Assembly: GCF_030814815.1 (NCBI RefSeq)
Contig: NZ_JAUSVR010000011.1
Span: forward strand, 62,001-126,000
Reading direction: 5' to 3'
Source of the DNA: Ancylobacter amanitiformis
Lineage (GTDB): Bacteria; Pseudomonadota; Alphaproteobacteria; Rhizobiales; Xanthobacteraceae
DNA: 64,000 bases
In this document: one piece after another, positions 1 through 64,000 of the stretch
How the letters are laid out: each line of letters opens with the position of its first letter
Position numbering within the stretch: position 1 is the stretch's first letter
Translations under genes and position numbers: made by a program
Notes under the pieces: generated by a model
Database searches by the model: none
The model's input: only the letters and a program-made list of their open reading frames with translations
Told to the model about the DNA's origin: nothing

Positions 1-180
1 CGCGTCTGGTTGCGATCGCGTAACGGAAGGCCAACAACAAGGCCAACAAATTCGCGGGATGGGGCGGCTCTGGCTGATTCCGGCTGGGGCAGCGAGCGGA
101 GGCTGGAAGTCAAATTATCCAGCGACTTTCAGAATTCGGGAGGGTGCAGGAAAAGCTGAGCCGCCCCGGAAACGGGGGAG

Positions 181-256
181 TGGCTCCCTGAGCAGGACTC
201 GAACCTGCGACCATTCGATTAACAGTCGAACGCTCTACCAACTGAGCTATCAGGGA
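181..256 (-). tRNA. tRNA-Asn (GTT)
   Basis: Read on the minus strand this is a complete cloverleaf of 76 nt with the CCA end encoded (TGG at 181-183 on the plus strand). The acceptor arms pair, the T-arm carries GGTTCGAGTCC, the D-arm has AGCTCAGTTGGTAGAGC, and the anticodon loop CTGTTAA gives anticodon GTT, so it decodes Asn codons AAC and AAT. Confidence 0.97.
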
Positions 257-347
257 CCGGAGGCGCCGAGCGCCTCGGAGGTGGGCGATATAGCAACGTG
301 GTTCCCATTTGTGAAGCGGGAACCGCGTGGCCATGTGGATAACCTTG

Positions 348-2147
<1,800 letters not shown>

Positions 2148-2356
2148 CAGGCAGTTCCCTTGATATCGAGCGGTATCGTGAAAATACGGCACCTGCATGC
2201 ACGCGTGCATCTGCGGCCGCCCCCCGGCGCGGCATCATCAACGACGTTCGGGGTGCGTTGTCAAACGTCGGCACGTCGCGGCCCGGCCTTGGCATGGCAG
2301 GCGACACGCGCCGCCGGCGGCCCATGAAACAGGCTGCCGGCGGCGCGCGCGTGAAC

Positions 2357-2430
2357 TGGAGGCCACGGAGGGAATCGAACCCCCGTACGCGGATTTGCAG
2401 TCCGCTGCGTAACCACTCCGCCACGTGGCC
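2357..2430 (-). tRNA. tRNA-Cys (GCA)
   Basis: On the minus strand the acceptor GGCCACG pairs with CGTGGCC. The discriminator base is U, usual for Cys tRNA, and CCA is encoded (TGG at 2357-2359 on the plus strand). The anticodon loop CTGCAAA gives GCA. Length is 74 nt. Confidence 0.96.
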
Positions 2431-2896
2431 GTCCGGGGCGACGATGCGTCGTCATCCGGATGACCGGGGCGCCTCATAACAGAGCCGTCCGGGATCGGCA
2501 ACGGACCTTGCGCGGTTCTCAGCGGTTCTCCCGCGCCAGTTGGGGATGGCGCGCCGCCCCGCGCGGGGTTCAAAAGGCGAGCGCCGCCGGGACGCGCGCC
2601 GCGAAACCGTGGCGAGCCGCGAGGGAAACGTCGGGCCGGGCCGGCGGCGACGCCTTGTCGTGCAAGGGCAGATCGATCTTGGTCGTGCAAGGGCAGGTCG
2701 GTCTCGCACCGGCCGGTCTCGCACCGGCGGGGCGACGGCCGGGCGTTGAGCCCCGATATCGAAGGCCGGTATCGAAGGCCGTTATCGAAGGCTTGCATTG
2801 CGCGCGCGCGTGCCGCAATTCTGCTGCGGATTTTTACCCGCGCCGCGCTCCAGGGCCTTTGGGGAGCGGTGGGTGCAGCATCGAGGTTGTCCCCGA
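2431..2896. other. Gene-free spacer with short direct repeats
   Basis: About 465 bp between tRNA-Cys and the pcm-like gene. Several open frames cross it in different phases, but none has a credible start or a recognisable protein. Its visible content is the run of direct repeats listed at 2658-2793. No convincing terminator or promoter was found. Confidence 0.6.
2658..2793. repeat. Three consecutive short direct-repeat sets
   Basis: Three different repeat families follow each other. GTCGTGCAAGGGCAG occurs at 2658-2672 and 2682-2696. GGTCTCGCACCGGC occurs at 2700-2713 and 2715-2728. TATCGAAGGCCG occurs at 2757-2768 and 2770-2781, with a shortened third copy ending at 2793. Copies within a family are identical apart from that truncation. 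The spacing is close to tandem, which fits replication slippage; a binding-site role is possible but unsupported. Confidence 0.85.
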
Positions 2897-3559
2897 ATGA
2901 TCGATTTCGCTGAGATGCGTCGCGCCATGGTCGACGCGCAGGTGCGTGCCAACGATGTCACCGACCTTCGCATCGTCGCCGCCATGATGGAGACCCCGCG
3001 CGAGCGCTTCGTGCCCGCCGGGCTGCGCAACTTCGCCTACATCGACGACGACCTGCTGGTGAAGGAAGGCAATCCCTCGCGCTACCTCATGGAGCCGATG
3101 GTGCTGGCCAAGCTGCTGCAGGCGGCGGAGATCGGGCCGGACGCGCTGGTGCTGGATGTCGGCGCCGCCTCCGGCTACTCCACCGCCGTGCTGGCCAAGC
3201 TGGCGGGCCAGGTGGTGGCGCTGGAGGAAGATGCCGCGCTCGCCGCGCAAGGCTCCGCCGTGCTGGTCGATCTCGGCCTGCTCAACGCGGCCTATGTGCA
3301 GGGGACGATGACGGCCGGCTGGCCGGCCGAGGCTCCCTACGACGTGATTCTGCTCAACGGCTCGGTCGATTCGGCTCCGGAGACGCTGCTCGCGCAGCTC
3401 AAGCCGGGCGGGCGGCTGGTCGCCGTGCTCGGCCGGGGACGTGCTGGACGTGCGACTATATTTACCAAAACCACAGGTGGTATTGGCAGCCGCGTCGTTT
3501 TCGATGCCGCCGTGCCCACCTTGCCGGGCTTCGAGGCACGCTTAAGCTTTGTATTTTGA
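2897..3559 (+). CDS. Protein-L-isoaspartate O-methyltransferase family protein
   Basis: SAM-dependent methyltransferase of 220 aa in the Pcm family, which methylates isoaspartyl residues in damaged proteins so that they can revert to aspartate. The SAM-binding motif I appears as VLDVGAASGYS near residue 85, and the N-terminal block with PRERFVPAGLRNFAYIDDDL is typical of the family. Start set at ATG 2897 because the family homology begins at MIDFAEMRRAMVDAQ; the longer frame back to 2798 reads through unlikely sequence. It lies directly upstream of tolC, an arrangement common in Hyphomicrobiales. A second, more canonical copy is at 29683-30357, so this one may have a different substrate. Confidence 0.88.
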   Translation: MIDFAEMRRAMVDAQVRANDVTDLRIVAAMMETPRERFVPAGLRNFAYIDDDLLVKEGNPSRYLMEPMVLAKLLQAAEIGPDALVLDVGAASGYSTAVLAKLAGQVVALEEDAALAAQGSAVLVDLGLLNAAYVQGTMTAGWPAEAPYDVILLNGSVDSAPETLLAQLKPGGRLVAVLGRGRAGRATIFTKTTGGIGSRVVFDAAVPTLPGFEARLSFVF

Positions 3560-3737
3560 AGGGCTTGGCACCCCTCTGTGGCTGATCTGCCGCGTGTGCG
3601 ATTAAATCGACGCGTCGGCCGGTCCAAAGGTTCACAGTTCGATAGCGACCACATATTCTGCCACCACGTGAAAATGAACATAGAGAGTCGCCCCAGGCAG
3701 GCGGCTCCGCATCGAACGAGCGTTCGCAGGGGTTTGG

Positions 3738-5150
3738 ATGATGTGGCTGTCAGCTGCCGGGGGCAGGTTCTTCGCGTGCGCAGCGGTGATATGTCTTGTG
3801 GGGGTTTCGCATCCTGCCCTGTCTCAATCTCTCGATGAGGCATTGGCGGCTGCCTACAAGAATAATCCGACGCTGAACTCGCAGCGCGCCGCAACGCGCG
3901 TCACCGACGAATACGTGCCGATCGCTCTGGCGGGCTATCGCCCGCAGATCTTCGGCACGGCGTATTATGGAACGCAGTGGAGCGAGTCGAAGGTGGGCAG
4001 TTCCACCCTCTCGTCCCAGAACGTCAGCGGGACCACACACTCAACGACCTGGCCGTATGGCGTCGGAGTGACGATCAGTCAGACCATCTATGATGGCCTG
4101 AAGACGGCGAACTCGGTTCGCAGTGCCGAATCGCAGGTGCGCGGCCAGCGGGAACTGCTGCGCAACACCGAGCAGCTGGTGCTGCTCGACGCGGCGACCG
4201 CCTATATGAACGTGCTGCAGAATTCCGCGCTGCTCGAATTGCAGAAGCAGAACCTGCAGGCCCTGCGCGAGGAATTGCGCGCCGCCCGGGACCGTTTCTC
4301 GGTGGGTGAAATCACCCGCACCGACGTGGCCCAGGCCGAGGCGTCCGTCGCCACTGCCCAGAGCGAACTCGCGCTGGCCGAATCCAACCTGAACACCTCC
4401 AATGCGGTGTTCTTCCAGGTCATCGGCCTGCGCCCGACCAAGCTGACGCCGGGACGTCCGATCGACGGCCTTCTGCCCAAGACGCTGCCGCTCGCGGTGG
4501 AAACGGGCCTCGGCAAGCATCCTGCCATCAAGTCGGCGCAGTTCGCCGTCGATGCCGGTCTTTCCAACGTCAAGGTGGCCGAAGCGGCGCTTTCGCCGAC
4601 GCTGACCCTCAATGGGCAGGCATCGTCGGACTATAACAGCCAGACCTACGTCCAGCGGACGACCTCCGCCGCGGCCACGCTGAATCTCAACGTGCCGATC
4701 TATCAGGGCGGCGCCGAGTTTGCGAACATCCGGCAAAGCAAGGAAACGCTCGGGCAGTTGCGCATCGAGGTGGACGTCAACCGCGAGCAGGTGCGCGCCA
4801 ACGTCGTTCAGTACTGGGGCGCGTTGCAGGCCTCCAAGGCCGCCATCGAGTCGGCGCAGGCTTCCGTCGCGGCGAACGAGATCGCGCTGCGCGGCGTGCG
4901 CGAGGAATGGCGTGTCGGCCAGCGCACCACGCTTGACGTGCTGAACGCGCAGACCGCGCTGTTCAACGCCCGCGCAAGCCTCGTCACCGCCCAGCGCGAC
5001 CGCGTGGTCGCCTCCTACGCCGTGCTGTCGGCGACGGGCGACCTCAATGCGACCCGGCTCGGGCTGAAGATCGCGACCTACAATCCGAAGGTTCACTACG
5101 AGCAGGTCCGCGACGCCTGGGTTGGCGTGCGCACCCCCGGCGGCGATTGA
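3738..5150 (+). CDS. tolC: TolC family outer membrane efflux channel
   Basis: Trimeric outer-membrane channel protein of 470 aa that completes tripartite drug efflux pumps and type I secretion systems. Residues 1-30 form a signal peptide (hydrophobic run ending at HPALSQ). The mature part begins SLDEALAAAYKNNPTL and contains two long alpha-helical repeat halves, with the typical QTIYDGLKT and VPIYQGGAEF segments at the ends of each half. The length matches the family. AGGGG precedes the start at ATG 3738. It sits between a pcm-like gene and popZ and is closed by a clear intrinsic terminator at 5206. It could serve the MacAB pump encoded at 46.5-49.7 kb, but that is inference. Confidence 0.94.
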   Translation: MMWLSAAGGRFFACAAVICLVGVSHPALSQSLDEALAAAYKNNPTLNSQRAATRVTDEYVPIALAGYRPQIFGTAYYGTQWSESKVGSSTLSSQNVSGTTHSTTWPYGVGVTISQTIYDGLKTANSVRSAESQVRGQRELLRNTEQLVLLDAATAYMNVLQNSALLELQKQNLQALREELRAARDRFSVGEITRTDVAQAEASVATAQSELALAESNLNTSNAVFFQVIGLRPTKLTPGRPIDGLLPKTLPLAVETGLGKHPAIKSAQFAVDAGLSNVKVAEAALSPTLTLNGQASSDYNSQTYVQRTTSAAATLNLNVPIYQGGAEFANIRQSKETLGQLRIEVDVNREQVRANVVQYWGALQASKAAIESAQASVAANEIALRGVREEWRVGQRTTLDVLNAQTALFNARASLVTAQRDRVVASYAVLSATGDLNATRLGLKIATYNPKVHYEQVRDAWVGVRTPGGD

Positions 5151-5205
5151 GCCACCGGCCCGGAAGCGGGCGGCTTCGCGGGACGGCATTCGCGAGACAC
5201 GATAC

Positions 5206-5231
5206 GGGGCGGCGGTGAGCCGCCCCTTTTT
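5206..5231 (+). terminator. Rho-independent terminator after tolC
   Basis: GGGGCGGC (5206-5213) pairs perfectly with GCCGCCCC (5219-5226) across the 5-nt loop GGTGA, and is followed by TTTTT (5227-5231). It lies about 55 nt after the tolC stop codon. Confidence 0.88.
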
Positions 5232-5343
5232 CGTGCGGATCTGTCCGTCGTCTCGGTGTGCCCGGCACTCCCGGCCATGTGCCGACTTGTGTGCATGCGG
5301 GGCGGGCAGGGCGGTCAGCAACTCCTTGGTCGAATGACCGGCG

Positions 5344-5385
5344 CCGCGTCTCCTGCACCGCCTCTCCTGCGCCGCGTCTCCCGCG
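5344..5385. repeat. 14-bp tandem repeat, three copies
   Basis: CCGCGTCTCCTGCA at 5344-5357 is followed immediately by CCGCCTCTCCTGCG at 5358-5371 and CCGCGTCTCCCGCG at 5372-5385. Copies differ at one to three positions. Confidence 0.75.
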
Positions 5386-5579
5386 CGGTTGTCCGGCACC
5401 CTGTCCGCGCGGGGCGATGGAACCTGTGTGTGGGGGTGCTCTTCTCCACAATGACCGCCGGCCTGCGCGTGGCGCCATGCTATAGGCGGTGTCATATTTA
5501 CGAAGCGTTCACGAGTGATTCGTGCGGGTCGCGCGGTTTTTGAGACGGCGGCGCGGCGATTCGAGACTGGATTTTGGAC

Positions 5580-6512
5580 ATGTCGGCGAATGCACGGGCC
5601 AGTGAGCCGTCGATGGAGGAAATACTCGCCTCCATCCGGCGCATCATCTCGGACGATGTTGCCGGTGACCCACTTTCCGCGCCGGCTGAATCGTCGCGGG
5701 TCGAGACGGCCACGAACTCCCGGTCGCGCGCTGCCGAGCTGCCGCGCGGGGAGGGGGAGCCGTCCGGCGATGCGCTCGCGGCTGAACCGGCAGCGGCCTC
5801 CCGGAGCGAGGAGGCCGCTTCGGCTTCGTCCGCCGATGATCTGGCCTATGCGTCTCTCGAAAATGAGCCGGTCGGCGATGCCTTCGACCTGCGCCACGGT
5901 TCGTTTGCGCCCGACGGGTTCGCCGGATTTCCGGACGTGGCCGATGCCGTTGATGCGGCAGTGTCGTCTCGCGCCGTCGAGGGCTCGCTGGTGCTGTCGG
6001 GGGCAGCGGTAAATGATGACCTTCGCTCCGCTGTCGCGCCCCGCTTCGCGGACGGCATGACTGATATTCCGGCGTCGCTGCGCGCCGCCTTCGCCATGAT
6101 TGAAGCTACATCCGTTCCGGAGACCGCCGACATGCAGGTGCCTGCCAAGCCCGTCCCCGTTTCGTCGCGTGCATACGCCGCCGAGCCGGCGGAAGACATT
6201 CGCGCGCCCGAGGCCAACGCGGGCAGCCGCTTCGCCGAGCCCCGCTTCGCTCCCTCGCTGCGTTCGGTCGCCGCCGAGGCGCCGGTCGCCGAGGGCAGCT
6301 CGCGGCTGGTGTCGAACATCACCACGGCCGCGGTCTCCAACGCCTTCGGCACGCTGGCGCGCACCGTGGCATCGAACTCGCGGACGGTGGACGACCTCGT
6401 CGCCGAAGCGGTCCGTCCCATGCTGAAAGCGTGGCTGGACGAAAACCTGCCGACGCTGGTCGAGCGGCTGGTGCGGGCCGAGATCGAGCGCGTCACCCGC
6501 CAGGGCCAGTGA
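5580..6512 (+). CDS. popZ: PopZ-like polar organising protein (DUF2497)
   Basis: PopZ forms a polymeric matrix at the cell pole in alphaproteobacteria that tethers ParB/parS and recruits cell-cycle regulators. The protein (310 aa) has the family signature at the N-terminus, EPSMEEILASIRRIISDD. A long acidic, proline- and alanine-rich disordered linker follows, and a helical C-terminal oligomerisation region contains VDDLVAEAVRPMLKAWLDEN. The linker is longer than in Caulobacter PopZ (whole protein about 177 aa). I start at ATG 5580 because a TTG at 5574 adds only two residues. Its position between tolC and valS matches related genomes. Confidence 0.9.
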   Translation: MSANARASEPSMEEILASIRRIISDDVAGDPLSAPAESSRVETATNSRSRAAELPRGEGEPSGDALAAEPAAASRSEEAASASSADDLAYASLENEPVGDAFDLRHGSFAPDGFAGFPDVADAVDAAVSSRAVEGSLVLSGAAVNDDLRSAVAPRFADGMTDIPASLRAAFAMIEATSVPETADMQVPAKPVPVSSRAYAAEPAEDIRAPEANAGSRFAEPRFAPSLRSVAAEAPVAEGSSRLVSNITTAAVSNAFGTLARTVASNSRTVDDLVAEAVRPMLKAWLDENLPTLVERLVRAEIERVTRQGQ

Positions 6513-6529
6513 TCCGACGCTGATGACGG

Positions 6530-6558
6530 GCGCACCGGCGGGTTTTCCTCCGGTGCGC
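6530..6558 (+). terminator. Possible terminator hairpin after popZ
   Basis: GCGCACCGG (6530-6538) pairs with CCGGTGCGC (6550-6558) around an 11-nt loop, 18 nt after the popZ stop. Only two T residues follow, so intrinsic termination would be weak. Confidence 0.4.
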
Positions 6559-6705
6559 TTCCGGGCGACCTGCCGCGTGTGGGTCCGCTGCCCTCACCGG
6601 GCGCTTTGCCGGCCGTCGCGGATGCGTTGACGGTTTGGCGTGTTGACTCGAGGCCAAGGCTCCGCTTTCTCTCGCACCCGTTCAATTCGAGGTGCCGGAG
6701 CCAAA

Positions 6706-9543
6706 ATGCTCGACAACAGGTTCGATCCCGCCGCCGTGGAAGACCGCATCTACCGCACATGGGTGGAGGCCGACGCGTTCAAGGCCGGTCGACCCGAGCG
6801 GGCCGGCGCCGATCCCTATTGCATCGTCATCCCGCCGCCCAACGTCACCGGCTCGCTCCATATGGGGCACGCGCTCAACAACACGCTGCAGGATATTCTC
6901 TGCCGCTTCGAGCGCATGCGCGGCAAGGACGTGCTGTGGCAGGTGGGCACCGACCATGCCGGCATCGCCACCCAGATGGTGGTCGAGCGCCAGCTTGCCG
7001 AACGCCAGCTGCCCGGCCGGCGGGAGATGGGGCGCGGCCCCTTCGTCGACCGCGTCTGGGCGTGGAAGGACGAATCCGGCGGCACCATCATCAACCAGCT
7101 GAAGAAGCTGGGCGCCTCCTGCGACTGGTCGCGCGAGCGCTTCACCATGGACGAGGGGCTCTCGCGCGCCGTCGTCAAGGTGTTCGTGCAGCTCTACAAG
7201 GAAGGGTTGATCTACAAGGACAAGCGCCTTGTGAACTGGGACCCCAAGTTCCAGTCGGCCATTTCCGATCTTGAAGTGCTGCAGGTCGAGGTGAAGGGCC
7301 ACCTCTGGCACTTCCGCTACCCGCTCGCCGATGGCGTGACCTATCAGCATCCCATCGTCTTCGATGAGGATGGCCAGCCCTTCGAGTTCGAGACGCGCGA
7401 CTATATCGTCGTCGCCACCACGCGGCCCGAGACCATGCTGGGCGACACGGCGGTGGCGGTGCACCCCGAGGATCCGCGCTATCAGGGCCTGGTCGCCGCC
7501 GGCGCGAAGGTGCGGCTGCCGCTGGTCGGCCGGCTGATTCCCATCGTTGCCGACACCTATTCCGACCCGACCAAGGGCACCGGCGCGGTCAAGATCACCC
7601 CGGCGCACGATTTCAACGACTTCGAGGTCGGTCGCCGGCATGCGCTGGCGATGATCAACGTGCTCGACGCCGAGGCGCGGCTCGCGCTGAAGGGCAATGC
7701 CGAATTTCTCGATGATGCCGCGCCCGGCGCGGATCTCGATATCGTGCTGGCGCTGGACGGCCAGAGCCGGGAGGCCGCGCGGAAGGCCGTGGTCGCGCTG
7801 TTCGAGGAGCGCGGGCTGGTCGACAAGATCGAGCCGCACACCAACATGGTGCCCCATGGCGACCGCTCCAACGTGGTCATCGAGCCCTGGCTGACCGACC
7901 AATGGTATGTGGACGCGCATACGCTGGCCCAGCCTGCGCTGGCCGCCGTGCGCGAGGGGGCGACCTCCTTCGTCCCGAAGAATTGGGAGAAGACCTATTT
8001 CGACTGGCTGGAGAACATCCAGCCCTGGTGCGTCTCGCGGCAGCTGTGGTGGGGCCACCAGATCCCGGCCTGGTACGGGCCCGATGGCACGGTGTTCGTC
8101 GAGGAGACCGAAGAGGCGGCGGTCGCCAGCGCGCTCGCTCATTGCGTGCAGGCCGGCATCATCACCGATGAGGAGGCCCGCGAACTGGCGGGCGACCCCG
8201 ACAGGCGGGCGGCGCTGATCACCCGCGACGAGGACGTGCTCGACACCTGGTTCTCCTCGGCCCTGTGGCCCTTCTCGACGCTGGGCTGGCCGGACGAGAC
8301 CTCGGAACTGAAGCGCTTCTACCCGACCTCGGTGCTGATCACCGGCTTCGACATCATCTTCTTCTGGGTGGCCCGGATGATGATGATGGGGCTGCATTTC
8401 ATGGACGGCGAGGTGCCGTTCAAGGACATCTACATCCACGCCCTCGTCCGCGACGAGAAGGGCGCCAAGATGTCGAAGTCCAAGGGCAACGTCATCGATC
8501 CCCTGTCGCTGGTTGACCAGTACGGCGCCGATGCGCTGCGCTTCACCCTCGCCGCCATGGCCGCGCAGGGCCGAGACATCAAGCTCGCGACCAGCCGTGT
8601 CGAGGGCTACCGTAACTTCGCGACCAAGCTGTGGAACGCCGCCCGCTTTGCCGAGCTGAACGAGTGCCGGCGCGACCCGGCCTTCGATCCGCGCAATGCG
8701 GAATCGACGCTCAACCGCTGGATCATCAGCGAGACCCAGAAGGCGGGCGCCGAGATCACCGCGGCGCTGGAAGCCTACAGGTTCAACGAGGCGGCGGGCG
8801 CGGCCTACCGCTTCGTGTGGAACATCTTCTGCGACTGGTATCTCGAACTCGCCAAGCCGGTGTTCATGAGCGAAGGCTCCGGCTGGAAGGGCGAGACGCG
8901 GGCCACCACGGCCTTCGTGCTCGACGAGATCCTCAAGCTGCTCCACCCCTTCATGCCCTTCCTCACCGAGGAATTGTGGGCGCGCACCGCCGAGACCGGC
9001 GCGCCGCGCACGGGGCTTCTGGTGCTGGCGCCGTGGTCGAGCCTCACGGGGCTGGACGCGCCGCAGGCCGAGGCGGAGATTGGCTGGCTCATCGAACTGG
9101 TGATGGAGATCCGCTCCGTCCGTGCCGAGATGAACGTGCCGGCCGGCGCGCAGATCCCGCTCGTGCTGGTGGGGGCCAGCGAGGAGGCGAAGGCCCGCAT
9201 CGTCGTCTGGCACGACGTGCTGGTGCGCCTGGCGCGGCTGTCGGGCGTCGCGTTCGAGATGGAGGCGCCGGCCGGCTCGGTGCAGGTGGTGGTGCGCAGC
9301 GAGACGGCGGCGCTGCCGCTCGCCGGCATTATCGACATGGACGCGGAAGCCGCACGCCTTGCCAAGGAACTGGCCAAGGCGATGGACGACGTCGCCAAGG
9401 TCGACGCCAAGCTCGGCAATGCCGACTTCATCAAGCGGGCGCCCGAGGAGGTTATCGAGGAGCAGCGCGAGCGGCGCGAGACGGCGCAGGCGCGCGCCGC
9501 GCGCATTCGCGAGGCACTGGTGCGGCTCAGCAAGGCGGCCTGA
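6706..9543 (+). CDS. valS: Valyl-tRNA synthetase
   Basis: Class I aminoacyl-tRNA synthetase of 945 aa that charges tRNA-Val. The HIGH-type motif is in [18 protein letters not shown] (around residue 50) and the KMSKS motif in [10 protein letters not shown] (around residue 587). The CP1 editing domain, which hydrolyses Thr-tRNA-Val, lies between them with [15 protein letters not shown]-terminal coiled-coil arm follows ([20 protein letters not shown] onward). Start at ATG 6706 is supported by GGAG at 6697-6700; the frame extends upstream to 6640 without family similarity. Base composition is uniform, unlike argS and serS in this window. Confidence 0.97.
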
Positions 9544-9622
9544 GCCGGGCGGCGGGGGCCGGCTGGGCTGAGCACGGCCGGGCAGGGCTGATACTGGGGC
9601 CGGAAACGGCGGAGAATCGACG

Positions 9623-10336
9623 ATGCCGTTCATCGAGAGCTTCAACGCGGGCGACTTCCTCGCCACGCTGGTCAGCCTGCTCGCCGCGTTCGGACTGGGC
9701 ACGCTGATCGGCGCCGAGCGCCAGTATCGCCAGCGTACCGCGGGGCTGCGCACCAATGTTCTGGTGGCAATCGGCGCCTGCCAGTTCGTCGACATGGCGA
9801 TGCACCTTGCCGGCCCGGACGGAGCGGTGCGTGTCGTCGCCTATGTCGTCTCGGGCATCGGCTTTCTCGGCGCCGGCGTCATCATGAAGGAGGGCGCGAA
9901 TATTCGCGGCCTCAACACGGCGGCGACGCTGTGGTGCTCGGCGGCGGTGGGGGCCTGCGCGGGCGCGGACCTCATCGCCCAGGCGGTTCTGCTGACCGCC
10001 TTCGTGCTGGCGGGCAACACCATGCTGCGCCCGCTGGTCTCGGCGCTGGAGCGCATCCCGCGCTCCGAGGAATCGACCGAGGCGACCTATGGCGTCAACG
10101 TGGTGACGCGCGCCGACCCCGCCGAGTTGCAGGGCAAGCTCTCGGCTCTGCTGGACAAGGCGCAGTTCCCGGTCGATGTGATCGAGCCGACCGAGCGGGC
10201 GGATGGATCGGCCGAGCTGCGGGCGACGCTGGTCAACACCTCGGTGCGGATTTCCGAGCTCGACGCCGTCGTTGCCCGCATCCGCCATTTGCCCGAGGTG
10301 GTGTCGGCCACCTGGACGCGCAGCGCCGCCGACTGA
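9623..10336 (+). CDS. MgtC/SapB family membrane protein
   Basis: Inner-membrane protein of 237 aa. The N-terminal ~140 residues hold about four or five helices with the MgtC signature GLGTLIGAERQYRQRTAGLRT and GIGFLGAGVIMKEG. The C-terminal ~90 residues look like the soluble ACT-like domain of this family. MgtC proteins are linked to growth at low magnesium and to inhibition of the F1Fo ATP synthase in pathogens; the role in free-living bacteria is less clear. GGAG at 9611-9614 supports the start. It follows valS by 79 bp and converges on the small gene at 10419. Confidence 0.88.
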   Translation: MPFIESFNAGDFLATLVSLLAAFGLGTLIGAERQYRQRTAGLRTNVLVAIGACQFVDMAMHLAGPDGAVRVVAYVVSGIGFLGAGVIMKEGANIRGLNTAATLWCSAAVGACAGADLIAQAVLLTAFVLAGNTMLRPLVSALERIPRSEESTEATYGVNVVTRADPAELQGKLSALLDKAQFPVDVIEPTERADGSAELRATLVNTSVRISELDAVVARIRHLPEVVSATWTRSAAD

Positions 10337-10358
10337 GCGAACCCTTGCCGCGGCGGGC

Positions 10359-10420
10359 AGGCGAGCGGCGGGGAGGCGAGCGGCGAGGAGGCGAGCGGAG
10401 GGTCAGGCGAGCGGAGGGTC
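10359..10420. repeat. 15/16-bp tandem repeat, four copies
   Basis: AGGCGAGCGGCGGGG at 10359-10373, AGGCGAGCGGCGAGG at 10374-10388, then AGGCGAGCGGAGGGTC twice at 10389-10404 and 10405-10420. The last copy runs into the stop codon of the convergent small gene, so expansion or contraction could alter that protein's end. Confidence 0.85.
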
Positions 10421-10619
10421 AGGCGCCGGGCGGCGTGCCGCCGGCGGATGGTGCCACCGGCGCGGCCGCTGATTGACGCTCCATGCGATCCAGTTCCGCG
10501 CGCAGCCGCTCGATGACGTCGGCGGCCTCGGAAAGCTCGTCCTCCACCTTGTCGCGGCGGAACTGATCGAGATCGGCGGCCATGGCCCGCAGGCGTTCGA
10601 CGATGTTTCCGCTCGACAT
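10419..10619 (-). CDS. Small coiled-coil protein of unknown function
   Basis: 66-aa protein with a heptad-like charged helix (residues 5-49, including RRDKVEDELSEAADVIERLR) and a disordered Ala/Pro/Gly tail. No catalytic motif, signal peptide or membrane segment is visible. I chose ATG 10619 because GAGGAGA lies about 6 nt upstream of it; the open frame extends to 10652. It is convergent with the MgtC-like gene and its stop lies in a tandem repeat. The good ribosome-binding site and codon use make it a plausible real gene, but I do not recognise a family. Confidence 0.6.
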   Translation of the reverse strand: MSSGNIVERLRAMAADLDQFRRDKVEDELSEAADVIERLRAELDRMERQSAAAPVAPSAGGTPPGA

Positions 10620-10972
10620 GTCCGTCTCCTCAAGTGTGGCCCAGCCGGGCAAAGAGTTTCTGCGCGCCGCGCATTGAAACCCGGCTCACGTCACGAAAAC
10701 GCGGGGAAACCGGGCCCATAAGTGCCTCCGCTGCGGCCGCTCATTGGCCCTCGCGAGGCCGTGGCGACCGCTCGATATCTAAGAAATCTCCTATCGCTGA
10801 TTTGTGACTCGTCGGCAACACCGTCATGCATTCGCAACCATGTTCCGAAGCGTCGTCCGCCATGCCGTGAAGCCGCCACAAACCGGCACGAAATCCGACG
10901 GATAGACGGAGGAAAGTAATTTCCGGGTGTGGTCACCCGAGAATAACTCCGCACCGGGATGCTCGACCAGAA
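10620..10972. other. Divergent intergenic region upstream of ilvD
   Basis: About 350 bp between the small minus-strand gene and ilvD. The part from 10760 to 10930 is AT-richer than its surroundings and probably holds the ilvD promoter and leader. I could not identify a convincing -35/-10 pair, attenuator peptide or riboswitch. Confidence 0.5.
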
Positions 10973-12700
10973 ATGGAAGTCAGGACCATCATCGACAAGC
11001 GGCATTTGCCCAGTCGTCACGTAACGGAAGGGCCGGCGCGGGCGCCGCATCGGTCCTATCTGTACGCGATGGGTCTGACGCGCGAACAGATTCACCAGCC
11101 GCTGGTCGGCGTGGCCTCCTGCTGGAACGAGGCCGCGCCGTGCAACATCTCGCTGATGCGCCAGGCGCAGGCGGTGAAGAAGGGCGTTTCCGCCGCCGCC
11201 GGCACGCCGCGCGAGTTCTGCACCATCACCGTCACCGACGGCATCGCCATGGGCCACGAGGGCATGAAGGCCTCGCTCGCCTCGCGCGAGGTGATCGCCG
11301 ACAGTGTCGAACTCACCATTCGCGGCCATGCCTATGATGCGCTGGTCGGCTTGGCGGGCTGCGACAAGTCGCTGCCCGGCATGATGATGGCGATGCTGCG
11401 CCTCAACGTTCCCTCGATCTTCATCTATGGCGGCTCCATCCTGCCCGGCTCGTTCCGCGGACAGCCGGTGACCGTGCAGGACATGTTCGAGGCGGTCGGC
11501 AAGCACTCGGTCGGCCTGATGTCGGATGACGACCTCGACGAACTGGAGCAGGTCGCCTGCCCCTCGGCCGGAGCCTGCGGCGCGCAGTTCACCGCCAACA
11601 CGATGGCGACCGTGTCCGAGGCGATCGGCCTCGCGCTGCCCTATTCGGCCGGCGCGCCCGCGCCCTACGAGATCCGCGACCGCTTCTGCATGGCGGCGGG
11701 CGAGCAGGTGATGGACCTCATCGCCCGCAACATCCGCCCGCGCGACATCGTCACGCTGAAGGCGCTGGAAAACGCCGCGACCGTGGTCGCCGCGTCCGGC
11801 GGCTCGACTAACGCGGCGCTGCACCTGCCGGCCATGGCGCATGAGGCCGGCATCAAGTTCGATCTGTTCGACGTCGCCGCGATCTTCAAGCGCACGCCCT
11901 ATATCGCCGACCTCAAGCCCGGCGGGCGCTATGTCGCCAAGGACATGTTCGAGGCCGGCGGCATTCCGCTGCTGATGAAGACGCTGCTGGAGCACGGCTT
12001 CCTGCACGGCGACTGCCTCACCGTGACCGGCCGCACCATCGCCGAGAATCTCGCCTCGGTGAAATGGAACCCGCATCAGGACGTGGTGCGCCCGGCCAAT
12101 GATCCCATCACCGTCACCGGCGGCGTGGTCGGCCTCCAGGGCAACCTCGCCCCGGACGGCGCCATCGTGAAGGTGGCGGGCATGAAGAACCAGAAATTCA
12201 CCGGCCCCGCGCGCTGCTTCGACGGCGAGGAGGCCTGCTTCGAGGCGGTCACCAACCGTGCCTATGAAGATGGCGACGTGCTGGTCATCCGCTATGAGGG
12301 CCCCAAGGGCGGGCCGGGCATGCGGGAAATGCTCTCCACCACCGCCGCGCTCTACGGGCAGGGCGCGGGCGACAAGGTGGCGCTGATCACCGACGGACGC
12401 TTCTCCGGCGCCACGCGCGGCTTCTGCATCGGCCATGTCGGGCCGGAAGCGGCGGTCGGCGGGCCGATCGGGCTCATCCGCGACGGCGACATCATCACCA
12501 TCGACGCTATCGAGGGCACGCTCGACGTGGCGCTCTCGGACGAGGAATTCGCGGCCCGCAAGGCGCAGTGGAAGCCACGTCCGTCGCCCGTCGGCTCGGG
12601 GGCCATCTGGAAGTTCGCGCAAGCCGTGGGACCCGCCCGTGACGGGGCGGTCACCCATCCCGGCGGCGCGGCAGAGACATCGTGCTATGCGGATGTTTGA
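10973..12700 (+). CDS. ilvD: Dihydroxy-acid dehydratase
   Basis: Fe-S dehydratase of 575 aa that converts 2,3-dihydroxy-isovalerate and 2,3-dihydroxy-3-methylvalerate to the 2-keto acid precursors of valine, leucine and isoleucine. Cluster-binding cysteines are visible in GCDKSLPG (near residue 130) and [16 protein letters not shown] (near residue 196). The block [19 protein letters not shown] and the C-terminal [21 protein letters not shown] are diagnostic of the IlvD/Edd family. The length fits IlvD rather than Edd. Its 3' end overlaps the next gene by 14 nt, so the two are probably co-transcribed. Confidence 0.95.
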
Positions 12701-13553
12701 GCGTTCATCTCTCCTCGCCCTGATGGGCGCTCTCGCCGCGGTGGCGCTCGCGCCCGTCGCCGCGCTGGCGTTCGACGGTTCGACCGACACCGCCGCCGGC
12801 CCCGCGCTTCCCAAGGCGGTGGTTCCCGGCGTCGTGGCGCCCGCGAAAGTTCGTCCGCTGGAGGAAGCCGTGCGCTTCGGCACGCAGGCGCTGCGGTCCG
12901 GCGACATGGAGAAGGGCATCGATTCGCTGCGCTACGCGGCCGACCAGGGCCATGCCGGCGCGCAGTGGAAGCTCGGGCGCATGTATGCCGAGGGCGAGGG
13001 CGTCGAGCGCAACGACATCAAGGCGTTCGAGTATTTCACCCAGGTCGCCAACATGCACGCCGACGACAACCCGTCGACGCCGCAGGCCCGCTTTGTGGCC
13101 GATGCCTTCGTGGCGCTGGGCGCCTATTATCTCGAAGGCATTCCCAACAGCAAGGTGCGCCGCGACCCCGGGCGGGCGCGCGACATGTTCGCCTATGCCG
13201 CCTCCTATTTCGGCGATCCGGAAGCGCAGTATCACCTTGCCCGTCTCTATATCGACGGCGACGGCGTCTCGCGGGATCCCCGCTTTGCTGCGCGCTGGCT
13301 CGGCTTGGCCGCGCACAAGGGCCAGTACCAGGCGCAGGCGACGCTCGGCGGGCTGCTGTTCAAGGGCGATGAGGGCGTGCCCCGCCAGGGCGCGCGCGGC
13401 CTGATGTGGCTGACCCTGGCGCGCGAGGCGGCCGCCGGCCCGGACGACAAATGGGTGGTCGACCTCTATGACGACGCGTTCTCGACCGCGGATTCGGACG
13501 AGCGCGCCATGGCGCTGGTCTATCTCGAACAATATGTGAAGACGGGCCGCTGA
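12687..13553 (+). CDS. exoR: ExoR-like periplasmic Sel1-repeat protein
   Basis: Secreted protein of 288 aa with a signal peptide (residues 1-29, ending ALAFDG) and several Sel1 repeats such as GHAGAQWKLGRMYAEGEGV and GDPEAQYHLARLYIDGDGV. The order of segments resembles rhizobial ExoR, including the GIPNSKVR stretch and the C-terminal MWLTLAREAA block. In Sinorhizobium, ExoR binds the sensor ExoS in the periplasm and holds the ExoS-ChvI system off, controlling exopolysaccharide and motility. No exoS or chvI lies in this window. ATG 12687 overlaps the end of ilvD by 14 nt; the alternative ATG 12693 is also possible. Orthology to ExoR is inferred from remembered family features, not from a search. 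Confidence 0.78.
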   Translation: MRMFERSSLLALMGALAAVALAPVAALAFDGSTDTAAGPALPKAVVPGVVAPAKVRPLEEAVRFGTQALRSGDMEKGIDSLRYAADQGHAGAQWKLGRMYAEGEGVERNDIKAFEYFTQVANMHADDNPSTPQARFVADAFVALGAYYLEGIPNSKVRRDPGRARDMFAYAASYFGDPEAQYHLARLYIDGDGVSRDPRFAARWLGLAAHKGQYQAQATLGGLLFKGDEGVPRQGARGLMWLTLAREAAAGPDDKWVVDLYDDAFSTADSDERAMALVYLEQYVKTGR

Positions 13554-13566
13554 GGCGGTCCGCGCG

Positions 13567-13583
13567 TCTCCCGGACCGGGAGA
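13567..13583. terminator. Palindrome between convergent genes, possible bidirectional terminator
   Basis: TCTCCCGG and CCGGGAGA form 8-bp arms around a single central base, midway between the convergent exoR and xthA genes. No T-tract follows on either side. It also resembles the CTCTCCCGG-type intergenic palindromes often dispersed in alphaproteobacterial genomes. Confidence 0.4.
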
Positions 13584-13632
13584 GGTGCCCGCAAGGGCCG
13601 GGGGTGGATGCGCTCGCCTGCGCCGAAAGCCC

Positions 13633-14418
13633 TTACTTGAAGGCGAGGTCCGCCCAGACAGGCACGTGGTCGGACGGCTTCTCCCAACTGCGCACGTGCT
13701 TGTCGATGCCCACCGCCGCCAGCCGGTCGCTGGCCTGCGGCGAGAGCAGCAGGTGATCGATGCGGATGCCGTTATTCTTCTGCCAGGCGCCGGCCTGATA
13801 ATCCCAGAAGCTGTAGAGTCCCGGCGCGTCGCTCGTCGCGCGCAGCGCGTCGGTCAGGCCGAGATTGATGAGTTCGCGGAAGGCGGCGCGGGTCTGCGGC
13901 AGGAACAGCGCGTCATGCACCCAGGCCTCCGGATGGGCGGCGTCCTCGGGTTCCGGGATGACGTTGAAGTCGCCGCACACCACGAGCGGCTCCTCGAAGG
14001 CGAGCCGGCCGGCCACATGCGCCTTGAGCCGGGCCATCCAGTCGAGCTTGTAGGGATATTTCTCGCTGTCGACCGGGTTGCCGTTCGGCAGATAGAGGCC
14101 GCATACCCGCACCACGCCCTCCGCCGTCGACACCACCACCTCGATGAAGCGCGACTGCACGTCGCCATCCCCGCCGGGCAGGCCGGTCGTCACCTCGTCG
14201 AAAGGCAGGCGCGACAGCACGGCGACGCCGTTGAAACCCTTCTGGCCGTGCACGGCAACATTGTAGCCCAGCCCCTCGAACGCCTCGCGCGGGAACTGCT
14301 CGTCCTGGCACTTGATCTCCTGCAGGCACACGACATCCGGCCGGGTTTCGTTGAGCCAGGTGATCATGTTGTCGACCCGGAGCCGGATGGAATTGATGTT
14401 CCAGGTGGCGATGCGCAT
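13633..14418 (-). CDS. xthA: Exodeoxyribonuclease III (AP endonuclease)
   Basis: Base-excision-repair enzyme of 261 aa that nicks DNA at abasic sites and removes 3'-blocking groups. Exonuclease-endonuclease-phosphatase fold motifs are all present: MRIATWNINSIR at the N-terminus, LQEIKCQD with the metal-binding glutamate, the catalytic GDFNVIPE, RIDHLLLS and the C-terminal SDHVPVWADL. Length is normal for XthA. It is the last gene of the minus-strand group at 13.6-15.6 kb, 36 bp after the nucleosidase gene. Confidence 0.95.
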   Translation of the reverse strand: MRIATWNINSIRLRVDNMITWLNETRPDVVCLQEIKCQDEQFPREAFEGLGYNVAVHGQKGFNGVAVLSRLPFDEVTTGLPGGDGDVQSRFIEVVVSTAEGVVRVCGLYLPNGNPVDSEKYPYKLDWMARLKAHVAGRLAFEEPLVVCGDFNVIPEPEDAAHPEAWVHDALFLPQTRAAFRELINLGLTDALRATSDAPGLYSFWDYQAGAWQKNNGIRIDHLLLSPQASDRLAAVGIDKHVRSWEKPSDHVPVWADLAFK

Positions 14419-14454
14419 CGGCGGGCCTTCTGCAGTCGTGAATCGGCGCGTACT

Positions 14455-15204
14455 CTATAGCACCGGCAGCAGCCGGCGGACGATGAGCGCGGAGGACAGC
14501 GCCACTTCCTCGATGAACAGCCGGAAGTCGAAATGCGACTGCGCGCCGGCAAGGTCGGAGAGCGCGCGGATCACCAGCCAGGGCACGCCGAACGCCGCGC
14601 AGACCTGCGCCATGGCGGCGCCTTCCATCTCCACCGCCGCCCCGCCGAGTTCGCGGAACAGGCGCTCGCGCAGGCTTTCGCTGCCGACGAACTGGTCGCC
14701 GGTGAGCACCCGGCCGACATGCAGGCGCGGCGCTCGGGCGGAATCGGTGGAGGAGAGCGGGGCCAGCACGAGATCGGCCAGCGCGCCCTGCACGCGGGCG
14801 AGCAGCGCCGCATCGGCGGCGAGGCCCAGCCCTTCATGCGGGCTGAAGAAGGGCAGGTGTCCCGCCTGATAGACGGTGAAGCCGGCCTCCGAGTGATAGC
14901 CGGCATCATGCTGCACGACGTGATCGGCGATGACCACGTCGCCCACCGCAAGCTCCGGGTCGAGCCCGCCGGCAATGCCGGAGAACAGCACCAGCCGGCA
15001 GCCGAATCGCTCGATCAGCAGCGTCGCCGCGATGGCGGCGTTCACCTTGCCCATGCCGGCCTCGGCCAGCACCACCGGCGCCCCATCGAGGCGGCCGGCG
15101 TGAAAGCGCATGCCGGCCGCCTCGGACATTTCCGGGGCGATGAGATTGTCGGCGAGATAGGCCAGCTCCTGCGGGATCGCGCAGAGCACGCCGACCGGGG
15201 TCAT
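14455..15204 (-). CDS. mtnN: 5'-methylthioadenosine/S-adenosylhomocysteine nucleosidase
   Basis: Hydrolase of 249 aa that cleaves adenine from methylthioadenosine and S-adenosylhomocysteine, by-products of polyamine synthesis and methyl transfer. The PNP/UDP phosphorylase fold is recognised from VGVLCAIPQELAYL, AEAGMGKVNAAIAATLL, SGIAGGLDPELAVGDVVIAD, AVEMEGAAMAQVC and the catalytic aspartate in VIRALSDLAG. ATG 15204 overlaps the upstream stop codon by one base (TGATG), which indicates translational coupling to the Fe-S carrier gene; a GTG at 15207 is the alternative start. Confidence 0.9.
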   Translation of the reverse strand: MTPVGVLCAIPQELAYLADNLIAPEMSEAAGMRFHAGRLDGAPVVLAEAGMGKVNAAIAATLLIERFGCRLVLFSGIAGGLDPELAVGDVVIADHVVQHDAGYHSEAGFTVYQAGHLPFFSPHEGLGLAADAALLARVQGALADLVLAPLSSTDSARAPRLHVGRVLTGDQFVGSESLRERLFRELGGAAVEMEGAAMAQVCAAFGVPWLVIRALSDLAGAQSHFDFRLFIEEVALSSALIVRRLLPVL

Positions 15205-15581
15205 CACAGGGCGAAGCTGGTGCCGCAGCCGCAGGACGCGGTGGCATGCGGGTTGTTGATGCGGAAGGACGCGCCGATCAGGTCGTCGACGAAGTCGAGC
15301 TGCGATCCCGACATGTATTCCAGCGACACGGGGTCGATGACCACGCGCGCCGCCTCATCGCCGAGCAGGATGTCGTCCGCCTCGCGCGCGGTGGTGATGT
15401 CGAACTTGTACTGGAAGCCGGAGCAGCCGCCCCCTTCCACGCTCACCCGCAGCACGCTCTCGGGCGGCTCGCCCTTGAGGATCTCGGCAATGCGGCGAGT
15501 GGCGCTGGCGGTGACGCCGACGCTGGGGGGCGGAGAGGGGAGTTCGGTGGAACCGGCCGAAATCGACGGGCTGGCGCTCAT
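15204..15581 (-). CDS. erpA: A-type iron-sulfur cluster carrier (ErpA/IscA family)
   Basis: Small Fe-S cluster carrier or insertion protein of 125 aa. The three conserved cysteines are present, one in GGGCSGFQY and two in the C-terminal SCGCGTSF. The N-terminal ~20 residues are a Ser/Pro-rich extension. Related alphaproteobacterial genomes place such a gene opposite the dGTPase-like gene, as here. The upstream region has a TTGACT element and a 7-bp dyad (15607-15626), suggesting iron or Fe-S control. ErpA versus IscA naming is uncertain. Confidence 0.88.
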   Translation of the reverse strand: MSASPSISAGSTELPSPPPSVGVTASATRRIAEILKGEPPESVLRVSVEGGGCSGFQYKFDITTAREADDILLGDEAARVVIDPVSLEYMSGSQLDFVDDLIGASFRINNPHATASCGCGTSFAL

Positions 15582-15606
15582 GTCGCGTGCCTTCGGGTTG
15601 AATATG

Positions 15607-15626
15607 ACTTAACCCGATAGTTAAGT
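15607..15626 (-). promoter_or_regulatory. Candidate operator dyad upstream of erpA
   Basis: ACTTAAC (15607-15613) and GTTAAGT (15620-15626) form a perfect 7-bp inverted repeat with a 6-nt spacer, 26 to 45 nt upstream of the erpA start. TTGACT (15645-15640, minus strand) lies just upstream as a possible -35 element, so the dyad would cover the -10 region. An Fe-S or iron regulator such as IscR, RirA or Irr is a natural candidate, but the sequence does not match a consensus I can state with confidence. Confidence 0.5.
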
Positions 15627-15674
15627 GCTGCCGCCCCCGAGTCAAAGGGGGATCATTGCAGGGGAGGTCCGCGC

Positions 15675-16877
15675 ATGGCGGTGGCCGGAGCACAGCCGCG
15701 CGCGCCATGGGCGTCGAACGCCGAGGAAAGCCGGGGGCGCCTGTTTCCCGAGCCGGATGCGGGCAGCCGCAGCGCCTTTCGCCGCGACGCGGACCGCATC
15801 ATCCATTCCTCCGCCTTCCGCCGGCTCGCCTACAAGACGCAGGTCTTCTCCTATCACGAAGGCGACCATTTCCGGACCCGGCTCACCCACACGCTGGAAG
15901 TGGTGCAGGTGGCGCGCTCCATTGCCCGCGCGCTGGGCCTCGACGAGGACCTCGCCGAGGCGCTGGCGCTGGCGCATGATCTCGGCCATCCCCCCTTCGC
16001 CCATGCCGGCGAGCGCGTGCTGGACGCCTGCATGGGGGCCTATGGCGGCTTCGATCACAATGCGCAGTCGCTGCGCGTCGTCACGCGGCTGGAGAATCGC
16101 TACCCCGATTTCGACGGGCTGAACCTTAGCTGGGAGACGCTTGAGGGCATCGTGAAGCATAACGGGCCGCTCACAGGCCCCTTGCCGCACGCCATCGAGG
16201 TGCATGCCGAGCGGCAGGACCTGTGGCTGTGGAGCTGGCCCGGCGCCGAGGCGCAGGTTGCCGCCATCGCCGACGACATCGCCTATGACGTGCACGACCT
16301 CGACGACGGGTTGCGTGCCGGGCTGTTCGACATCGAGGAATTCGCCTCGCTGCCGCTGATCGGCGACATCATCGCCGACATTCGCACCCGCTGGCCGGAT
16401 ATCGACCGGGCGCGGTTCATCCACGAGATCGGCCGACGGGTCATCACCGCGCTCATCGAGGACGTCGTCGCCGAGACAAGCCGGCGCGCCGCGCTGACCC
16501 AGCCCGCCAGCGCCGATGCGGTGCGCCATTCCGGGGCGGCGCTGGTCGGCCTGTCGCCGAGGCTGGTGGCGGCGGAGCGGGCGATCAAGGCCTTCCTGTT
16601 CCCGCGCATGTACCGCCATCCGCGCGTGATGGCGGAGATGAACGCCGCCGGCGAGGTCGTGCGCGACCTGTTCCACCGCTACATGGACGACACCGCCGCG
16701 CTGCCGCCGGAGTGGCGTGCCAGCGTCGCCGGGCGCACCGAGGGCGCGCGGGCCCGGCGCATCGCTGATTTCATCGCCGGCCAGACCGACCGCTACGCGC
16801 TGGCCGAGCACGGACGGCTGTTCGGCCCCTCGCCCGCGCCACGCGCCGTCGCGCCGGGGCGTCACGGCGTGGCCTGA
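15675..16877 (+). CDS. dgt: Deoxyguanosinetriphosphate triphosphohydrolase-like protein
   Basis: HD-domain hydrolase of 400 aa that splits dGTP (or another dNTP) into deoxynucleoside and triphosphate. The metal-binding residues appear in order as RLTHTLEV, then AHDLGHPPFAHAGE, then DDIAYDVHDLDD. The N-terminal SRSAFRRDADRIIHSSAFRR is characteristic of the Dgt family. Length fits the shorter alphaproteobacterial type-2 group rather than the 505-aa E. coli enzyme. GGAGG at 15663-15667 supports the ATG at 15675. It is divergent from erpA and lies 121 bp upstream of argS. Confidence 0.9.
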   Translation: MAVAGAQPRAPWASNAEESRGRLFPEPDAGSRSAFRRDADRIIHSSAFRRLAYKTQVFSYHEGDHFRTRLTHTLEVVQVARSIARALGLDEDLAEALALAHDLGHPPFAHAGERVLDACMGAYGGFDHNAQSLRVVTRLENRYPDFDGLNLSWETLEGIVKHNGPLTGPLPHAIEVHAERQDLWLWSWPGAEAQVAAIADDIAYDVHDLDDGLRAGLFDIEEFASLPLIGDIIADIRTRWPDIDRARFIHEIGRRVITALIEDVVAETSRRAALTQPASADAVRHSGAALVGLSPRLVAAERAIKAFLFPRMYRHPRVMAEMNAAGEVVRDLFHRYMDDTAALPPEWRASVAGRTEGARARRIADFIAGQTDRYALAEHGRLFGPSPAPRAVAPGRHGVA

Positions 16878-16998
16878 TGTGGCGCGGGCCGGTGGGAGGC
16901 GCGGCAAAGATTGGTCGCTTTTGACTTGCCGGTTGAACTGGGGTAGCGCCAGCCGCCGCGTCGCCTCATAAGGGCCTGCCGTGCCGGGAGTTTGCTGA

Positions 16999-18765
16999 AT
17001 GAACCTTTTCGCGATCTTCGCCGATCATCTTCGCGCCGTCGTCGGTGCGCTGGCGGTCGAGGGCATCCTGCCCGCCGGGCTCGACGTCTCGCGCGTCGTG
17101 GTCGAGCCGCCGCGCGACCCGAGCCATGGCGACCTCGCCACCAATGCCGCCATGGTGCTGGCCAAGGACGCGCGCCTGAAGCCGCGCGATCTCGCCGACC
17201 TGCTGGCGGCCCGGCTCGGGGCCATAGCCGGCGTGCGCCGGGTGGACGTGGCCGGCCCCGGCTTCATCAATATCGCGCTGGACGGTTCTTTCTGGCCGCG
17301 CGTCCTCGCCGCGGTGCTGACGCAGGGGCGCGCCTATGGCAGCGGCTCGATCGGGGCCGGCGCGCGGGTCAATGTCGAATATGTCTCCGCCAACCCGACA
17401 GGGCCGATGCATGTCGGCCATTGCCGGGGGGCGGTGTTCGGCGACGCGCTCGCCAACCTGCTCGCCTTTGCCGGCTTCGCGGTGACGCGCGAATATTACA
17501 TCAACGACGCCGGCGCGCAGGTCGACGTGCTCGCCCAGTCCGCCTATCTGCGCTACCGCGAGGCGCTGGGCGAGACGATCACCATCCCCGAGGGGCTCTA
17601 TCCCGGCGATTATCTCAAGCCGGTGGGGCGCGACCTCGTCGCCAAATACGGCCGGACGCTGCTGGACAAGAGCGAGGCCGAGTGGCTGCCGCTCGTGCGC
17701 ATCATCGCCATCGACGACATGATGGCGATGATCCGCACGGATCTGGCCGCGCTCAATATCCGCTTCGATCTCTTCTTCTCCGAGCGCACGCTGCACGCCC
17801 GCGTGGGGGGCAATTCCTCGATCATCGATCGGCTGATGGACGATCTGCGCGCGCGCGACCTCGTCTATCAGGGCAGCCTGCCGCCGCCCAAGGGCGCGCC
17901 GGTGGAGGACTGGGAGGACCGCGAGCAGACGCTGTTCCGCGCCACCCAGTTCGGCGACGAGATCGACCGGCCGCTGGTGAAGTCGGACGGCGCCTATACC
18001 TATTTCGCCGCCGACATCGCCTACCACAAGGACAAGTTCGATCGCGGCTTCCGCCAGATGATCGACGTGTGGGGCGCCGACCATGGCGGCTACATCAAGC
18101 GCATGCAGGCGGCGGTGAAGGCGGCCACGGCGGGCGAAGGGCATCTGGACGTCGAGATCTGCCAGCTGGTGCGCCTGCTGCGCAATGGCGAGCCGGTGAA
18201 GATGTCCAAACGCGCCGGCACCTTCGTCACGCTGCGCGACGTGGTCGAGGAGGTGGGCGTCGATCCCGTGCGCTTCATGATGCTCTACCGCAAGAACGAC
18301 GCGGTGCTCGATTTCGACCTCGCCAAGGTGGTGGAGCAGTCGCGCGACAACCCGGTATTCTATGTCCAGTACGCCCATGCCCGCGCGCGCTCGATCCTGC
18401 GCAACGCAAAGGAAGCTTTCCCGGATCTGCCGTTGGAGCCAGCTGCCTTTGCGCAAGCCGAACTGTCGCGGCTCGACGATGAAGGAGAGGTGGGGCTGGC
18501 CAAATTGATCGCCGCCTATCCGCGACTGGTTGATCAGGCCGCAGCGGCGCGCGAGCCGCACCGGGTCGCGTTCTATCTCTACGATTTGGCCAGTGCGCTT
18601 CACGGGCAGTGGAATCGCGGCAAGGACTTGCCACATTTACGCTTCATTATAGAAGATGATCGAAATTCAACCTATGCTCGACTCGCTTTGGTGCATGCGG
18701 TTGCGCTGGTCATCGCTTCAGGACTCTCTATCCTTGGAGTCGATGCTCCCGAGGAGATGCGGTGA
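16999..18765 (+). CDS. argS: Arginyl-tRNA synthetase
   Basis: Class I synthetase of 588 aa that charges tRNA-Arg. The HIGH motif is in [18 protein letters not shown] (around residue 137), and the KMSK motif is present as [12 protein letters not shown] (around residue 400). The C-terminal anticodon-binding domain ends [14 protein letters not shown], as expected. Composition is odd at the end: from about 18621 to the stop the G+C content falls to about 50% (near 40% in 18631-18690), with codons such as TTA, ATA and CGA rare elsewhere in this gene, although the encoded sequence is normal for the family. This suggests recombination with a foreign copy of the 3' end. Confidence 0.96.
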
Positions 18766-18854
18766 GCAGCCGCGTCGGCGTGGCGGGTGTGCCGCCGCGG
18801 TGATGCCGTCTCCGGCGGCGGTATAGAGAGACGCAGCGAACGGGTTCGGTGAAC

Positions 18855-21017
18855 ATGGCCAACGACACAACGCGCAATCGGCAGGAGAACCCGGCCGAGG
18901 ATCCGCTTGCCGAACTGGCGCGCCTGATGGGTCAGGAGGACGAGTTCGCCGATCTGCTGCGTCAGCTTCCGGCGACGCGTCCGGCGGCCCCGGCCAGCGG
19001 CGCGCCCGCGCCGGCAGCGGCGGCCCCGCGCGCGCCGATGCCGCCGCGTCCGGCACCGACCCGGCCTGTCGCGCCGCCGACGGGCGGGCGCCCGGCAGCG
19101 CCGCCCCCGCCGAGTTCCTTCTCGGCGCTGGCAGCTGAAGCTTATTCCGAGCCCCCGCGTCGCCCCGCCGCGCCGCCGCCGCGTCCCGAGCGCCAGTCGC
19201 TCGAAGATGCCGCGCGCGATCTCAATCGCAATTACGTGCGCCCGGAGCGCCCCGTCGAGCGTCCGGTGGAGCCGCGCGGGTATGAGCCGCGCCCGCCGCT
19301 GGATCCCCGCCTGTCCCAGGATCCCCGCCTGTCCCAGGATCCCCGCCTGTCCCAGGATCCCCGCCTTGCCCACGATTCGCGGGCAAGCGAGCCTCGAATC
19401 ACGGAACCTCGGATCACCGAACCTCGGGCCGCCGAGCCGCGGATCAGCGAGCCGCGCGCGCCGGAGGCCCGGGCTGCCGATCCGCGCCTCGCCCGCGAAT
19501 CGCGGGTGCCGACGGAACCCCGTCATGAGCCGCGTGCCCCGCAGGAGTTTCGTGCCCCGCAAGAGTTTCGTGCCCCGCCGGAGCCGCGCGTCGCGCCGGA
19601 ATTCCGCGCGCCGCAGGAGACTCGCACGCAGCAGGAGACTCGCACGCAGCAGGAGGCTCGCGCGCCGCAGTTGCGCGCGCCGGATCCGCGTCCCGCAGCG
19701 CCCGTGGCGCCGCGTCCCGCTCCCACGGCGCCGGTTGCCGGTTTCGTGCCGCCCAATTTCTCCGACAGCGCCGCCGATGCCGTCTCGCGCGCGCTGGCCG
19801 AGCCTTTCGACTTCGACGATGAGCCCCGTCCGGAGCCCCATCCGGAGCCCCGTCCCGAGCCGCGTCCGCGAACGGAGCCTGTGGCCGAGACCGCGCCGCC
19901 GCCGGCCTGGATGAGCCGGGGCGTGCCGGGCGCTGCGGCCGCCGCGCCCACCACGCGCGCCGAGGCGCCGGCCTCCCGTGGGTTCAGCGCCGCCGAGGAA
20001 GCCTATGACTATGGCAGCTCGGCCGTCGCGGAAGAGACCTATGAGGACGAGCCGGCGGACGGCGCGGGCTATGATGTCGAGGAAGAGGAGGCTCCCCGTC
20101 GCGGGCGCGGCCGCCTCCTTCTGGTCGGCGCGGCCGTCGTCATCCTGTTGGGCGGCGTCGCGGCCGGCTATGTGCTGCTGTCGCGCTCGAACGGCTCCTT
20201 GACCGGAAGCGGCGGCGAGCCGCCGATGATCCATGCCGAGGGCGGCCCGACCAAGGTCGTGCCGGACAAGGCCGCGCAGGAGCCCTCCGCCACCGGCGAG
20301 AAGCTGATCTATGACCGGGTCGGCGGCAACGCCACCACGGGCAAGGAGCAGGTTGTCTCCAGCGAGGAGCAGCCGGTCGATGTCTCGCAGGCGGCCCAGC
20401 CGCGCGTGATCCCGACCCCGGCAGCTCAGGCGTCCGGCAGCAATCCCGCCACCGAGCCCAAGCGTGTGCGCACCCTGACCGTGCGCGCCGACGGCACCAT
20501 TGTCGAGGATGCGTCGCCTGCGCCGGTCCCGGGCGGCGCTCCTCCGGTCTCGTCATCGCAGCCGACCGCCTCCACGCCGACCGCCTCCACGCCCATCGCC
20601 CTGTCCGCCGGCTCGGGCGCGCCGGTGTCGACGGATCCGACCCCCTTGTCGGCCCGGCCGTCCATCGTGCCGAACGTGCCGGTGCCGCCGGTTCGCCCGT
20701 CGCAGATGCCGCCGGCCACCACCGCCACCGCCGCTGCCGCTCCGGTGGCTGCGGCCGCCACGGGCAATGGCGCCTTCGTCGTGCAGGTGGCTTCGGTGCC
20801 GTCGGAGGCCGACGCCCAGGCGGCGTTGCGCAGCGCCCAGTCCCGCTTCGGCAGCCTGCTGGCCGGCCAGGCCGGGGCGGTGCGTCGCGCCGATCTCTCC
20901 TCGGGCGGCGTCACCTATCGTGCGCAGGTGGGTTCCTTCGCCAACCGCGCCGATGCGGTGAGCCTGTGCGAGGCGCTCAAGGCGCAGGGCGGTTCCTGCC
21001 TCGTCCAGCGCAACTGA
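18855..21017 (+). CDS. SPOR-domain cell-envelope protein with long repeat-rich cytoplasmic region
   Basis: Bitopic inner-membrane protein of 720 aa. Residues 1 to ~415 are proline-, arginine- and glutamate-rich and largely disordered, with several tandem 5- and 6-residue repeats. One transmembrane helix follows (residues ~420-446, RLLLVGAAVVILLGGVAAGY), then a periplasmic Pro/Ala linker. The last ~75 residues are a SPOR domain (FVVQVASVPSEADAQAALR to GGSCLVQRN). SPOR domains bind denuded glycan strands at division sites. Between argS and nagZ this gene is a usual alphaproteobacterial neighbour. The start is uncertain: ATG 18855 or GTG 18849. The low-complexity part is unusually long. Confidence 0.87.
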   Translation: MANDTTRNRQENPAEDPLAELARLMGQEDEFADLLRQLPATRPAAPASGAPAPAAAAPRAPMPPRPAPTRPVAPPTGGRPAAPPPPSSFSALAAEAYSEPPRRPAAPPPRPERQSLEDAARDLNRNYVRPERPVERPVEPRGYEPRPPLDPRLSQDPRLSQDPRLSQDPRLAHDSRASEPRITEPRITEPRAAEPRISEPRAPEARAADPRLARESRVPTEPRHEPRAPQEFRAPQEFRAPPEPRVAPEFRAPQETRTQQETRTQQEARAPQLRAPDPRPAAPVAPRPAPTAPVAGFVPPNFSDSAADAVSRALAEPFDFDDEPRPEPHPEPRPEPRPRTEPVAETAPPPAWMSRGVPGAAAAAPTTRAEAPASRGFSAAEEAYDYGSSAVAEETYEDEPADGAGYDVEEEEAPRRGRGRLLLVGAAVVILLGGVAAGYVLLSRSNGSLTGSGGEPPMIHAEGGPTKVVPDKAAQEPSATGEKLIYDRVGGNATTGKEQVVSSEEQPVDVSQAAQPRVIPTPAAQASGSNPATEPKRVRTLTVRADGTIVEDASPAPVPGGAPPVSSSQPTASTPTASTPIALSAGSGAPVSTDPTPLSARPSIVPNVPVPPVRPSQMPPATTATAAAAPVAAAATGNGAFVVQVASVPSEADAQAALRSAQSRFGSLLAGQAGAVRRADLSSGGVTYRAQVGSFANRADAVSLCEALKAQGGSCLVQRN
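19302..19670. repeat. Tandem coding repeats inside the SPOR-protein gene
   Basis: An 18-bp unit GATCCCCGCCTGTCCCAG occurs in three exact copies at 19302-19355, with a degenerate fourth to 19373 (protein unit DPRLSQ). It is followed by 15-bp EPRIT-type units (about 19388-19460) and 18-bp EFRAPQ- and ETRTQQ-type units (about 19535-19670). All preserve the reading frame. This is protein repeat DNA, not a CRISPR array. Confidence 0.85.
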
Positions 21018-21036
21018 TCGAGCGGTGCCTTCGTTC

Positions 21037-22065
21037 ATGTCCGCATCCGTGCCGCCCCGTGCCTTCATCACCGGTTGCGCCGGCACCCGGCTCAGTGTCG
21101 AGGAGGAGGCCTTCCTTCTCGACACGGCCCCGTGGGGCCTCATCCTGTTTCGCCGCAACATCGAGACGCCGGCCCAGGTCGCCGATCTGGTGCGGGCCTT
21201 TCGCGCGCGTGTCGGCCGGCCGGACGCGCCGGTGCTGATCGACCAGGAGGGCGGGCGCGTGCAGCGGCTGGGCCCCCCGCACTGGCCGGTCTATCCGCCC
21301 GCGTCGGTCTTCGCCGATCTTGCCGAGAGAGAGGGCGCGGCGCGCGGTGCCGAGGCGGCCCGGCTCGGGGCGCGGCTGATGGCGCAGGACCTTGCGGCGC
21401 TCGGCATCAATGTCGATTGCGTGCCCTGCGCCGACCTGCGCCTGCCGGAAGGCCACGGCATCATCGGCGACCGCGCCTATGGTGACACGCCGGAGCAGGT
21501 GGCCGCGCTGGCGCGGGCGGCGGCGGAAGGGCTGATCGCCGGCGGCGTGCTGCCCGTGCTGAAGCACATTCCCGGCCATGGCCGCGCGCGTGCGGACAGC
21601 CATGAGAGCCTGCCGGTGGTGGAAACCTCCCGCGCCGAGCTGGAGGCGACCGATTTCGCGCCGTTCCGGCTGCTGGCCGACCTTCCCCTCGCCATGACCG
21701 CGCATGTCGTCTACGCCGCGATCGATCCCGAACATCCCGCCACCACCTCGACGCGGGTGATCGAGGAGGTCATTCGCGGCCATATCGGTTTCGATGGCGC
21801 GTTGATGAGCGACGACCTCTCCATGGGCGCGCTGGCCGGCTCGCTGGCGAGCCGCGCGCAGGCCGCCTTCGCGGCGGGCTGCGATCTCGCGCTCCATTGC
21901 AATGGGCGGTTGGAGGAGATGCGCGACGTGGCCGCCCATTCCCCCCGGCTGGACGGCGACGCGGCGCGGCGCTGCGCGGCGGCGCTGGCGTGCCTCGCCC
22001 CGGTGGCGAGCCTCGAACTGGCGCAGGCGCGCGCGCGTTTTTCGGATATGATCGCGCCATCCTGA
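21037..22065 (+). CDS. nagZ: Beta-N-acetylhexosaminidase
   Basis: Glycoside hydrolase family 3 enzyme of 342 aa. It removes N-acetylglucosamine from muropeptides in the cytoplasm during peptidoglycan recycling, producing the anhydromuropeptides that can induce AmpC. Diagnostic motifs are LIDQEGGRVQRL, the His/Asp-containing loop KHIPGHGRARADSH and the catalytic aspartate in MSDDLSMGAL. ATG 21037 starts at MSASVPPRAFITGCAG; a GTG at 21025 adds four residues. It lies 19 bp after the SPOR gene and 19 bp before scpA, so it is probably in one operon with scpAB. Confidence 0.93.
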   Translation: MSASVPPRAFITGCAGTRLSVEEEAFLLDTAPWGLILFRRNIETPAQVADLVRAFRARVGRPDAPVLIDQEGGRVQRLGPPHWPVYPPASVFADLAEREGAARGAEAARLGARLMAQDLAALGINVDCVPCADLRLPEGHGIIGDRAYGDTPEQVAALARAAAEGLIAGGVLPVLKHIPGHGRARADSHESLPVVETSRAELEATDFAPFRLLADLPLAMTAHVVYAAIDPEHPATTSTRVIEEVIRGHIGFDGALMSDDLSMGALAGSLASRAQAAFAAGCDLALHCNGRLEEMRDVAAHSPRLDGDAARRCAAALACLAPVASLELAQARARFSDMIAPS

Positions 22066-22084
22066 ACGGTGGCCGCAATTTCAG

Positions 22085-22936
22085 ATGGACCAAAGCCAGT
22101 TCGCGTTCGAGCCGGAGCCGCTTCGTCCGGCGGAGGAATCCGCCTTCGTCATCGATGTCGACGGTTTCGAGGGGCCACTCGATCTGCTGCTGGCGCTGGC
22201 GCGCACCCAGAAGGTGGACCTGTCGCGCATCTCCATTCTGGATCTGGCCGAGCAGTACCTCACCTATGTCGAGGCGGCCCGGAGCATCCGGCTGGAACTC
22301 GCCGCCGATTATCTGGTGATGGCCGCGTGGTTGGCCTATCTCAAGTCACGCCTGCTGCTGCCCGAGCCGCCACGGGAAGAGGGCCCGAGCGCCGCCGATC
22401 TCGCTGCCGATCTCACCGAGCGGCTGCGCCGGCTGGAGCGGATCCGTGCCGCGGCGGCGCATATGGCGACGCGTGACCGTATCGGACACGACGTATTCGC
22501 GCGCGGCGCGCCCGAGCCGCTGACGCGCTCCGGCGTGCCGGTGTTCGAGGCCACGCTGTATGACCTGCTCGCCGCCTATGGTGCCCAGCGCCAGCGCGCC
22601 GCGCTCTCGCAGGTGCGTTTTGCCCCGCGCAACGTCATCGCGCTGGCGGATGCCCGGGCGCGGCTGGAGCGCCTTCTCGGCCGCCTCGCACTCGGTGGGG
22701 AGTGGGCGCGGCTGGACGGCTTCCTGATCAACTGGATCGCCGACCCCAAGATGCGGGCCACCGCACTGGCCTCGGGCTTCTCCGCGACGCTGGAAATGGT
22801 GCGGGAGGGCCTTGTCGACGTGCAGCAGGAAAGCGCTTTCGCACCGATCTGGATCCGCACCCGGCCGGCGGCGGAGGGCGCGCCACGACCCGCCGGTGAC
22901 GGCGGCGGCAGGGAACCGGGCGAGGAGGAGGCGTGA
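22085..22936 (+). CDS. scpA: Segregation and condensation protein A
   Basis: Kleisin subunit of the SMC-ScpAB condensin complex, 283 aa. The N-terminal SMC-binding block is clear (FEGPLDLLLALARTQKVDLS then ILDLAEQYLTYVEAAR), as is the stretch AADYLVMAAWLAYLKSRLLL. A winged-helix C-terminal region follows, and the tail is a short disordered acidic stretch. Its last four bases overlap the start of scpB. Confidence 0.94.
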   Translation: MDQSQFAFEPEPLRPAEESAFVIDVDGFEGPLDLLLALARTQKVDLSRISILDLAEQYLTYVEAARSIRLELAADYLVMAAWLAYLKSRLLLPEPPREEGPSAADLAADLTERLRRLERIRAAAAHMATRDRIGHDVFARGAPEPLTRSGVPVFEATLYDLLAAYGAQRQRAALSQVRFAPRNVIALADARARLERLLGRLALGGEWARLDGFLINWIADPKMRATALASGFSATLEMVREGLVDVQQESAFAPIWIRTRPAAEGAPRPAGDGGGREPGEEEA

Positions 22937-23661
22937 GCGGCGAGGCGGCGCGGGAGCCGCAGCCCACGCGCGAACCGGCCCCGGCGCCGCATCGCCCCAC
23001 CGCGCTGCGCCTTGTCGAGGCGATGCTGTTCGCCGCCGGCGAGCCGCTGGACGAGGCGACGCTGATGGCGCGCCTGCCCGAGGGGGCGGATGTGCGGGCG
23101 CTGCTGGCCGAACTCGCCGCCGATTACGCGCCGCGCGGCGTCAACCTGGTGCGGGTGGCCGGAAAATGGATGCTGCGCACCGCGCCCGACCTCGGCTTCC
23201 TGCTGGCCCGCGACAAGCCGGAACCGCGCCGCCTCTCGCGCGCGGCGCTGGAGACGCTGGCCATCATCGCCTATCACCAGCCGGCGACGCGGGCGGAGAT
23301 CGAGGAAATTCGCGGCGTCTCCACCAACAAGGGCACGCTCGACGTGCTGCTCGCGGCCGGATGGGTGCGGCTGCGCGGGCGCCGGCGCAGCCCGGGGCGA
23401 CCGGTGACCTATGGCACCACCGAGACCTTCCTGGTGCATTTCGGCCTCGATAGCATCCGCGACCTGCCCGGCCTTGACGAGCTGCGCGGTACCGGCCTGA
23501 TTGACGCGCGCGTCTCCGCGGGCTTAACCGTGCCGCTGCCCAATGACGATGCCGCGCTGCAGGACGACGAGGACCCGCTCGAACCCGATTTCGACCTGTC
23601 CCTCGCTCCCGAGCCCGATTCCGAGCCGGAAGGCGAGGAAGGCGGGGACGAGCCGGGCTGA
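22933..23661 (+). CDS. scpB: Segregation and condensation protein B
   Basis: Partner of ScpA in the SMC complex, 242 aa. It contains the two winged-helix domains typical of ScpB, with ALRLVEAMLFAAGEPLDEATL near the N-terminus and ALETLAIIAYHQPATRAEIEEIRGV in the middle. GTG 22933 overlaps the scpA stop in the arrangement GTGA, a sign of translational coupling. The last ~45 residues are a strongly acidic tail. Confidence 0.93.
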   Translation: MSGEAAREPQPTREPAPAPHRPTALRLVEAMLFAAGEPLDEATLMARLPEGADVRALLAELAADYAPRGVNLVRVAGKWMLRTAPDLGFLLARDKPEPRRLSRAALETLAIIAYHQPATRAEIEEIRGVSTNKGTLDVLLAAGWVRLRGRRRSPGRPVTYGTTETFLVHFGLDSIRDLPGLDELRGTGLIDARVSAGLTVPLPNDDAALQDDEDPLEPDFDLSLAPEPDSEPEGEEGGDEPG

Positions 23662-23722
23662 TCGGGCCGCACAGGCCGCCGCCGGACCCATGGCACGAAA
23701 CGCAAGGCCCAAGGATTCCCCC

Positions 23723-24802
23723 ATGCAGCAGGCGCTGGCACGCACCCCGGTCTCGCTCGCCAACCGGCTGACGCTGGACGATGTCACCCATGCCTATGGG
23801 GAGCGGCCGTCGGTGCGCGGAATCTCGCTCGTCGTGCATCCCGGCGAGATTGTCTGCCTGCTCGGCCAGTCCGGCTGCGGCAAGACCACGCTGCTGCGGC
23901 TGATCGCGGGCATCGAGCGCCCGACCGGCGGGCGGATCCTGCTCGACCGCACGGTGCTGGCCGGGCCGGGCACCTACGTGCCGCCGGAGAGGCGCAATAT
24001 CGGCTTGGTCTTTCAGGATTATGCGCTGTTCCCGCATCTCACCAACCTGCAGAACGTCGCCTTCGGCCTGCGGGCGCTGAAGCCCGAGGAGGCGCAGGGG
24101 GAGGCGCTGCGGGCGCTGCAGCGCGTGCGGCTGGAAAACCACGCGGGCAGCTATCCCCATGCCCTGTCCGGTGGCGAGCAGCAGCGCGTGGCACTGGCCC
24201 GCGCGCTCGTGCCGCGCCCCGGCATTCTCCTGATGGACGAGCCGTTCTCGGGGCTCGACAGCCGGCTCCGCAGCAGTGTGCGCACCGAGACGCTGAACGT
24301 GCTGCGCGAGGCGGGCGCCACCTGCATCATCGTTACCCACGATCCCGAGGAGGCCATGCGGCTGGGCGACCGCATCGCGCTGATGCGGCAGGGTCGCTTC
24401 GTTCAGGTCGGCACGCCGGAGGAATTGTACCGGCGGCCGGTTGATCTTCAGGTCGCGCGTTTTTTCAGCGAAATCAATGAGGTGGAGGGAAAGGTCGAGC
24501 GCGGGCGGGTTCACACGCCGCTCGGCAGCTTCCAGGCGCCGGGTCTTGCCGAGGGCGCCCGGGCGGTGGCGGCGATCCGCCCGCAGGGCGTGGATCTCAA
24601 GGCGCCCGGCTCGGGCACGCCCGGCCGCGTGGTGGTGCACCGGTTCCTCGGGGAACTCGATCTCTACGAGGTCGCGGTGGAGGGGGTGGACCGCCCGCTC
24701 GTGGCTCGGCGCCGCACCCTGGCGGGGCTGTTTCGCGGGCATGACGTAGGCGTGCACATAGATCCGGCGGAAGTCCTTGTCTTCGCCGCAACCGGCCCTT
24801 AG
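23723..24802 (+). CDS. Iron(III)-type ABC transporter ATP-binding protein (FbpC-like)
   Basis: ABC importer ATPase of 359 aa with a C-terminal TOBE-like domain. Motifs are Walker A LGQSGCGKTT (near residue 50), Q-loop LVFQDYALFPHL, signature ALSGGEQQRVALARAL (near 148), Walker B ILLMDEPFSGLD and switch TVTH-type IIVTHDPEEAM. Overall it most resembles ferric-ion or polyamine/sulfate-type ATPases such as FbpC. Start at ATG 23723 is favoured by AAGGA at 23711-23715; ATG 23690 is the alternative. No permease or binding-protein gene is next to it: scpB is upstream and tatA downstream. It therefore looks like an orphan ATPase, and the substrate is uncertain. Confidence 0.83.
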   Translation: MQQALARTPVSLANRLTLDDVTHAYGERPSVRGISLVVHPGEIVCLLGQSGCGKTTLLRLIAGIERPTGGRILLDRTVLAGPGTYVPPERRNIGLVFQDYALFPHLTNLQNVAFGLRALKPEEAQGEALRALQRVRLENHAGSYPHALSGGEQQRVALARALVPRPGILLMDEPFSGLDSRLRSSVRTETLNVLREAGATCIIVTHDPEEAMRLGDRIALMRQGRFVQVGTPEELYRRPVDLQVARFFSEINEVEGKVERGRVHTPLGSFQAPGLAEGARAVAAIRPQGVDLKAPGSGTPGRVVVHRFLGELDLYEVAVEGVDRPLVARRRTLAGLFRGHDVGVHIDPAEVLVFAATGP

Positions 24803-24868
24803 TGTCCGCTCCTGATTGCAGAGCGCGGCCGCGAGGGGCCGACTGCGCTTTGGACAGGGAGTTGTAAA

Positions 24869-25093
24869 ATGGGTTCGTTGAGCATCTGGCATTGGATCAT
24901 TGTGCTGGTTGTCGTGCTCCTCCTCTTCGGTCGCGGCAAGCTGTCGGAGTTGATGGGGGACGCCGCCAAGGGCATCAAGGCGTTCAAGAAGGGCATGGCG
25001 GATGACGAGACGCCGCCCGCCAAGCCGGCCGAGCCGGTGCGCACGCTTGACCATCAGGCGACCGGCGAGACCGAGCGTACCAAGGTCGGTTGA
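24869..25093 (+). CDS. tatA: Twin-arginine translocase subunit TatA
   Basis: Pore-forming subunit of the Tat system that exports folded proteins, 74 aa. A single N-terminal helix ([19 protein letters not shown]) is followed by the FGRGK hinge, an amphipathic helix and a charged tail. GGGAG precedes the start. It is the first gene of tatABC, with 117 bp to tatB, a gap occupied by a tandem repeat. Confidence 0.95.
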
Positions 25094-25101
25094 TTTCGCG
25101 C

Positions 25102-25161
25102 GTGGCTTGGCGACAGGTGGCTTGGTGACAGGTGGCTTGGCGGCAAGCGGCTTGGCGGCAA
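25102..25161. repeat. 15-bp tandem repeat between tatA and tatB, four copies
   Basis: GTGGCTTGGCGACAG at 25102-25116 is followed by GTGGCTTGGTGACAG, GTGGCTTGGCGGCAA and GCGGCTTGGCGGCAA, ending at 25161. A decayed fifth unit follows. The array lies just after the tatA stop codon, in the tatA-tatB messenger. Confidence 0.85.
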
Positions 25162-25210
25162 GCGGATCGGCGATCGGGGAGGGCCGCGGTGCGTGGCCCG
25201 TGCGTAATTC

Positions 25211-26266
25211 ATGCTTGATATCGGCTGGTCCGAGCTTCTGGTGATCGGCGTCGTCGCGCTTGTCGTGATCGGACCCAAGGAATTGCCGACCGTCCTGCGC
25301 AAGGTTGGGCAGGGCGTCAGCAAGCTGCGCCGCATGGCGGGCGATTTCCAGGGTCAGTTCAACGAGGCGCTACGCGAGGCGGAGCTGTCCGAGTTCAAGG
25401 ACAACATCACCGGTCTCAAGAACGATCTCGGCAATCTCGCGGCCGATGCGCACAAGAGCATCGCCAACGCCATTCCAACCAATCCTCTCCACGATATCGA
25501 GGATTCGCTGAAAGCGCCGACATCGCCGGTCGAGCGCAAGGATCTGGCTCCCGACGCGGCGGAGGGGCTGCCCCCCGAGCCGAGCGAGCTGGAACCGAAC
25601 GCCTTCGAATCGATCGAGGACGAGGTGCGCGCCGCTGCCGCTCACCTGCCCGAGGCGACCACGCCGGCGCCCGTCATCGCGCCGCCCGTGCCCGCGCTCG
25701 CGGTCAGCCCGCCGGCGGTTGCCGAGGCGAAGCCGGCTGACGGCAAGCCGGTTGACGTCAAGCCTGCCGAAATCAAGCCTGCCAGCGTGACGCCGCCATC
25801 CGCTATCGCCGATGCACCGGCGGACGAGAAGTCCAGGCGCGCGCCGCGTCGCAAGGTCGTGGCGCCAGTCGAGGTGGAAGGGGTGCAGACCGCTTTCGCG
25901 CTCGGCGATGCGTCATTGGTTGATGCGTCATCGGGTGCGCCCACCGAGGCGGCAAAGCCTGTCGCCCGATCGAACCGGGTGGCGAGCAAGACGTCGACGA
26001 CGACCGCCGATCCGGTTGCCGATCCGGCCGTGGATCCCGCGGCCAAACCGGCGCTGACCCGCGCGCGTGCCAAGCCGGTATTGCCGGCTGCGGAGAGTGC
26101 TCCGGCATCGTCGGCCACGCAGGGTGATGCCGTCAAACCAGCCAAGGCCCGCGTCGGCCAGCCGCGTGTGGCCCCGTCGCGTGTGGCCGAGTCGCGTGTG
26201 ACCGAACCGGGCGAGGCAACGCCCGTCGGCCGTGATACGACCGGAAATGAAGAGCCGCAGGTATGA
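25211..26266 (+). CDS. tatB: Twin-arginine translocase subunit TatB
   Basis: Tat receptor subunit that contacts substrates together with TatC, 351 aa. The N-terminal helix and hinge ([26 protein letters not shown]) and the amphipathic helix ([20 protein letters not shown]) identify the family. From about residue 95 the protein is a long Pro/Ala/Glu/Lys-rich disordered tail, which makes it about twice as long as E. coli TatB (171 aa). The tail contains short repeats such as [10 protein letters not shown]. Its stop codon overlaps the tatC start. Confidence 0.93.
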
Positions 26267-27057
26267 GCCAGGATGAGATCGACGCCAGCAAGGCGCCGCT
26301 GATCGAGCACCTGATCGAACTGCGCACGCGGCTGATCAAGTCGCTGATCGCGTTTTTCGTCGCGTTCATCGCCTGCTTCATGCTGGGCAAGTTCATCTAC
26401 AACATCCTGCTCTGGCCGTATGAGTTCGCGGCCGGCGGCACCGAGCATGTGAAGCTCATCTACACCGCGCCGCAGGAATTCCTGTTCACACAGATCAAGC
26501 TGGGCATGTTCGGGGCGGCGTTCATCTCCTTCCCCGTGGTGGCGACGCAGATCTACATGTTCGTCGCGCCGGGGCTTTACAGCCACGAGAAGAACGCCTT
26601 CCGCCCCTATCTGATCGCGACGCCGGTCTGTTTCGGCATCGGCGCGGCCTTCGTCTATTTCGTCGCCATGCCGCTGGCGATGACCTATTTCCTCTCCATG
26701 CAGCAGGCGGCGGGGCCGGATTCGCCGGAAATCTCCATGCTGCCGCAGGTCAGCGAATATCTCTCGCTGATCATGACGCTGATTTTCGCCTTCGGCATCT
26801 GCTTCCAGCTGCCGGTCATCCTGACGCTGCTGGCGCAGATCGGCATCGTCACTTCCGACCAGCTGAAGAAGTTCCGCCGCTATGCCATTGTCGGCGTGTT
26901 CGTGGCAGCCGCCGTGCTGACGCCCCCCGATGTGGTGAGCCAGCTCGGCCTCGCGATCCCGACGCTGCTGCTCTACGAGATTTCGGTCGTGCTGGTGCGC
27001 ATGATCGAGAAGAAGCGCGCGGCGGCCGAGGCGGCGGCGGAAAACGCCGCCACCTGA
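26263..27057 (+). CDS. tatC: Twin-arginine translocase subunit TatC
   Basis: Polytopic Tat subunit of 264 aa with six predicted helices, which binds the twin-arginine signal peptide. The family motif near the N-terminus is present ([19 protein letters not shown]), as are the conserved glutamates and [20 protein letters not shown]. The start ATGA overlaps the tatB stop. The C-terminal tail is Ala/Glu-rich. Confidence 0.96.
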
Positions 27058-27198
27058 CGCGCACGCCCATCAGCGCAGCGGCGCGGGCGCCCGGCGGCGC
27101 GCGCCGCACTTGTCGCGGGCGCCGTCATTGGGTAGTCCCCATCCCGGGATAGTTCCCGTCACGGCCGCAGACCGATCAGACGCGAAAGCGAGACGTCC

Positions 27199-28779
27199 AT
27201 GCATGACATCAAATGGATCCGCGAGGAGCCCGAGGGCCTCATCCGCGCGCTTACCCGGCGCGGCACCGACGCCGCCGAAGCGCGGGCGCTGGTGGACAGC
27301 CTGTTGTCGCTGGACGAACGCCGCCGATCCGGCATCGCCAAGCTGGAGGAACTGCAGGCGCGCCGCAATGCCGCCTCCAAGGAGATCGGCGCCGCGAAGA
27401 AGGCGGGCGACAATGATCGCGCCGAGGCGCTGATGGCCGAAGTGGCCGCGCTCAAGACCGACATTCCCGCGCTGGAAGCGGACGTGAAGGCGGCGGAGAC
27501 CGAGCTGAACGACACGCTCGCCGCCATCCCGAATGTGCCGCTCGACATCGTGCCCGAGGGCCGGGACGAGCACGACAACGTGCCGTTCGACGCCCCCGCG
27601 CATGCGGAAGCGCCCGGCAGCGCGCTGCCCATGCCGGCGCTGCGCAACTTCGCCTTCACGCCGAAGCAGCATTTCGAAATCGGCGAGGCGCTCGGCCAGA
27701 TGGATTTCGAGGCCGCCGCCAAACTCTCCGGCGCGCGCTTCGTGGTGCTGAAGAACAAGCTTGCCCGGCTGGAACGCGCCATCGGCCAGTTCTTTATCAA
27801 CACGCACACCGAAGAGCACGGGTACACCGAGGTCGCGCCGCCGATCTTGGTGAACGATGCGGCGATGTTCGGCACGGCGCAGTTGCCGAAATTCCGGGAG
27901 GATCAGTTCTCAGTCGAAACGGTAGACAAAAGCATCTCCGACTTTTCTGAGGCACTGCTATGGTTTGAAGATTTAGACAATCCAAATGCAGATCGAGAGC
28001 ATGCTGAAAAGAGTAAGGATGGAAGGCTTCTGGCCGCTTTCAATGCATGGGATCGTGCACGTAAATACAAGTCGACGAGCGCGGATGATCCGCCGCCTCC
28101 TTCCAGCGAAGTACGTAGATTGAGGGAGGCATATGCGAGGGAGTATATCGCATTTGAAAAGGGAGTGCCGGCGAACCTCTGGCTCATCCCCACCGCCGAA
28201 GTCCCCCTGACCAATCTCGTTGCCCAGTCCATCCTCTCCGAGGAAGAACTCCCGCTGCGCTTCACCGCGCTCACGCCCTGCTTCCGTGCTGAGGCCGGGT
28301 CGGCGGGGCGCGATACGCGCGGGATGATCCGCCAGCACCAGTTCAACAAGGTGGAGATGGTCTCCATCACCACGCCGGAGAAATCGCTGGAGGAGCAGGA
28401 GCGCATGCTGGCCTGTGCGCAGGCCGTGCTGAAGAAGCTCGATCTGCACCACCGCGTGGTGACTTTGTGCACCGGCGACATGGGCTTCGCCTCGGCCCGT
28501 ACCTTCGATATCGAGGTGTGGCTGCCGGGGCAGAATGCCTATCGCGAGATTTCCTCGGTCTCCACCTGCACCGATTTCCAGGCGCGGCGGATGAATGCGC
28601 GCTACCGGCCGGCCGGCGCCAAGTCCACGCGCTTCCTGCACACGCTGAACGGCTCGGGCGTCGCGGTCGGCCGCGCCATGGTGGCGATCCTCGAAAATTA
28701 CCAGAACGAGGACGGTTCCGTCACGGTGCCGGATGTGCTGCTGCCCTATATGGGCGGCGTCACCCGGATCGGCGGGTGA
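27199..28779 (+). CDS. serS: Seryl-tRNA synthetase with a ~90-residue low-GC insertion
   Basis: Class II synthetase of 526 aa that charges tRNA-Ser. The N-terminal long coiled-coil tRNA-binding arm is normal (residues ~30-115). Catalytic-domain landmarks are [48 protein letters not shown] (motif 2 region) and [19 protein letters not shown] (motif 3). Most bacterial SerRS proteins are about 420-440 aa. Here residues ~238-327 (27910-28179), between REDQF and WLIPTAE, are extra sequence where the family usually has a short loop. This segment has about 50% G+C and atypical codons (TTA, AGA, AGG, GGA), whereas flanking codons are strongly GC-rich. The frame is kept and both flanks align with the family, so the enzyme is probably functional. 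Confidence 0.95.
27910..28179 (+). other. In-frame inserted segment within serS
   Basis: 270 bp, 90 codons, no stop. My count over 27911-28170 gives close to 50% G+C in a gene that is otherwise typical of this GC-rich chromosome. The encoded residues are hydrophilic, with probable helices around [13 protein letters not shown] and [19 protein letters not shown] and a proline run DDPPPPSSE between them. There are no intein block motifs and no splice-type borders. Exact edges are uncertain by a few codons on each side. Confidence 0.85.
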
Positions 28780-28781
28780 GG

Positions 28782-28870
28782 CGTCATCCCGGACGGCCGA
28801 AGGCCGATCCGGGATCGCCTGCCGGTGGAGGGCGATCCCGGCTCTCCGCTGCGCTTCGACCGGGATGACG
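28782..28870. repeat. Intergenic palindromic element (RIME/REP-like)
   Basis: An 89-bp element between serS and surE begins CGTCATCCCGG (28782-28792) and ends with its exact reverse complement CCGGGATGACG (28860-28870). Inner segments GGATCGCC and GGCGATCC also pair, giving a long, branched hairpin. Sequences of this kind, with CGTCATCCCGG ends, are scattered between genes in many Hyphomicrobiales. It may also end serS transcripts. Confidence 0.85.
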
Positions 28871-28896
28871 GCGTTTCAGGGTAGGATCAAGTGGAC

Positions 28897-29661
28897 ATGC
28901 GCATTCTGGTCACAAACGATGACGGCATCCACGCCCCCGGCCTTGAGGCCTGCGTGCGCATCGCGCGGGCGCTGTCGGAGGATGTGTGGGTGGTGGCGCC
29001 GGAGACCGACCAGTCCGGCGTCTCGCACTCGCTCTCGCTGTCCGATCCGCTGCGGCTGCGGCAGGTGGAGGAGAAGCGCTTCGCCGTGCAGGGCACGCCG
29101 ACCGATTGCGTGATCATGGCGGTGCGCCACATCCTGAGGGATCACAAGCCCGATCTCGTGCTGTCCGGCGTCAATCGCGGGCAGAACGTGGCGGAGGATG
29201 TCGGCTATTCCGGCACCGTCGCCGGCGCCATGGAAGGCACGGTGCTCGGCATCCCCTCGGTCGCGCTGTCGCAGGCCTATGGCTTCGAGACCAAGCAGGC
29301 CCCGCCCTACACGGTCGCCGAGCACTGGGGCGCGCAGGTGGTGCGCACGCTGCTGGACGAGGGCATCCCGGCCGGCATCGTGGTCAACGTGAATTTCCCC
29401 AACCGCCCGGTGGACGAGGTGAAGGGCATCGCCGTGACCGCGCAGGGAAGGCGCGACCAGAATCTCTTGCGCATCGACCAGCGCGCCGACGGGCGCGGCA
29501 ATCCCTATTACTGGATCGCCTTCGAGAAGCGCATCTTCGAGACGGTGAACGGCTCGGACCTGCACGCGCTCGATCAGGGCTTCATCTCGGTGACGCCGCT
29601 GCGCCTCGACATGACCGACGAGCCGATGATGACCCGGCTTGCACAGGTCTTCGCGCGCTGA
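28897..29661 (+). CDS. surE: 5'-nucleotidase SurE
   Basis: Metal-dependent 5'/3'-nucleotidase and exopolyphosphatase of 254 aa. The N-terminal MRILVTNDDGIHAPGL carries the metal-binding DD. The other motifs are PETDQSGVSHSLSL, LSGVNRGQN and SGTVAGAMEG. ATG 28897 is chosen because SurE proteins start at this methionine; the GTG at 28891 is two codons earlier. It is followed 21 bp later by pcm, the usual stationary-phase survival pair. Confidence 0.95.
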   Translation: MRILVTNDDGIHAPGLEACVRIARALSEDVWVVAPETDQSGVSHSLSLSDPLRLRQVEEKRFAVQGTPTDCVIMAVRHILRDHKPDLVLSGVNRGQNVAEDVGYSGTVAGAMEGTVLGIPSVALSQAYGFETKQAPPYTVAEHWGAQVVRTLLDEGIPAGIVVNVNFPNRPVDEVKGIAVTAQGRRDQNLLRIDQRADGRGNPYYWIAFEKRIFETVNGSDLHALDQGFISVTPLRLDMTDEPMMTRLAQVFAR

Positions 29662-29682
29662 TCCGATAGGCGGGGAGGGGCG

Positions 29683-30357
29683 TTGGCTGGGGACCCGCTG
29701 GTGGAAGCTGCCGAGACCGACGATGCGGTGGAGCGGGCGCGGCTGCTGCTCTCGCTGCGCCAGCGCGGCATTCGCGACCGGCTGGTGATGAACGCTTTCG
29801 AGCAGGTGCCGCGCGACCGATTCATCGAGCCGGTGATGCACCGCATCGCCTGGATCGACCAGGCGCTGCCGATCGATTGCGGCCAGACCATCAGCCAGCC
29901 CACCGTCGTGGCGCTGATGACCGACGCGCTGGACCTGCTGCCGGCTCATAGCGTGCTGGAGGTCGGTACCGGCTCGGGCTACCACGCCGCCATTCTCGCC
30001 CATATCGCCCGCCGCGTGGTGAGCGTGGAGCGCTTCCGCTCGCTGGCCGGCGCGGCGGCGGCGCGATTGCGCGATCTCGGGCTGGCGAATGTCGAGGTGG
30101 CGGTGGCGGACGGGCTCAAGGGCTATCCGCTGCGCGCGCCCTTCGACCGTATCGTGCTGAGCGCGGCGGTAAGCGAGGTGCCGGCCGCGCTGTTCGACCA
30201 GCTGGAGCCCGACGGCGTGCTCGTCGCCCCGATCGGCCCGCCCGGCGAAACCCAGACGCTGGTGCGCTTCACCCGCGGCCGGGAGGGGCTGGAGCGGCGC
30301 GACCTGGCCCGTGTGCGCTTCGTGCCGATGCTGCCGGGAATCGCGGCGGTTCTTTGA
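29683..30357 (+). CDS. pcm: Protein-L-isoaspartate O-methyltransferase
   Basis: Canonical Pcm of 224 aa, which repairs isoaspartyl damage in aged proteins using SAM. Motifs are the N-terminal VPRDRFIEP, GQTISQPTVVALMTDAL, SAM motif I VLEVGTGSGYHAAIL and the post-motif region FDRIVLSAAV. The start is a TTG (29683-29685) preceded by the strong GGGGAGGGG. It sits in the surE-pcm-nlpD order seen widely in proteobacteria. It is closer to the family consensus than the paralogue at 2897-3559. Confidence 0.93.
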   Translation: MAGDPLVEAAETDDAVERARLLLSLRQRGIRDRLVMNAFEQVPRDRFIEPVMHRIAWIDQALPIDCGQTISQPTVVALMTDALDLLPAHSVLEVGTGSGYHAAILAHIARRVVSVERFRSLAGAAAARLRDLGLANVEVAVADGLKGYPLRAPFDRIVLSAAVSEVPAALFDQLEPDGVLVAPIGPPGETQTLVRFTRGREGLERRDLARVRFVPMLPGIAAVL

Positions 30358-30468
30358 ACACACTGCCGTCAATCCGCCGCGGAGTTGGCGGGAATCGGTG
30401 CGGCTTAAGCCGACGTTTACCTATACGACCCTTTAATCCGGGCGGTTTCAGAGTTCGGGTGTGGTGCG

Positions 30469-31824
30469 ATGCGTAACATTCTGTCGGCGTCCGGTTGCAA
30501 GCCACTCATGCGGCTTTCCGTTGTCGCGCTTATCGGCGGAACGGCGGCTGCCTGCAGTTCCGATAGCGCGCGGTTCAGCAGCGCCGGTGGCCAAGCGGGG
30601 CAGGGCGGCCCGGCCTATACCGGCTCGGTGGCCGCCGCGCCGACAGGTGCCGTGCAGAGCGCGCCGATGAACGCCCCCGGCGGGCCGGCGGTCGCGTCCG
30701 GCTATCCCGCCCCGGCCTATGGCGCGCCGGCTCCCTATGGCGCCGCGCCCGCTCCCTACAGCCAGCAGCAGCTTGCCAGCGCGACCCCGGCCAATGCGGC
30801 GCCGCAATACCCCGGGCAGGCCTATCCGAATCCCGCCTATCCCAATCCCGCCTATCCCGCCCCGGGCTATCCCAACGCCGCCGCGCCCGCGCCGCAATAC
30901 CCGAACGCGCAGTATCAGGCCCCGCAATACCCGGCACCGGCCGTGGCGCAGCCGCAGCCGCTCTATGGCACGCAGCCCCAGCAGCTGGCGGCGCCGGCTG
31001 CCGCCCCCGTTCGCGCGCCGCAGGTGGCTGCCGCCACTACCGGTGCCCATGTGGTGCAGCCGGGCGAGACGCTCAGCTCGATCTCCCGCAATTACGGCAT
31101 CTCGCGCTCGGCGCTCGCTGCCGCCAACGGCGTCGATTTCAACGCGCAGGTGCAGATCGGCCGCAAGCTGGTGATTCCCGGCGCCGGAGCGGCCGGCAAT
31201 CCGGTCGCCGCCGCGCCCAAGCCTTTGACCCACGAGGTCGCCAGCGCCGCGCCGGCCACGGGTGCCAAGCCCGCGCCGCTGGCCGCGCCCACTCCCCATG
31301 TCGCCGCCGCGCCGGCTCCCCAGAAGCCGGCCGTGGTCGCGGCCGCTCCCGCGCCGGCCCCGGTGCAGCCGGCGGTGGAAAAGCCGCAGACCATTGCCGC
31401 CGTCAAGCCGGCCGAGACGCCGGACGATGCGCGCGCGGCGGGCGGCACCCAGTTCCGCTGGCCGGTGCGTGGCCGCGTGATCTCCGGTTTCGGTCCCAAG
31501 CCCGGCGGCCAGAAGAACGAGGGCATCAACGTCTCGGTGCCGGAAGGCACGTCGGTCAAAGCTGCCGAGGATGGCGTCGTCGCCTATGCCGGCAGCGAGC
31601 TGAAGGGCTATGGCAATCTCGTGCTGATCAAGCATGCCGACGGCTATGTCACCGCCTATGCCCACAATAGCGAGCTGGACGTGAAGAAGGGCGATCCGGT
31701 GAAGCGTGGCCAGGTGATCGCCAAGGCCGGGCAGACCGGCAATGTCAACTCGCCGCAGGTTCACTTCGAGATCCGCAAGGGATCCGAGCCTGTGGATCCC
31801 TCGCAATATCTCGCCGGCCTCTGA
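30469..31824 (+). CDS. NlpD-like LysM and degenerate LytM (M23) protein
   Basis: Envelope protein of 451 aa, probably a lipoprotein (N-terminal hydrophobic run ending GGTAAAC). Residues ~40-190 are a Pro/Ala/Tyr/Gln-rich region with YPNPA-type repeats. A LysM domain follows (residues ~193-238, HVVQPGETLSSISRNYGIS). The C-terminal M23/LytM domain covers residues ~328-444. In that domain the zinc-binding HxxxD is replaced in NEGINVS, and the HxH motif is reduced to QVHFE. It is therefore probably an activator of cell-wall amidases, as NlpD and EnvC are, not an enzyme. It is the last gene of the surE-pcm-nlpD group. Confidence 0.9.
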   Translation: MRNILSASGCKPLMRLSVVALIGGTAAACSSDSARFSSAGGQAGQGGPAYTGSVAAAPTGAVQSAPMNAPGGPAVASGYPAPAYGAPAPYGAAPAPYSQQQLASATPANAAPQYPGQAYPNPAYPNPAYPAPGYPNAAAPAPQYPNAQYQAPQYPAPAVAQPQPLYGTQPQQLAAPAAAPVRAPQVAAATTGAHVVQPGETLSSISRNYGISRSALAAANGVDFNAQVQIGRKLVIPGAGAAGNPVAAAPKPLTHEVASAAPATGAKPAPLAAPTPHVAAAPAPQKPAVVAAAPAPAPVQPAVEKPQTIAAVKPAETPDDARAAGGTQFRWPVRGRVISGFGPKPGGQKNEGINVSVPEGTSVKAAEDGVVAYAGSELKGYGNLVLIKHADGYVTAYAHNSELDVKKGDPVKRGQVIAKAGQTGNVNSPQVHFEIRKGSEPVDPSQYLAGL

Positions 31825-31846
31825 CCCACCCAAGCCGGGCCGTGAG

Positions 31847-31865
31847 CGGGGGCGTGCCCCCGTTT
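31847..31865. terminator. Terminator between convergent nlpD-like and DUF815 genes
   Basis: CGGGGG (31847-31852) pairs with CCCCCG (31857-31862) around CGTG and is followed by TTTCCTT. It lies 22 nt after the nlpD-like stop. The minus-strand gene ends at 31904, so the hairpin could serve both. Confidence 0.6.
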
Positions 31866-31903
31866 CCTTGAATACCGGCGCGACGTCAGGACCTTGGCGC
31901 CGG

Positions 31904-32800
31904 TCAGCGCGGGGCGGCAGGAGGCTCGGAGAGCGAGACGCCCAGCCGCCCCGCGACATCCTGCACATATTGCCACGCCGTGCGGCCCGAGCGCGCGCCC
32001 CGTGTGGTCGCCCATTCCAGCGCCTCGCGCCGGAGCGTCGCCGCATCCAGCGGAACGTTGAAATGGGCGACATAGCCCTCGACCATCGCGAGATAGTCGT
32101 CCTGGCTGCATTTGTGGAAGCCGAGCCACAGGCCGAACCGGTCGGACAGCGAGACTTTCTCCTCCACCGCCTCGCCGGGATTGATCGCGGTGGAGCGTTC
32201 ATTCTCCATCATGTCGCGCGGCAGCAGGTGCCGGCGGTTGGAGGTGGCGTAGAAGATCACGTTTTCCGGGCGCCCCTCGATGCCGCCTTCCAGCACCGCC
32301 TTGAGCGATTTGTAGGACGTATCGTCGCCGTCGAAGGACAGGTCGTCGCAGAACACGATGAAGCGGAACGGCGCCGGGCGCATCAGCCCCATCAGCACGG
32401 GCAGCGTTTCGATATCCTCGCGGTGGATCTCCACCAGCTTGAGCGGCGGCGTTCCCTGCGCGACCACCTCGCCATTCACCTCGGCGTGGCTGGCCTTCAC
32501 CAGCGAACTCTTGCCCATGCCGCGCGCGCCCCACAGCAGGGCGTTGTTGGCCGGCAGGCCGCGCGCGAAGCGCAGCGTGTTGTCCACCAGCGAATCGCGC
32601 GTGCGGTCGATTCCCCTCAGCAGCGCCATGTCGACACGGTTGACGCGCGGCACCGGCTCCAGGCGCTTCTCGGCGGCCATCCACACGAAAGCGTCGGCGG
32701 CCGCGAAATCGGCACGGGCCGTGCGGGCGGGGGCGATGCGCTCCAGCGCGTCGGCAATGCGCGAAAGGGTATGCGCGAGATCGTCCGGGGTGGGGGTCAT
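31904..32800 (-). CDS. DUF815 family P-loop ATPase
   Basis: Predicted AAA-type ATPase of 298 aa. The P-loop GARGMGKSS is near residue 90, and a Walker B-like FIVFCDDLSFD with a sensor-like FYATSNRRHL follows. The family motif RDMMENE is present. The function of DUF815 proteins is not established. ATG 32800 is preceded by AAGGAG at good spacing; upstream methionines to 32857 are ignored. It is divergent from yajC-secDF and convergent with the nlpD-like gene. Confidence 0.87.
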   Translation of the reverse strand: MTPTPDDLAHTLSRIADALERIAPARTARADFAAADAFVWMAAEKRLEPVPRVNRVDMALLRGIDRTRDSLVDNTLRFARGLPANNALLWGARGMGKSSLVKASHAEVNGEVVAQGTPPLKLVEIHREDIETLPVLMGLMRPAPFRFIVFCDDLSFDGDDTSYKSLKAVLEGGIEGRPENVIFYATSNRRHLLPRDMMENERSTAINPGEAVEEKVSLSDRFGLWLGFHKCSQDDYLAMVEGYVAHFNVPLDAATLRREALEWATTRGARSGRTAWQYVQDVAGRLGVSLSEPPAAPR

Positions 32801-32912
32801 GAGCGTGCTCCTTGGCGCTGCCGGAATAGCCATCCGCGGCGCGCGGCACAAGCACAACCGTAACGTCCGTTACGCCTGTCGCAGACATGACGCTGCGGCC
32901 TTGCCGACGCCG

Positions 32913-32941
32913 TTTGCATTCGGCCGGCGCGTCAGTATAGT
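32913..32941 (+). promoter_or_regulatory. Candidate promoter for yajC-secD-secF
   Basis: TTTGCA (32913-32918) and TATAGT (32936-32941) are separated by 17 bp, about 60 nt before the yajC start. They match the sigma-70 consensus at four and five of six positions. Confidence 0.45.
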
Positions 32942-32999
32942 CCGCGCCGCTTCGCCGGGCCTTTCGCCCGCCTGATTTCGACGGACCTAGGGAACCGAC

Positions 33000-33338
33000 A
33001 TGTTCATCACGCCCGCTTATGCGCAGACCGGCGGTCCCGCCGGTACCGACATGCTGATGTCGCTCCTGCCCTTCGTTCTGATCTTCGTGATCATGTATTT
33101 CTTGATCCTGCGTCCGCAGCAGCGGAAGGTGAAGGCGCATCAGGAAATGGTGAAGAACGTTCGCCGCGGCGACACCATCGTCACCTCCGGCGGCCTCGTG
33201 GGCAAGGTGGCCCGCGTCGTCGACGAAACCGAGATCGAGCTTCAGGTCGGCGACGGCGTGAAGGTGCGCCAGCTGCGCAGCATGATTTCGGAAGTGCGTG
33301 CCAAGGGCGAGCCGGCCAAGGAAGACGGCGCCGCCTGA
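33000..33338 (+). CDS. yajC: Preprotein translocase accessory subunit YajC
   Basis: Single-pass inner-membrane protein of 112 aa that associates with SecDF in the holo-translocon. A hydrophobic helix at residues ~19-38 (LLPFVLIFVIMYFLILRPQ) is followed by the family motif RPQQRKVKAHQEMV and GDTIVTSGGLVGKV. First gene of yajC-secD-secF. Confidence 0.95.
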   Translation: MFITPAYAQTGGPAGTDMLMSLLPFVLIFVIMYFLILRPQQRKVKAHQEMVKNVRRGDTIVTSGGLVGKVARVVDETEIELQVGDGVKVRQLRSMISEVRAKGEPAKEDGAA

Positions 33339-33383
33339 CGCTGACCTCTTGCGGCGGCGCGGGGCGCGGCCGGAAGGAACGAC

Positions 33384-34982
33384 ATGCTTTATTTCTCGAA
33401 ATGGAAGGCTCTCGCCATCCTCGCGGTTTCGGCGATCATCTGCCTGATGATCGTTCCGAGCCTGTTGTCGACGAGCGCCTATGACAGCCTGCCGCACGTC
33501 CTCCAGCGCAAGATCGTGCTGGGCCTCGATCTGCAGGGTGGTTCCTACATCGTGCTGCAGGTGGAAGCCGCGGACCTGCGCAAGGCTCGCCTTGAGCAAC
33601 TGCGCGATGATGCGCGGCGCGTCCTGCGCGATGCCAAGATCGGCTATAGCGGGCTGAACATCCAGGGCGATGCCGTGCAGGTTCGCCTGCGCGATCCCCA
33701 GGATGGCGATGCGGCGCTGACCCAGCTGCGCACGCTGGTGGCACCGATCGGCGGCCCGATGTCGACCAGCGGGCAGATGGACAGCACCGTGTCGCTCAGC
33801 GGCGACGCGATCACCCTCGCGCCCACCGATGCCGGCATTCAGGCGCGCACCATCCAGGCGGTGGCGCAGTCCATCGAGATCATACGCAAGCGCATCGATC
33901 AGCTCGGCACCACCGAGCCCTCGATCCAGCGCCAGGGTTCCGACCGCATCCAGGTGCAGGTGCCGGGCCTGCAGGATCCCTCGCGCCTGAAGGCCCTTCT
34001 GGGCCAGACCGCCAAGCTCACGTTCCGGCTCGTCGACACGTCGATGAGCGCGCAGCAGGCGCTGCAGGGCCGGCCGCCGGTCGGCACCGAGGTGCTCAAT
34101 TCGCAGGACAACCCGCCGGTCCCCTATCTCGTCGAGCAGCGCGTGCTGGTCGCGGGCGAGGACCTGACCGACGCGCAGCCGAGCTTCGACCAGCAGACCC
34201 GCGAGCCGGTGGTGACGTTCCGCTTCAACACCAACGGCGCCCGCCGCTTCGCCGAGGCGACGCAGGCCAATGTCGGCAAGCCCTTCGCCATCGTGCTCGA
34301 CAACAAGGTGATCTCCGCCCCGGTCATTCGCGAGCCCATTCTCGGCGGCTCGGGCCAGATCAGCGGCAGCTTCACCGTCCAGCAGGCGAATGATCTTGCC
34401 ATCCTGCTGCGCGCGGGCGCTTTGCCCGTTCCGCTGCAGGTGGTGGAGGAGCGCACGGTTGGCCCCGGCCTCGGTGCCGATTCGATCCGCGCCGGCCTCA
34501 TCGCCTCGCTGGTGGGCGCGGCCGCGGTCGCGCTGTTCATGATCGCGACCTACGGACTGTTCGGCGTCGTCGCCGTCGTGGCCGTGGCGATCAATGTGGG
34601 CATGATCTTCGGCGTGCTGGCCATGCTCGGCGCAACGCTCACGCTGCCCGGCATTGCCGGCGTGGTGCTCACCGTCGGCATCGCGGTGGATTCCAACGTG
34701 CTGATCTATGAGCGCATCCGCGAGGAGGCGAGGGCGGGCCGTTCGGCGATCTCCGCGATCGATGCGGGCTTCTCGCGCGCGCTGGCGACCATCCTTGATT
34801 CGAACATCACCACCTTCATCGCGGCGGCGGTGCTGTTCTATATCGGGTCGGGCCCGGTGCGCGGCTTTGCCATCACCTTCGGCATCGGCATCATCACCAC
34901 CGTGTTCACCGCCTTCACGTTGACCCGCCTGATGGTGGCGGTTTGGGTGCGCTGGCGGCGTCCCCAGCACGTGCCGATCTGA
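33384..34982 (+). CDS. secD: Protein translocase subunit SecD
   Basis: Proton-driven Sec accessory protein of 532 aa with an N-terminal helix, a large periplasmic domain and five C-terminal helices. Family motifs are the N-terminal GLDLQGGSYIVLQV, the periplasmic GTTEPSIQRQGSDRIQVQVP and the membrane motif VLTVGIAVDSNVLIYERIRE, which carries the conserved aspartate of the proton path. It is separated from secF by 15 bp. Confidence 0.97.
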   Translation: MLYFSKWKALAILAVSAIICLMIVPSLLSTSAYDSLPHVLQRKIVLGLDLQGGSYIVLQVEAADLRKARLEQLRDDARRVLRDAKIGYSGLNIQGDAVQVRLRDPQDGDAALTQLRTLVAPIGGPMSTSGQMDSTVSLSGDAITLAPTDAGIQARTIQAVAQSIEIIRKRIDQLGTTEPSIQRQGSDRIQVQVPGLQDPSRLKALLGQTAKLTFRLVDTSMSAQQALQGRPPVGTEVLNSQDNPPVPYLVEQRVLVAGEDLTDAQPSFDQQTREPVVTFRFNTNGARRFAEATQANVGKPFAIVLDNKVISAPVIREPILGGSGQISGSFTVQQANDLAILLRAGALPVPLQVVEERTVGPGLGADSIRAGLIASLVGAAAVALFMIATYGLFGVVAVVAVAINVGMIFGVLAMLGATLTLPGIAGVVLTVGIAVDSNVLIYERIREEARAGRSAISAIDAGFSRALATILDSNITTFIAAAVLFYIGSGPVRGFAITFGIGIITTVFTAFTLTRLMVAVWVRWRRPQHVPI

Positions 34983-34997
34983 GAAAGTCGAAAACCC

Positions 34998-35963
34998 ATG
35001 CGTCTGCTCCGCATCGTCCCGGACGACACCACTTTCGACTTCATGCGCTTCCGGCGCATCAGCTTCCCGATCTCGGCGCTCCTGTCGATCGTGGCGCTGG
35101 TGGCCTTCCTCACGCTGGGGCTCAATTTCGGCATCGACTTCAAGGGCGGCACGCTGCTCGAGGTGCGCTACCCCGCCAGTTCGCTGAACATGGGCGACGT
35201 GCGCTCCAAGCTGGAGGCGCTCGACCTCGGCGAGGTGCAGATCCAGGCGATCGGCAATGACGGCGAGGTGCTGATCCGCATCGCCCAGCAGCCCGGCGGC
35301 GAGCAGGCCCAGCAGGCCGTGGTCGGCCGGGTGCGTGCCGCGCTCGGCGAGGGCGTCGAGTATCGCCGCATCGAGGTTGTCGGCCCGCGCGTGTCGCAGG
35401 AACTGCTCAGCTACGGCATTGTCGGCCTGATGCTGGCGGTGCTCTGCATCCTGATCTACCTGTGGTTCCGCTTCGAATGGCAGTTCGCGCTCGGTGCCTC
35501 GATCGCGAATTTCCACGATATCGTGCTCACCATCGGCTTCATGGCGATCTTCCGGATCGATTTCGATCTGACCAGCGTCGCCGCGCTGCTGACGATTCTG
35601 GGCTATTCGCTCAACGACACCATCGTCATCTATGATCGCATCCGCGAGATGCTGCGGCGCTACAAGAAGATGCCGACGGACGAATTGCTGAACCAGTCGA
35701 TCAACTCGACCCTGTCGCGTTCAGTCATCACCCACGTTACCGTCACGCTGGCGCTGCTCGCGCTGGTGCTGTTCGGCGGCCGGGCGATTCATTCCTTCTC
35801 GGTGACGATGATGTTCGGCGTGGTGCTGGTGGGTACCTACACCTCCATCTTCATCGCCTCGCCCCTGCTCATCTATCTCGGCGTTTCGACCCGTGCGATC
35901 GCCGAGAAGCAGGAGAAGGAAGCCAAGGCCGCGAAGTCGAAGGCTGAACGCGTCACGCCCTGA
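34998..35963 (+). CDS. secF: Protein translocase subunit SecF
   Basis: Partner of SecD, 321 aa, six helices. Recognised by GIDFKGGTLLEVRYP after the first helix and GYSLNDTIVIYDRIREMLRR in the fourth, the counterpart of the SecD motif. The C-terminal tail is lysine-rich. The next gene starts 25 bp after its stop, so the two downstream genes are likely in the same operon. Confidence 0.97.
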   Translation: MRLLRIVPDDTTFDFMRFRRISFPISALLSIVALVAFLTLGLNFGIDFKGGTLLEVRYPASSLNMGDVRSKLEALDLGEVQIQAIGNDGEVLIRIAQQPGGEQAQQAVVGRVRAALGEGVEYRRIEVVGPRVSQELLSYGIVGLMLAVLCILIYLWFRFEWQFALGASIANFHDIVLTIGFMAIFRIDFDLTSVAALLTILGYSLNDTIVIYDRIREMLRRYKKMPTDELLNQSINSTLSRSVITHVTVTLALLALVLFGGRAIHSFSVTMMFGVVLVGTYTSIFIASPLLIYLGVSTRAIAEKQEKEAKAAKSKAERVTP

Positions 35964-35988
35964 GCGGGTCGCCCAGCGGGAGCCCGAC

Positions 35989-36366
35989 ATGGCGACATCC
36001 GCCGCCCATCTACCCTACCAGGTGCCGATCGACGGCTATGGGCGCGGGCTGTTCCATTTCGCCGGCATGGCGTCGGAAGGTTCGGTGCTGGCGCTGCCCT
36101 CCGGCGTGCATGCGTGGGCACCGGTCGTCGCCGAAGACATCGATGCCGCCGCGCTGCAACGGGTGATCGACCAGGCCGATCGCATCGAATTGCTGATCAT
36201 CGGTACCGGCGCGGATCCCTGGGCCATTCCCGACGCGCTGCGCTGGCGGCTGCGCGATGTCGGCATTTCCGTCGATGCGATGCCGACCCGTGCCGCCGCC
36301 TCCACCTATAATGTGCTGCTCGGGGAGGGCCGGGCGGTCGCGTGCGCGCTGCTGGCGCTGCCGTGA
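35989..36366 (+). CDS. Mth938-domain protein (NDUFAF3 homologue)
   Basis: Soluble 125-aa protein of the Mth938/DUF498 family. Recognised from the IDGYGRGLFHFAGMASEGSV start, LIIGTGADPWAIPDALR and the ending TRAAASTYNVLLGEGRAVA. The mitochondrial member, NDUFAF3, is an assembly factor of complex I; the bacterial role is unproven. The association with secDF is a known alphaproteobacterial gene order. It is followed 20 bp later by an NDUFAF6-type gene, which supports a joint function. Confidence 0.88.
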   Translation: MATSAAHLPYQVPIDGYGRGLFHFAGMASEGSVLALPSGVHAWAPVVAEDIDAAALQRVIDQADRIELLIIGTGADPWAIPDALRWRLRDVGISVDAMPTRAAASTYNVLLGEGRAVACALLALP

Positions 36367-36386
36367 CGCCGGACGGAGGCGGGTCG

Positions 36387-37277
36387 ATGAGCGGGGCGGA
36401 GACGGGCGGGGCTGACGCCGCCTATTGCGCGCAACTGGTGCGCGCGCTCGACCGGGATCGCTACATCGCCGATCTGTTCGCGCCGGCCGACAGGCGCGGG
36501 GCGCTGTTCGCCCTGCACGCCTTCAATGTCGAGGTGGCGCGGGTGCGCGAGGCCATCACCAACCCGATGGCGGGCGAGGTGCGGCTGCAATGGTGGAGCG
36601 AGGCGCTGATCGGCGGCGCGCGCGGCGATGTGCGGGCCAATCCGGTGGCGGCGGCGCTGCTCGACGCCATCGAGGCCCACCGCCTGCCGCGCGAGACGTT
36701 CTTCTCGCTGCTCGATGCCCGCATCTTCGATCTCTATGACGACCCGATGCCGACGATGAACGACCTCGAGGGCTATGCCGGGGAAACCTCCTCCGCGCTT
36801 ATCCGGCTCGCCGGCCTCGTGCTGACCGGGGGGGCCGACCGGAATTCGGCCGATGCCGCCGGCCATGCCGGCGTGGCCTATGCGGTGGCCGGGCTGCTGC
36901 GCGCCTTTCCCATCCATGCGCGGCGCGGCCAGTGCTACGTGCCGCTCGACATCCTCGCCAGCCACGGGCTCAAGCGCGAGGATGCGGTGTCCGGCAAGGC
37001 CAGCCCGGCGCTGCGGGCGGTGCTCGGCGACATGCGGGTGCTGGCGCGCAAGCACTACGAGTTGGCGCTGGCTCACCTCGCCGGGCGCGATCCCGCGCTG
37101 CTGCCGGCCTTCCTGCCGCTCGTGCTGGTGCCCGGCGATCTCGCGCGCATGGAACGGGCGCACGATCCTTTCGTGAGCGTGCCGGCGGCCGGGCCGCTCA
37201 CCCGGCTGTGGCACCTGTGGCGCGGGGCACGGCAGCTGCGTGCGGCCTTTGACGCGGCGCCCGCGCGCGCGGGCTGA
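36387..37277 (+). CDS. Squalene/phytoene synthase-family protein (NDUFAF6-type)
   Basis: All-helical protein of 296 aa in the trans-isoprenyl diphosphate synthase superfamily. Family features include YIADLFAPADRRGALFALHAFN, EVRLQWWSEAL, the Asp-rich DLYDDPMPTMNDLEGYAGET and a second region AVAGLLRAFPIHARRGQCYVP. The second aspartate-rich motif of true phytoene or squalene synthases is not evident. No carotenoid or hopanoid genes are nearby. It therefore fits the NDUFAF6 branch, whose mitochondrial member helps complex I assembly. ATG 36387 is preceded by GGAGG; the longer frame to 36342 is unlikely. Confidence 0.82.
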   Translation: MSGAETGGADAAYCAQLVRALDRDRYIADLFAPADRRGALFALHAFNVEVARVREAITNPMAGEVRLQWWSEALIGGARGDVRANPVAAALLDAIEAHRLPRETFFSLLDARIFDLYDDPMPTMNDLEGYAGETSSALIRLAGLVLTGGADRNSADAAGHAGVAYAVAGLLRAFPIHARRGQCYVPLDILASHGLKREDAVSGKASPALRAVLGDMRVLARKHYELALAHLAGRDPALLPAFLPLVLVPGDLARMERAHDPFVSVPAAGPLTRLWHLWRGARQLRAAFDAAPARAG

Positions 37278-37303
37278 GGCGCGAAGGCGCGAAGGCGCGA
37301 AAA

Positions 37304-37714
37304 TCAGCTGGCGCGCAGCAGCGCGCGGGCCACGCTTGCCACGGCGAAGCCGGTGGCCGCGCCGATCGAACTGGCGATGAACTGCGCGAGTTCGGATGAG
37401 CGGGTGGCGGTGAAGCCCTGCGCGTATTCCAGCGTCCCGGCAAGCGCGATGAGCCCCAGCACCCCGATCAGCCGCCGGCGCGGCGTGGCCAGGCCGAAGC
37501 AGAGCAGGGCGCCGGTGCCGCAATAAGCGATGAAATGCTCGATATTCTTGCCCGCGCCGGTGCGCTCGATCGTCCCGGCCGGCAGTAGCGCGAGCAGCGG
37601 AAGGGCGATGAGGCAGGCGAGGGCGCCCAGCCACGACATCCATTCGAGCGCGCGGGTAAATGCCGCCCTGTCGTGGAAAATCGCCACGCCCGTTCCCTCA
37701 CTCTTCCCAGCCAT
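37304..37714 (-). CDS. VanZ-like family membrane protein
   Basis: Small membrane protein of 136 aa with about four helices. The VanZ-like core is recognisable in KNIEHFIAYCGTGALLCFGL and the conserved GTLEYAQGFTATRSSELAQF. VanZ gives low-level teicoplanin resistance in enterococci, but most members of the family have unknown roles. It lies 42 bp downstream of kdsA on the same strand and converges with the NDUFAF6-type gene; a GCGCGAAG triplet repeat fills the space between them (37279-37302). Confidence 0.82.
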   Translation of the reverse strand: MAGKSEGTGVAIFHDRAAFTRALEWMSWLGALACLIALPLLALLPAGTIERTGAGKNIEHFIAYCGTGALLCFGLATPRRRLIGVLGLIALAGTLEYAQGFTATRSSELAQFIASSIGAATGFAVASVARALLRAS

Positions 37715-37755
37715 GATCGGCGCCCGGTTGTTCTCGCCCTCAGTTCCCGTCGCCC

Positions 37756-38604
37756 TCAGTTCCCGTCGCCTTTGGCGACGCGGTCAAAGGCCTGGAGATG
37801 GGCGACGAGCGCCTCGAACTGGTTGAGCGGCACCATGTTCGGCCCGTCAGAGGGGGCCTTGTCGGGATCGGGATGGGTTTCGATGAAGACGCCGGCCACG
37901 CCCACCGCCACGGCGGCGCGGGCCAGTACCGGCACGAATTCACGCTGCCCGCCCGAGGAGGTGCCCTGGCCGCCCGGCTGCTGCACGGAATGGGTGGCGT
38001 CGAAGATCACCGGCGCGCCGGTCGTCGCCGCCAGGATCGGCAGCGCGCGCATGTCCGTCACCAGCGTGTTGTAGCCGAAGGAAACGCCCCGCTCGGTGAC
38101 GAGCACGTTGGCATTGCCGGCCTCAAGCAGCTTGGCGACGACATTCTTCATGTCCCAGGGCGCGAGGAACTGGCCCTTCTTCACATTGACGACCCGCCCG
38201 GTGGCCGCCGCGGCGAGCAGCAGGTCGGTCTGCCGGCAGAGGAAGGCGGGGATCTGCAGCACATCCACCACTTCCGCCACCGGAGCGCACTGGTCGTTCT
38301 CGTGCACGTCGGTCAGAACGGGCATGCCGAAGCGCTCGCGGATCTCGGCGAAGACCGGCAGCGCCGCCTTCAGCCCCATGCCGCGCACGCCGTTGATCGA
38401 GGTGCGGTTGGCCTTGTCGAACGAGGTCTTGAACACCACGCCGACATGACGCCGCCGGGCGATTTCATGGATCGCGGCGGCGCATTCCAGCGCGTGTTCC
38501 CGGCTTTCCATCTGGCAGGGGCCGGCAATGAGGGCCAGCGGCAGGTTGTTGCCGAAACGGACATCGCCGATGGCGACGGTGGAATTGGCGGGGGTGCCGC
38601 TCAT
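37756..38604 (-). CDS. kdsA: 3-deoxy-8-phosphooctulonate synthase
   Basis: Kdo-8-phosphate synthase of 282 aa. It condenses phosphoenolpyruvate with arabinose 5-phosphate to make the Kdo precursor of lipid A inner core. Motifs are [57 protein letters not shown] and [14 protein letters not shown]. Its substrate is made by the product of the next upstream gene, kdsD. A 14-bp duplication (CAGTTCCCGTCGCC) lies just after its stop. Confidence 0.96.
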
Positions 38605-38643
38605 GGGAAGGCCCTCGAGGCGCTAAGAAAAGGGCGCTGGCGG

Positions 38644-39804
38644 TCAGATGACGCCGGCGCGCAGGATATCGTGGATATGGAGGATGCCGACCGGCGTCCG
38701 TTCGGCGACCGCGAACACCACCGTGACCGGCCGCCGGTTCATCAGGCCCAGAGCGGCGCTGGCGAGTTCGGCCGGCTCGACCACGAGAGGCGAGCGGGTC
38801 ATCACCTCTTCCACCGGCTGGGCCAGCAGCGCGGCGCTCATGTGGCGGCGCAGGTCGCCATCGGTGACGATGCCGACAAGATGCCCGGTCGCATCCACCA
38901 CCCCGCAGCAGCCGAAGCGCTTGCCGGTAATCTCGATCAACGCCTCCGCCATCGGCGTGCCGAGCCGGACCAGCGGCAGCGCCTCGTCGCGATGCATCAG
39001 GTCGGCGACCTTGAGCAGCCGCGCGCCCAGCTTGCCGCCGGGGTGGAAGACGCGGAAATCGGAGGCGGAAAAGCCGCGCCGTTCCAGCAGCGCGACGGCG
39101 AGCGCGTCGCCCAGCGCGAGCTGGATGAGCGTGGAACTGGTGGGGGCGAGCCCGTTCGGGCAGGCCTCCTCGACCCGCGGCAGCGCCAGCACCACGGTCG
39201 CCGCGCGCCCGAGCGAGCTTTCCGCCCGCGAGGTCATGGCGAGGAGGGGCACCGCGAAGCGGCCGGCATAATGCACGATGTCCGAGAGTTCGGCGGTTTC
39301 GCCGGACCAGGACATGGCGAGCAGCACGTCATCGGGCGTCACCATGCCGAGATCGCCATGGCTCGCCTCGGCGGCGTGCAGGAACAGCGCCGGCGTGCCG
39401 GTGGAGGCGAAGGTGGCCGCCAGCTTGCGGCCGATATGCCCGCTCTTGCCCATGCCGGTAACGATGATGCGGCCGCGCGCGGCTTCCACGATCTGCGCGG
39501 CGCGGGCAATGGCGTCGCCGAGCGCGCCCTCGACGCTGGCGGTCAGCGCGGCGAGCGCCCTCGCTTCCACCGAGAGCGTGCGCAGCGCGCTGGTGCGGAC
39601 AGAGGCGAGAGTAGCCGAATCGAGCGGCACCCCGTCAAAGCCATGCGTCCCATCGACCCCAAGCGCCCGGCCGGTGTCTGGCGCCATCTCCGCCGCGATT
39701 TCTGGCGCGAGCGGATCGCGGGGGGACACGGCGCGCGTCGCGCTGCCCTCCGCGCGGAGATTCAGGGCGGTGACGTCCTGCGTGATGCTGCCTTGAGCGG
39801 TCAT
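38644..39804 (-). CDS. kdsD: Arabinose-5-phosphate isomerase (KdsD/KpsF)
   Basis: Converts ribulose 5-phosphate to arabinose 5-phosphate, the KdsA substrate. The 386-aa protein has an N-terminal extension of ~55 residues. A SIS domain follows (GRIIVTGMGKSGHIGRKLA, FLHAAEASHGDLGMV, MSWSGETAELSDIV), then two CBS domains (VADLMHRDEALPLVR onward and VEEVMTRSPLVVEP). Family members usually begin near my residue 50, so the true start may be downstream of ATG 39804. It is 39 bp upstream of kdsA and probably in the same operon. Confidence 0.92.
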   Translation of the reverse strand: MTAQGSITQDVTALNLRAEGSATRAVSPRDPLAPEIAAEMAPDTGRALGVDGTHGFDGVPLDSATLASVRTSALRTLSVEARALAALTASVEGALGDAIARAAQIVEAARGRIIVTGMGKSGHIGRKLAATFASTGTPALFLHAAEASHGDLGMVTPDDVLLAMSWSGETAELSDIVHYAGRFAVPLLAMTSRAESSLGRAATVVLALPRVEEACPNGLAPTSSTLIQLALGDALAVALLERRGFSASDFRVFHPGGKLGARLLKVADLMHRDEALPLVRLGTPMAEALIEITGKRFGCCGVVDATGHLVGIVTDGDLRRHMSAALLAQPVEEVMTRSPLVVEPAELASAALGLMNRRPVTVVFAVAERTPVGILHIHDILRAGVI

Positions 39805-39983
39805 GCCCTGAGCGTTACTCCATCGGCGTCGGGCGCATGCGTGAAGCCGTGCCGCGCCCGCCTTGATCTCCACCCACCGGAGGGGGTCATAAGCGGCCTT
39901 GGCGCCGGATGCAACGCAGCCGTCGTGAGCGGGCATCCGAGCCGTTCCCGGCGTGGGCCCGTCAACCCTCGCAATAGCCCGCC

Positions 39984-41408
39984 TCAGCCGCGGTTATAGA
40001 CGTCCTCCAGCCGGACGATATCGTCCTCGCCGAGATAGGAGCCGGTCTGCACCTCGATGAGCACCAGCGGGATCTTGCCGGGATTGGCGAGCCGGTGCAC
40101 GCCGCCCAGCGGCAGATAGGTGGATTCGTTCTCGCGCACCTCGAATACCCGCTCGTCCAGCGTCACCTCGGCGGTGCCCTTGACGACGATCCAGTGCTCG
40201 GCACGGTGATAGTGCTTCTGCAGCGAAAGCCGCCCGCCCGGCTCGACGACGATCATCTTCACGTGGAAGCGATCGCCCCGGCAGATGGTCTGATAGGTGC
40301 CCCACGGCCGGTGCGCCTTCAGATGCTCGTTGGCGGAATTGTGGTTCTCGGCCTTGAGCCGGGCGACCAGCGCCTTCACATCCTGCGAGCGGTCGGAGGG
40401 CATGACCAGCACGGCATCATCGGTCGCGATGACCGACACATTGTCGAGGCCGACGGTCGCCACCAGCGGGCCGTCCGTGTGGACGAAGCTGTTGCGGGTG
40501 TCGAGCAGTGTCGCCGGGCCGTGCACCACGTTGCCGGCGGCATCGCCCGGCTCCAGGGCGCGGAGCGCATCCCAACTGCCGATGTCGGACCAGCGAAAGC
40601 GCCCCTCGATGACGGCGGCCCGGCTGGTGCGCTCCATCACGGCATAGTCGATCGATTTCGGCGTCGCCGCGCCGAAGGCCTTGGCGTCCAGCCGGATGAA
40701 GCCGAGATCCTCGCCGGAGAGTTCCACCGCCTCGCGCACGGCGGCCACCATGGCCGGCTCGAAGCGCTCGGCTTCCTCGATCAGCAGGGCGGCCGGGAAC
40801 AGGAAGTTGCCCGAGTTCCACAGATAGCCCTCGCCGAGATAGCGCGCGGCCGTGGTGGCGTCGGGCTTCTCGACGAAGGCCTCGACCTTGCGCGCGCCGC
40901 TCTCGCCGGACGGCTCGCCGGGACGGATATAGCCATAGGCGGTCGAGGGTTCGACCGGCGTGATGCCGAAGGTGACGATCTGCCCTTCGCGGGCGGCGCG
41001 GGCGGCGGCGCGGCAGGCATCGATGAACAGTTCGGGGTCCAGCACCGCGTGGTCGGCGGCCAGCGCCAGCACCAGCGCGCCCTCGCCGGCGAGACGCTGG
41101 GCGATGAGCGCGGCGGCGATCAGCGCCGGGCCCGAATCGCGCCGCACAGGCTCCAGCGCTACCGTCGCCTCGATGCCGATCTCCTGCGCCTGCCGGCGGG
41201 CGAAAAAGCGGAAATCCTCATGGGTGAGCACCAGCGGCGCCGCGAAGAGCGCGCGGTCCGACACGCGCTTGAGGGTCTGCTGAAAGAGCGTGTGGCTACC
41301 CGTGAGCATCTGGAACTGCTTGGGCAGGCTGTCGCGCGAGACCGGCCACAGCCGCGTCCCGGAGCCCCCGGCAAGTATGACGGGAAGGATGGGGGCTGTG
41401 CTCAACAT
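39984..41408 (-). CDS. manC: Mannose-1-phosphate guanylyltransferase / mannose-6-phosphate isomerase
   Basis: Bifunctional enzyme of 474 aa that makes GDP-mannose for LPS, capsule or exopolysaccharide. The N-terminal nucleotidyltransferase shows ILAGGSGTRLWPVSR and KVEAFVEKPD. The C-terminal cupin (type II phosphomannose isomerase) shows PWGTYQTICRGDRFHVKMI and LSLQKHYHRAEHWIVVKG. ATG 41408 is supported by GAGGAA; the open frame extends to 41627 but reads non-family sequence. It lies upstream of kdsD-kdsA on the same strand after a 179-bp gap, so separate transcription is possible. Confidence 0.94.
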   Translation of the reverse strand: MLSTAPILPVILAGGSGTRLWPVSRDSLPKQFQMLTGSHTLFQQTLKRVSDRALFAAPLVLTHEDFRFFARRQAQEIGIEATVALEPVRRDSGPALIAAALIAQRLAGEGALVLALAADHAVLDPELFIDACRAAARAAREGQIVTFGITPVEPSTAYGYIRPGEPSGESGARKVEAFVEKPDATTAARYLGEGYLWNSGNFLFPAALLIEEAERFEPAMVAAVREAVELSGEDLGFIRLDAKAFGAATPKSIDYAVMERTSRAAVIEGRFRWSDIGSWDALRALEPGDAAGNVVHGPATLLDTRNSFVHTDGPLVATVGLDNVSVIATDDAVLVMPSDRSQDVKALVARLKAENHNSANEHLKAHRPWGTYQTICRGDRFHVKMIVVEPGGRLSLQKHYHRAEHWIVVKGTAEVTLDERVFEVRENESTYLPLGGVHRLANPGKIPLVLIEVQTGSYLGEDDIVRLEDVYNRG

Positions 41409-41626
41409 GGGGTTCCTCGCAAGTTGCCGAACCCTTCCGGAACGGCATGGCGGCTGACATAACGCACGGCGCCGCACGCATCTGGCGATGCATGACATGA
41501 CGCTGCGGTTGACGCGCCGCAGCATGCCGCAAAAGGCCGATTTGTCCACGTTATTGTCAGCCGGGCGGCGGGAACCCGAACGGTCGGCGCCGCGTTTCAT
41601 GCGATGGGCACAGGCGGGGATGGGCA

Positions 41627-42775
41627 ATGGACATGAAGCGGCACATCGTGGCGGCGGCGGAGGCGCGTCAGGGCGTCGTCCGGCAGGCCGGCACGCGACG
41701 TGGCCCGGGCGATCCGCCTCCCGAGGAAAAGCGTGGCGAGCGGCTTTGGCGCCGGACCACGCAGGTCGCGATCATCGTCACCGCCGTCATCGTGCTCGCG
41801 GCCGCCATGGTGGTGGCGCGCGCCGTGCTCGTTCCCATCGTCGCCGCGGTCATCATCGGTAGCGTGATCGGGCCCGCCATCGAGGCAATGGCGCGCCGGG
41901 GGGTGCCGACCCCGCTCGGCTCCGCGCTGATCGTCGCCGTGCTCGCGGGCCTGCTTTATGGAGCCGCGGTCATTCTCGCGGCGCCGCTGGCGGACTGGAC
42001 CGCCCGCGCTCCGGAGATCGGCGCCATCGTGCAGGATCGTTTCGCCGCGCTGAAGCCCGCGTTGCACACGGTGAGTTCCTTCGTCGAGACGATCGAATCG
42101 CTCGGCCGCGCCGCCGAGCCGCCCATGACGGTGCGTCTGGCCGATTCGCGCATGCTGGAGAGCGCGCTGGGGCTGGTGACGCCGGCCATCGGCGAGCTGA
42201 TACTCTTCACCGGTTCGCTGGTGTTCTTTCTCGCCGGACGAATCCAGATCAAGCGCCGGCTGGTACAGGCCATCGGCCCGCGCTCGACCCGGCTGGCGGC
42301 GCTGCGGGTGTTTCGCGAGATCGAGGATCGCCTCGGCGCCTATCTCGTCACCGCCACCTTCATCAATATCGGGCTCGGCGTGGCGACCGCGCTTATCACC
42401 TGGGCGCTCGGCCTGCCCAGCCCGTTGCTGTGGGGCGCGCTGGCCTGCCTGCTGAACTACGTGCCCTATCTCGGGCCGGCGGTGATGGTGGTGATTCTGG
42501 CGGTTGCGGGCATTGTCAGCTTTCCCGGCATCGTCCAGGCGCTGCTGCCCGCCGCGGCCTTCGTCGCCCTCACCAGCGTCGAGGGGCATGTGCTGACGCC
42601 GCTGATCATCAGCCGGCGGGTATCGCTCAATCCCTTCGCGGTGTTTCTGTCCATGGCGCTGTGGACCTGGCTATGGGGGCCGGCGGGCACTTTCCTTGCG
42701 GTGCCGCTGCTGATTGCCGCCATGGCGCTGGCCGACGGCGTCATCGCCCGCCGCCGTCCCGATCTGCCGGGATGA
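41627..42775 (+). CDS. AI-2E family transporter (UPF0118, PerM-like)
   Basis: Polytopic inner-membrane protein of 382 aa with about eight helices and a central amphipathic segment (residues ~120-190). Family signatures are AAVIIGSVIGPAIEAM, NIGLGVATALITWALGLPSPLLWGALACLLNYVPYLGP and LTSVEGHVLTPLIISRRVSLNPF. Some members export autoinducer-2 and others are Na+/H+ antiporters, so the substrate is not known. It is divergent from manC. Confidence 0.88.
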   Translation: MDMKRHIVAAAEARQGVVRQAGTRRGPGDPPPEEKRGERLWRRTTQVAIIVTAVIVLAAAMVVARAVLVPIVAAVIIGSVIGPAIEAMARRGVPTPLGSALIVAVLAGLLYGAAVILAAPLADWTARAPEIGAIVQDRFAALKPALHTVSSFVETIESLGRAAEPPMTVRLADSRMLESALGLVTPAIGELILFTGSLVFFLAGRIQIKRRLVQAIGPRSTRLAALRVFREIEDRLGAYLVTATFINIGLGVATALITWALGLPSPLLWGALACLLNYVPYLGPAVMVVILAVAGIVSFPGIVQALLPAAAFVALTSVEGHVLTPLIISRRVSLNPFAVFLSMALWTWLWGPAGTFLAVPLLIAAMALADGVIARRRPDLPG

Positions 42776-42873
42776 GGGGAGGGCTGTGGATGACTTCGGA
42801 GGCGCTTGACACCCGGCGGCGGCTGCCTTAACACCCGCCCCACTCCACGCGGTTCCTTTGCCGGGGGCGCTTT

Positions 42874-42950
<77 letters not shown>

Positions 42951-43232
42951 TTTGCTTCAATGGCTTGGCTCCTGTTCCCCGAAATTCGTGACATTGTGCC
43001 GGATCGGCATGTGACGTTTTCGGCGGTCGTTTCCTCCGCATCCGCGCGCTTCCCAACATCGCCGCCGGCGTCCCGCAGATGGCATTTCCGCGCGGGCGCC
43101 GCATGGCGCGCGCCAGCGCGCGTGGCCACATCGGCGTGGTTTGATGAATCAATGTCGCGGCAAATGCCGCCAGGGCCTTGATCGTGCGGCTTTATCCCGC
43201 GTCACGGCGCGTGGCCGGCGCGGCGCGGGACC
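42951..43232. other. Spacer between tRNA-Asp and the histidine kinase gene
   Basis: About 280 bp. No gene or clear hairpin with a T-tract was seen. Short GC-rich inverted segments near 43100-43130 (GGCGCGCGCC) are compatible with termination of either neighbour but are not convincing. Confidence 0.5.
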
Positions 43233-44495
43233 TCAGCTGGTGATCACGGTGGGCAGGCCGATCCGCTGCACGAGGCCGCCGCGCGGGCCGTTGCGCAGTT
43301 CCAGCGTGCCGTCATTGCCGGTGATGATCTCGCGGGCAATGGCCAATCCGAGCCCCGCGCCGGGGAGAGGCGCATTCTTGACCGCATCGATCCGAAAAAA
43401 CGGTTCGAATACCCGGGCCAGCAGTTCCTCCGGAATGCCGGGCCCCTCATCCTCGATCACCACGCCGGCCCGTCCATAGCCCGCCTCGACGCGGATGCGT
43501 GCCTTGTGGCCATGCGTGGCGGCATTGATGGCGAGGTTGCGGATCGCCCGCCGAAGTGCCAGCGGGCGCCCCACCACGCTGGCGGGAGTGCTGGCGGTGA
43601 GGTGGATATCCAGCCCGATCGCGTCAAGCTCGGCGACGACCTCGCTCACCAGTTCGTCGAGCCGCAGGCGGGTGCGCGAGGAGCGCTCGACTTCCTCCCG
43701 CACCACGCGAATCGCGCTGTCGGCGATGCGGTCGAGTTCATCGAGATCGGCGATCCAGTTGGCGCGTTCTTCCTCGTCGAGAAATTCCGCGCGAAGCCGC
43801 ATGCGGGTCATCGGGGTGCGCAGGTCGTGCCCCGCGGCAGCCACCATGCGGATGCGGCTTTCCATCGCCCGTTTCAGGCGGGTGGACAGCAGGTTGATCG
43901 CCCGTGCCGCGGCCCGGACCTCGGTCGGGCCCGCCTCGGGCAATGGCTCCAGCTCGCCGTCCGGCCCCAGCGTCGCGACGGTGCGCTCCAGCAGCGCCAG
44001 CGGCTCTGTCAGGCGGCGCACCGCGACGACGATGACCAGCGTGGTGCCGATCGCGATCAAAAGCGCCCAGCCCGCCAGTGCCCAGCCGCCATTCTTCGGG
44101 CCCGGCGGCATGGCGAGCGGCAGGAGCAGCCAGCGGCCATCGGCGAGCTGGCCCGCCACCACGGGCCAGGGCGAGCCGGCCCCATCTTTCACGATGATGC
44201 GCTCGGCGCGGCCATTGCGCGCCAGGGCCTCGTTTATCCCGTTGGTGGGGTTCTCGACGATCACTCCGGCGGGTTCGTCGTCGTGAAGGCCGATGAACTC
44301 GCCCTGCATCGAAGCCGGCAGCGGCCCGCGCGCGGCCAGTTCGGCGACCAGGCCCCACTGGGCGGCGATGGATTCGTCGATTTCGCTCAGCCGTGGCGGC
44401 TTCAGCAGGAGGAAGGACAGGCCGGTCGCCGCCAGGATCACCAGCAGCACCGAGGCGACCAGCAGGGCGGTGATCTTGGCGCGCAGCGTGTTCAT
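43233..44495 (-). CDS. EnvZ-type sensor histidine kinase
   Basis: Membrane sensor of 420 aa. Helix 1 is at residues ~8-31, a periplasmic sensor region lies at ~33-136, helix 2 is at ~137-160, and HAMP follows. The H-box AAAGHDLRTPMTRMRLRAEF carries the phospho-acceptor His223. The ATPase domain has the N-box NLAINAATHG, G1 DEGPGIP and G2 GAGLGLAIA. Its start overlaps the end of the response regulator gene by 4 nt (ATGA type). The pair faces a secreted Spy/CpxP-like gene and macAB, so an envelope-stress signal is plausible but inferred. Confidence 0.92.
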   Translation of the reverse strand: MNTLRAKITALLVASVLLVILAATGLSFLLLKPPRLSEIDESIAAQWGLVAELAARGPLPASMQGEFIGLHDDEPAGVIVENPTNGINEALARNGRAERIIVKDGAGSPWPVVAGQLADGRWLLLPLAMPPGPKNGGWALAGWALLIAIGTTLVIVVAVRRLTEPLALLERTVATLGPDGELEPLPEAGPTEVRAAARAINLLSTRLKRAMESRIRMVAAAGHDLRTPMTRMRLRAEFLDEEERANWIADLDELDRIADSAIRVVREEVERSSRTRLRLDELVSEVVAELDAIGLDIHLTASTPASVVGRPLALRRAIRNLAINAATHGHKARIRVEAGYGRAGVVIEDEGPGIPEELLARVFEPFFRIDAVKNAPLPGAGLGLAIAREIITGNDGTLELRNGPRGGLVQRIGLPTVITS

Positions 44496-45238
44496 GGCTC
44501 TTGTCCGGGCGGGGACGGCGCGTCGACGGTTTCAACCGAGACGGCGAGCTGATAGCCGCCATTGCGCAGCGTCTTGAGAATGCGGAAGCTTCCCACGTCG
44601 CCCAGCTTGCGTCGCAGCCGGCTGACCAGCACGTCGATGGAGCGGTCGAAGGTCGAACCACTGCGCCCCTGCGTGATGTCGAGCAGCTGGTCACGCGAGA
44701 GCATGCGTCCCGGCCGCAGCAGGAAGGCCTGGAGCAGCTCGAACTCGCCGGCCGTCAGCGGCACGTCCTCGCCGGAGGCGTCGATCACCCGGCGGGTGGA
44801 GGGATAGGCGACAAAGCCGGCGAAACGATAGGTCTGCTGCTGGGCCACGGGCACGGCGGCCTCGCGCGCCGCCGTCCGGCGCAGCACGGCGCGGATGCGT
44901 GCCAGCAATTCGCGCGGATTGAACGGCTTGCCGAGATAGTCGTCGGCACCGACCTCGAGCCCGATGATACGGTCGACGTCTTCCTTCAGCGCGGTGAGCA
45001 GAATGATCGGCACCTGCGAGCGCGCCCTGAGCGACCGGCAGAAGTCGAGCCCGGACGTGTCGGGCAACATAAGGTCGAGAACCACCAGATCGATGCGGTT
45101 CGAGGTGAGGCTCTTCTCGGCCTGCCGCCCGTCCTGGGCGAGTGTCACGCGAAACCCCTGGCCCTGAAGATAGCGGCCGAGCAGCTTGCGGATTTCCTGA
45201 TCGTCGTCGACGACCAGGATATGCGGACTGGCTTCCAC
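44492..45238 (-). CDS. OmpR-family response regulator
   Basis: DNA-binding response regulator of 248 aa. The receiver domain has the acidic pocket at residues 11-13, phospho-acceptor Asp55 in DLVVLDLMLPD, and conserved Thr82 and Lys104 (LGKPFNPRELLARIRAVLRR). The C-terminal winged helix is typical of OmpR proteins (LTAGEFELLQAFLLRPGRML, SIDVLVSRLRRKLGD). First gene of the two-component operon; partner kinase is immediately downstream. The 228-bp divergent region to the secreted protein gene is a likely target. Confidence 0.94.
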   Translation of the reverse strand: MEASPHILVVDDDQEIRKLLGRYLQGQGFRVTLAQDGRQAEKSLTSNRIDLVVLDLMLPDTSGLDFCRSLRARSQVPIILLTALKEDVDRIIGLEVGADDYLGKPFNPRELLARIRAVLRRTAAREAAVPVAQQQTYRFAGFVAYPSTRRVIDASGEDVPLTAGEFELLQAFLLRPGRMLSRDQLLDITQGRSGSTFDRSIDVLVSRLRRKLGDVGSFRILKTLRNGGYQLAVSVETVDAPSPPGQEP

Positions 45239-45466
45239 GTATTGGCTCCCGAAAGATCGGCTCCCTGATGGCCCGGTGCCCCGCCATCAATGGCCGGCAG
45301 TGCTCCCCATTCCAACGCGTGAATGGCAAGCCAACTTTGCTCAAAAGGCTGGAGACACCTAGGGAAACAAAAAGGACCAAACCGTCAACGTTCGGCAATC
45401 ATACGACCACTGGCGGCAAACGAAGGCTGGGAATGTCGGGCGTTCCCGATGGATGCGAGGAAATCC

Positions 45467-46255
45467 ATGTCCATGCGCCTGCCGCCCGTCCTCCTCACTC
45501 TCGTCATGGCTGTGCTGGCCGTCGTCGGCGTGGCGGTCGAGGCGCGCGTGTCGACCCTCGCGGCCAATCCCGGCACGCCGCCGGATTTCGCGACCCGCGA
45601 TGCCGCCCCGGATTTCGCTCCCACCGATCTCGCTCCCCTCAATTTCGCTCCGGGCCCGCCATTCGGACCGCGGTTTGGCCCGCCATTCGGTCCGCCCCCG
45701 GGTTTCGCCCCGCCGCCGGGCGGACCGCTGGTGCTTGCCGGCCATCTCGCCGCGATGGAAACCTATCTCGGCATCACCCGTGACCAGCTGGATGGCTGGC
45801 GGGGCTATACCGAAGCTCTCCAGGCGATGATGGCGCCCCCGCTCCCGGGCCCGTCCGCCGGCATGGCCGAGGCTGGAGCGACGGGCGATACTCGGCGGGA
45901 TACTCGGCGGGATACTCGGCGGGATACTCGGCCGGATGCCGGCCCGCCGGGCGCCATGCCGCCCGACATCCTGTCCTCCACGGCCGGCGGCCGCGATCTT
46001 CCGGGCGAGCGACTGGCGCGGGAGTTTGCGCGCAAGGGCGAGCAGGCCACGCGGCTGGCCGCCGCCATCGGCGCATTGCGCGCGGAACTTTCTCCCGAGC
46101 AGATCGGTCGGCTGCAGGCCACGGCCTGGATGCCCGTCCCGCCGCCCAGTGCCGTTCCCGGCGCCGTTGGCGGTGCCATGCCCGGCGCGAACCCTCTTCT
46201 TCCGGCCTCGCTCCGGCCGGAGGAGCCGGAGCCCGATCACATCCCCCCCCGTTGA
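45467..46255 (+). CDS. Secreted Pro/Ala-rich protein, possibly Spy/CpxP-like
   Basis: Exported protein of 262 aa with a signal peptide (residues ~1-27). A Pro/Phe/Gly-rich region (~35-85) is followed by a helical segment LGITRDQLDGWRGYTEALQAMM. A second helical segment ends RAELSPEQIGRLQA. Both resemble the LTxxQ repeats of Spy/CpxP periplasmic chaperones. Between them lies a TRRD tetrapeptide repeat. ATG 45467 follows GAGGAAA; upstream in-frame starts lack a site. It is divergent from the OmpR-EnvZ pair, as Spy-like genes often are. Family assignment is tentative. Confidence 0.65.
   Translation: MSMRLPPVLLTLVMAVLAVVGVAVEARVSTLAANPGTPPDFATRDAAPDFAPTDLAPLNFAPGPPFGPRFGPPFGPPPGFAPPPGGPLVLAGHLAAMETYLGITRDQLDGWRGYTEALQAMMAPPLPGPSAGMAEAGATGDTRRDTRRDTRRDTRPDAGPPGAMPPDILSSTAGGRDLPGERLAREFARKGEQATRLAAAIGALRAELSPEQIGRLQATAWMPVPPPSAVPGAVGGAMPGANPLLPASLRPEEPEPDHIPPR
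45887..45934. repeat. 12-bp coding tandem repeat, four copies
   Basis: GATACTCGGCGG is repeated at 45887, 45899 and 45911, with a one-base variant at 45923-45934. It encodes the repeat DTRR in the secreted protein. Confidence 0.88.
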
Positions 46256-46268
46256 TCGGCCTCCGGAG

Positions 46269-46295
46269 GCGGGCGCGTCGATCCGGCGCGCCCGC
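46269..46295 (+). terminator. GC-rich hairpin after the secreted-protein gene
   Basis: GCGGGCGCG (46269-46277) pairs with CGCGCCCGC (46287-46295) around a 9-nt loop, 14 nt after the stop codon. It is followed by CATCCCCTTATCTTC, so there is no clean T-tract. Confidence 0.4.
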
Positions 46296-46415
46296 CATCC
46301 CCTTATCTTCATTCGCGGCGTGGGGTGCGTAGCCGCGCCAGGCTTCCTATCTCCGCGCAGCCGATCGCTTGATCGGGAACATCTCGTGGACCGAACGCTT
46401 TCCCTATTCTGGAGC

Positions 46416-46460
46416 GGCCATTGCCCGGCCGGATCGGCCTGGTCCGGCCGGACAATGGCC
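46416..46460 (+). promoter_or_regulatory. 18-bp inverted repeat in the macA leader
   Basis: The left arm GGCCATTGCCCGGCCGGA (46416-46433) and right arm TCCGGCCGGACAATGGCC (46443-46460) are complementary at 17 of 18 positions, with a 9-nt spacer. The dyad ends 16 nt before the macA start codon. It could be a repressor or response-regulator site, or an mRNA hairpin that hides the ribosome-binding site region. Confidence 0.7.
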
Positions 46461-46476
46461 CAACCGACTGAAGGCC

Positions 46477-47730
46477 ATGACCATCGCTTCTCCCCCGTCG
46501 CCCCGCCAGTCCCGCACCCGTTGGCTGGTTCCGCTGCTGCTCCTGCCGTTCCTCGCCGCCGGCGGCTGGTGGGCCTTGCGCTCGCAGCTGTTCGCGGCTG
46601 CCGCGCCGGCCTATATCAGCTCGCCCGCCACGCGCGGCGATGTCGAGGTGACGGTGCTGGCCACCGGTACCCTGAAGCCCTCCAAGCTGGTGGCGGTGGG
46701 TGCCCAGGTGTCGGGCCGCATCACCTCCGTGAAGGTGAAGCTTGGCGAACGCGTCAAGCGTGGCGACCTCATCGCCGAGATCGATTCCATCACCCAGCAG
46801 AACGAACTGCGCACCGCGCAGGCGGTGCTGGCCAAGGTGCGCGCCCAGCTGGCGGAGAAGCAGGCGACACTGACCCTGAACGAGAAGACGCTGGAACGGC
46901 AGAGCAAGCTGGTCGAGAGCAGCGCGGTCTCGCGCACCACGTTCGACACCGCGACGGCGGATGTCGCGGTGACGCGCGCGCAGATCGCCGCGTTGCGGGC
47001 GCAGATCAGCGAGGCCGAGGTGGCGGTGGCCATCGCCGAGGCCGATCTCGCCTATACGCGCATCACCGCCCCGATAGACGGCACGGTGCTCGCCATCGTC
47101 AGCCAGGAAGGGCAGACGGTGAACGCCATCCAGTCCGCACCGACGATTGTCGTGCTCGGCCAGCTGGACACGATGACCATCCGCGCGGAAATCTCCGAGG
47201 CCGACGTGGTGCGCGTGCATTCCGGCCAGCCGGTCTATTTCACCATTCTCGGCGAGCCGGGCCGGCGCTACGAGGCGCAGCTGGAGTTCATCGAGCCGGC
47301 GCCGGAATCGGTGCGCAGCGATTCGAGCTTCAGTTCGTCCTCAAGCTCCTCCTTGTCGTCGAGCAGCACCAGTTCGAGCAGCTCCGAGGCGGTCTATTAC
47401 AACGGCATATTCGATGTTCCCAATGCGGACGGGCGCCTGCGCACCTACATGACCGCCGAGGTCCATATCGTGCTCGGCGAGGCGCGGGGCGTGCTCACCA
47501 TTCCCTCGGCGGCGCTGGTGGGACCCGCTGTCGATGGCAAGGCGCAGGTGCGGGTGATCGGCCCGGATGGCCGCGCGACGCCGCGCGAGATCGAGACCGG
47601 GCTCGATGACCGCATCACCGTCGAGGTGCGGTCGGGACTGACGGAAGGCGAGCGCGTCGTGCTGCAGGAAGGGAGCGCGGTCACATCCGGCTTCGGGGCC
47701 GGCGGGCCTCCGCCGCCCATGGGTTTCTGA
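46477..47730 (+). CDS. macA: MacA-like periplasmic adaptor of an ABC efflux pump
   Basis: Membrane-fusion protein of 417 aa that links MacB to a TolC-type channel. It has an N-terminal membrane anchor (residues ~15-35), the lipoyl halves around GAQVSGRITSVKVKLGERV and TRITAPIDGTVLAIVSQEG, a coiled-coil hairpin between them, and a beta-barrel plus C-terminal domain (NADGRLRTYMTAEVHIVLGE). ATG 46477 lies after GAAGG. A nearly pure serine run of about 20 residues (47329-47391) lies between the beta-barrel strands, before AVYYNGIFDVPN. The gene is 1 bp from macB. Confidence 0.93.
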   Translation: MTIASPPSPRQSRTRWLVPLLLLPFLAAGGWWALRSQLFAAAAPAYISSPATRGDVEVTVLATGTLKPSKLVAVGAQVSGRITSVKVKLGERVKRGDLIAEIDSITQQNELRTAQAVLAKVRAQLAEKQATLTLNEKTLERQSKLVESSAVSRTTFDTATADVAVTRAQIAALRAQISEAEVAVAIAEADLAYTRITAPIDGTVLAIVSQEGQTVNAIQSAPTIVVLGQLDTMTIRAEISEADVVRVHSGQPVYFTILGEPGRRYEAQLEFIEPAPESVRSDSSFSSSSSSSLSSSSTSSSSSEAVYYNGIFDVPNADGRLRTYMTAEVHIVLGEARGVLTIPSAALVGPAVDGKAQVRVIGPDGRATPREIETGLDDRITVEVRSGLTEGERVVLQEGSAVTSGFGAGGPPPPMGF

Positions 47731-47731
47731 C

Positions 47732-49699
<1,968 letters not shown>

Positions 49700-50134
49700 G
49701 GAGCGGCGGCCCTCGCGGCCCGTCGAGGGTCGGGGGCTCGCCGCGCCATGCAGGGCTTCCGGGCCACCCATGCCGCTGACGCAGCCTGACGCCGCAGGGA
49801 CATGATCGCGGGGTCGGCGCCTGCGGTATCATCAGGCCGTCACCATGGTGGCGGATACCCGAGAGGCTCTCGGCGCCCCGCGCGGGGGGCGGATCGGCCG
49901 GATGCAATAAGTGCCGGAAAGCGCCCGGCTTTCGCCAGGGGGCCCGGGAAGGATGGGGGCGTCTCGCTTGCCGTCGCACTCAAGCTGTGAATTCTGTATA
50001 CCAGTGCCGAGGGAATGGGATCGGATGCCCTTGCCTCGGCTAGGGCGGTGCGATAAGCCTGCCGCGTGCTTTGAATATTTCGCAACTGCGATACAGCGTC
50101 GGATGACGTATGTTGACCGGGGAGGGAGCCGTCC
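49700..50134. other. Spacer between macB and the nuo operon
   Basis: About 435 bp. It should hold the macB terminator and the nuo promoter. I see several GC-rich inverted segments, such as CGCCCCGCGCGGGG around 49875, none with a T-tract. No promoter pair is convincing, and no open frame is credible. GGAGG precedes nuoA. Confidence 0.5.
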
Positions 50135-50500
50135 ATGAGCAGCTTGCTGCAGGATTATCTGCCCGTCGTCATTTTCATCGCGGTCTCGGCCGTCATCGGC
50201 CTCGCGCTCCTGGTCGCGCCGTTCCTCGTCGCCTTCAGCCGTCCCGATCCGGAGAAGATGTCGGCCTATGAATGCGGCTTCAATGCGTTCGACGACGCGC
50301 GCATGAAGTTCGACGTCCGCTTCTATCTGGTCTCGATCCTGTTCATCATCTTCGATCTCGAAGTGGCCTTCCTGTTTCCCTGGGCGATCACGTTCGGCAG
50401 TCTGGGCGATCTCGGCTTCTGGTCGATGATGGTTTTCCTCGGCGTTCTCACCGTCGGTTTTGTCTACGAGTGGAAGAAGGGAGCGCTCGAATGGGATTGA
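50135..50500 (+). CDS. nuoA: NADH-quinone oxidoreductase subunit A
   Basis: Membrane subunit of complex I, 121 aa, three helices. The conserved loop [20 protein letters not shown] contains the cysteine that senses the quinone-site state, and the following [20 protein letters not shown] is diagnostic. First gene of the operon; it overlaps nuoB by 10 nt. Confidence 0.97.
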
Positions 50501-51069
50501 GCGCGAATAGCCCGCTGGTCGCTCCGGCGCCACGGGGCATCATCGACCCGAATACCGGCAAGCCGATCGGCGCCACCGACCCGTTCTTCGTGGAGGTGAA
50601 TGCCGAGCTTGCCGACAAGGGTTTCCTTGTCACGGCGACTGACGATCTCATCAACTGGGCCCGCACCGGCTCGCTGATGTGGATGACGTTCGGCCTGGCC
50701 TGCTGCGCGGTGGAGATGATGCAGGTCTCCATGCCGCGCTATGACGTGGAGCGCTTCGGCTTCGCGCCCCGCGCCTCGCCGCGCCAGTCCGACGTGATGA
50801 TCGTGGCCGGCACGCTGACCAACAAGATGGCCCCGGCGCTGCGCAAGGTCTACGACCAGATGCCGGAGCCGCGCTACGTCATCTCCATGGGCAGCTGCGC
50901 CAATGGCGGTGGCTACTATCACTACTCCTATTCGGTGGTTCGCGGCTGCGATCGCATCGTGCCGGTGGACATCTACATTCCGGGCTGCCCGCCGACCGCG
51001 GAGGCGCTGCTCTACGGGGTGTTGCTGCTGCAGAAGAAGATTCGCCGTACGGGTACGATCGAACGCTGA
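50491..51069 (+). CDS. nuoB: NADH-quinone oxidoreductase subunit B
   Basis: Peripheral-arm subunit of 192 aa that carries cluster N2, the last Fe-S centre before quinone. The ligands are visible in [22 protein letters not shown] and [16 protein letters not shown] 50491 overlaps the end of nuoA and gives the expected N-terminus; the frame runs open further upstream without meaning. Confidence 0.97.
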
Positions 51070-51105
51070 TCGCCGGTCTCAACAAGAACCGACTACGGGA
51101 AAGAC

Positions 51106-51720
51106 ATGGACGAGACGCTGAATGAGCTGGGCGCGCACGTCAAAGAGGCGCTGCCGGGGGCCATCGAGGACGTCGTTGTCGCCTTCGGCGAACTCACGCT
51201 CGTGGTGTCCGCCCCTGATGTCGTCAAGGTCCTGAGCTTCCTGCGCGACGATCCGTCCTGCAAGTTTGTCAGCTTCATCGACATTTGCGGTGTCGATTAC
51301 CCCAAGCGCGACAACCGCTTCGACGTCGTCTACCACCTGCTGTCGCCGACACTGAACGCGCGGGTCCGCATCAAGGTGGAGACCGACGAGGCGACGCCCG
51401 TGCCGTCCGCCACGCCGGTCTTCCCCGGTGCCTTGTGGTTCGAGCGGGAGGCCTACGACATGTACGGCATCCTTTTCTCCGGCCATCCTGAACTGCGCCG
51501 CCTGCTGACCGATTACGGTTTTGACGGCCATCCACTGCGCAAGGACTTCCCGACCACGGGCTTCGTGGAGGTGCGTTATGACGACGAGCGCAAGCGCGTG
51601 GTCTACGAGCCGGTGAAGCTCGCCCAGGAGTTCCGCAACTTCGACTTCCTGTCGCCGTGGGAGGGGCCCGACTATGTGCTCCCCGGGGATGAGAAGGCCA
51701 GCGCCCCCAAGGCGGGCTGA
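51106..51720 (+). CDS. nuoC: NADH-quinone oxidoreductase subunit C
   Basis: 30-kDa-type peripheral subunit of 204 aa. Recognised by [30 protein letters not shown] (residues ~105-134, interrupted here by no gaps), the family signature, and the C-terminal [15 protein letters not shown]. It is separate from nuoD, unlike the fused NuoCD of enterobacteria. Confidence 0.96.
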
Positions 51721-51735
51721 GGTGAGGATCGAGAC

Positions 51736-52935
51736 ATGAACGCTCCTTCGAAGGTCGATCCCAACGTCCGCAACTTCCAGATCAATTTCGGCCCGCAGCA
51801 CCCTGCGGCGCACGGCGTTCTGCGCCTTGTTCTGGAGCTGGACGGCGAAATCGTCGAACGCGTCGATCCTCATATCGGCCTGCTGCACCGCGGCACCGAG
51901 AAGCTGATCGAGACCAAGACCTATCTTCAGGCGGTGCCCTATTTCGACCGGCTCGACTATGTCGCGCCGATGAACCAGGAGCATGCCTTCTGCCTCGCCG
52001 TGGAGCGTCTGCTGGGCATCGAGGTGCCCCGGCGCGGCCAGCTGATCCGCGTGCTCTATTCCGAGATCGGCCGCATCCTCTCCCACATGCTCAACGTGAC
52101 CACGCAGGCCATGGACTGCGGCGCGCTCACGCCGCCGCTCTGGGGCTTCGAGGAGCGCGAGAAGCTCATGGTGTTCTATGAGCGCGCGTCCGGCTCGCGC
52201 ATGCACGCGGCGTATTTCCGTCCGGGCGGCGTTCATCAGGACCTTCCGGTCAAGCTGATCGAGGACATACGCGACTTCATTCCCTATTTCCTCCAGGTCT
52301 GCGACGATCTCGAGGGCCTTTTGACCGACAACCGCATCTTCAAGCAGCGCAATGTCGATATCGGCGTCGTCAGCCTTGAGGACGCGTTCGCCTGGGGCTT
52401 CTCCGGCGTGATGGTGCGCGGCTCGGGCGCGGCATGGGACCTGCGCAAGTCGCAGCCCTATGAGTGCTATGACGAGCTGGAATTCGACATTCCGATCGGC
52501 AAGAACTGCGACAATTACGACCGCTACTGTATCCGCATGGAGGAGATGCGGCAGTCGGCGCACATTATGCGCCAGTGCTGCGATCTGCTCCTGAAGGAAG
52601 CCGGCCCGGTCTCGGCCGTCGACAACAAGGTCGTCCCGCCCAAGCGGGGCGAGATGAAGCGCTCGATGGAAGCGCTGATCCACCATTTCAAGCTCTACAC
52701 GGAAGGCTTCCATGTTCCCGCCGGCGAGGTCTATGCCGCGGTGGAGGCGCCCAAGGGCGAGTTCGGCGTCTATCTCGTCGCCGACGGTACCAACAAGCCC
52801 TATCGCTGCAAGATCCGCGCGCCCGGCTTCGCGCATCTGCAGGCGATGGATTTCCTGTGCCGCGGCTACATGCTCGCGGACGTCTCGGCGATCCTCGGAT
52901 CGCTGGACATCGTGTTCGGTGAAGTGGACCGCTGA
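51736..52935 (+). CDS. nuoD: NADH-quinone oxidoreductase subunit D
   Basis: 49-kDa-type subunit of 399 aa that forms the quinone-binding cavity with NuoB. Signature segments are [53 protein letters not shown] and the C-terminal [20 protein letters not shown]. Length is typical. Confidence 0.97.
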
Positions 52936-52973
52936 TCCCGGCAGGGGTTGCGGTTCGATCGGAAGGGTACGGC

Positions 52974-53855
52974 ATGTCTGTCCGTAGGCTTGCGCCAAAA
53001 GAGGTCCAGCCCGAGAGCTTCGCCTTCACGGCCGAGAATCTCGCCTGGGCGCAGAGTACGATTGCGAAATACCCCGCGGGCCGTCAGGCCAGCGCGGTGA
53101 TTCCGCTGCTGATGCGCGCGCAGGAACAGGCGGGCGGCTGGGTCTCCGAGCCGGCCATGCGCTATATCGGCGACATGCTCGGCATGGCGCCGATCCGCGT
53201 CTACGAGGTCGCGACCTTCTACACGCAGTTCCAGCTGCAGCCGGTCGGCACAAGGGCGCATATCCAGGTGTGCGGCACCACGCCCTGCATGCTCAAGGGC
53301 GCCGGCGACCTGATCAAGGTCTGCCAGCGGCGCATCCATGCCGACCCCTTCCACCTCTCCGAGACCGGCGAATTCTCGTGGGAAGAGGTGGAATGCGCCG
53401 GCACCTGCACCAATGCGCCGATGATCCAGGTGTTCAAGGACGTCTATGAGGATCTGACGCCGGAGGATCTGGAAAAGATCCTCGACGCCTTCGCGCGCGG
53501 CGAGACGCCGACGCCCGGCCCGCAGAACGGCCGGAAGTCTTCCGAGCCGGTCACCGGCCTGCGCGTGCTCACCTCGCCGGAACTGTATGACGGCTCGGTG
53601 GTCGGCACCGGCGCGGGTCTCGCGCTCGCCCGCGAGGCGATCGCGGCGCGTGCCAATGGCGCAACAGCGGCCGCCGCTCCGGCGCCGGCCGCGGCCGCGG
53701 CGGCGCCGCCCGCTCCTCCGAAGAGCGATCCGGCGCCGGCCAAGCCGCCCGTGGCCGAGGCCGTCAAGGCCGCCGGCAATGCCGATGCCGAGAAGCCCGC
53801 CAAGCCCGTCGCGCCGCCTCCGGGCGGCCAGGCGGCCGGCAAGACGGCGGATTGA
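52974..53855 (+). CDS. nuoE: NADH-quinone oxidoreductase subunit E with long C-terminal tail
   Basis: 24-kDa-type subunit of 293 aa with the 2Fe-2S cluster N1a. The ligands lie in [12 protein letters not shown] and [12 protein letters not shown]. The core ends near residue 180. The remaining ~110 residues are Ala/Pro/Lys-rich and probably disordered, so the protein is much longer than E. coli NuoE (166 aa). Extended NuoE tails occur in other alphaproteobacteria. Confidence 0.95.
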
Positions 53856-53865
53856 GGAGCGAACC

Positions 53866-55173
53866 ATGCTGGCCGACAAGGATCGCATCTTCACGAATAT
53901 CTACGGCTATCAGGACTGGGGCCTGCAGGGCGCGCTGAAGCGCGGCTCGTGGGATGGCACCAAGACCCTGCTCGATGCCGGCCGCGACTGGATCATCGAG
54001 CACATGAAGGCCTCGGGCCTGCGTGGGCGCGGCGGCGCGGGCTTCCCGACGGGGCTGAAATGGTCCTTCATGCCCAAGCAGTCGGACGGTCGCCCGCATT
54101 ATCTCGTCGTCAATGCCGATGAATCCGAGCCCGGCACCTGCAAGGACCGCGAGATCCTGCGCCACGACCCGCATCATCTGGTCGAGGGCTGCCTCATTGC
54201 CGGCTTCGCCATGGGCGCGCATGCCGCCTATATCTATGTGCGTGGCGAGTTCATCCAGGAGCGCGAGCGCCTGCAGGCGGCGGTCGACCAGGCCTATGAG
54301 GCGCGCCTCATCGGCAAGAACAACGTGCATGGCTGGGATTTCGACGTCGTCGTCCACCATGGCGCCGGCGCCTATATCTGCGGCGAGGAAACCGCGCTGC
54401 TGGAGAGTCTGGAGGGCAAGAAGGGCCAGCCGCGCCTCAAGCCGCCATTCCCGGCCAATGTCGGCCTCTATGGCTGCCCGACCACGGTCAACAATGTCGA
54501 ATCCATCGCGGTGGCGCCGACCATCCTGCGCCGTGGCGCGGCATGGTTCTCCGGCATCGGGCGGGCGAACAATGTCGGCACGAAGCTTTATGGCATCTCC
54601 GGCCATGTGAACACGCCCTGCATCGTCGAAGAGGCGATGGGCATCCCGTTCAAGGAGCTGATCGAGAAGCATGGCGGCGGCGTGCGCGGTGGCTGGGACA
54701 ACCTGCTGGCGATCATTCCCGGGGGCGCTTCCTGCCCGGTGATCCCGGCCGACCAGTGCATGGACCTGATCATGGATTTCGACGGCTGCCGCGCCGTGAA
54801 ATCGTCGTTCGGCACCGCCGGCGTGCTGGTCATGGACAAATCGACCGACATCATCCGGGCGATCGCCCGCATCTCCTATTTCTTCCGGCACGAGAGCTGC
54901 GGCCAGTGCACGCCCTGCCGTGAGGGCACGGGCTGGATGTGGCGGGTGATGGACCGCATGGTGGCCGGCCGCGCGCAGAAGCGCGAGATCGACCTGCTCC
55001 TTCAGGTCACCACCCAGATCGAGGGTCACACGATCTGCGCGCTCGGCGACGCGGCGGCATGGCCGGTGCAGGGGCTGATCCGGCATTTCCGGCCCGAGAT
55101 CGAGAAGCGGATCGACCAGTATTCGGCGAACCCGCATTCCGATCCCGTCCCCGTTCCGGTCGCGGCGGAGTGA
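53866..55173 (+). CDS. nuoF: NADH-quinone oxidoreductase subunit F
   Basis: 51-kDa-type subunit of 435 aa that binds NADH, FMN and cluster N3. The FMN/NADH site includes [13 protein letters not shown] and [14 protein letters not shown]. The 4Fe-4S ligands are in [15 protein letters not shown] plus the cysteine in [11 protein letters not shown] 53866 follows GAGGAG; the longer frame to 53587 overlaps nuoE. The next gene, a pentapeptide-repeat protein, begins 5 bp after the stop. Confidence 0.97.
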
Positions 55174-55178
55174 GGGCG

Positions 55179-55484
55179 ATGGATCTTCACAAGGTCGTTG
55201 AACTCCTCGACGCAAACGACGCCAATCTCGCGGGATCGACCTTCGTGAACGTCAATCTGGCGGGCGCGCGTTTTGACGATGTGAACATGTCGGGCTGGGC
55301 GGTGACGAACGTCAATTTCTCCGGCCTCACGCTGGAGCGCGCCAACATGTCGGGCGGGCGCATCACGCGTGCCGACCTGATCGGCGTCTCGATCACGGAA
55401 TGCCGGCTCGACGGCATGCGGATCGATGGAATTCTCGTGACCGATATGCTGGCGGCATATCGCGCAGCGCATGAGGCGAACTGA
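55179..55484 (+). CDS. Pentapeptide-repeat protein inside the nuo operon
   Basis: 101-aa protein inserted between nuoF and nuoG. Residues ~13-85 follow a five-residue rhythm with a central Leu, Met, Phe or Ile: [25 protein letters not shown], and onward to GMRID. That predicts a right-handed quadrilateral beta-helix of three to four coils, capped by a short N-terminal helix ([13 protein letters not shown]) and a C-terminal helix. There is no signal peptide. Its stop overlaps the nuoG start by one base (TGATG), so it must be co-translated with the complex I genes. It is not a standard complex I subunit; an assembly or stability role is inferred from position only. Confidence 0.85.
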
Positions 55485-57562
55485 TGGCCAAGATCATCGT
55501 TGACGACATCGAGGTCGAGGTTCCCCCGGAATACACGCTGTTGCAGGCGTGCGAGGCGGCGGGCGCGGAAATCCCGCGCTTCTGCTTTCATGAGCGGCTG
55601 TCGATCGCCGGCAATTGCCGCATGTGCCTCGTTGAGGTGAAGGGCGGCCCGCCCAAGCCGCAGGCGAGCTGCGCCATGAATGTGCGCGACCTGCGCCCCG
55701 GCCCCAATGGCGAGCCGCCCGTCGTGCTCACCAAGAGCCCGATGGTGAAGAAGGCGCGCGAAGGGGTGATGGAGTTCCTGCTCATCAACCACCCGCTGGA
55801 TTGCCCGATCTGCGACCAGGGCGGCGAGTGCGACCTGCAGGATCAGGCCATGGCCTATGGCGTGGATACCTCCCGCTACGCCGAGAACAAGCGCGCGGTC
55901 GAGGACAAGTATATCGGCCCGCTGATCAAGACCTCCATGACGCGGTGCATCCAGTGCACCCGCTGCGTGCGCTTCACCACCGAGGTGGCGGGTGTGTCCG
56001 AGCTGGGCGCCATCGGGCGCGGCGAGGACATGGAAATCACCACCTATCTCGAGGCGGCCATGTCGTCCGAGCTGCAGGGCAATGTCGCCGACCTCTGCCC
56101 GGTCGGCGCGCTGACCCAGCGCCCCTATGAGTTCCATGCCCGTCCGTGGGAACTGGTGAAGACCGAATCCGTCGACGTGATGGACGCGGTCGGCTCCAAT
56201 ATCCGCGTCGATACGCGCGGCCGCGAAGTGATGCGCGTGCTCCCGCGCCTCAATGAACAGGTCAACGAGGAGTGGATTTCGGACAAGACCCGGTACATCT
56301 GGGACGGTCTGAAGACCCAGCGGCTCGATCGCCCCTATGTGCGCGTCGGTGGTCGGCTCCGGCAGGCGAGCTGGCCCGAGGCCTTCGCGGCCATCGCCGC
56401 CCGGGTGACGGGCGTGCCCGGCAACCGTATCGGCGGGCTGGTCGGTGATCTCGCCTCGGTTGAGGAAGCCTTCGCGCTCAAGACGCTGCTCACCGCGCTC
56501 GGCTCGGCCAATATCGACTGCCGGCAGGATGGGGTGAAGCTGGACCCCGCGCTCGGCCGCGCGACCTATGTGTTCAACGCGACCATCGCCGGCATCGAGC
56601 AGGCGGACGCGCTGCTGATCATCGGCTCCAACCCGCGCCTTGAGGCGAGCGTGCTGAACGCGCGCATCCGCAAGCGCTGGCTGGCCGGCAATTTCCCCAT
56701 CGGGCTGATCGGCGAGCATGTCGACCTGACCTATCCCTATGAGTATCTCGGCGCCGGTTCGGACACGCTGCTGGATCTGGTCGGCGACGGCACCTTTGCC
56801 ACGACGCTGAAGAACGCCCAGCGTCCGCTCATCCTCATCGGGCAGGGCGCGCTGGCGCGGCCGGACGGCGCGGCGATCCTGGCGCTGGCGGCGCGGCTCG
56901 CGGTATCGGTCGGCGCGGTCAAGGACGGGTGGAACGGCTTCTCCGTGCTGCACACCGCAGCGTCGCGGGTCGGCGCGCTGGATATCGGCGCGGTGCCGGG
57001 CGAGGGCGGTCTCGACGCGGTGGCGCTGACCAATCCGGGCGGTGCGGACGTGATCTTCGCGCTCGGTGCGGATGAGATCGACATCGCTCCCGGTGCCTTC
57101 GTGGTCTATCTCGGCACGCATGGCGATCGCGGCGCCCACCGCGCCGACGTCATCCTGCCGGGCGCGGCCTATACCGAAAAGTCCGGCACCTATGTGAACA
57201 CGGAAGGCCGGGTGCAGATCACCAACCGCGCCGGCTTCCCGCCGGGTGAGGCGCGCGAGGACTGGGCGGTGCTGCGCGCGCTGTCCGATGTGCTCGGCAA
57301 GCGCCTGCCGTTCGACACGCTCGGCCAGCTGCGCGCCGCGCTCTATGCCGTCCACCCGCATCTCGCCCGCCTCGACCATGTCGAGCCGGCCGATGCGGCT
57401 TCCATCCTTGCCCTGGCCGGGATGGGCGGCTCGCCGGAGCGCGCGCCGTTCCGCGCCGCGGTGGCCGATTTCTACCTGACCAATCCGATTACGCGCGCAT
57501 CCGCCGTGATGGCTGAATGCTCCGCGCTCGCCCGCGCCCGTCTTCAGGCCGCGGCTGAGTGA
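55484..57562 (+). CDS. nuoG: NADH-quinone oxidoreductase subunit G
   Basis: 75-kDa-type subunit of 692 aa. The N-terminal 2Fe-2S ligands are in [17 protein letters not shown] and ASCAMNV. The His/Cys cluster is in [18 protein letters not shown], and a further 4Fe-4S cluster is in [19 protein letters not shown]. The rest is a molybdopterin-oxidoreductase-like domain without cofactor. The size is the shorter alphaproteobacterial/mitochondrial type, not the ~900-aa enterobacterial type. Confidence 0.97.
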
Positions 57563-57575
57563 GGGGAGGGAGAGC

Positions 57576-58613
57576 ATGACCGAAACCAGCTGGCTCGATA
57601 CGCTCATTCAGGTCCTCATCATCCTTGCCCAGAGCCTCGGGCTGCTGGTCGGGCTGCTGATCGTCATCGCCTATGTACTGCTGGCCGACCGCAAGGTCTG
57701 GGCGGCGGTGCAGCTGCGCCGCGGCCCCAACGTGGTGGGCCCGTTCGGCCTGCTGCAATCCTTCGCCGACCTGCTCAAGTTCGTGCTGAAGGAGCCGGTC
57801 ATTCCGGACGGCTCGAACAAGGGCCTGTTCATCCTGGCGCCTTTCCTCACCTGCCTTCTGGCGCTCTCCGCCTGGGCGGTGGTGCCGCTCGACGCGGGCT
57901 GGGTGATCGCCGACATCAATGTCGGCGTGCTCTACATCTTCGCCATCTCGTCGCTCGGCATCTACGGCGTCATCATGGCCGGCTGGGCGTCCAACTCGAA
58001 ATACCCGTTCCTGTCGGCGCTGCGCGCGGCGGCGCAGATGGTGTCCTACGAAGTCTCCATCGGCTTCGTCATCGTCACCGTGCTGATGTGCGCCGGCTCG
58101 CTGAACCTCTCCGCCATCGTCGAGGCGCAGGACAGCCAGTGGGGCATGCTCGGCTGGTACTGGCTGCCGCTCTTCCCGATGTTCGTGATCTTCTTCATCT
58201 CGGCGCTGGCCGAGACGAACCGCCCGCCCTTCGATCTGGGCGAAGCGGAATCCGAGCTGGTGGCCGGCTTCATGGTGGAATACGGCTCCACCCCGTATCT
58301 GCTGTTCATGCTCGGCGAATACGTGGCGATCATGACCATGTGCGCGCTGACCGCCATCATGTTCATGGGCGGCTGGCTGTCGCCGATCCCCTTCGCGCCC
58401 TTCACCTGGGTGCCCGGCATCATCTGGTTCCTGCTCAAGGTCCTTTTGGTGTTCTTCATGTTCGCCATGGCGAAGGCGATCGTTCCGCGCTACCGCTACG
58501 ACCAGCTGATGCGGCTGGGCTGGAAGGTGTTCCTGCCGATCTCGCTGTTCATGGTCGTGCTGGTGGCGAGCGTGCTGCACTTCACCGGGCTGGCGCCGGG
58601 GGCGGGGGGCTGA
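57576..58613 (+). CDS. nuoH: NADH-quinone oxidoreductase subunit H
   Basis: Membrane subunit of 345 aa, about eight helices, which joins the peripheral arm to the membrane arm at the quinone entrance. Signature segments are [41 protein letters not shown] and [20 protein letters not shown]. One base separates it from the following small gene. Confidence 0.97.
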
Positions 58614-58614
58614 C

Positions 58615-58878
58615 ATGGGCGATGGCGCTCTCACCGGCCTGTTCGAGGTCTCCGCCATCGCCTGGACCGGCGCTCTGTTCGGTCTGGTGATCGGCGCCCT
58701 CGAATGGTTGTTCCTGCCGCGGCTGATGGAGACATCGATCCGCGGCTCCCGCGAGGCCCGCAAGCTGAACCGCGATCAGCTCGAGGGCGTGATTTCCTGG
58801 TGGAAGACGACGATCCGCGTCTTCGCCGTCTCGATGCCGCTGCTGGGCTTTGGGCTCGCCGCGGCCATGGCCGATTGA
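58615..58878 (+). CDS. Small two-helix membrane protein inside the nuo operon
   Basis: 87-aa protein between nuoH and nuoI. It has two hydrophobic stretches, residues ~12-33 ([20 protein letters not shown]) and ~67-85 ([19 protein letters not shown]). They are joined by a charged loop with [19 protein letters not shown]. It starts one base after the nuoH stop and ends 10 bp before nuoI, so it is clearly part of the operon. I do not recognise a family, and it is not one of the 14 core subunits. It may be an accessory subunit or assembly factor of complex I; that is inference from position. Confidence 0.8.
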
Positions 58879-58888
58879 GGAGAGCGTC

Positions 58889-59377
58889 ATGAGATTGGAC
58901 CTGGCCGCCCGCCAGCTGCTGCTCACCGAGTTCGTCTCGGCGTTCTTCCTGGCGATGCGTTATTTCTTCAAGCCGAAGGCGACGCTGAACTACCCGTTCG
59001 AGAAGGGACCGGTCAGCCCTCGCTTCCGTGGCGAGCATGCGCTGCGCCGCTATCCGAACGGGGAAGAGCGCTGCATCGCCTGCAAGCTGTGCGAGGCGAT
59101 CTGCCCGGCGCAGGCCATCACCATCGAGGCCGGCCCGCGCCGCAATGACGGCACGCGCCGCACCACCCGTTACGACATCGACATGGTGAAGTGCATCTAT
59201 TGCGGCTTCTGTCAGGAAGCCTGCCCGGTCGATGCCATCGTCGAGGGACCGAACTTCGAGTTCGCCACCGAGACGCGCGAGGAACTCTACTACGACAAGG
59301 CCAAGCTGCTCGCGAACGGCGATCGTTGGGAGCGCGAGATGGCGCGCAACATCGGGCTGGACGCGCCTTACCGCTGA
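58889..59377 (+). CDS. nuoI: NADH-quinone oxidoreductase subunit I
   Basis: 23-kDa-type ferredoxin subunit of 162 aa with two 4Fe-4S clusters (N6a and N6b). The motifs are [12 protein letters not shown] and [16 protein letters not shown] precedes ATG 58889. It is followed by the largest gap in the operon (133 bp). Confidence 0.97.
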
Positions 59378-59510
59378 GCGTGCGCGCTACGAATGACTGG
59401 ATGACGGACGTGAACACCTTAACGATACAAGCCGCAAAGGCCCCGGACGCCGCGTTGGCGGGGATGTCGTGCGCGGGGACCACTGCGAGGATCACTTGGG
59501 GGTGTCGGGC

Positions 59511-60119
59511 ATGAGCCTCGCCGCGCTGTTCTTCTATCTCTTCGCCGGGGTGGCTGTCGCCTCGGCCTTCATGGTCATCGCGTCGCGGAACCCCGTGCAC
59601 TCGGTGCTGTTCCTCATCCTCACCTTCGTCAACGCCTCGGGCCTCTTCATCCTGATCGGCGCCGAATATCTCGCGATGCTGCTGGTTGTCGTCTATGTCG
59701 GCGCGGTCGCGGTGCTGTTCCTGTTCGTGGTGATGATGCTTGACGTCGATTTCGTCGAGCTGCGCCAGGGCTTCCTGCAATATCTGCCGGTCGGCGCGCT
59801 GGTCGGCCTGGTCTTTCTCGCCGAACTGGTGCTGGTGCTGGGCTCCTGGACCTTCGGTACCGGCGTCACCGGAGCGGTCGCGTCGACGGCGGCGCCCGGC
59901 GTGTCCAACGCCGTGCAGATTGGCCGCGTGCTCTACACCGATTACATCTACTTCTTCCAGGCGGCCGGCTTCATTCTGCTGGTCGCCATGATCGGCGCCA
60001 TCGTGCTGACCCTCCGCCATAAGGAGAATGTCAAGCGCCAGAGCATCCCGGTCCAGAATGCGCGTAGCAAGGCGACGGCGATCGACGTCGTCAAGGTGCC
60101 TTCCGGCAAGGGGCTGTGA
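59511..60119 (+). CDS. nuoJ: NADH-quinone oxidoreductase subunit J
   Basis: Membrane subunit of 202 aa with five helices. Recognised by RNPVHSVLFLILTFVNASGL and IGAEYLAMLLVVVYVGAVAV, the third helix that carries the pi-bulge in known structures. ATG 59511 gives the usual N-terminus; the frame is open back to 59469. Confidence 0.96.
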   Translation: MSLAALFFYLFAGVAVASAFMVIASRNPVHSVLFLILTFVNASGLFILIGAEYLAMLLVVVYVGAVAVLFLFVVMMLDVDFVELRQGFLQYLPVGALVGLVFLAELVLVLGSWTFGTGVTGAVASTAAPGVSNAVQIGRVLYTDYIYFFQAAGFILLVAMIGAIVLTLRHKENVKRQSIPVQNARSKATAIDVVKVPSGKGL

Positions 60120-60122
60120 GCG

Positions 60123-60431
60123 ATGGCGATCGGACTTCCCCACTATCTCACCGTCGCGGCGATCCTGTTCACGCTGGGCACGCTCGGCATCTTCCTTAAC
60201 CGGAAGAACGTGATCGTCATCCTGATGTCGGTCGAGCTGATCCTGCTGGCGGTGAACATCAACTTCGTCGCCTTCTCGGTGTTCCTCGGCAACATTACCG
60301 GCCAGATCTTCGCGCTGTTCGTGCTGACGGTGGCCGCCGCCGAGGCCGCGATCGGCCTTGCCATCCTCGTGGTGTTCTACCGCAACCGCGGTTCGATCGC
60401 TGTCGAGGACATCAACGCGATGAAGGGCTGA
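60123..60431 (+). CDS. nuoK: NADH-quinone oxidoreductase subunit K
   Basis: Three-helix membrane subunit of 102 aa, homologous to MrpC. It has the conserved glutamates in [16 protein letters not shown] and [20 protein letters not shown], which form part of the proton path. Three bases separate it from nuoJ. Confidence 0.97.
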
Positions 60432-60441
60432 GGGAGCCAGC

Positions 60442-62370
60442 ATGTACTACGCGATCGTCTTCCTCCCTCTCGTCGGCTTCCTCATCGCCGGCCTGTTCGG
60501 CCGCATGATCGGCCCGCGCGCCTCCGAGCTGGTAACGACCGGCCTGCTCTTCGTCGCCGCCTTCTTCGCCTGGATCGTGTTTTTCCAGACGGCGTTCGGC
60601 GGGCATGACGGCACGGTCGAACTCTTCACCTGGTTCGCCTCGGGCGGGCTCGACGTGAAATGGGCCATCCGCGTCGACACGCTGACCGCGGTGATGCTGA
60701 TCCTCGTCACCACCGTTTCCTCGCTCGTGCACCTCTACTCCATGGGGTACATGCACGAGGACCCGAGCCGGCCGCGCTTCTTCGCCTATCTCTCGCTGTT
60801 CACCTTCGCCATGCTCACGCTGGTGACGAGCGACAACCTGGTCCAGCTGTTCTTCGGCTGGGAAGGTGTGGGCCTTGCCTCCTACCTGCTGATCGGCTTC
60901 TGGTACGACAAGCCCTCGGCCTGCGCGGCGGCGATGAAGGCGTTCATCGTCAACCGCGTCGGCGATTTCGGCTTCGCGCTCGGCATCTTCGCGGTCTACA
61001 TGATGACCGGCTCGGTCTCCTTCGAGCAGGTCTTCGCCTCGGCGCCGGCGCTGATGGACAAGAACATCCTGTTCCTCGGCCATGAGTGGCACGCGCCGAC
61101 CATCATCTGCCTGCTGCTGTTCATCGGCGCCATGGGCAAGTCGGCGCAGCTCGGCCTGCACACCTGGCTGCCGGATGCGATGGAAGGCCCGACCCCGGTC
61201 TCCGCGCTCATCCACGCCGCCACCATGGTGACGGCCGGCGTGTTCATGGTGGCGCGGCTCTCCCCGCTATTCGAACTGTCGCCGACCGCTCTCAACGTGG
61301 TGATGTTCGTCGGTGCCTCCACCGCCTTCTTCGCGGCGACGATCGGTTGCGTGCAGAACGACATCAAGCGCGTGATCGCCTATTCCACCTGCTCGCAGCT
61401 CGGCTACATGTTCGTCGCGCTCGGCACCGGGGCCTATTCGGTGGGCGTGTTCCACCTGCTCACCCACGGCTTCTTCAAGGCGCTGCTGTTCCTTGCCGCC
61501 GGCTCGGTCATTCATGCGATGCACCACGAGCAGGACATGCGGCACATGGGCGGCCTGTGGCGGAAAATCCCGTTCACCTATGCCACGATGATGATCGGCG
61601 GCCTCGCGCTGACCGGCTTCCCCTTCACGGCGGGCTATTTCTCGAAGGACGCCATCATCGAGACGGCCTTCGTCAGCCACAGCCCGTTCTCGACCTATGC
61701 CTGGACGCTGACGGTGGCGGCGGCGGCGCTGACCTCGTTCTATACGTGGCGGCAGATGTTCATGACCTTCCATGGGCATCCGCATGACCACCATCATTAC
61801 GAGCACGCCCATGAATCCCCGCTCACCATGCTGATTGCGCTCGGTGTGCTGTCGGTCGGCGCGATCTTCGCGGGCATGATCCTCTACCCCTACTTCGTCG
61901 GCCACGATGTGGATCACTTCTTCCGGGAAGCCATCTTCATGGGCCCCGAGAATAAGATCTTGGAGGAGATCCACCACATTCCCGGCTGGGCGAAATGGGC
62001 GCCCACGGTGATGATGGCGATGGGCTTCGCGATCGCCTACTGGATGTATGTGGTCAACCCGGCGATCCCGAAGGGCCTCGCCAAGCGCAATGACGGGCTC
62101 TACCGGTTCCTGCTCAACAAATGGTACTTCGACGAATTGTACGACTTCCTGTTCGTGCGGCCGACGAAGTGGGTGGGCACCTTCCTGTGGAAACAGGGCG
62201 ACGTGCGCGTGATTGACGGCTACGGCCCGAATGGCGTCTCCGCCCGCGTGGTCGACGTCACCAACCGCGTGGTGCGGCTGCAGTCCGGCTATCTCTATCA
62301 CTATGCGTTCGTGATGCTGGTGGGCGTCGCGGCCCTCATCACCTGGTTCATGTTCGGGGGCGCGCACTGA
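60442..62370 (+). CDS. nuoL: NADH-quinone oxidoreductase subunit L
   Basis: Antiporter-like proton-pumping subunit of 642 aa with the long lateral helix at its C-terminus. Signature stretches are [40 protein letters not shown] and [19 protein letters not shown], with the conserved lysines and glutamate of the family. A His-rich cytoplasmic loop ([15 protein letters not shown]) is visible near residue 452. It overlaps nuoM by one base. Confidence 0.97.
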
Positions 62371-63884
62371 TGTACGACTGGCCCATTCTCTCCGTCGTCA
62401 CCTTCCTGCCACTGGTCGGCGCGCTGCTCATCGTCCTGATGATCCGGGGCGACGACGAGGTGGCCAAGCGCAATGCCCGCTGGGTCGCCCTGTGGGCGAC
62501 GCTCGTCACCTTCGTCATCTCGCTGCTGCTGCTGGCGGGCTTCGATTCGACCAGCCATGAGTTCCAGTTCGTCGAGCACAAGGCCTGGCTCGGCGAGATC
62601 GCGGCCTACCGCATGGGCGTGGACGGCATCTCGCTGCCCTTCCTCTTGCTCACCACGCTCCTGATGCCGATGTGCATCCTGGCGAGCTGGGAATCGATCC
62701 AGGTCCGCGTCAAGGAGTACATGATCTGCTTCCTGGTGCTCGAGACGCTGATGATCGGCACCTTCGCGTCGCTGGACCTGCTGCAGTTCTACATCTTCTT
62801 CGAAGGCGGCCTGATCCCGATGTTCATCATCATCGGTGTCTGGGGCGGCAAGCGGCGTATCTACGCCACGTTCAAGTTCTTCCTCTACACGCTGGCCGGC
62901 TCGGTGCTCATGATGCTCGCCATCATGGCCATGTACTGGCAGGCGGGCAGCACCGACATCGCGGCGCTGCTGAAGTTCAACTTCCCCCCGGGCATGCAGA
63001 CCTGGCTATGGCTCGCCTTCTTCGCCTCCTTCGCGGTGAAGATGCCGATGTGGCCGGTGCACACCTGGCTGCCGGACGCGCATGTCGAGGCGCCCACCGC
63101 GGGCTCGGTCATCCTGGCGGGCATCATGCTGAAGATGGGCGGCTATGGGCTGTTGCGCTTCAGCGTGCCGATGTTCCCTGACGCCTCGGCCTATTTCGCC
63201 CCCTTCGTCTTCACGCTCTCGGTCATCGCCATCGTCTACACCTCGCTGGTCGCGCTGGTGCAGGAGGACATCAAGAAGCTCATCGCCTATTCCTCCGTCG
63301 CCCACATGGGCTACGTGACGATGGGCATCTTCACGCTGACCCAGGAAGGCATCCAGGGCGCCGTGTTCCAGATGGTGAGCCACGGCTTTGTGTCGGGCGC
63401 GCTGTTCCTGTGCGTCGGCGTCATCTACGACCGGATGCACACCCGCGACATCGCCGCCTATGGCGGGCTGGTGCACCGCATGCCGGTCTACGCCACGCTG
63501 CTCATGGTCTTCACCATGGCCAATGTCGGCCTGCCCGGCACGTCGGGCTTCATCGGCGAATTCCTCACGCTGCTGGCCGCCTTCGGGCGCAACAGCTGGG
63601 TGGCCTTCTTCGCCACCACCGGCGTCATCCTCTCCGCCGCCTATGCGCTCTGGCTCTATCGCCGCGTGGTGTTCGGGCCGCTGGAGAAGGAAAGCCTCAA
63701 GACCATTCTCGACGTGAGCCCGCGCGAGATGGCCTCGCTCGTGCCGCTGCTGTTCTTCACCATCCTGTTCGGCGTCTGGCCGCAGCCCATTCTCGACGCC
63801 TGCAACGCCGCGGTGAACGCGATCGTGGCCCGCGCGGATGTGGCGGCCGGTGCCATCAAGGCGGCGAGCCTGGTGCTGCCGTGA
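62370..63884 (+). CDS. nuoM: NADH-quinone oxidoreductase subunit M
   Basis: Antiporter-like proton-pumping subunit of 504 aa with about 14 helices. Recognised by [40 protein letters not shown] and [16 protein letters not shown]. Its start overlaps the nuoL stop (TGATG). Confidence 0.97.
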
Positions 63885-63915
63885 ACCTGTACATGATCCT
63901 CGCGGAGCCTCGCTC

Positions 63916-64000
63916 ATGACGTTTACCCTCTCGGCGCTCGGCCCCGCGCTGCCTGAATTGCTGCTGGCCGTTTCCGCCATCGCGCTCATCCTGTTCGGCG
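63916..64000 (+). CDS. nuoN: NADH-quinone oxidoreductase subunit N, 5' part only
   Basis: The first 28 codons are present before the window ends. MTFTLSALGPALPELLLAV and the continuing hydrophobic run are typical of the NuoN start. It is the last core subunit gene of the operon, 31 bp after nuoM. Confidence 0.85.
   Translation, partial: MTFTLSALGPALPELLLAVSAIALILFG

Follow-up and report, generated by a model that had tools for sequence, protein, structure and literature searches.

An apparent hypervariable exchange site in the seryl-tRNA synthetase gene of Ancylobacter amanitiformis and its relatives

The housekeeping enzymes that carry out translation are regarded as slow to change, with point mutation as the main route, and additions to tRNA synthetases are common. 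The seryl-tRNA synthetase (SerRS) gene of Ancylobacter amanitiformis raises the question of how a G+C-poor stretch of DNA came to lie beside the active site of such an enzyme and what maintains it there. Here, we examined this gene within a window of 64 kb, i.e., the whole stretch of DNA analyzed, and compared it with serS genes of related genomes.

RESULTS

The serS gene and its insert

The serS gene (27199..28779, forward strand) encodes a protein of 526 residues that scored 487 bits against the SerRS family profile TIGR00414 (cut-off, 301.65), and the N-terminal and core Pfam domains of SerRS were both above their cut-offs. It is flanked by what are presumably tatC-like (26263-27057) and surE-like (28891-29661) genes. 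The non-inserted part of the protein was assigned to the bacterial SerRS fold, and all the core residues that are invariant among 56 SerRSs (TAE, motif 2, and motif 3) were present. T332 and E334 of T332-A333-E334 (28192..28200, forward strand), which we take to be the TAE loop, were invariant in sets of 56 and 35 SerRSs, as were R363 and E365 of R363-A364-E365 (28285..28293, forward strand), presumably part of motif 2; the core residues of amino acids 482 to 492 (28642..28674, forward strand), which we assume to be the motif 3 region, were kept in the same two sets. Since this is the sole SerRS match in the genome, the enzyme is presumed to be active with the insert in place.

Exactly 90 residues (amino acids 238 to 327; 27910..28179, forward strand) separate DQF from WLIPTAEV in frame, and the coordinates and residue count given in the original prediction proved exact. 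The G+C content of the insert is 0.500, compared with 0.674 and 0.658 in the serS sequence before and after it, in agreement with the earlier description of a foreign-looking, in-frame segment of about 50% G+C. Its G+C content at third codon positions (GC3) is 0.467 versus 0.881 in the remaining serS. Only 0.06% of the 270-nt segments across the 64 kb reach so low a G+C content, and the minimum for that length (0.485, starting at 27889) overlaps the insert. Two solved SerRSs align up to query residues 240 to 244 and resume at residues 323 to 326, leaving the insert unmatched. The insert site is the tip of the hairpin leading into the TAE loop, and T332 begins five residues past the last insert residue, so the predicted location beside the active site holds.

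Both edges were inspected. The left anchor, ten residues adjoining the insert (27880..27909, forward strand), differed at 15.5% of its 30 nucleotide positions in 37 Ancylobacter genome pairs with different insert states, versus 7.8% in the only three pairs with the same insert state (all pairs with flanks at least 88% identical). The right anchor, also ten residues (28180..28209, forward strand), forms an abrupt edge and shows few differences among 30 Ancylobacter genomes. A search of the insert site (27850-28240) gave neither direct nor inverted repeats of at least 10 bases, and no second copy of the insert was found in the genome, the best other match being 18 bases long (E value, 0.09). Duplication of another genomic segment and a palindromic or repeat element were thus ruled out.

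In the AlphaFold2 model of the full protein (pLDDT, 86.6), four helices were predicted in the insert: amino acids 249 to 257 (27943..27969), 262 to 271 (27982..28011), 275 to 288 (28021..28062), and 302 to 321 (28102..28161), all on the forward strand. Ten-residue pLDDT means were mostly 72 to 82 but fell to 49 to 56 over the first twenty residues of the insert, the stretch in which the first helix lies. When the insert was folded alone (pLDDT, 75), four helices were again obtained, the first with other bounds. Fold searches with this single-sequence model, which at a pLDDT of 75 make a weak test, gave nothing at an E value of ≤0.001 in the PDB (72 matches; best E value, 1.0) or among viral models (208 matches; best E value, 0.8). 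Of 76 inserts compared, 63 had a stronger helical hydrophobic periodicity than the mean of their shuffles (mean z, 0.74; −0.03 for the 170-degree control and 0.08 for the frame-shifted one), although only nine of the 76 individually exceeded a z of 1.64. Cysteine made up 0.1% of the residues in the 76 compared inserts, that of the window included, versus 1.2% in the remaining protein.

Distribution of inserts

Thirty Ancylobacter genomes, one per species, formed the only complete set. When presence and absence were mapped across their SerRSs, the site was found to hold an insert of 33 to 95 amino acids in 23 genomes and a six-residue linker in the other seven, the latter in accordance with the normal length of 5 to 10 residues stated in the original prediction. 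SerRS proteins of insert-free relatives are 431 to 453 amino acids long (start codons chosen by the analyst). The Ancylobacter inserts were mostly unrelated to one another. A single segment of host composition common to all close relatives, which had been named beforehand as contrary evidence, was not seen; the other such result, an assembly artifact, is ruled out by the 23 genomes with an insert at the site, several of which are one- or two-contig assemblies.

A wider, nonrandom collection comprised 206 readable serS sequences (198 distinct) from loci L001 to L050 and L081 to L240, four of these 210 loci (L121, L129, L143, and L148) giving none. The 80 loci of the family were chosen among the best matches listed (277 of 296 genomes matched), 27 of them on the ground that their alignment ran through the insert. 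Among the 198 distinct SerRSs, the inserts of 18 amino acids or more fell into 86 families, 67 with a single member (phmmer; E value, 1e-3, a threshold that misses very remote kinship), and 121 inserts of at least 20 amino acids measured 20 to 97 amino acids. An insert was present in all 13 members examined of genus g65, another genus of the family, a sample that is not random, and inserts were kept within one genus in Microvirga and in genus g58.

Inserts were also present in other Hyphomicrobiales. Among 80 named loci, 75 were readable, and 20 of these had a longer spacing at the site. The SerRS search included 24 genomes of other families of the order, and long inserts were found in two (G051 and G049) of the 13 examined for them. 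A sample of the class comprised 72 genomes, of which two had no match, one had the gene split over contigs, one had half of it only, and the window's own genome was set aside; 3 of the 67 others, all with a readable gap, had an insert (gaps judged by eye). The sample from other classes of the phylum, 56 genomes that share the hairpin, had none, with a gap of at most 39 nt (by eye).

Turnover between close relatives

Insert state differed in 5 of 7 Ancylobacter pairs whose serS flanks were at least 95% identical in nucleotide sequence, in 17 of 19 pairs at 93% or more, and in 35 of 37 at 90% or more. A 30-tip genome tree was built from the serS neighborhood after removal of the 60 bases flanking the insert on each side; at least 21 changes were needed on it to account for 18 insert states. 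As a control, the gene for ThrRS, another class II synthetase, measured 1,701 to 1,713 nt in all 30 genomes.

The nearest relative of the window genome, G005, has serS flanks 93.2% identical to those of the window and an unrelated insert. Over 60 kb, the two genomes run colinear with an identity of about 93%, and their alignment breaks at 27908 and 28174, the insert edges, with 265 bases facing 184. Nowhere else in the shared 60 kb do the replaced bases exceed 80 in both genomes; the next largest break, at about 13.6 kb, measures 79 versus 199 bases, and the remaining ones are smaller. No replaced neighboring gene was found within the 60 kb. At least one of the two lineages has thus acquired a different insert state since the split, and either could be the one. 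The claim that the insert was recently acquired is therefore made likely by its composition and is unproved for the window copy.

Similar contrasts were obtained in other pairs. G016 carries an insert of 95 amino acids where G009 has six residues (flanks 95.9% identical), and G018 and G015, with flanks 96.4% identical, carry unrelated inserts of 43 and 59 amino acids. The last two genomes are colinear over 205 kb (95.1%), with six breaks of at least 60 bases among those listed; three of the breaks lie inside reading frames, namely, serS, the low-complexity tail of a 1,027-codon frame, and a short doubtful frame. We take the 1,027-codon frame to be a comEC-like gene. Its proline-rich tail differs between the two genomes (L314, from about base 1732 in G018), and a variable comEC-like DNA uptake gene would fit exchange by recombination. 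Elsewhere in the compared stretch, a block of 34 kb in G018 (176.2 to 210.3 kb) stands opposite 2.6 kb in G015.

Exchange of insert families between hosts

Some insert families recurred in distant hosts. Nine SerRSs, from seven genera, carry the A2 family; they occupy nine separate positions on a tree of 60 SerRSs with inserts removed (L252 and L234 being long branches), and seven members of the family have an invariant Y, G, and G. The well-supported branches alone force at least seven changes, and a single clade of A2 hosts was rejected (P = 1.8e-54). The window insert is itself related to one in genus g52 (25 of 81 residues identical), and that of G015 clusters with the insert of an alphaproteobacterial MAG; the SerRS of this MAG shares 46% identity with that of the window over the best segment. 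These relationships contradict the suggestion of a host-specific appendage. Insert alleles thus appear to cross species borders, either by recent transfer or as old shared alleles, and the site behaves as a hypervariable exchange site that is invisible from one genome.

An A2 profile run against 296 genomes of the family gave nine strong matches (E value, 3.4e-9 or better), all in serS; seven were the loci from which the profile had been built, and the other two were checked to be serS. Four further matches were weak (E values, 0.003 to 0.008), and the two of them examined lacked serS motifs. Similarly, a profile combining the window insert with its relative, run against 397 genomes of the order, retrieved the window's own serS plus four weak matches (E values, 0.003 to 0.009). 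For the two families tested, the insert pool seems to live in serS.

Composition and selection

Of 108 SerRSs with inserts of 25 amino acids or more, 104 had a lower GC3 in the insert than in the rest of the gene, the averages being 0.55 and 0.85, respectively. The offset was −0.12 for inserts common to a sister genome (n = 23) and −0.31 for the others (n = 98), as expected of incoming DNA slowly taking host composition, a contrast confounded by insert length since longer inserts deviate more (Spearman, −0.48). Because the apparently old A2 family is still low in GC3, its reservoir may lie in lower-G+C organisms outside the present sample. The A2 inserts of L003, L006, and L014 have GC3 values of 0.42 to 0.52 in genes at about 0.9.

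Several pairs of homologous inserts were saturated in dS. The dN/dS values were low for L018/L021 (0.010/0.308) and L007/L015 (0.141/1.10), and dN was well below dS in two further pairs (0.023/0.169 and 0.104/0.573). Constraint was milder in L194/L204, L089/L115, and L099/L115, with ratios of about 0.5 to 0.6. From these comparisons, homologous inserts appear to be mostly under purifying selection while resident. The insert of L184 (genome G316) contains HSRESGNPE, which looks to us like a translated repetitive element, and a repeat insertion may account for part of its sequence.

Searches for known relatives of the inserts

Sixty-one inserts, drawn from 89 insert sequences, were scanned against Pfam, PHROGs, PADLOC, and NCBIfam, and the matches were weak and scattered, each confined to one member. 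When traced, the 18 NCBIfam matches all proved to be under cut-off, as did the 9 traced of 19 Pfam matches, the other 10 having E values of 0.009 or worse. The best E values were 0.0043 for PHROG and 0.0036 for PADLOC, which shows no cut-off. The insert of the window gave one match only in these scans, to phrog_8731, of unknown function (E value, 0.013), and a PDB sequence search gave best E values of 0.21 for this insert and 0.37 for the A2 family. Three kinds of antitoxin match were recorded: the VbhA antitoxin of Pfam in two inserts belonging to a single family (E values, 0.00031 and 0.00013; 21 to 22 bits against a cut-off of 25.9), covering the second half of the model only; a Tsi2-family anti-toxin in the L166 insert (E value, 0.00029; 21.2 bits against a cut-off of 70); and a Y4mF-type antitoxin in the L198 insert (E value, 0.031).

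The window insert had no match in phages or plasmids, nor did two other inserts against phages or three others against plasmids, and none of its 11 pattern matches to viral contigs was confirmed; a phage or plasmid gene was therefore discarded. Searches with the whole SerRS gave 100 plasmid records, of which the 30 listed cover 82 to 87% of the protein and correspond to serS without a matching insert. Nine SerRSs were found in viral contigs; the eight readable ones have no insert, and the ninth lacks the motif pair. An RNA element was ruled out by an Rfam search of 27100-28900, which gave no match up to an E value of 1. Inteins begin with Cys, Ser, or Thr and end with Asn or Gln, with Cys, Ser, or Thr as the next residue. 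The window insert begins with Ser but ends with Leu and is followed by Trp, and none of the 121 inserts has intein-type ends, which rules out an intein.

DISCUSSION

At a single-copy synthetase gene, one site has been replaced by unrelated, foldable-looking domains while its flanks gained a few percent of substitutions. The combination of a fixed site, unrelated and mostly constrained helical domains, exchange between species, foreign composition, and patchy absence points to a locus that renews its alleles from external sources. The reading that we tentatively prefer, with a probability of roughly 0.45, is that the insert is a surface cassette that is exchanged horizontally and whose diversity is maintained by a conflict with some agent directed against SerRS. 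Unrelated small helical domains would be exchanged between the SerRS genes of different species by recombination in the conserved flanks, and, judging from the intact motifs, the enzyme core would stay canonical, without the insert replacing catalysis. The insert would then act as a variable shield or decoy surface adjoining the active site, keeping a putative protein antagonist, whether encoded by a phage, a mobile element, or a competitor, from binding to SerRS and inactivating it. Once the antagonist had adapted to one insert, lineages with another would be favored, a form of diversifying selection that rewards rare alleles. That the SerRS of the Xanthobacteraceae in particular is in an arms race with an undescribed class of protein antagonists, using swapped helical shields and a cross-genus allele pool residing in serS, is a possibility we put forward more cautiously still. 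A shared allele pool of this kind is similar to that of a self-recognition or immunity locus, here inside a tRNA synthetase.

Several findings count against conflict. Seven of the 30 Ancylobacter genomes do without an insert, some homologous pairs are only mildly constrained and several are saturated in dS, and the inserts of Microvirga and genus g58 resemble stable features more than products of an arms race.

Among the alternatives, a docking or regulatory adaptor, which would tie SerRS to a lineage-specific partner or location and change with that partner, fares best and is nevertheless unlikely. The partner could be a tRNA-modifying enzyme, another synthetase, or the membrane, and eukaryotic SerRS additions act in this way; the inserts, moreover, look folded and mostly constrained. 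In human SerRS, Insertion II (G254-N261) is reported to belong to the catalytic domain, close to the active site, and to contribute negligibly to aminoacylation (PMC10817482). We tentatively place it at the same position as the bacterial insert, ahead of the strand that runs into the TAE-type loop, judging from human residues 266 to 267 lying opposite query residue 328. It is, however, a feature of higher eukaryotes of about 8 residues in that account (PMC10817482), whereas the bacterial inserts reach 97 amino acids, are unrelated between close relatives, and are exchanged between genera. Unrelated domains, or none, between flanks that are 95 to 96% identical would be fast for a change of partner, and an adaptor also sits poorly with one insert family recurring in nine scattered hosts.

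That the insert is a built-in antitoxin or immunity domain, neutralizing a toxin of the same genome or of neighbors and swapped as the toxin changes, we consider distinctly unlikely. Antitoxins are commonly small and low in G+C, as the inserts are. The VbhA, Tsi2-family, and Y4mF-type matches keep this idea alive and do not support it: all are under their cut-offs, at about the level expected by chance for 61 inserts. The strong A2 matches, confined to serS, and the lack of any plasmid or phage match for the inserts searched (four and three, respectively) argue against it as well, as does the absence of a replaced neighboring gene between the window genome and G005, where an unlinked toxin is possible.

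Still more doubtful is a tolerant hairpin tip that takes up DNA readily, with inserts as near-neutral passengers arriving by recombination in the flanks. Their loose length, the insert-free Ancylobacter genomes, the mild constraint in some pairs, and the lack of a visible common function are what such passengers would give. On the other hand, other insert families are under purifying selection, helical periodicity is missing from the frame-shifted control, families recur in the serS of distant hosts, and the 56 genomes of other classes have no insert despite the same hairpin. Drift of a tolerant loop is rejected as the whole story, given unrelated sequences with sharp edges in close relatives and several constrained inserts. 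Finally, a selfish in-frame element targeting serS (intein-like, palindromic-repeat-like, or homing) would suit the fixed site in an essential gene, the foreign composition, and the patchy spread but is very improbable, since the inserts form many unrelated families without intein-type ends, repeats, or second copies; homing enzymes are also larger than inserts of this size.

Known systems offer partial parallels. Inteins interrupt essential proteins in frame at a fixed site, occur patchily, and move horizontally; the serS inserts share these traits but differ in their ends, their small size, and their many families. In hsdS, unrelated variable target recognition domains of a cytosolic protein are likewise swapped between conserved flanks, changing the DNA specificity of a restriction system, whereas serS encodes a single-copy housekeeping synthetase.

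Competing microbes do attack synthetases, SerRS included, as illustrated by the natural inhibitors albomycin (SerRS), agrocin 84 (LeuRS), and microcin C (AspRS) in the portion of the source available (PMC9032320), where the albomycin warhead is said to resemble seryl adenylate. The resistant SerRS2/AbmK is described there as a divergent second gene copy in the biosynthetic cluster (PMC9032320); it is also a SerRS variant that escapes attack, but a second copy, and the same portion describes no exchanged insert. Small-molecule inhibitors should presumably select active-site changes rather than domain exchange. Since a small active-site inhibitor fails to explain the swapping of whole unrelated helical domains, the albomycin-type protection suggested in the original prediction is left unsupported. 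In Ralstonia, metG1 and tyrS are among the candidates for balancing selection, with no insert mentioned in the part of that report available (PMC6580516). No variable or exchanged synthetase insert was described in the titles and abstract beginnings of the open-licence PMC papers searched. On that evidence, and within the open-licence literature, the combination of a synthetase addition with domain exchange between conserved flanks appears to be new.

If the conflict proposed above is real, SerRS would be under attack in Alphaproteobacteria by antagonists of an undescribed class, for which the inserts could serve as bait. If it is not, the 86 insert families would still be a rare natural series on the harmless entry of domains into an essential enzyme.

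Two minor observations concern the rest of SerRS. The protein up to DQF measures 225 residues in 15 of the 30 Ancylobacter genomes and 227 to 245 in the rest (start codons chosen by the analyst), and there may be a second, smaller length-variable region upstream of the insert. Genome G032 has two SerRSs, one (L005, on contig C42) with an insert of 97 amino acids and the other (contig C20, 33981-35249) without a gap, which may be explained by the 6% contamination listed for this genome.
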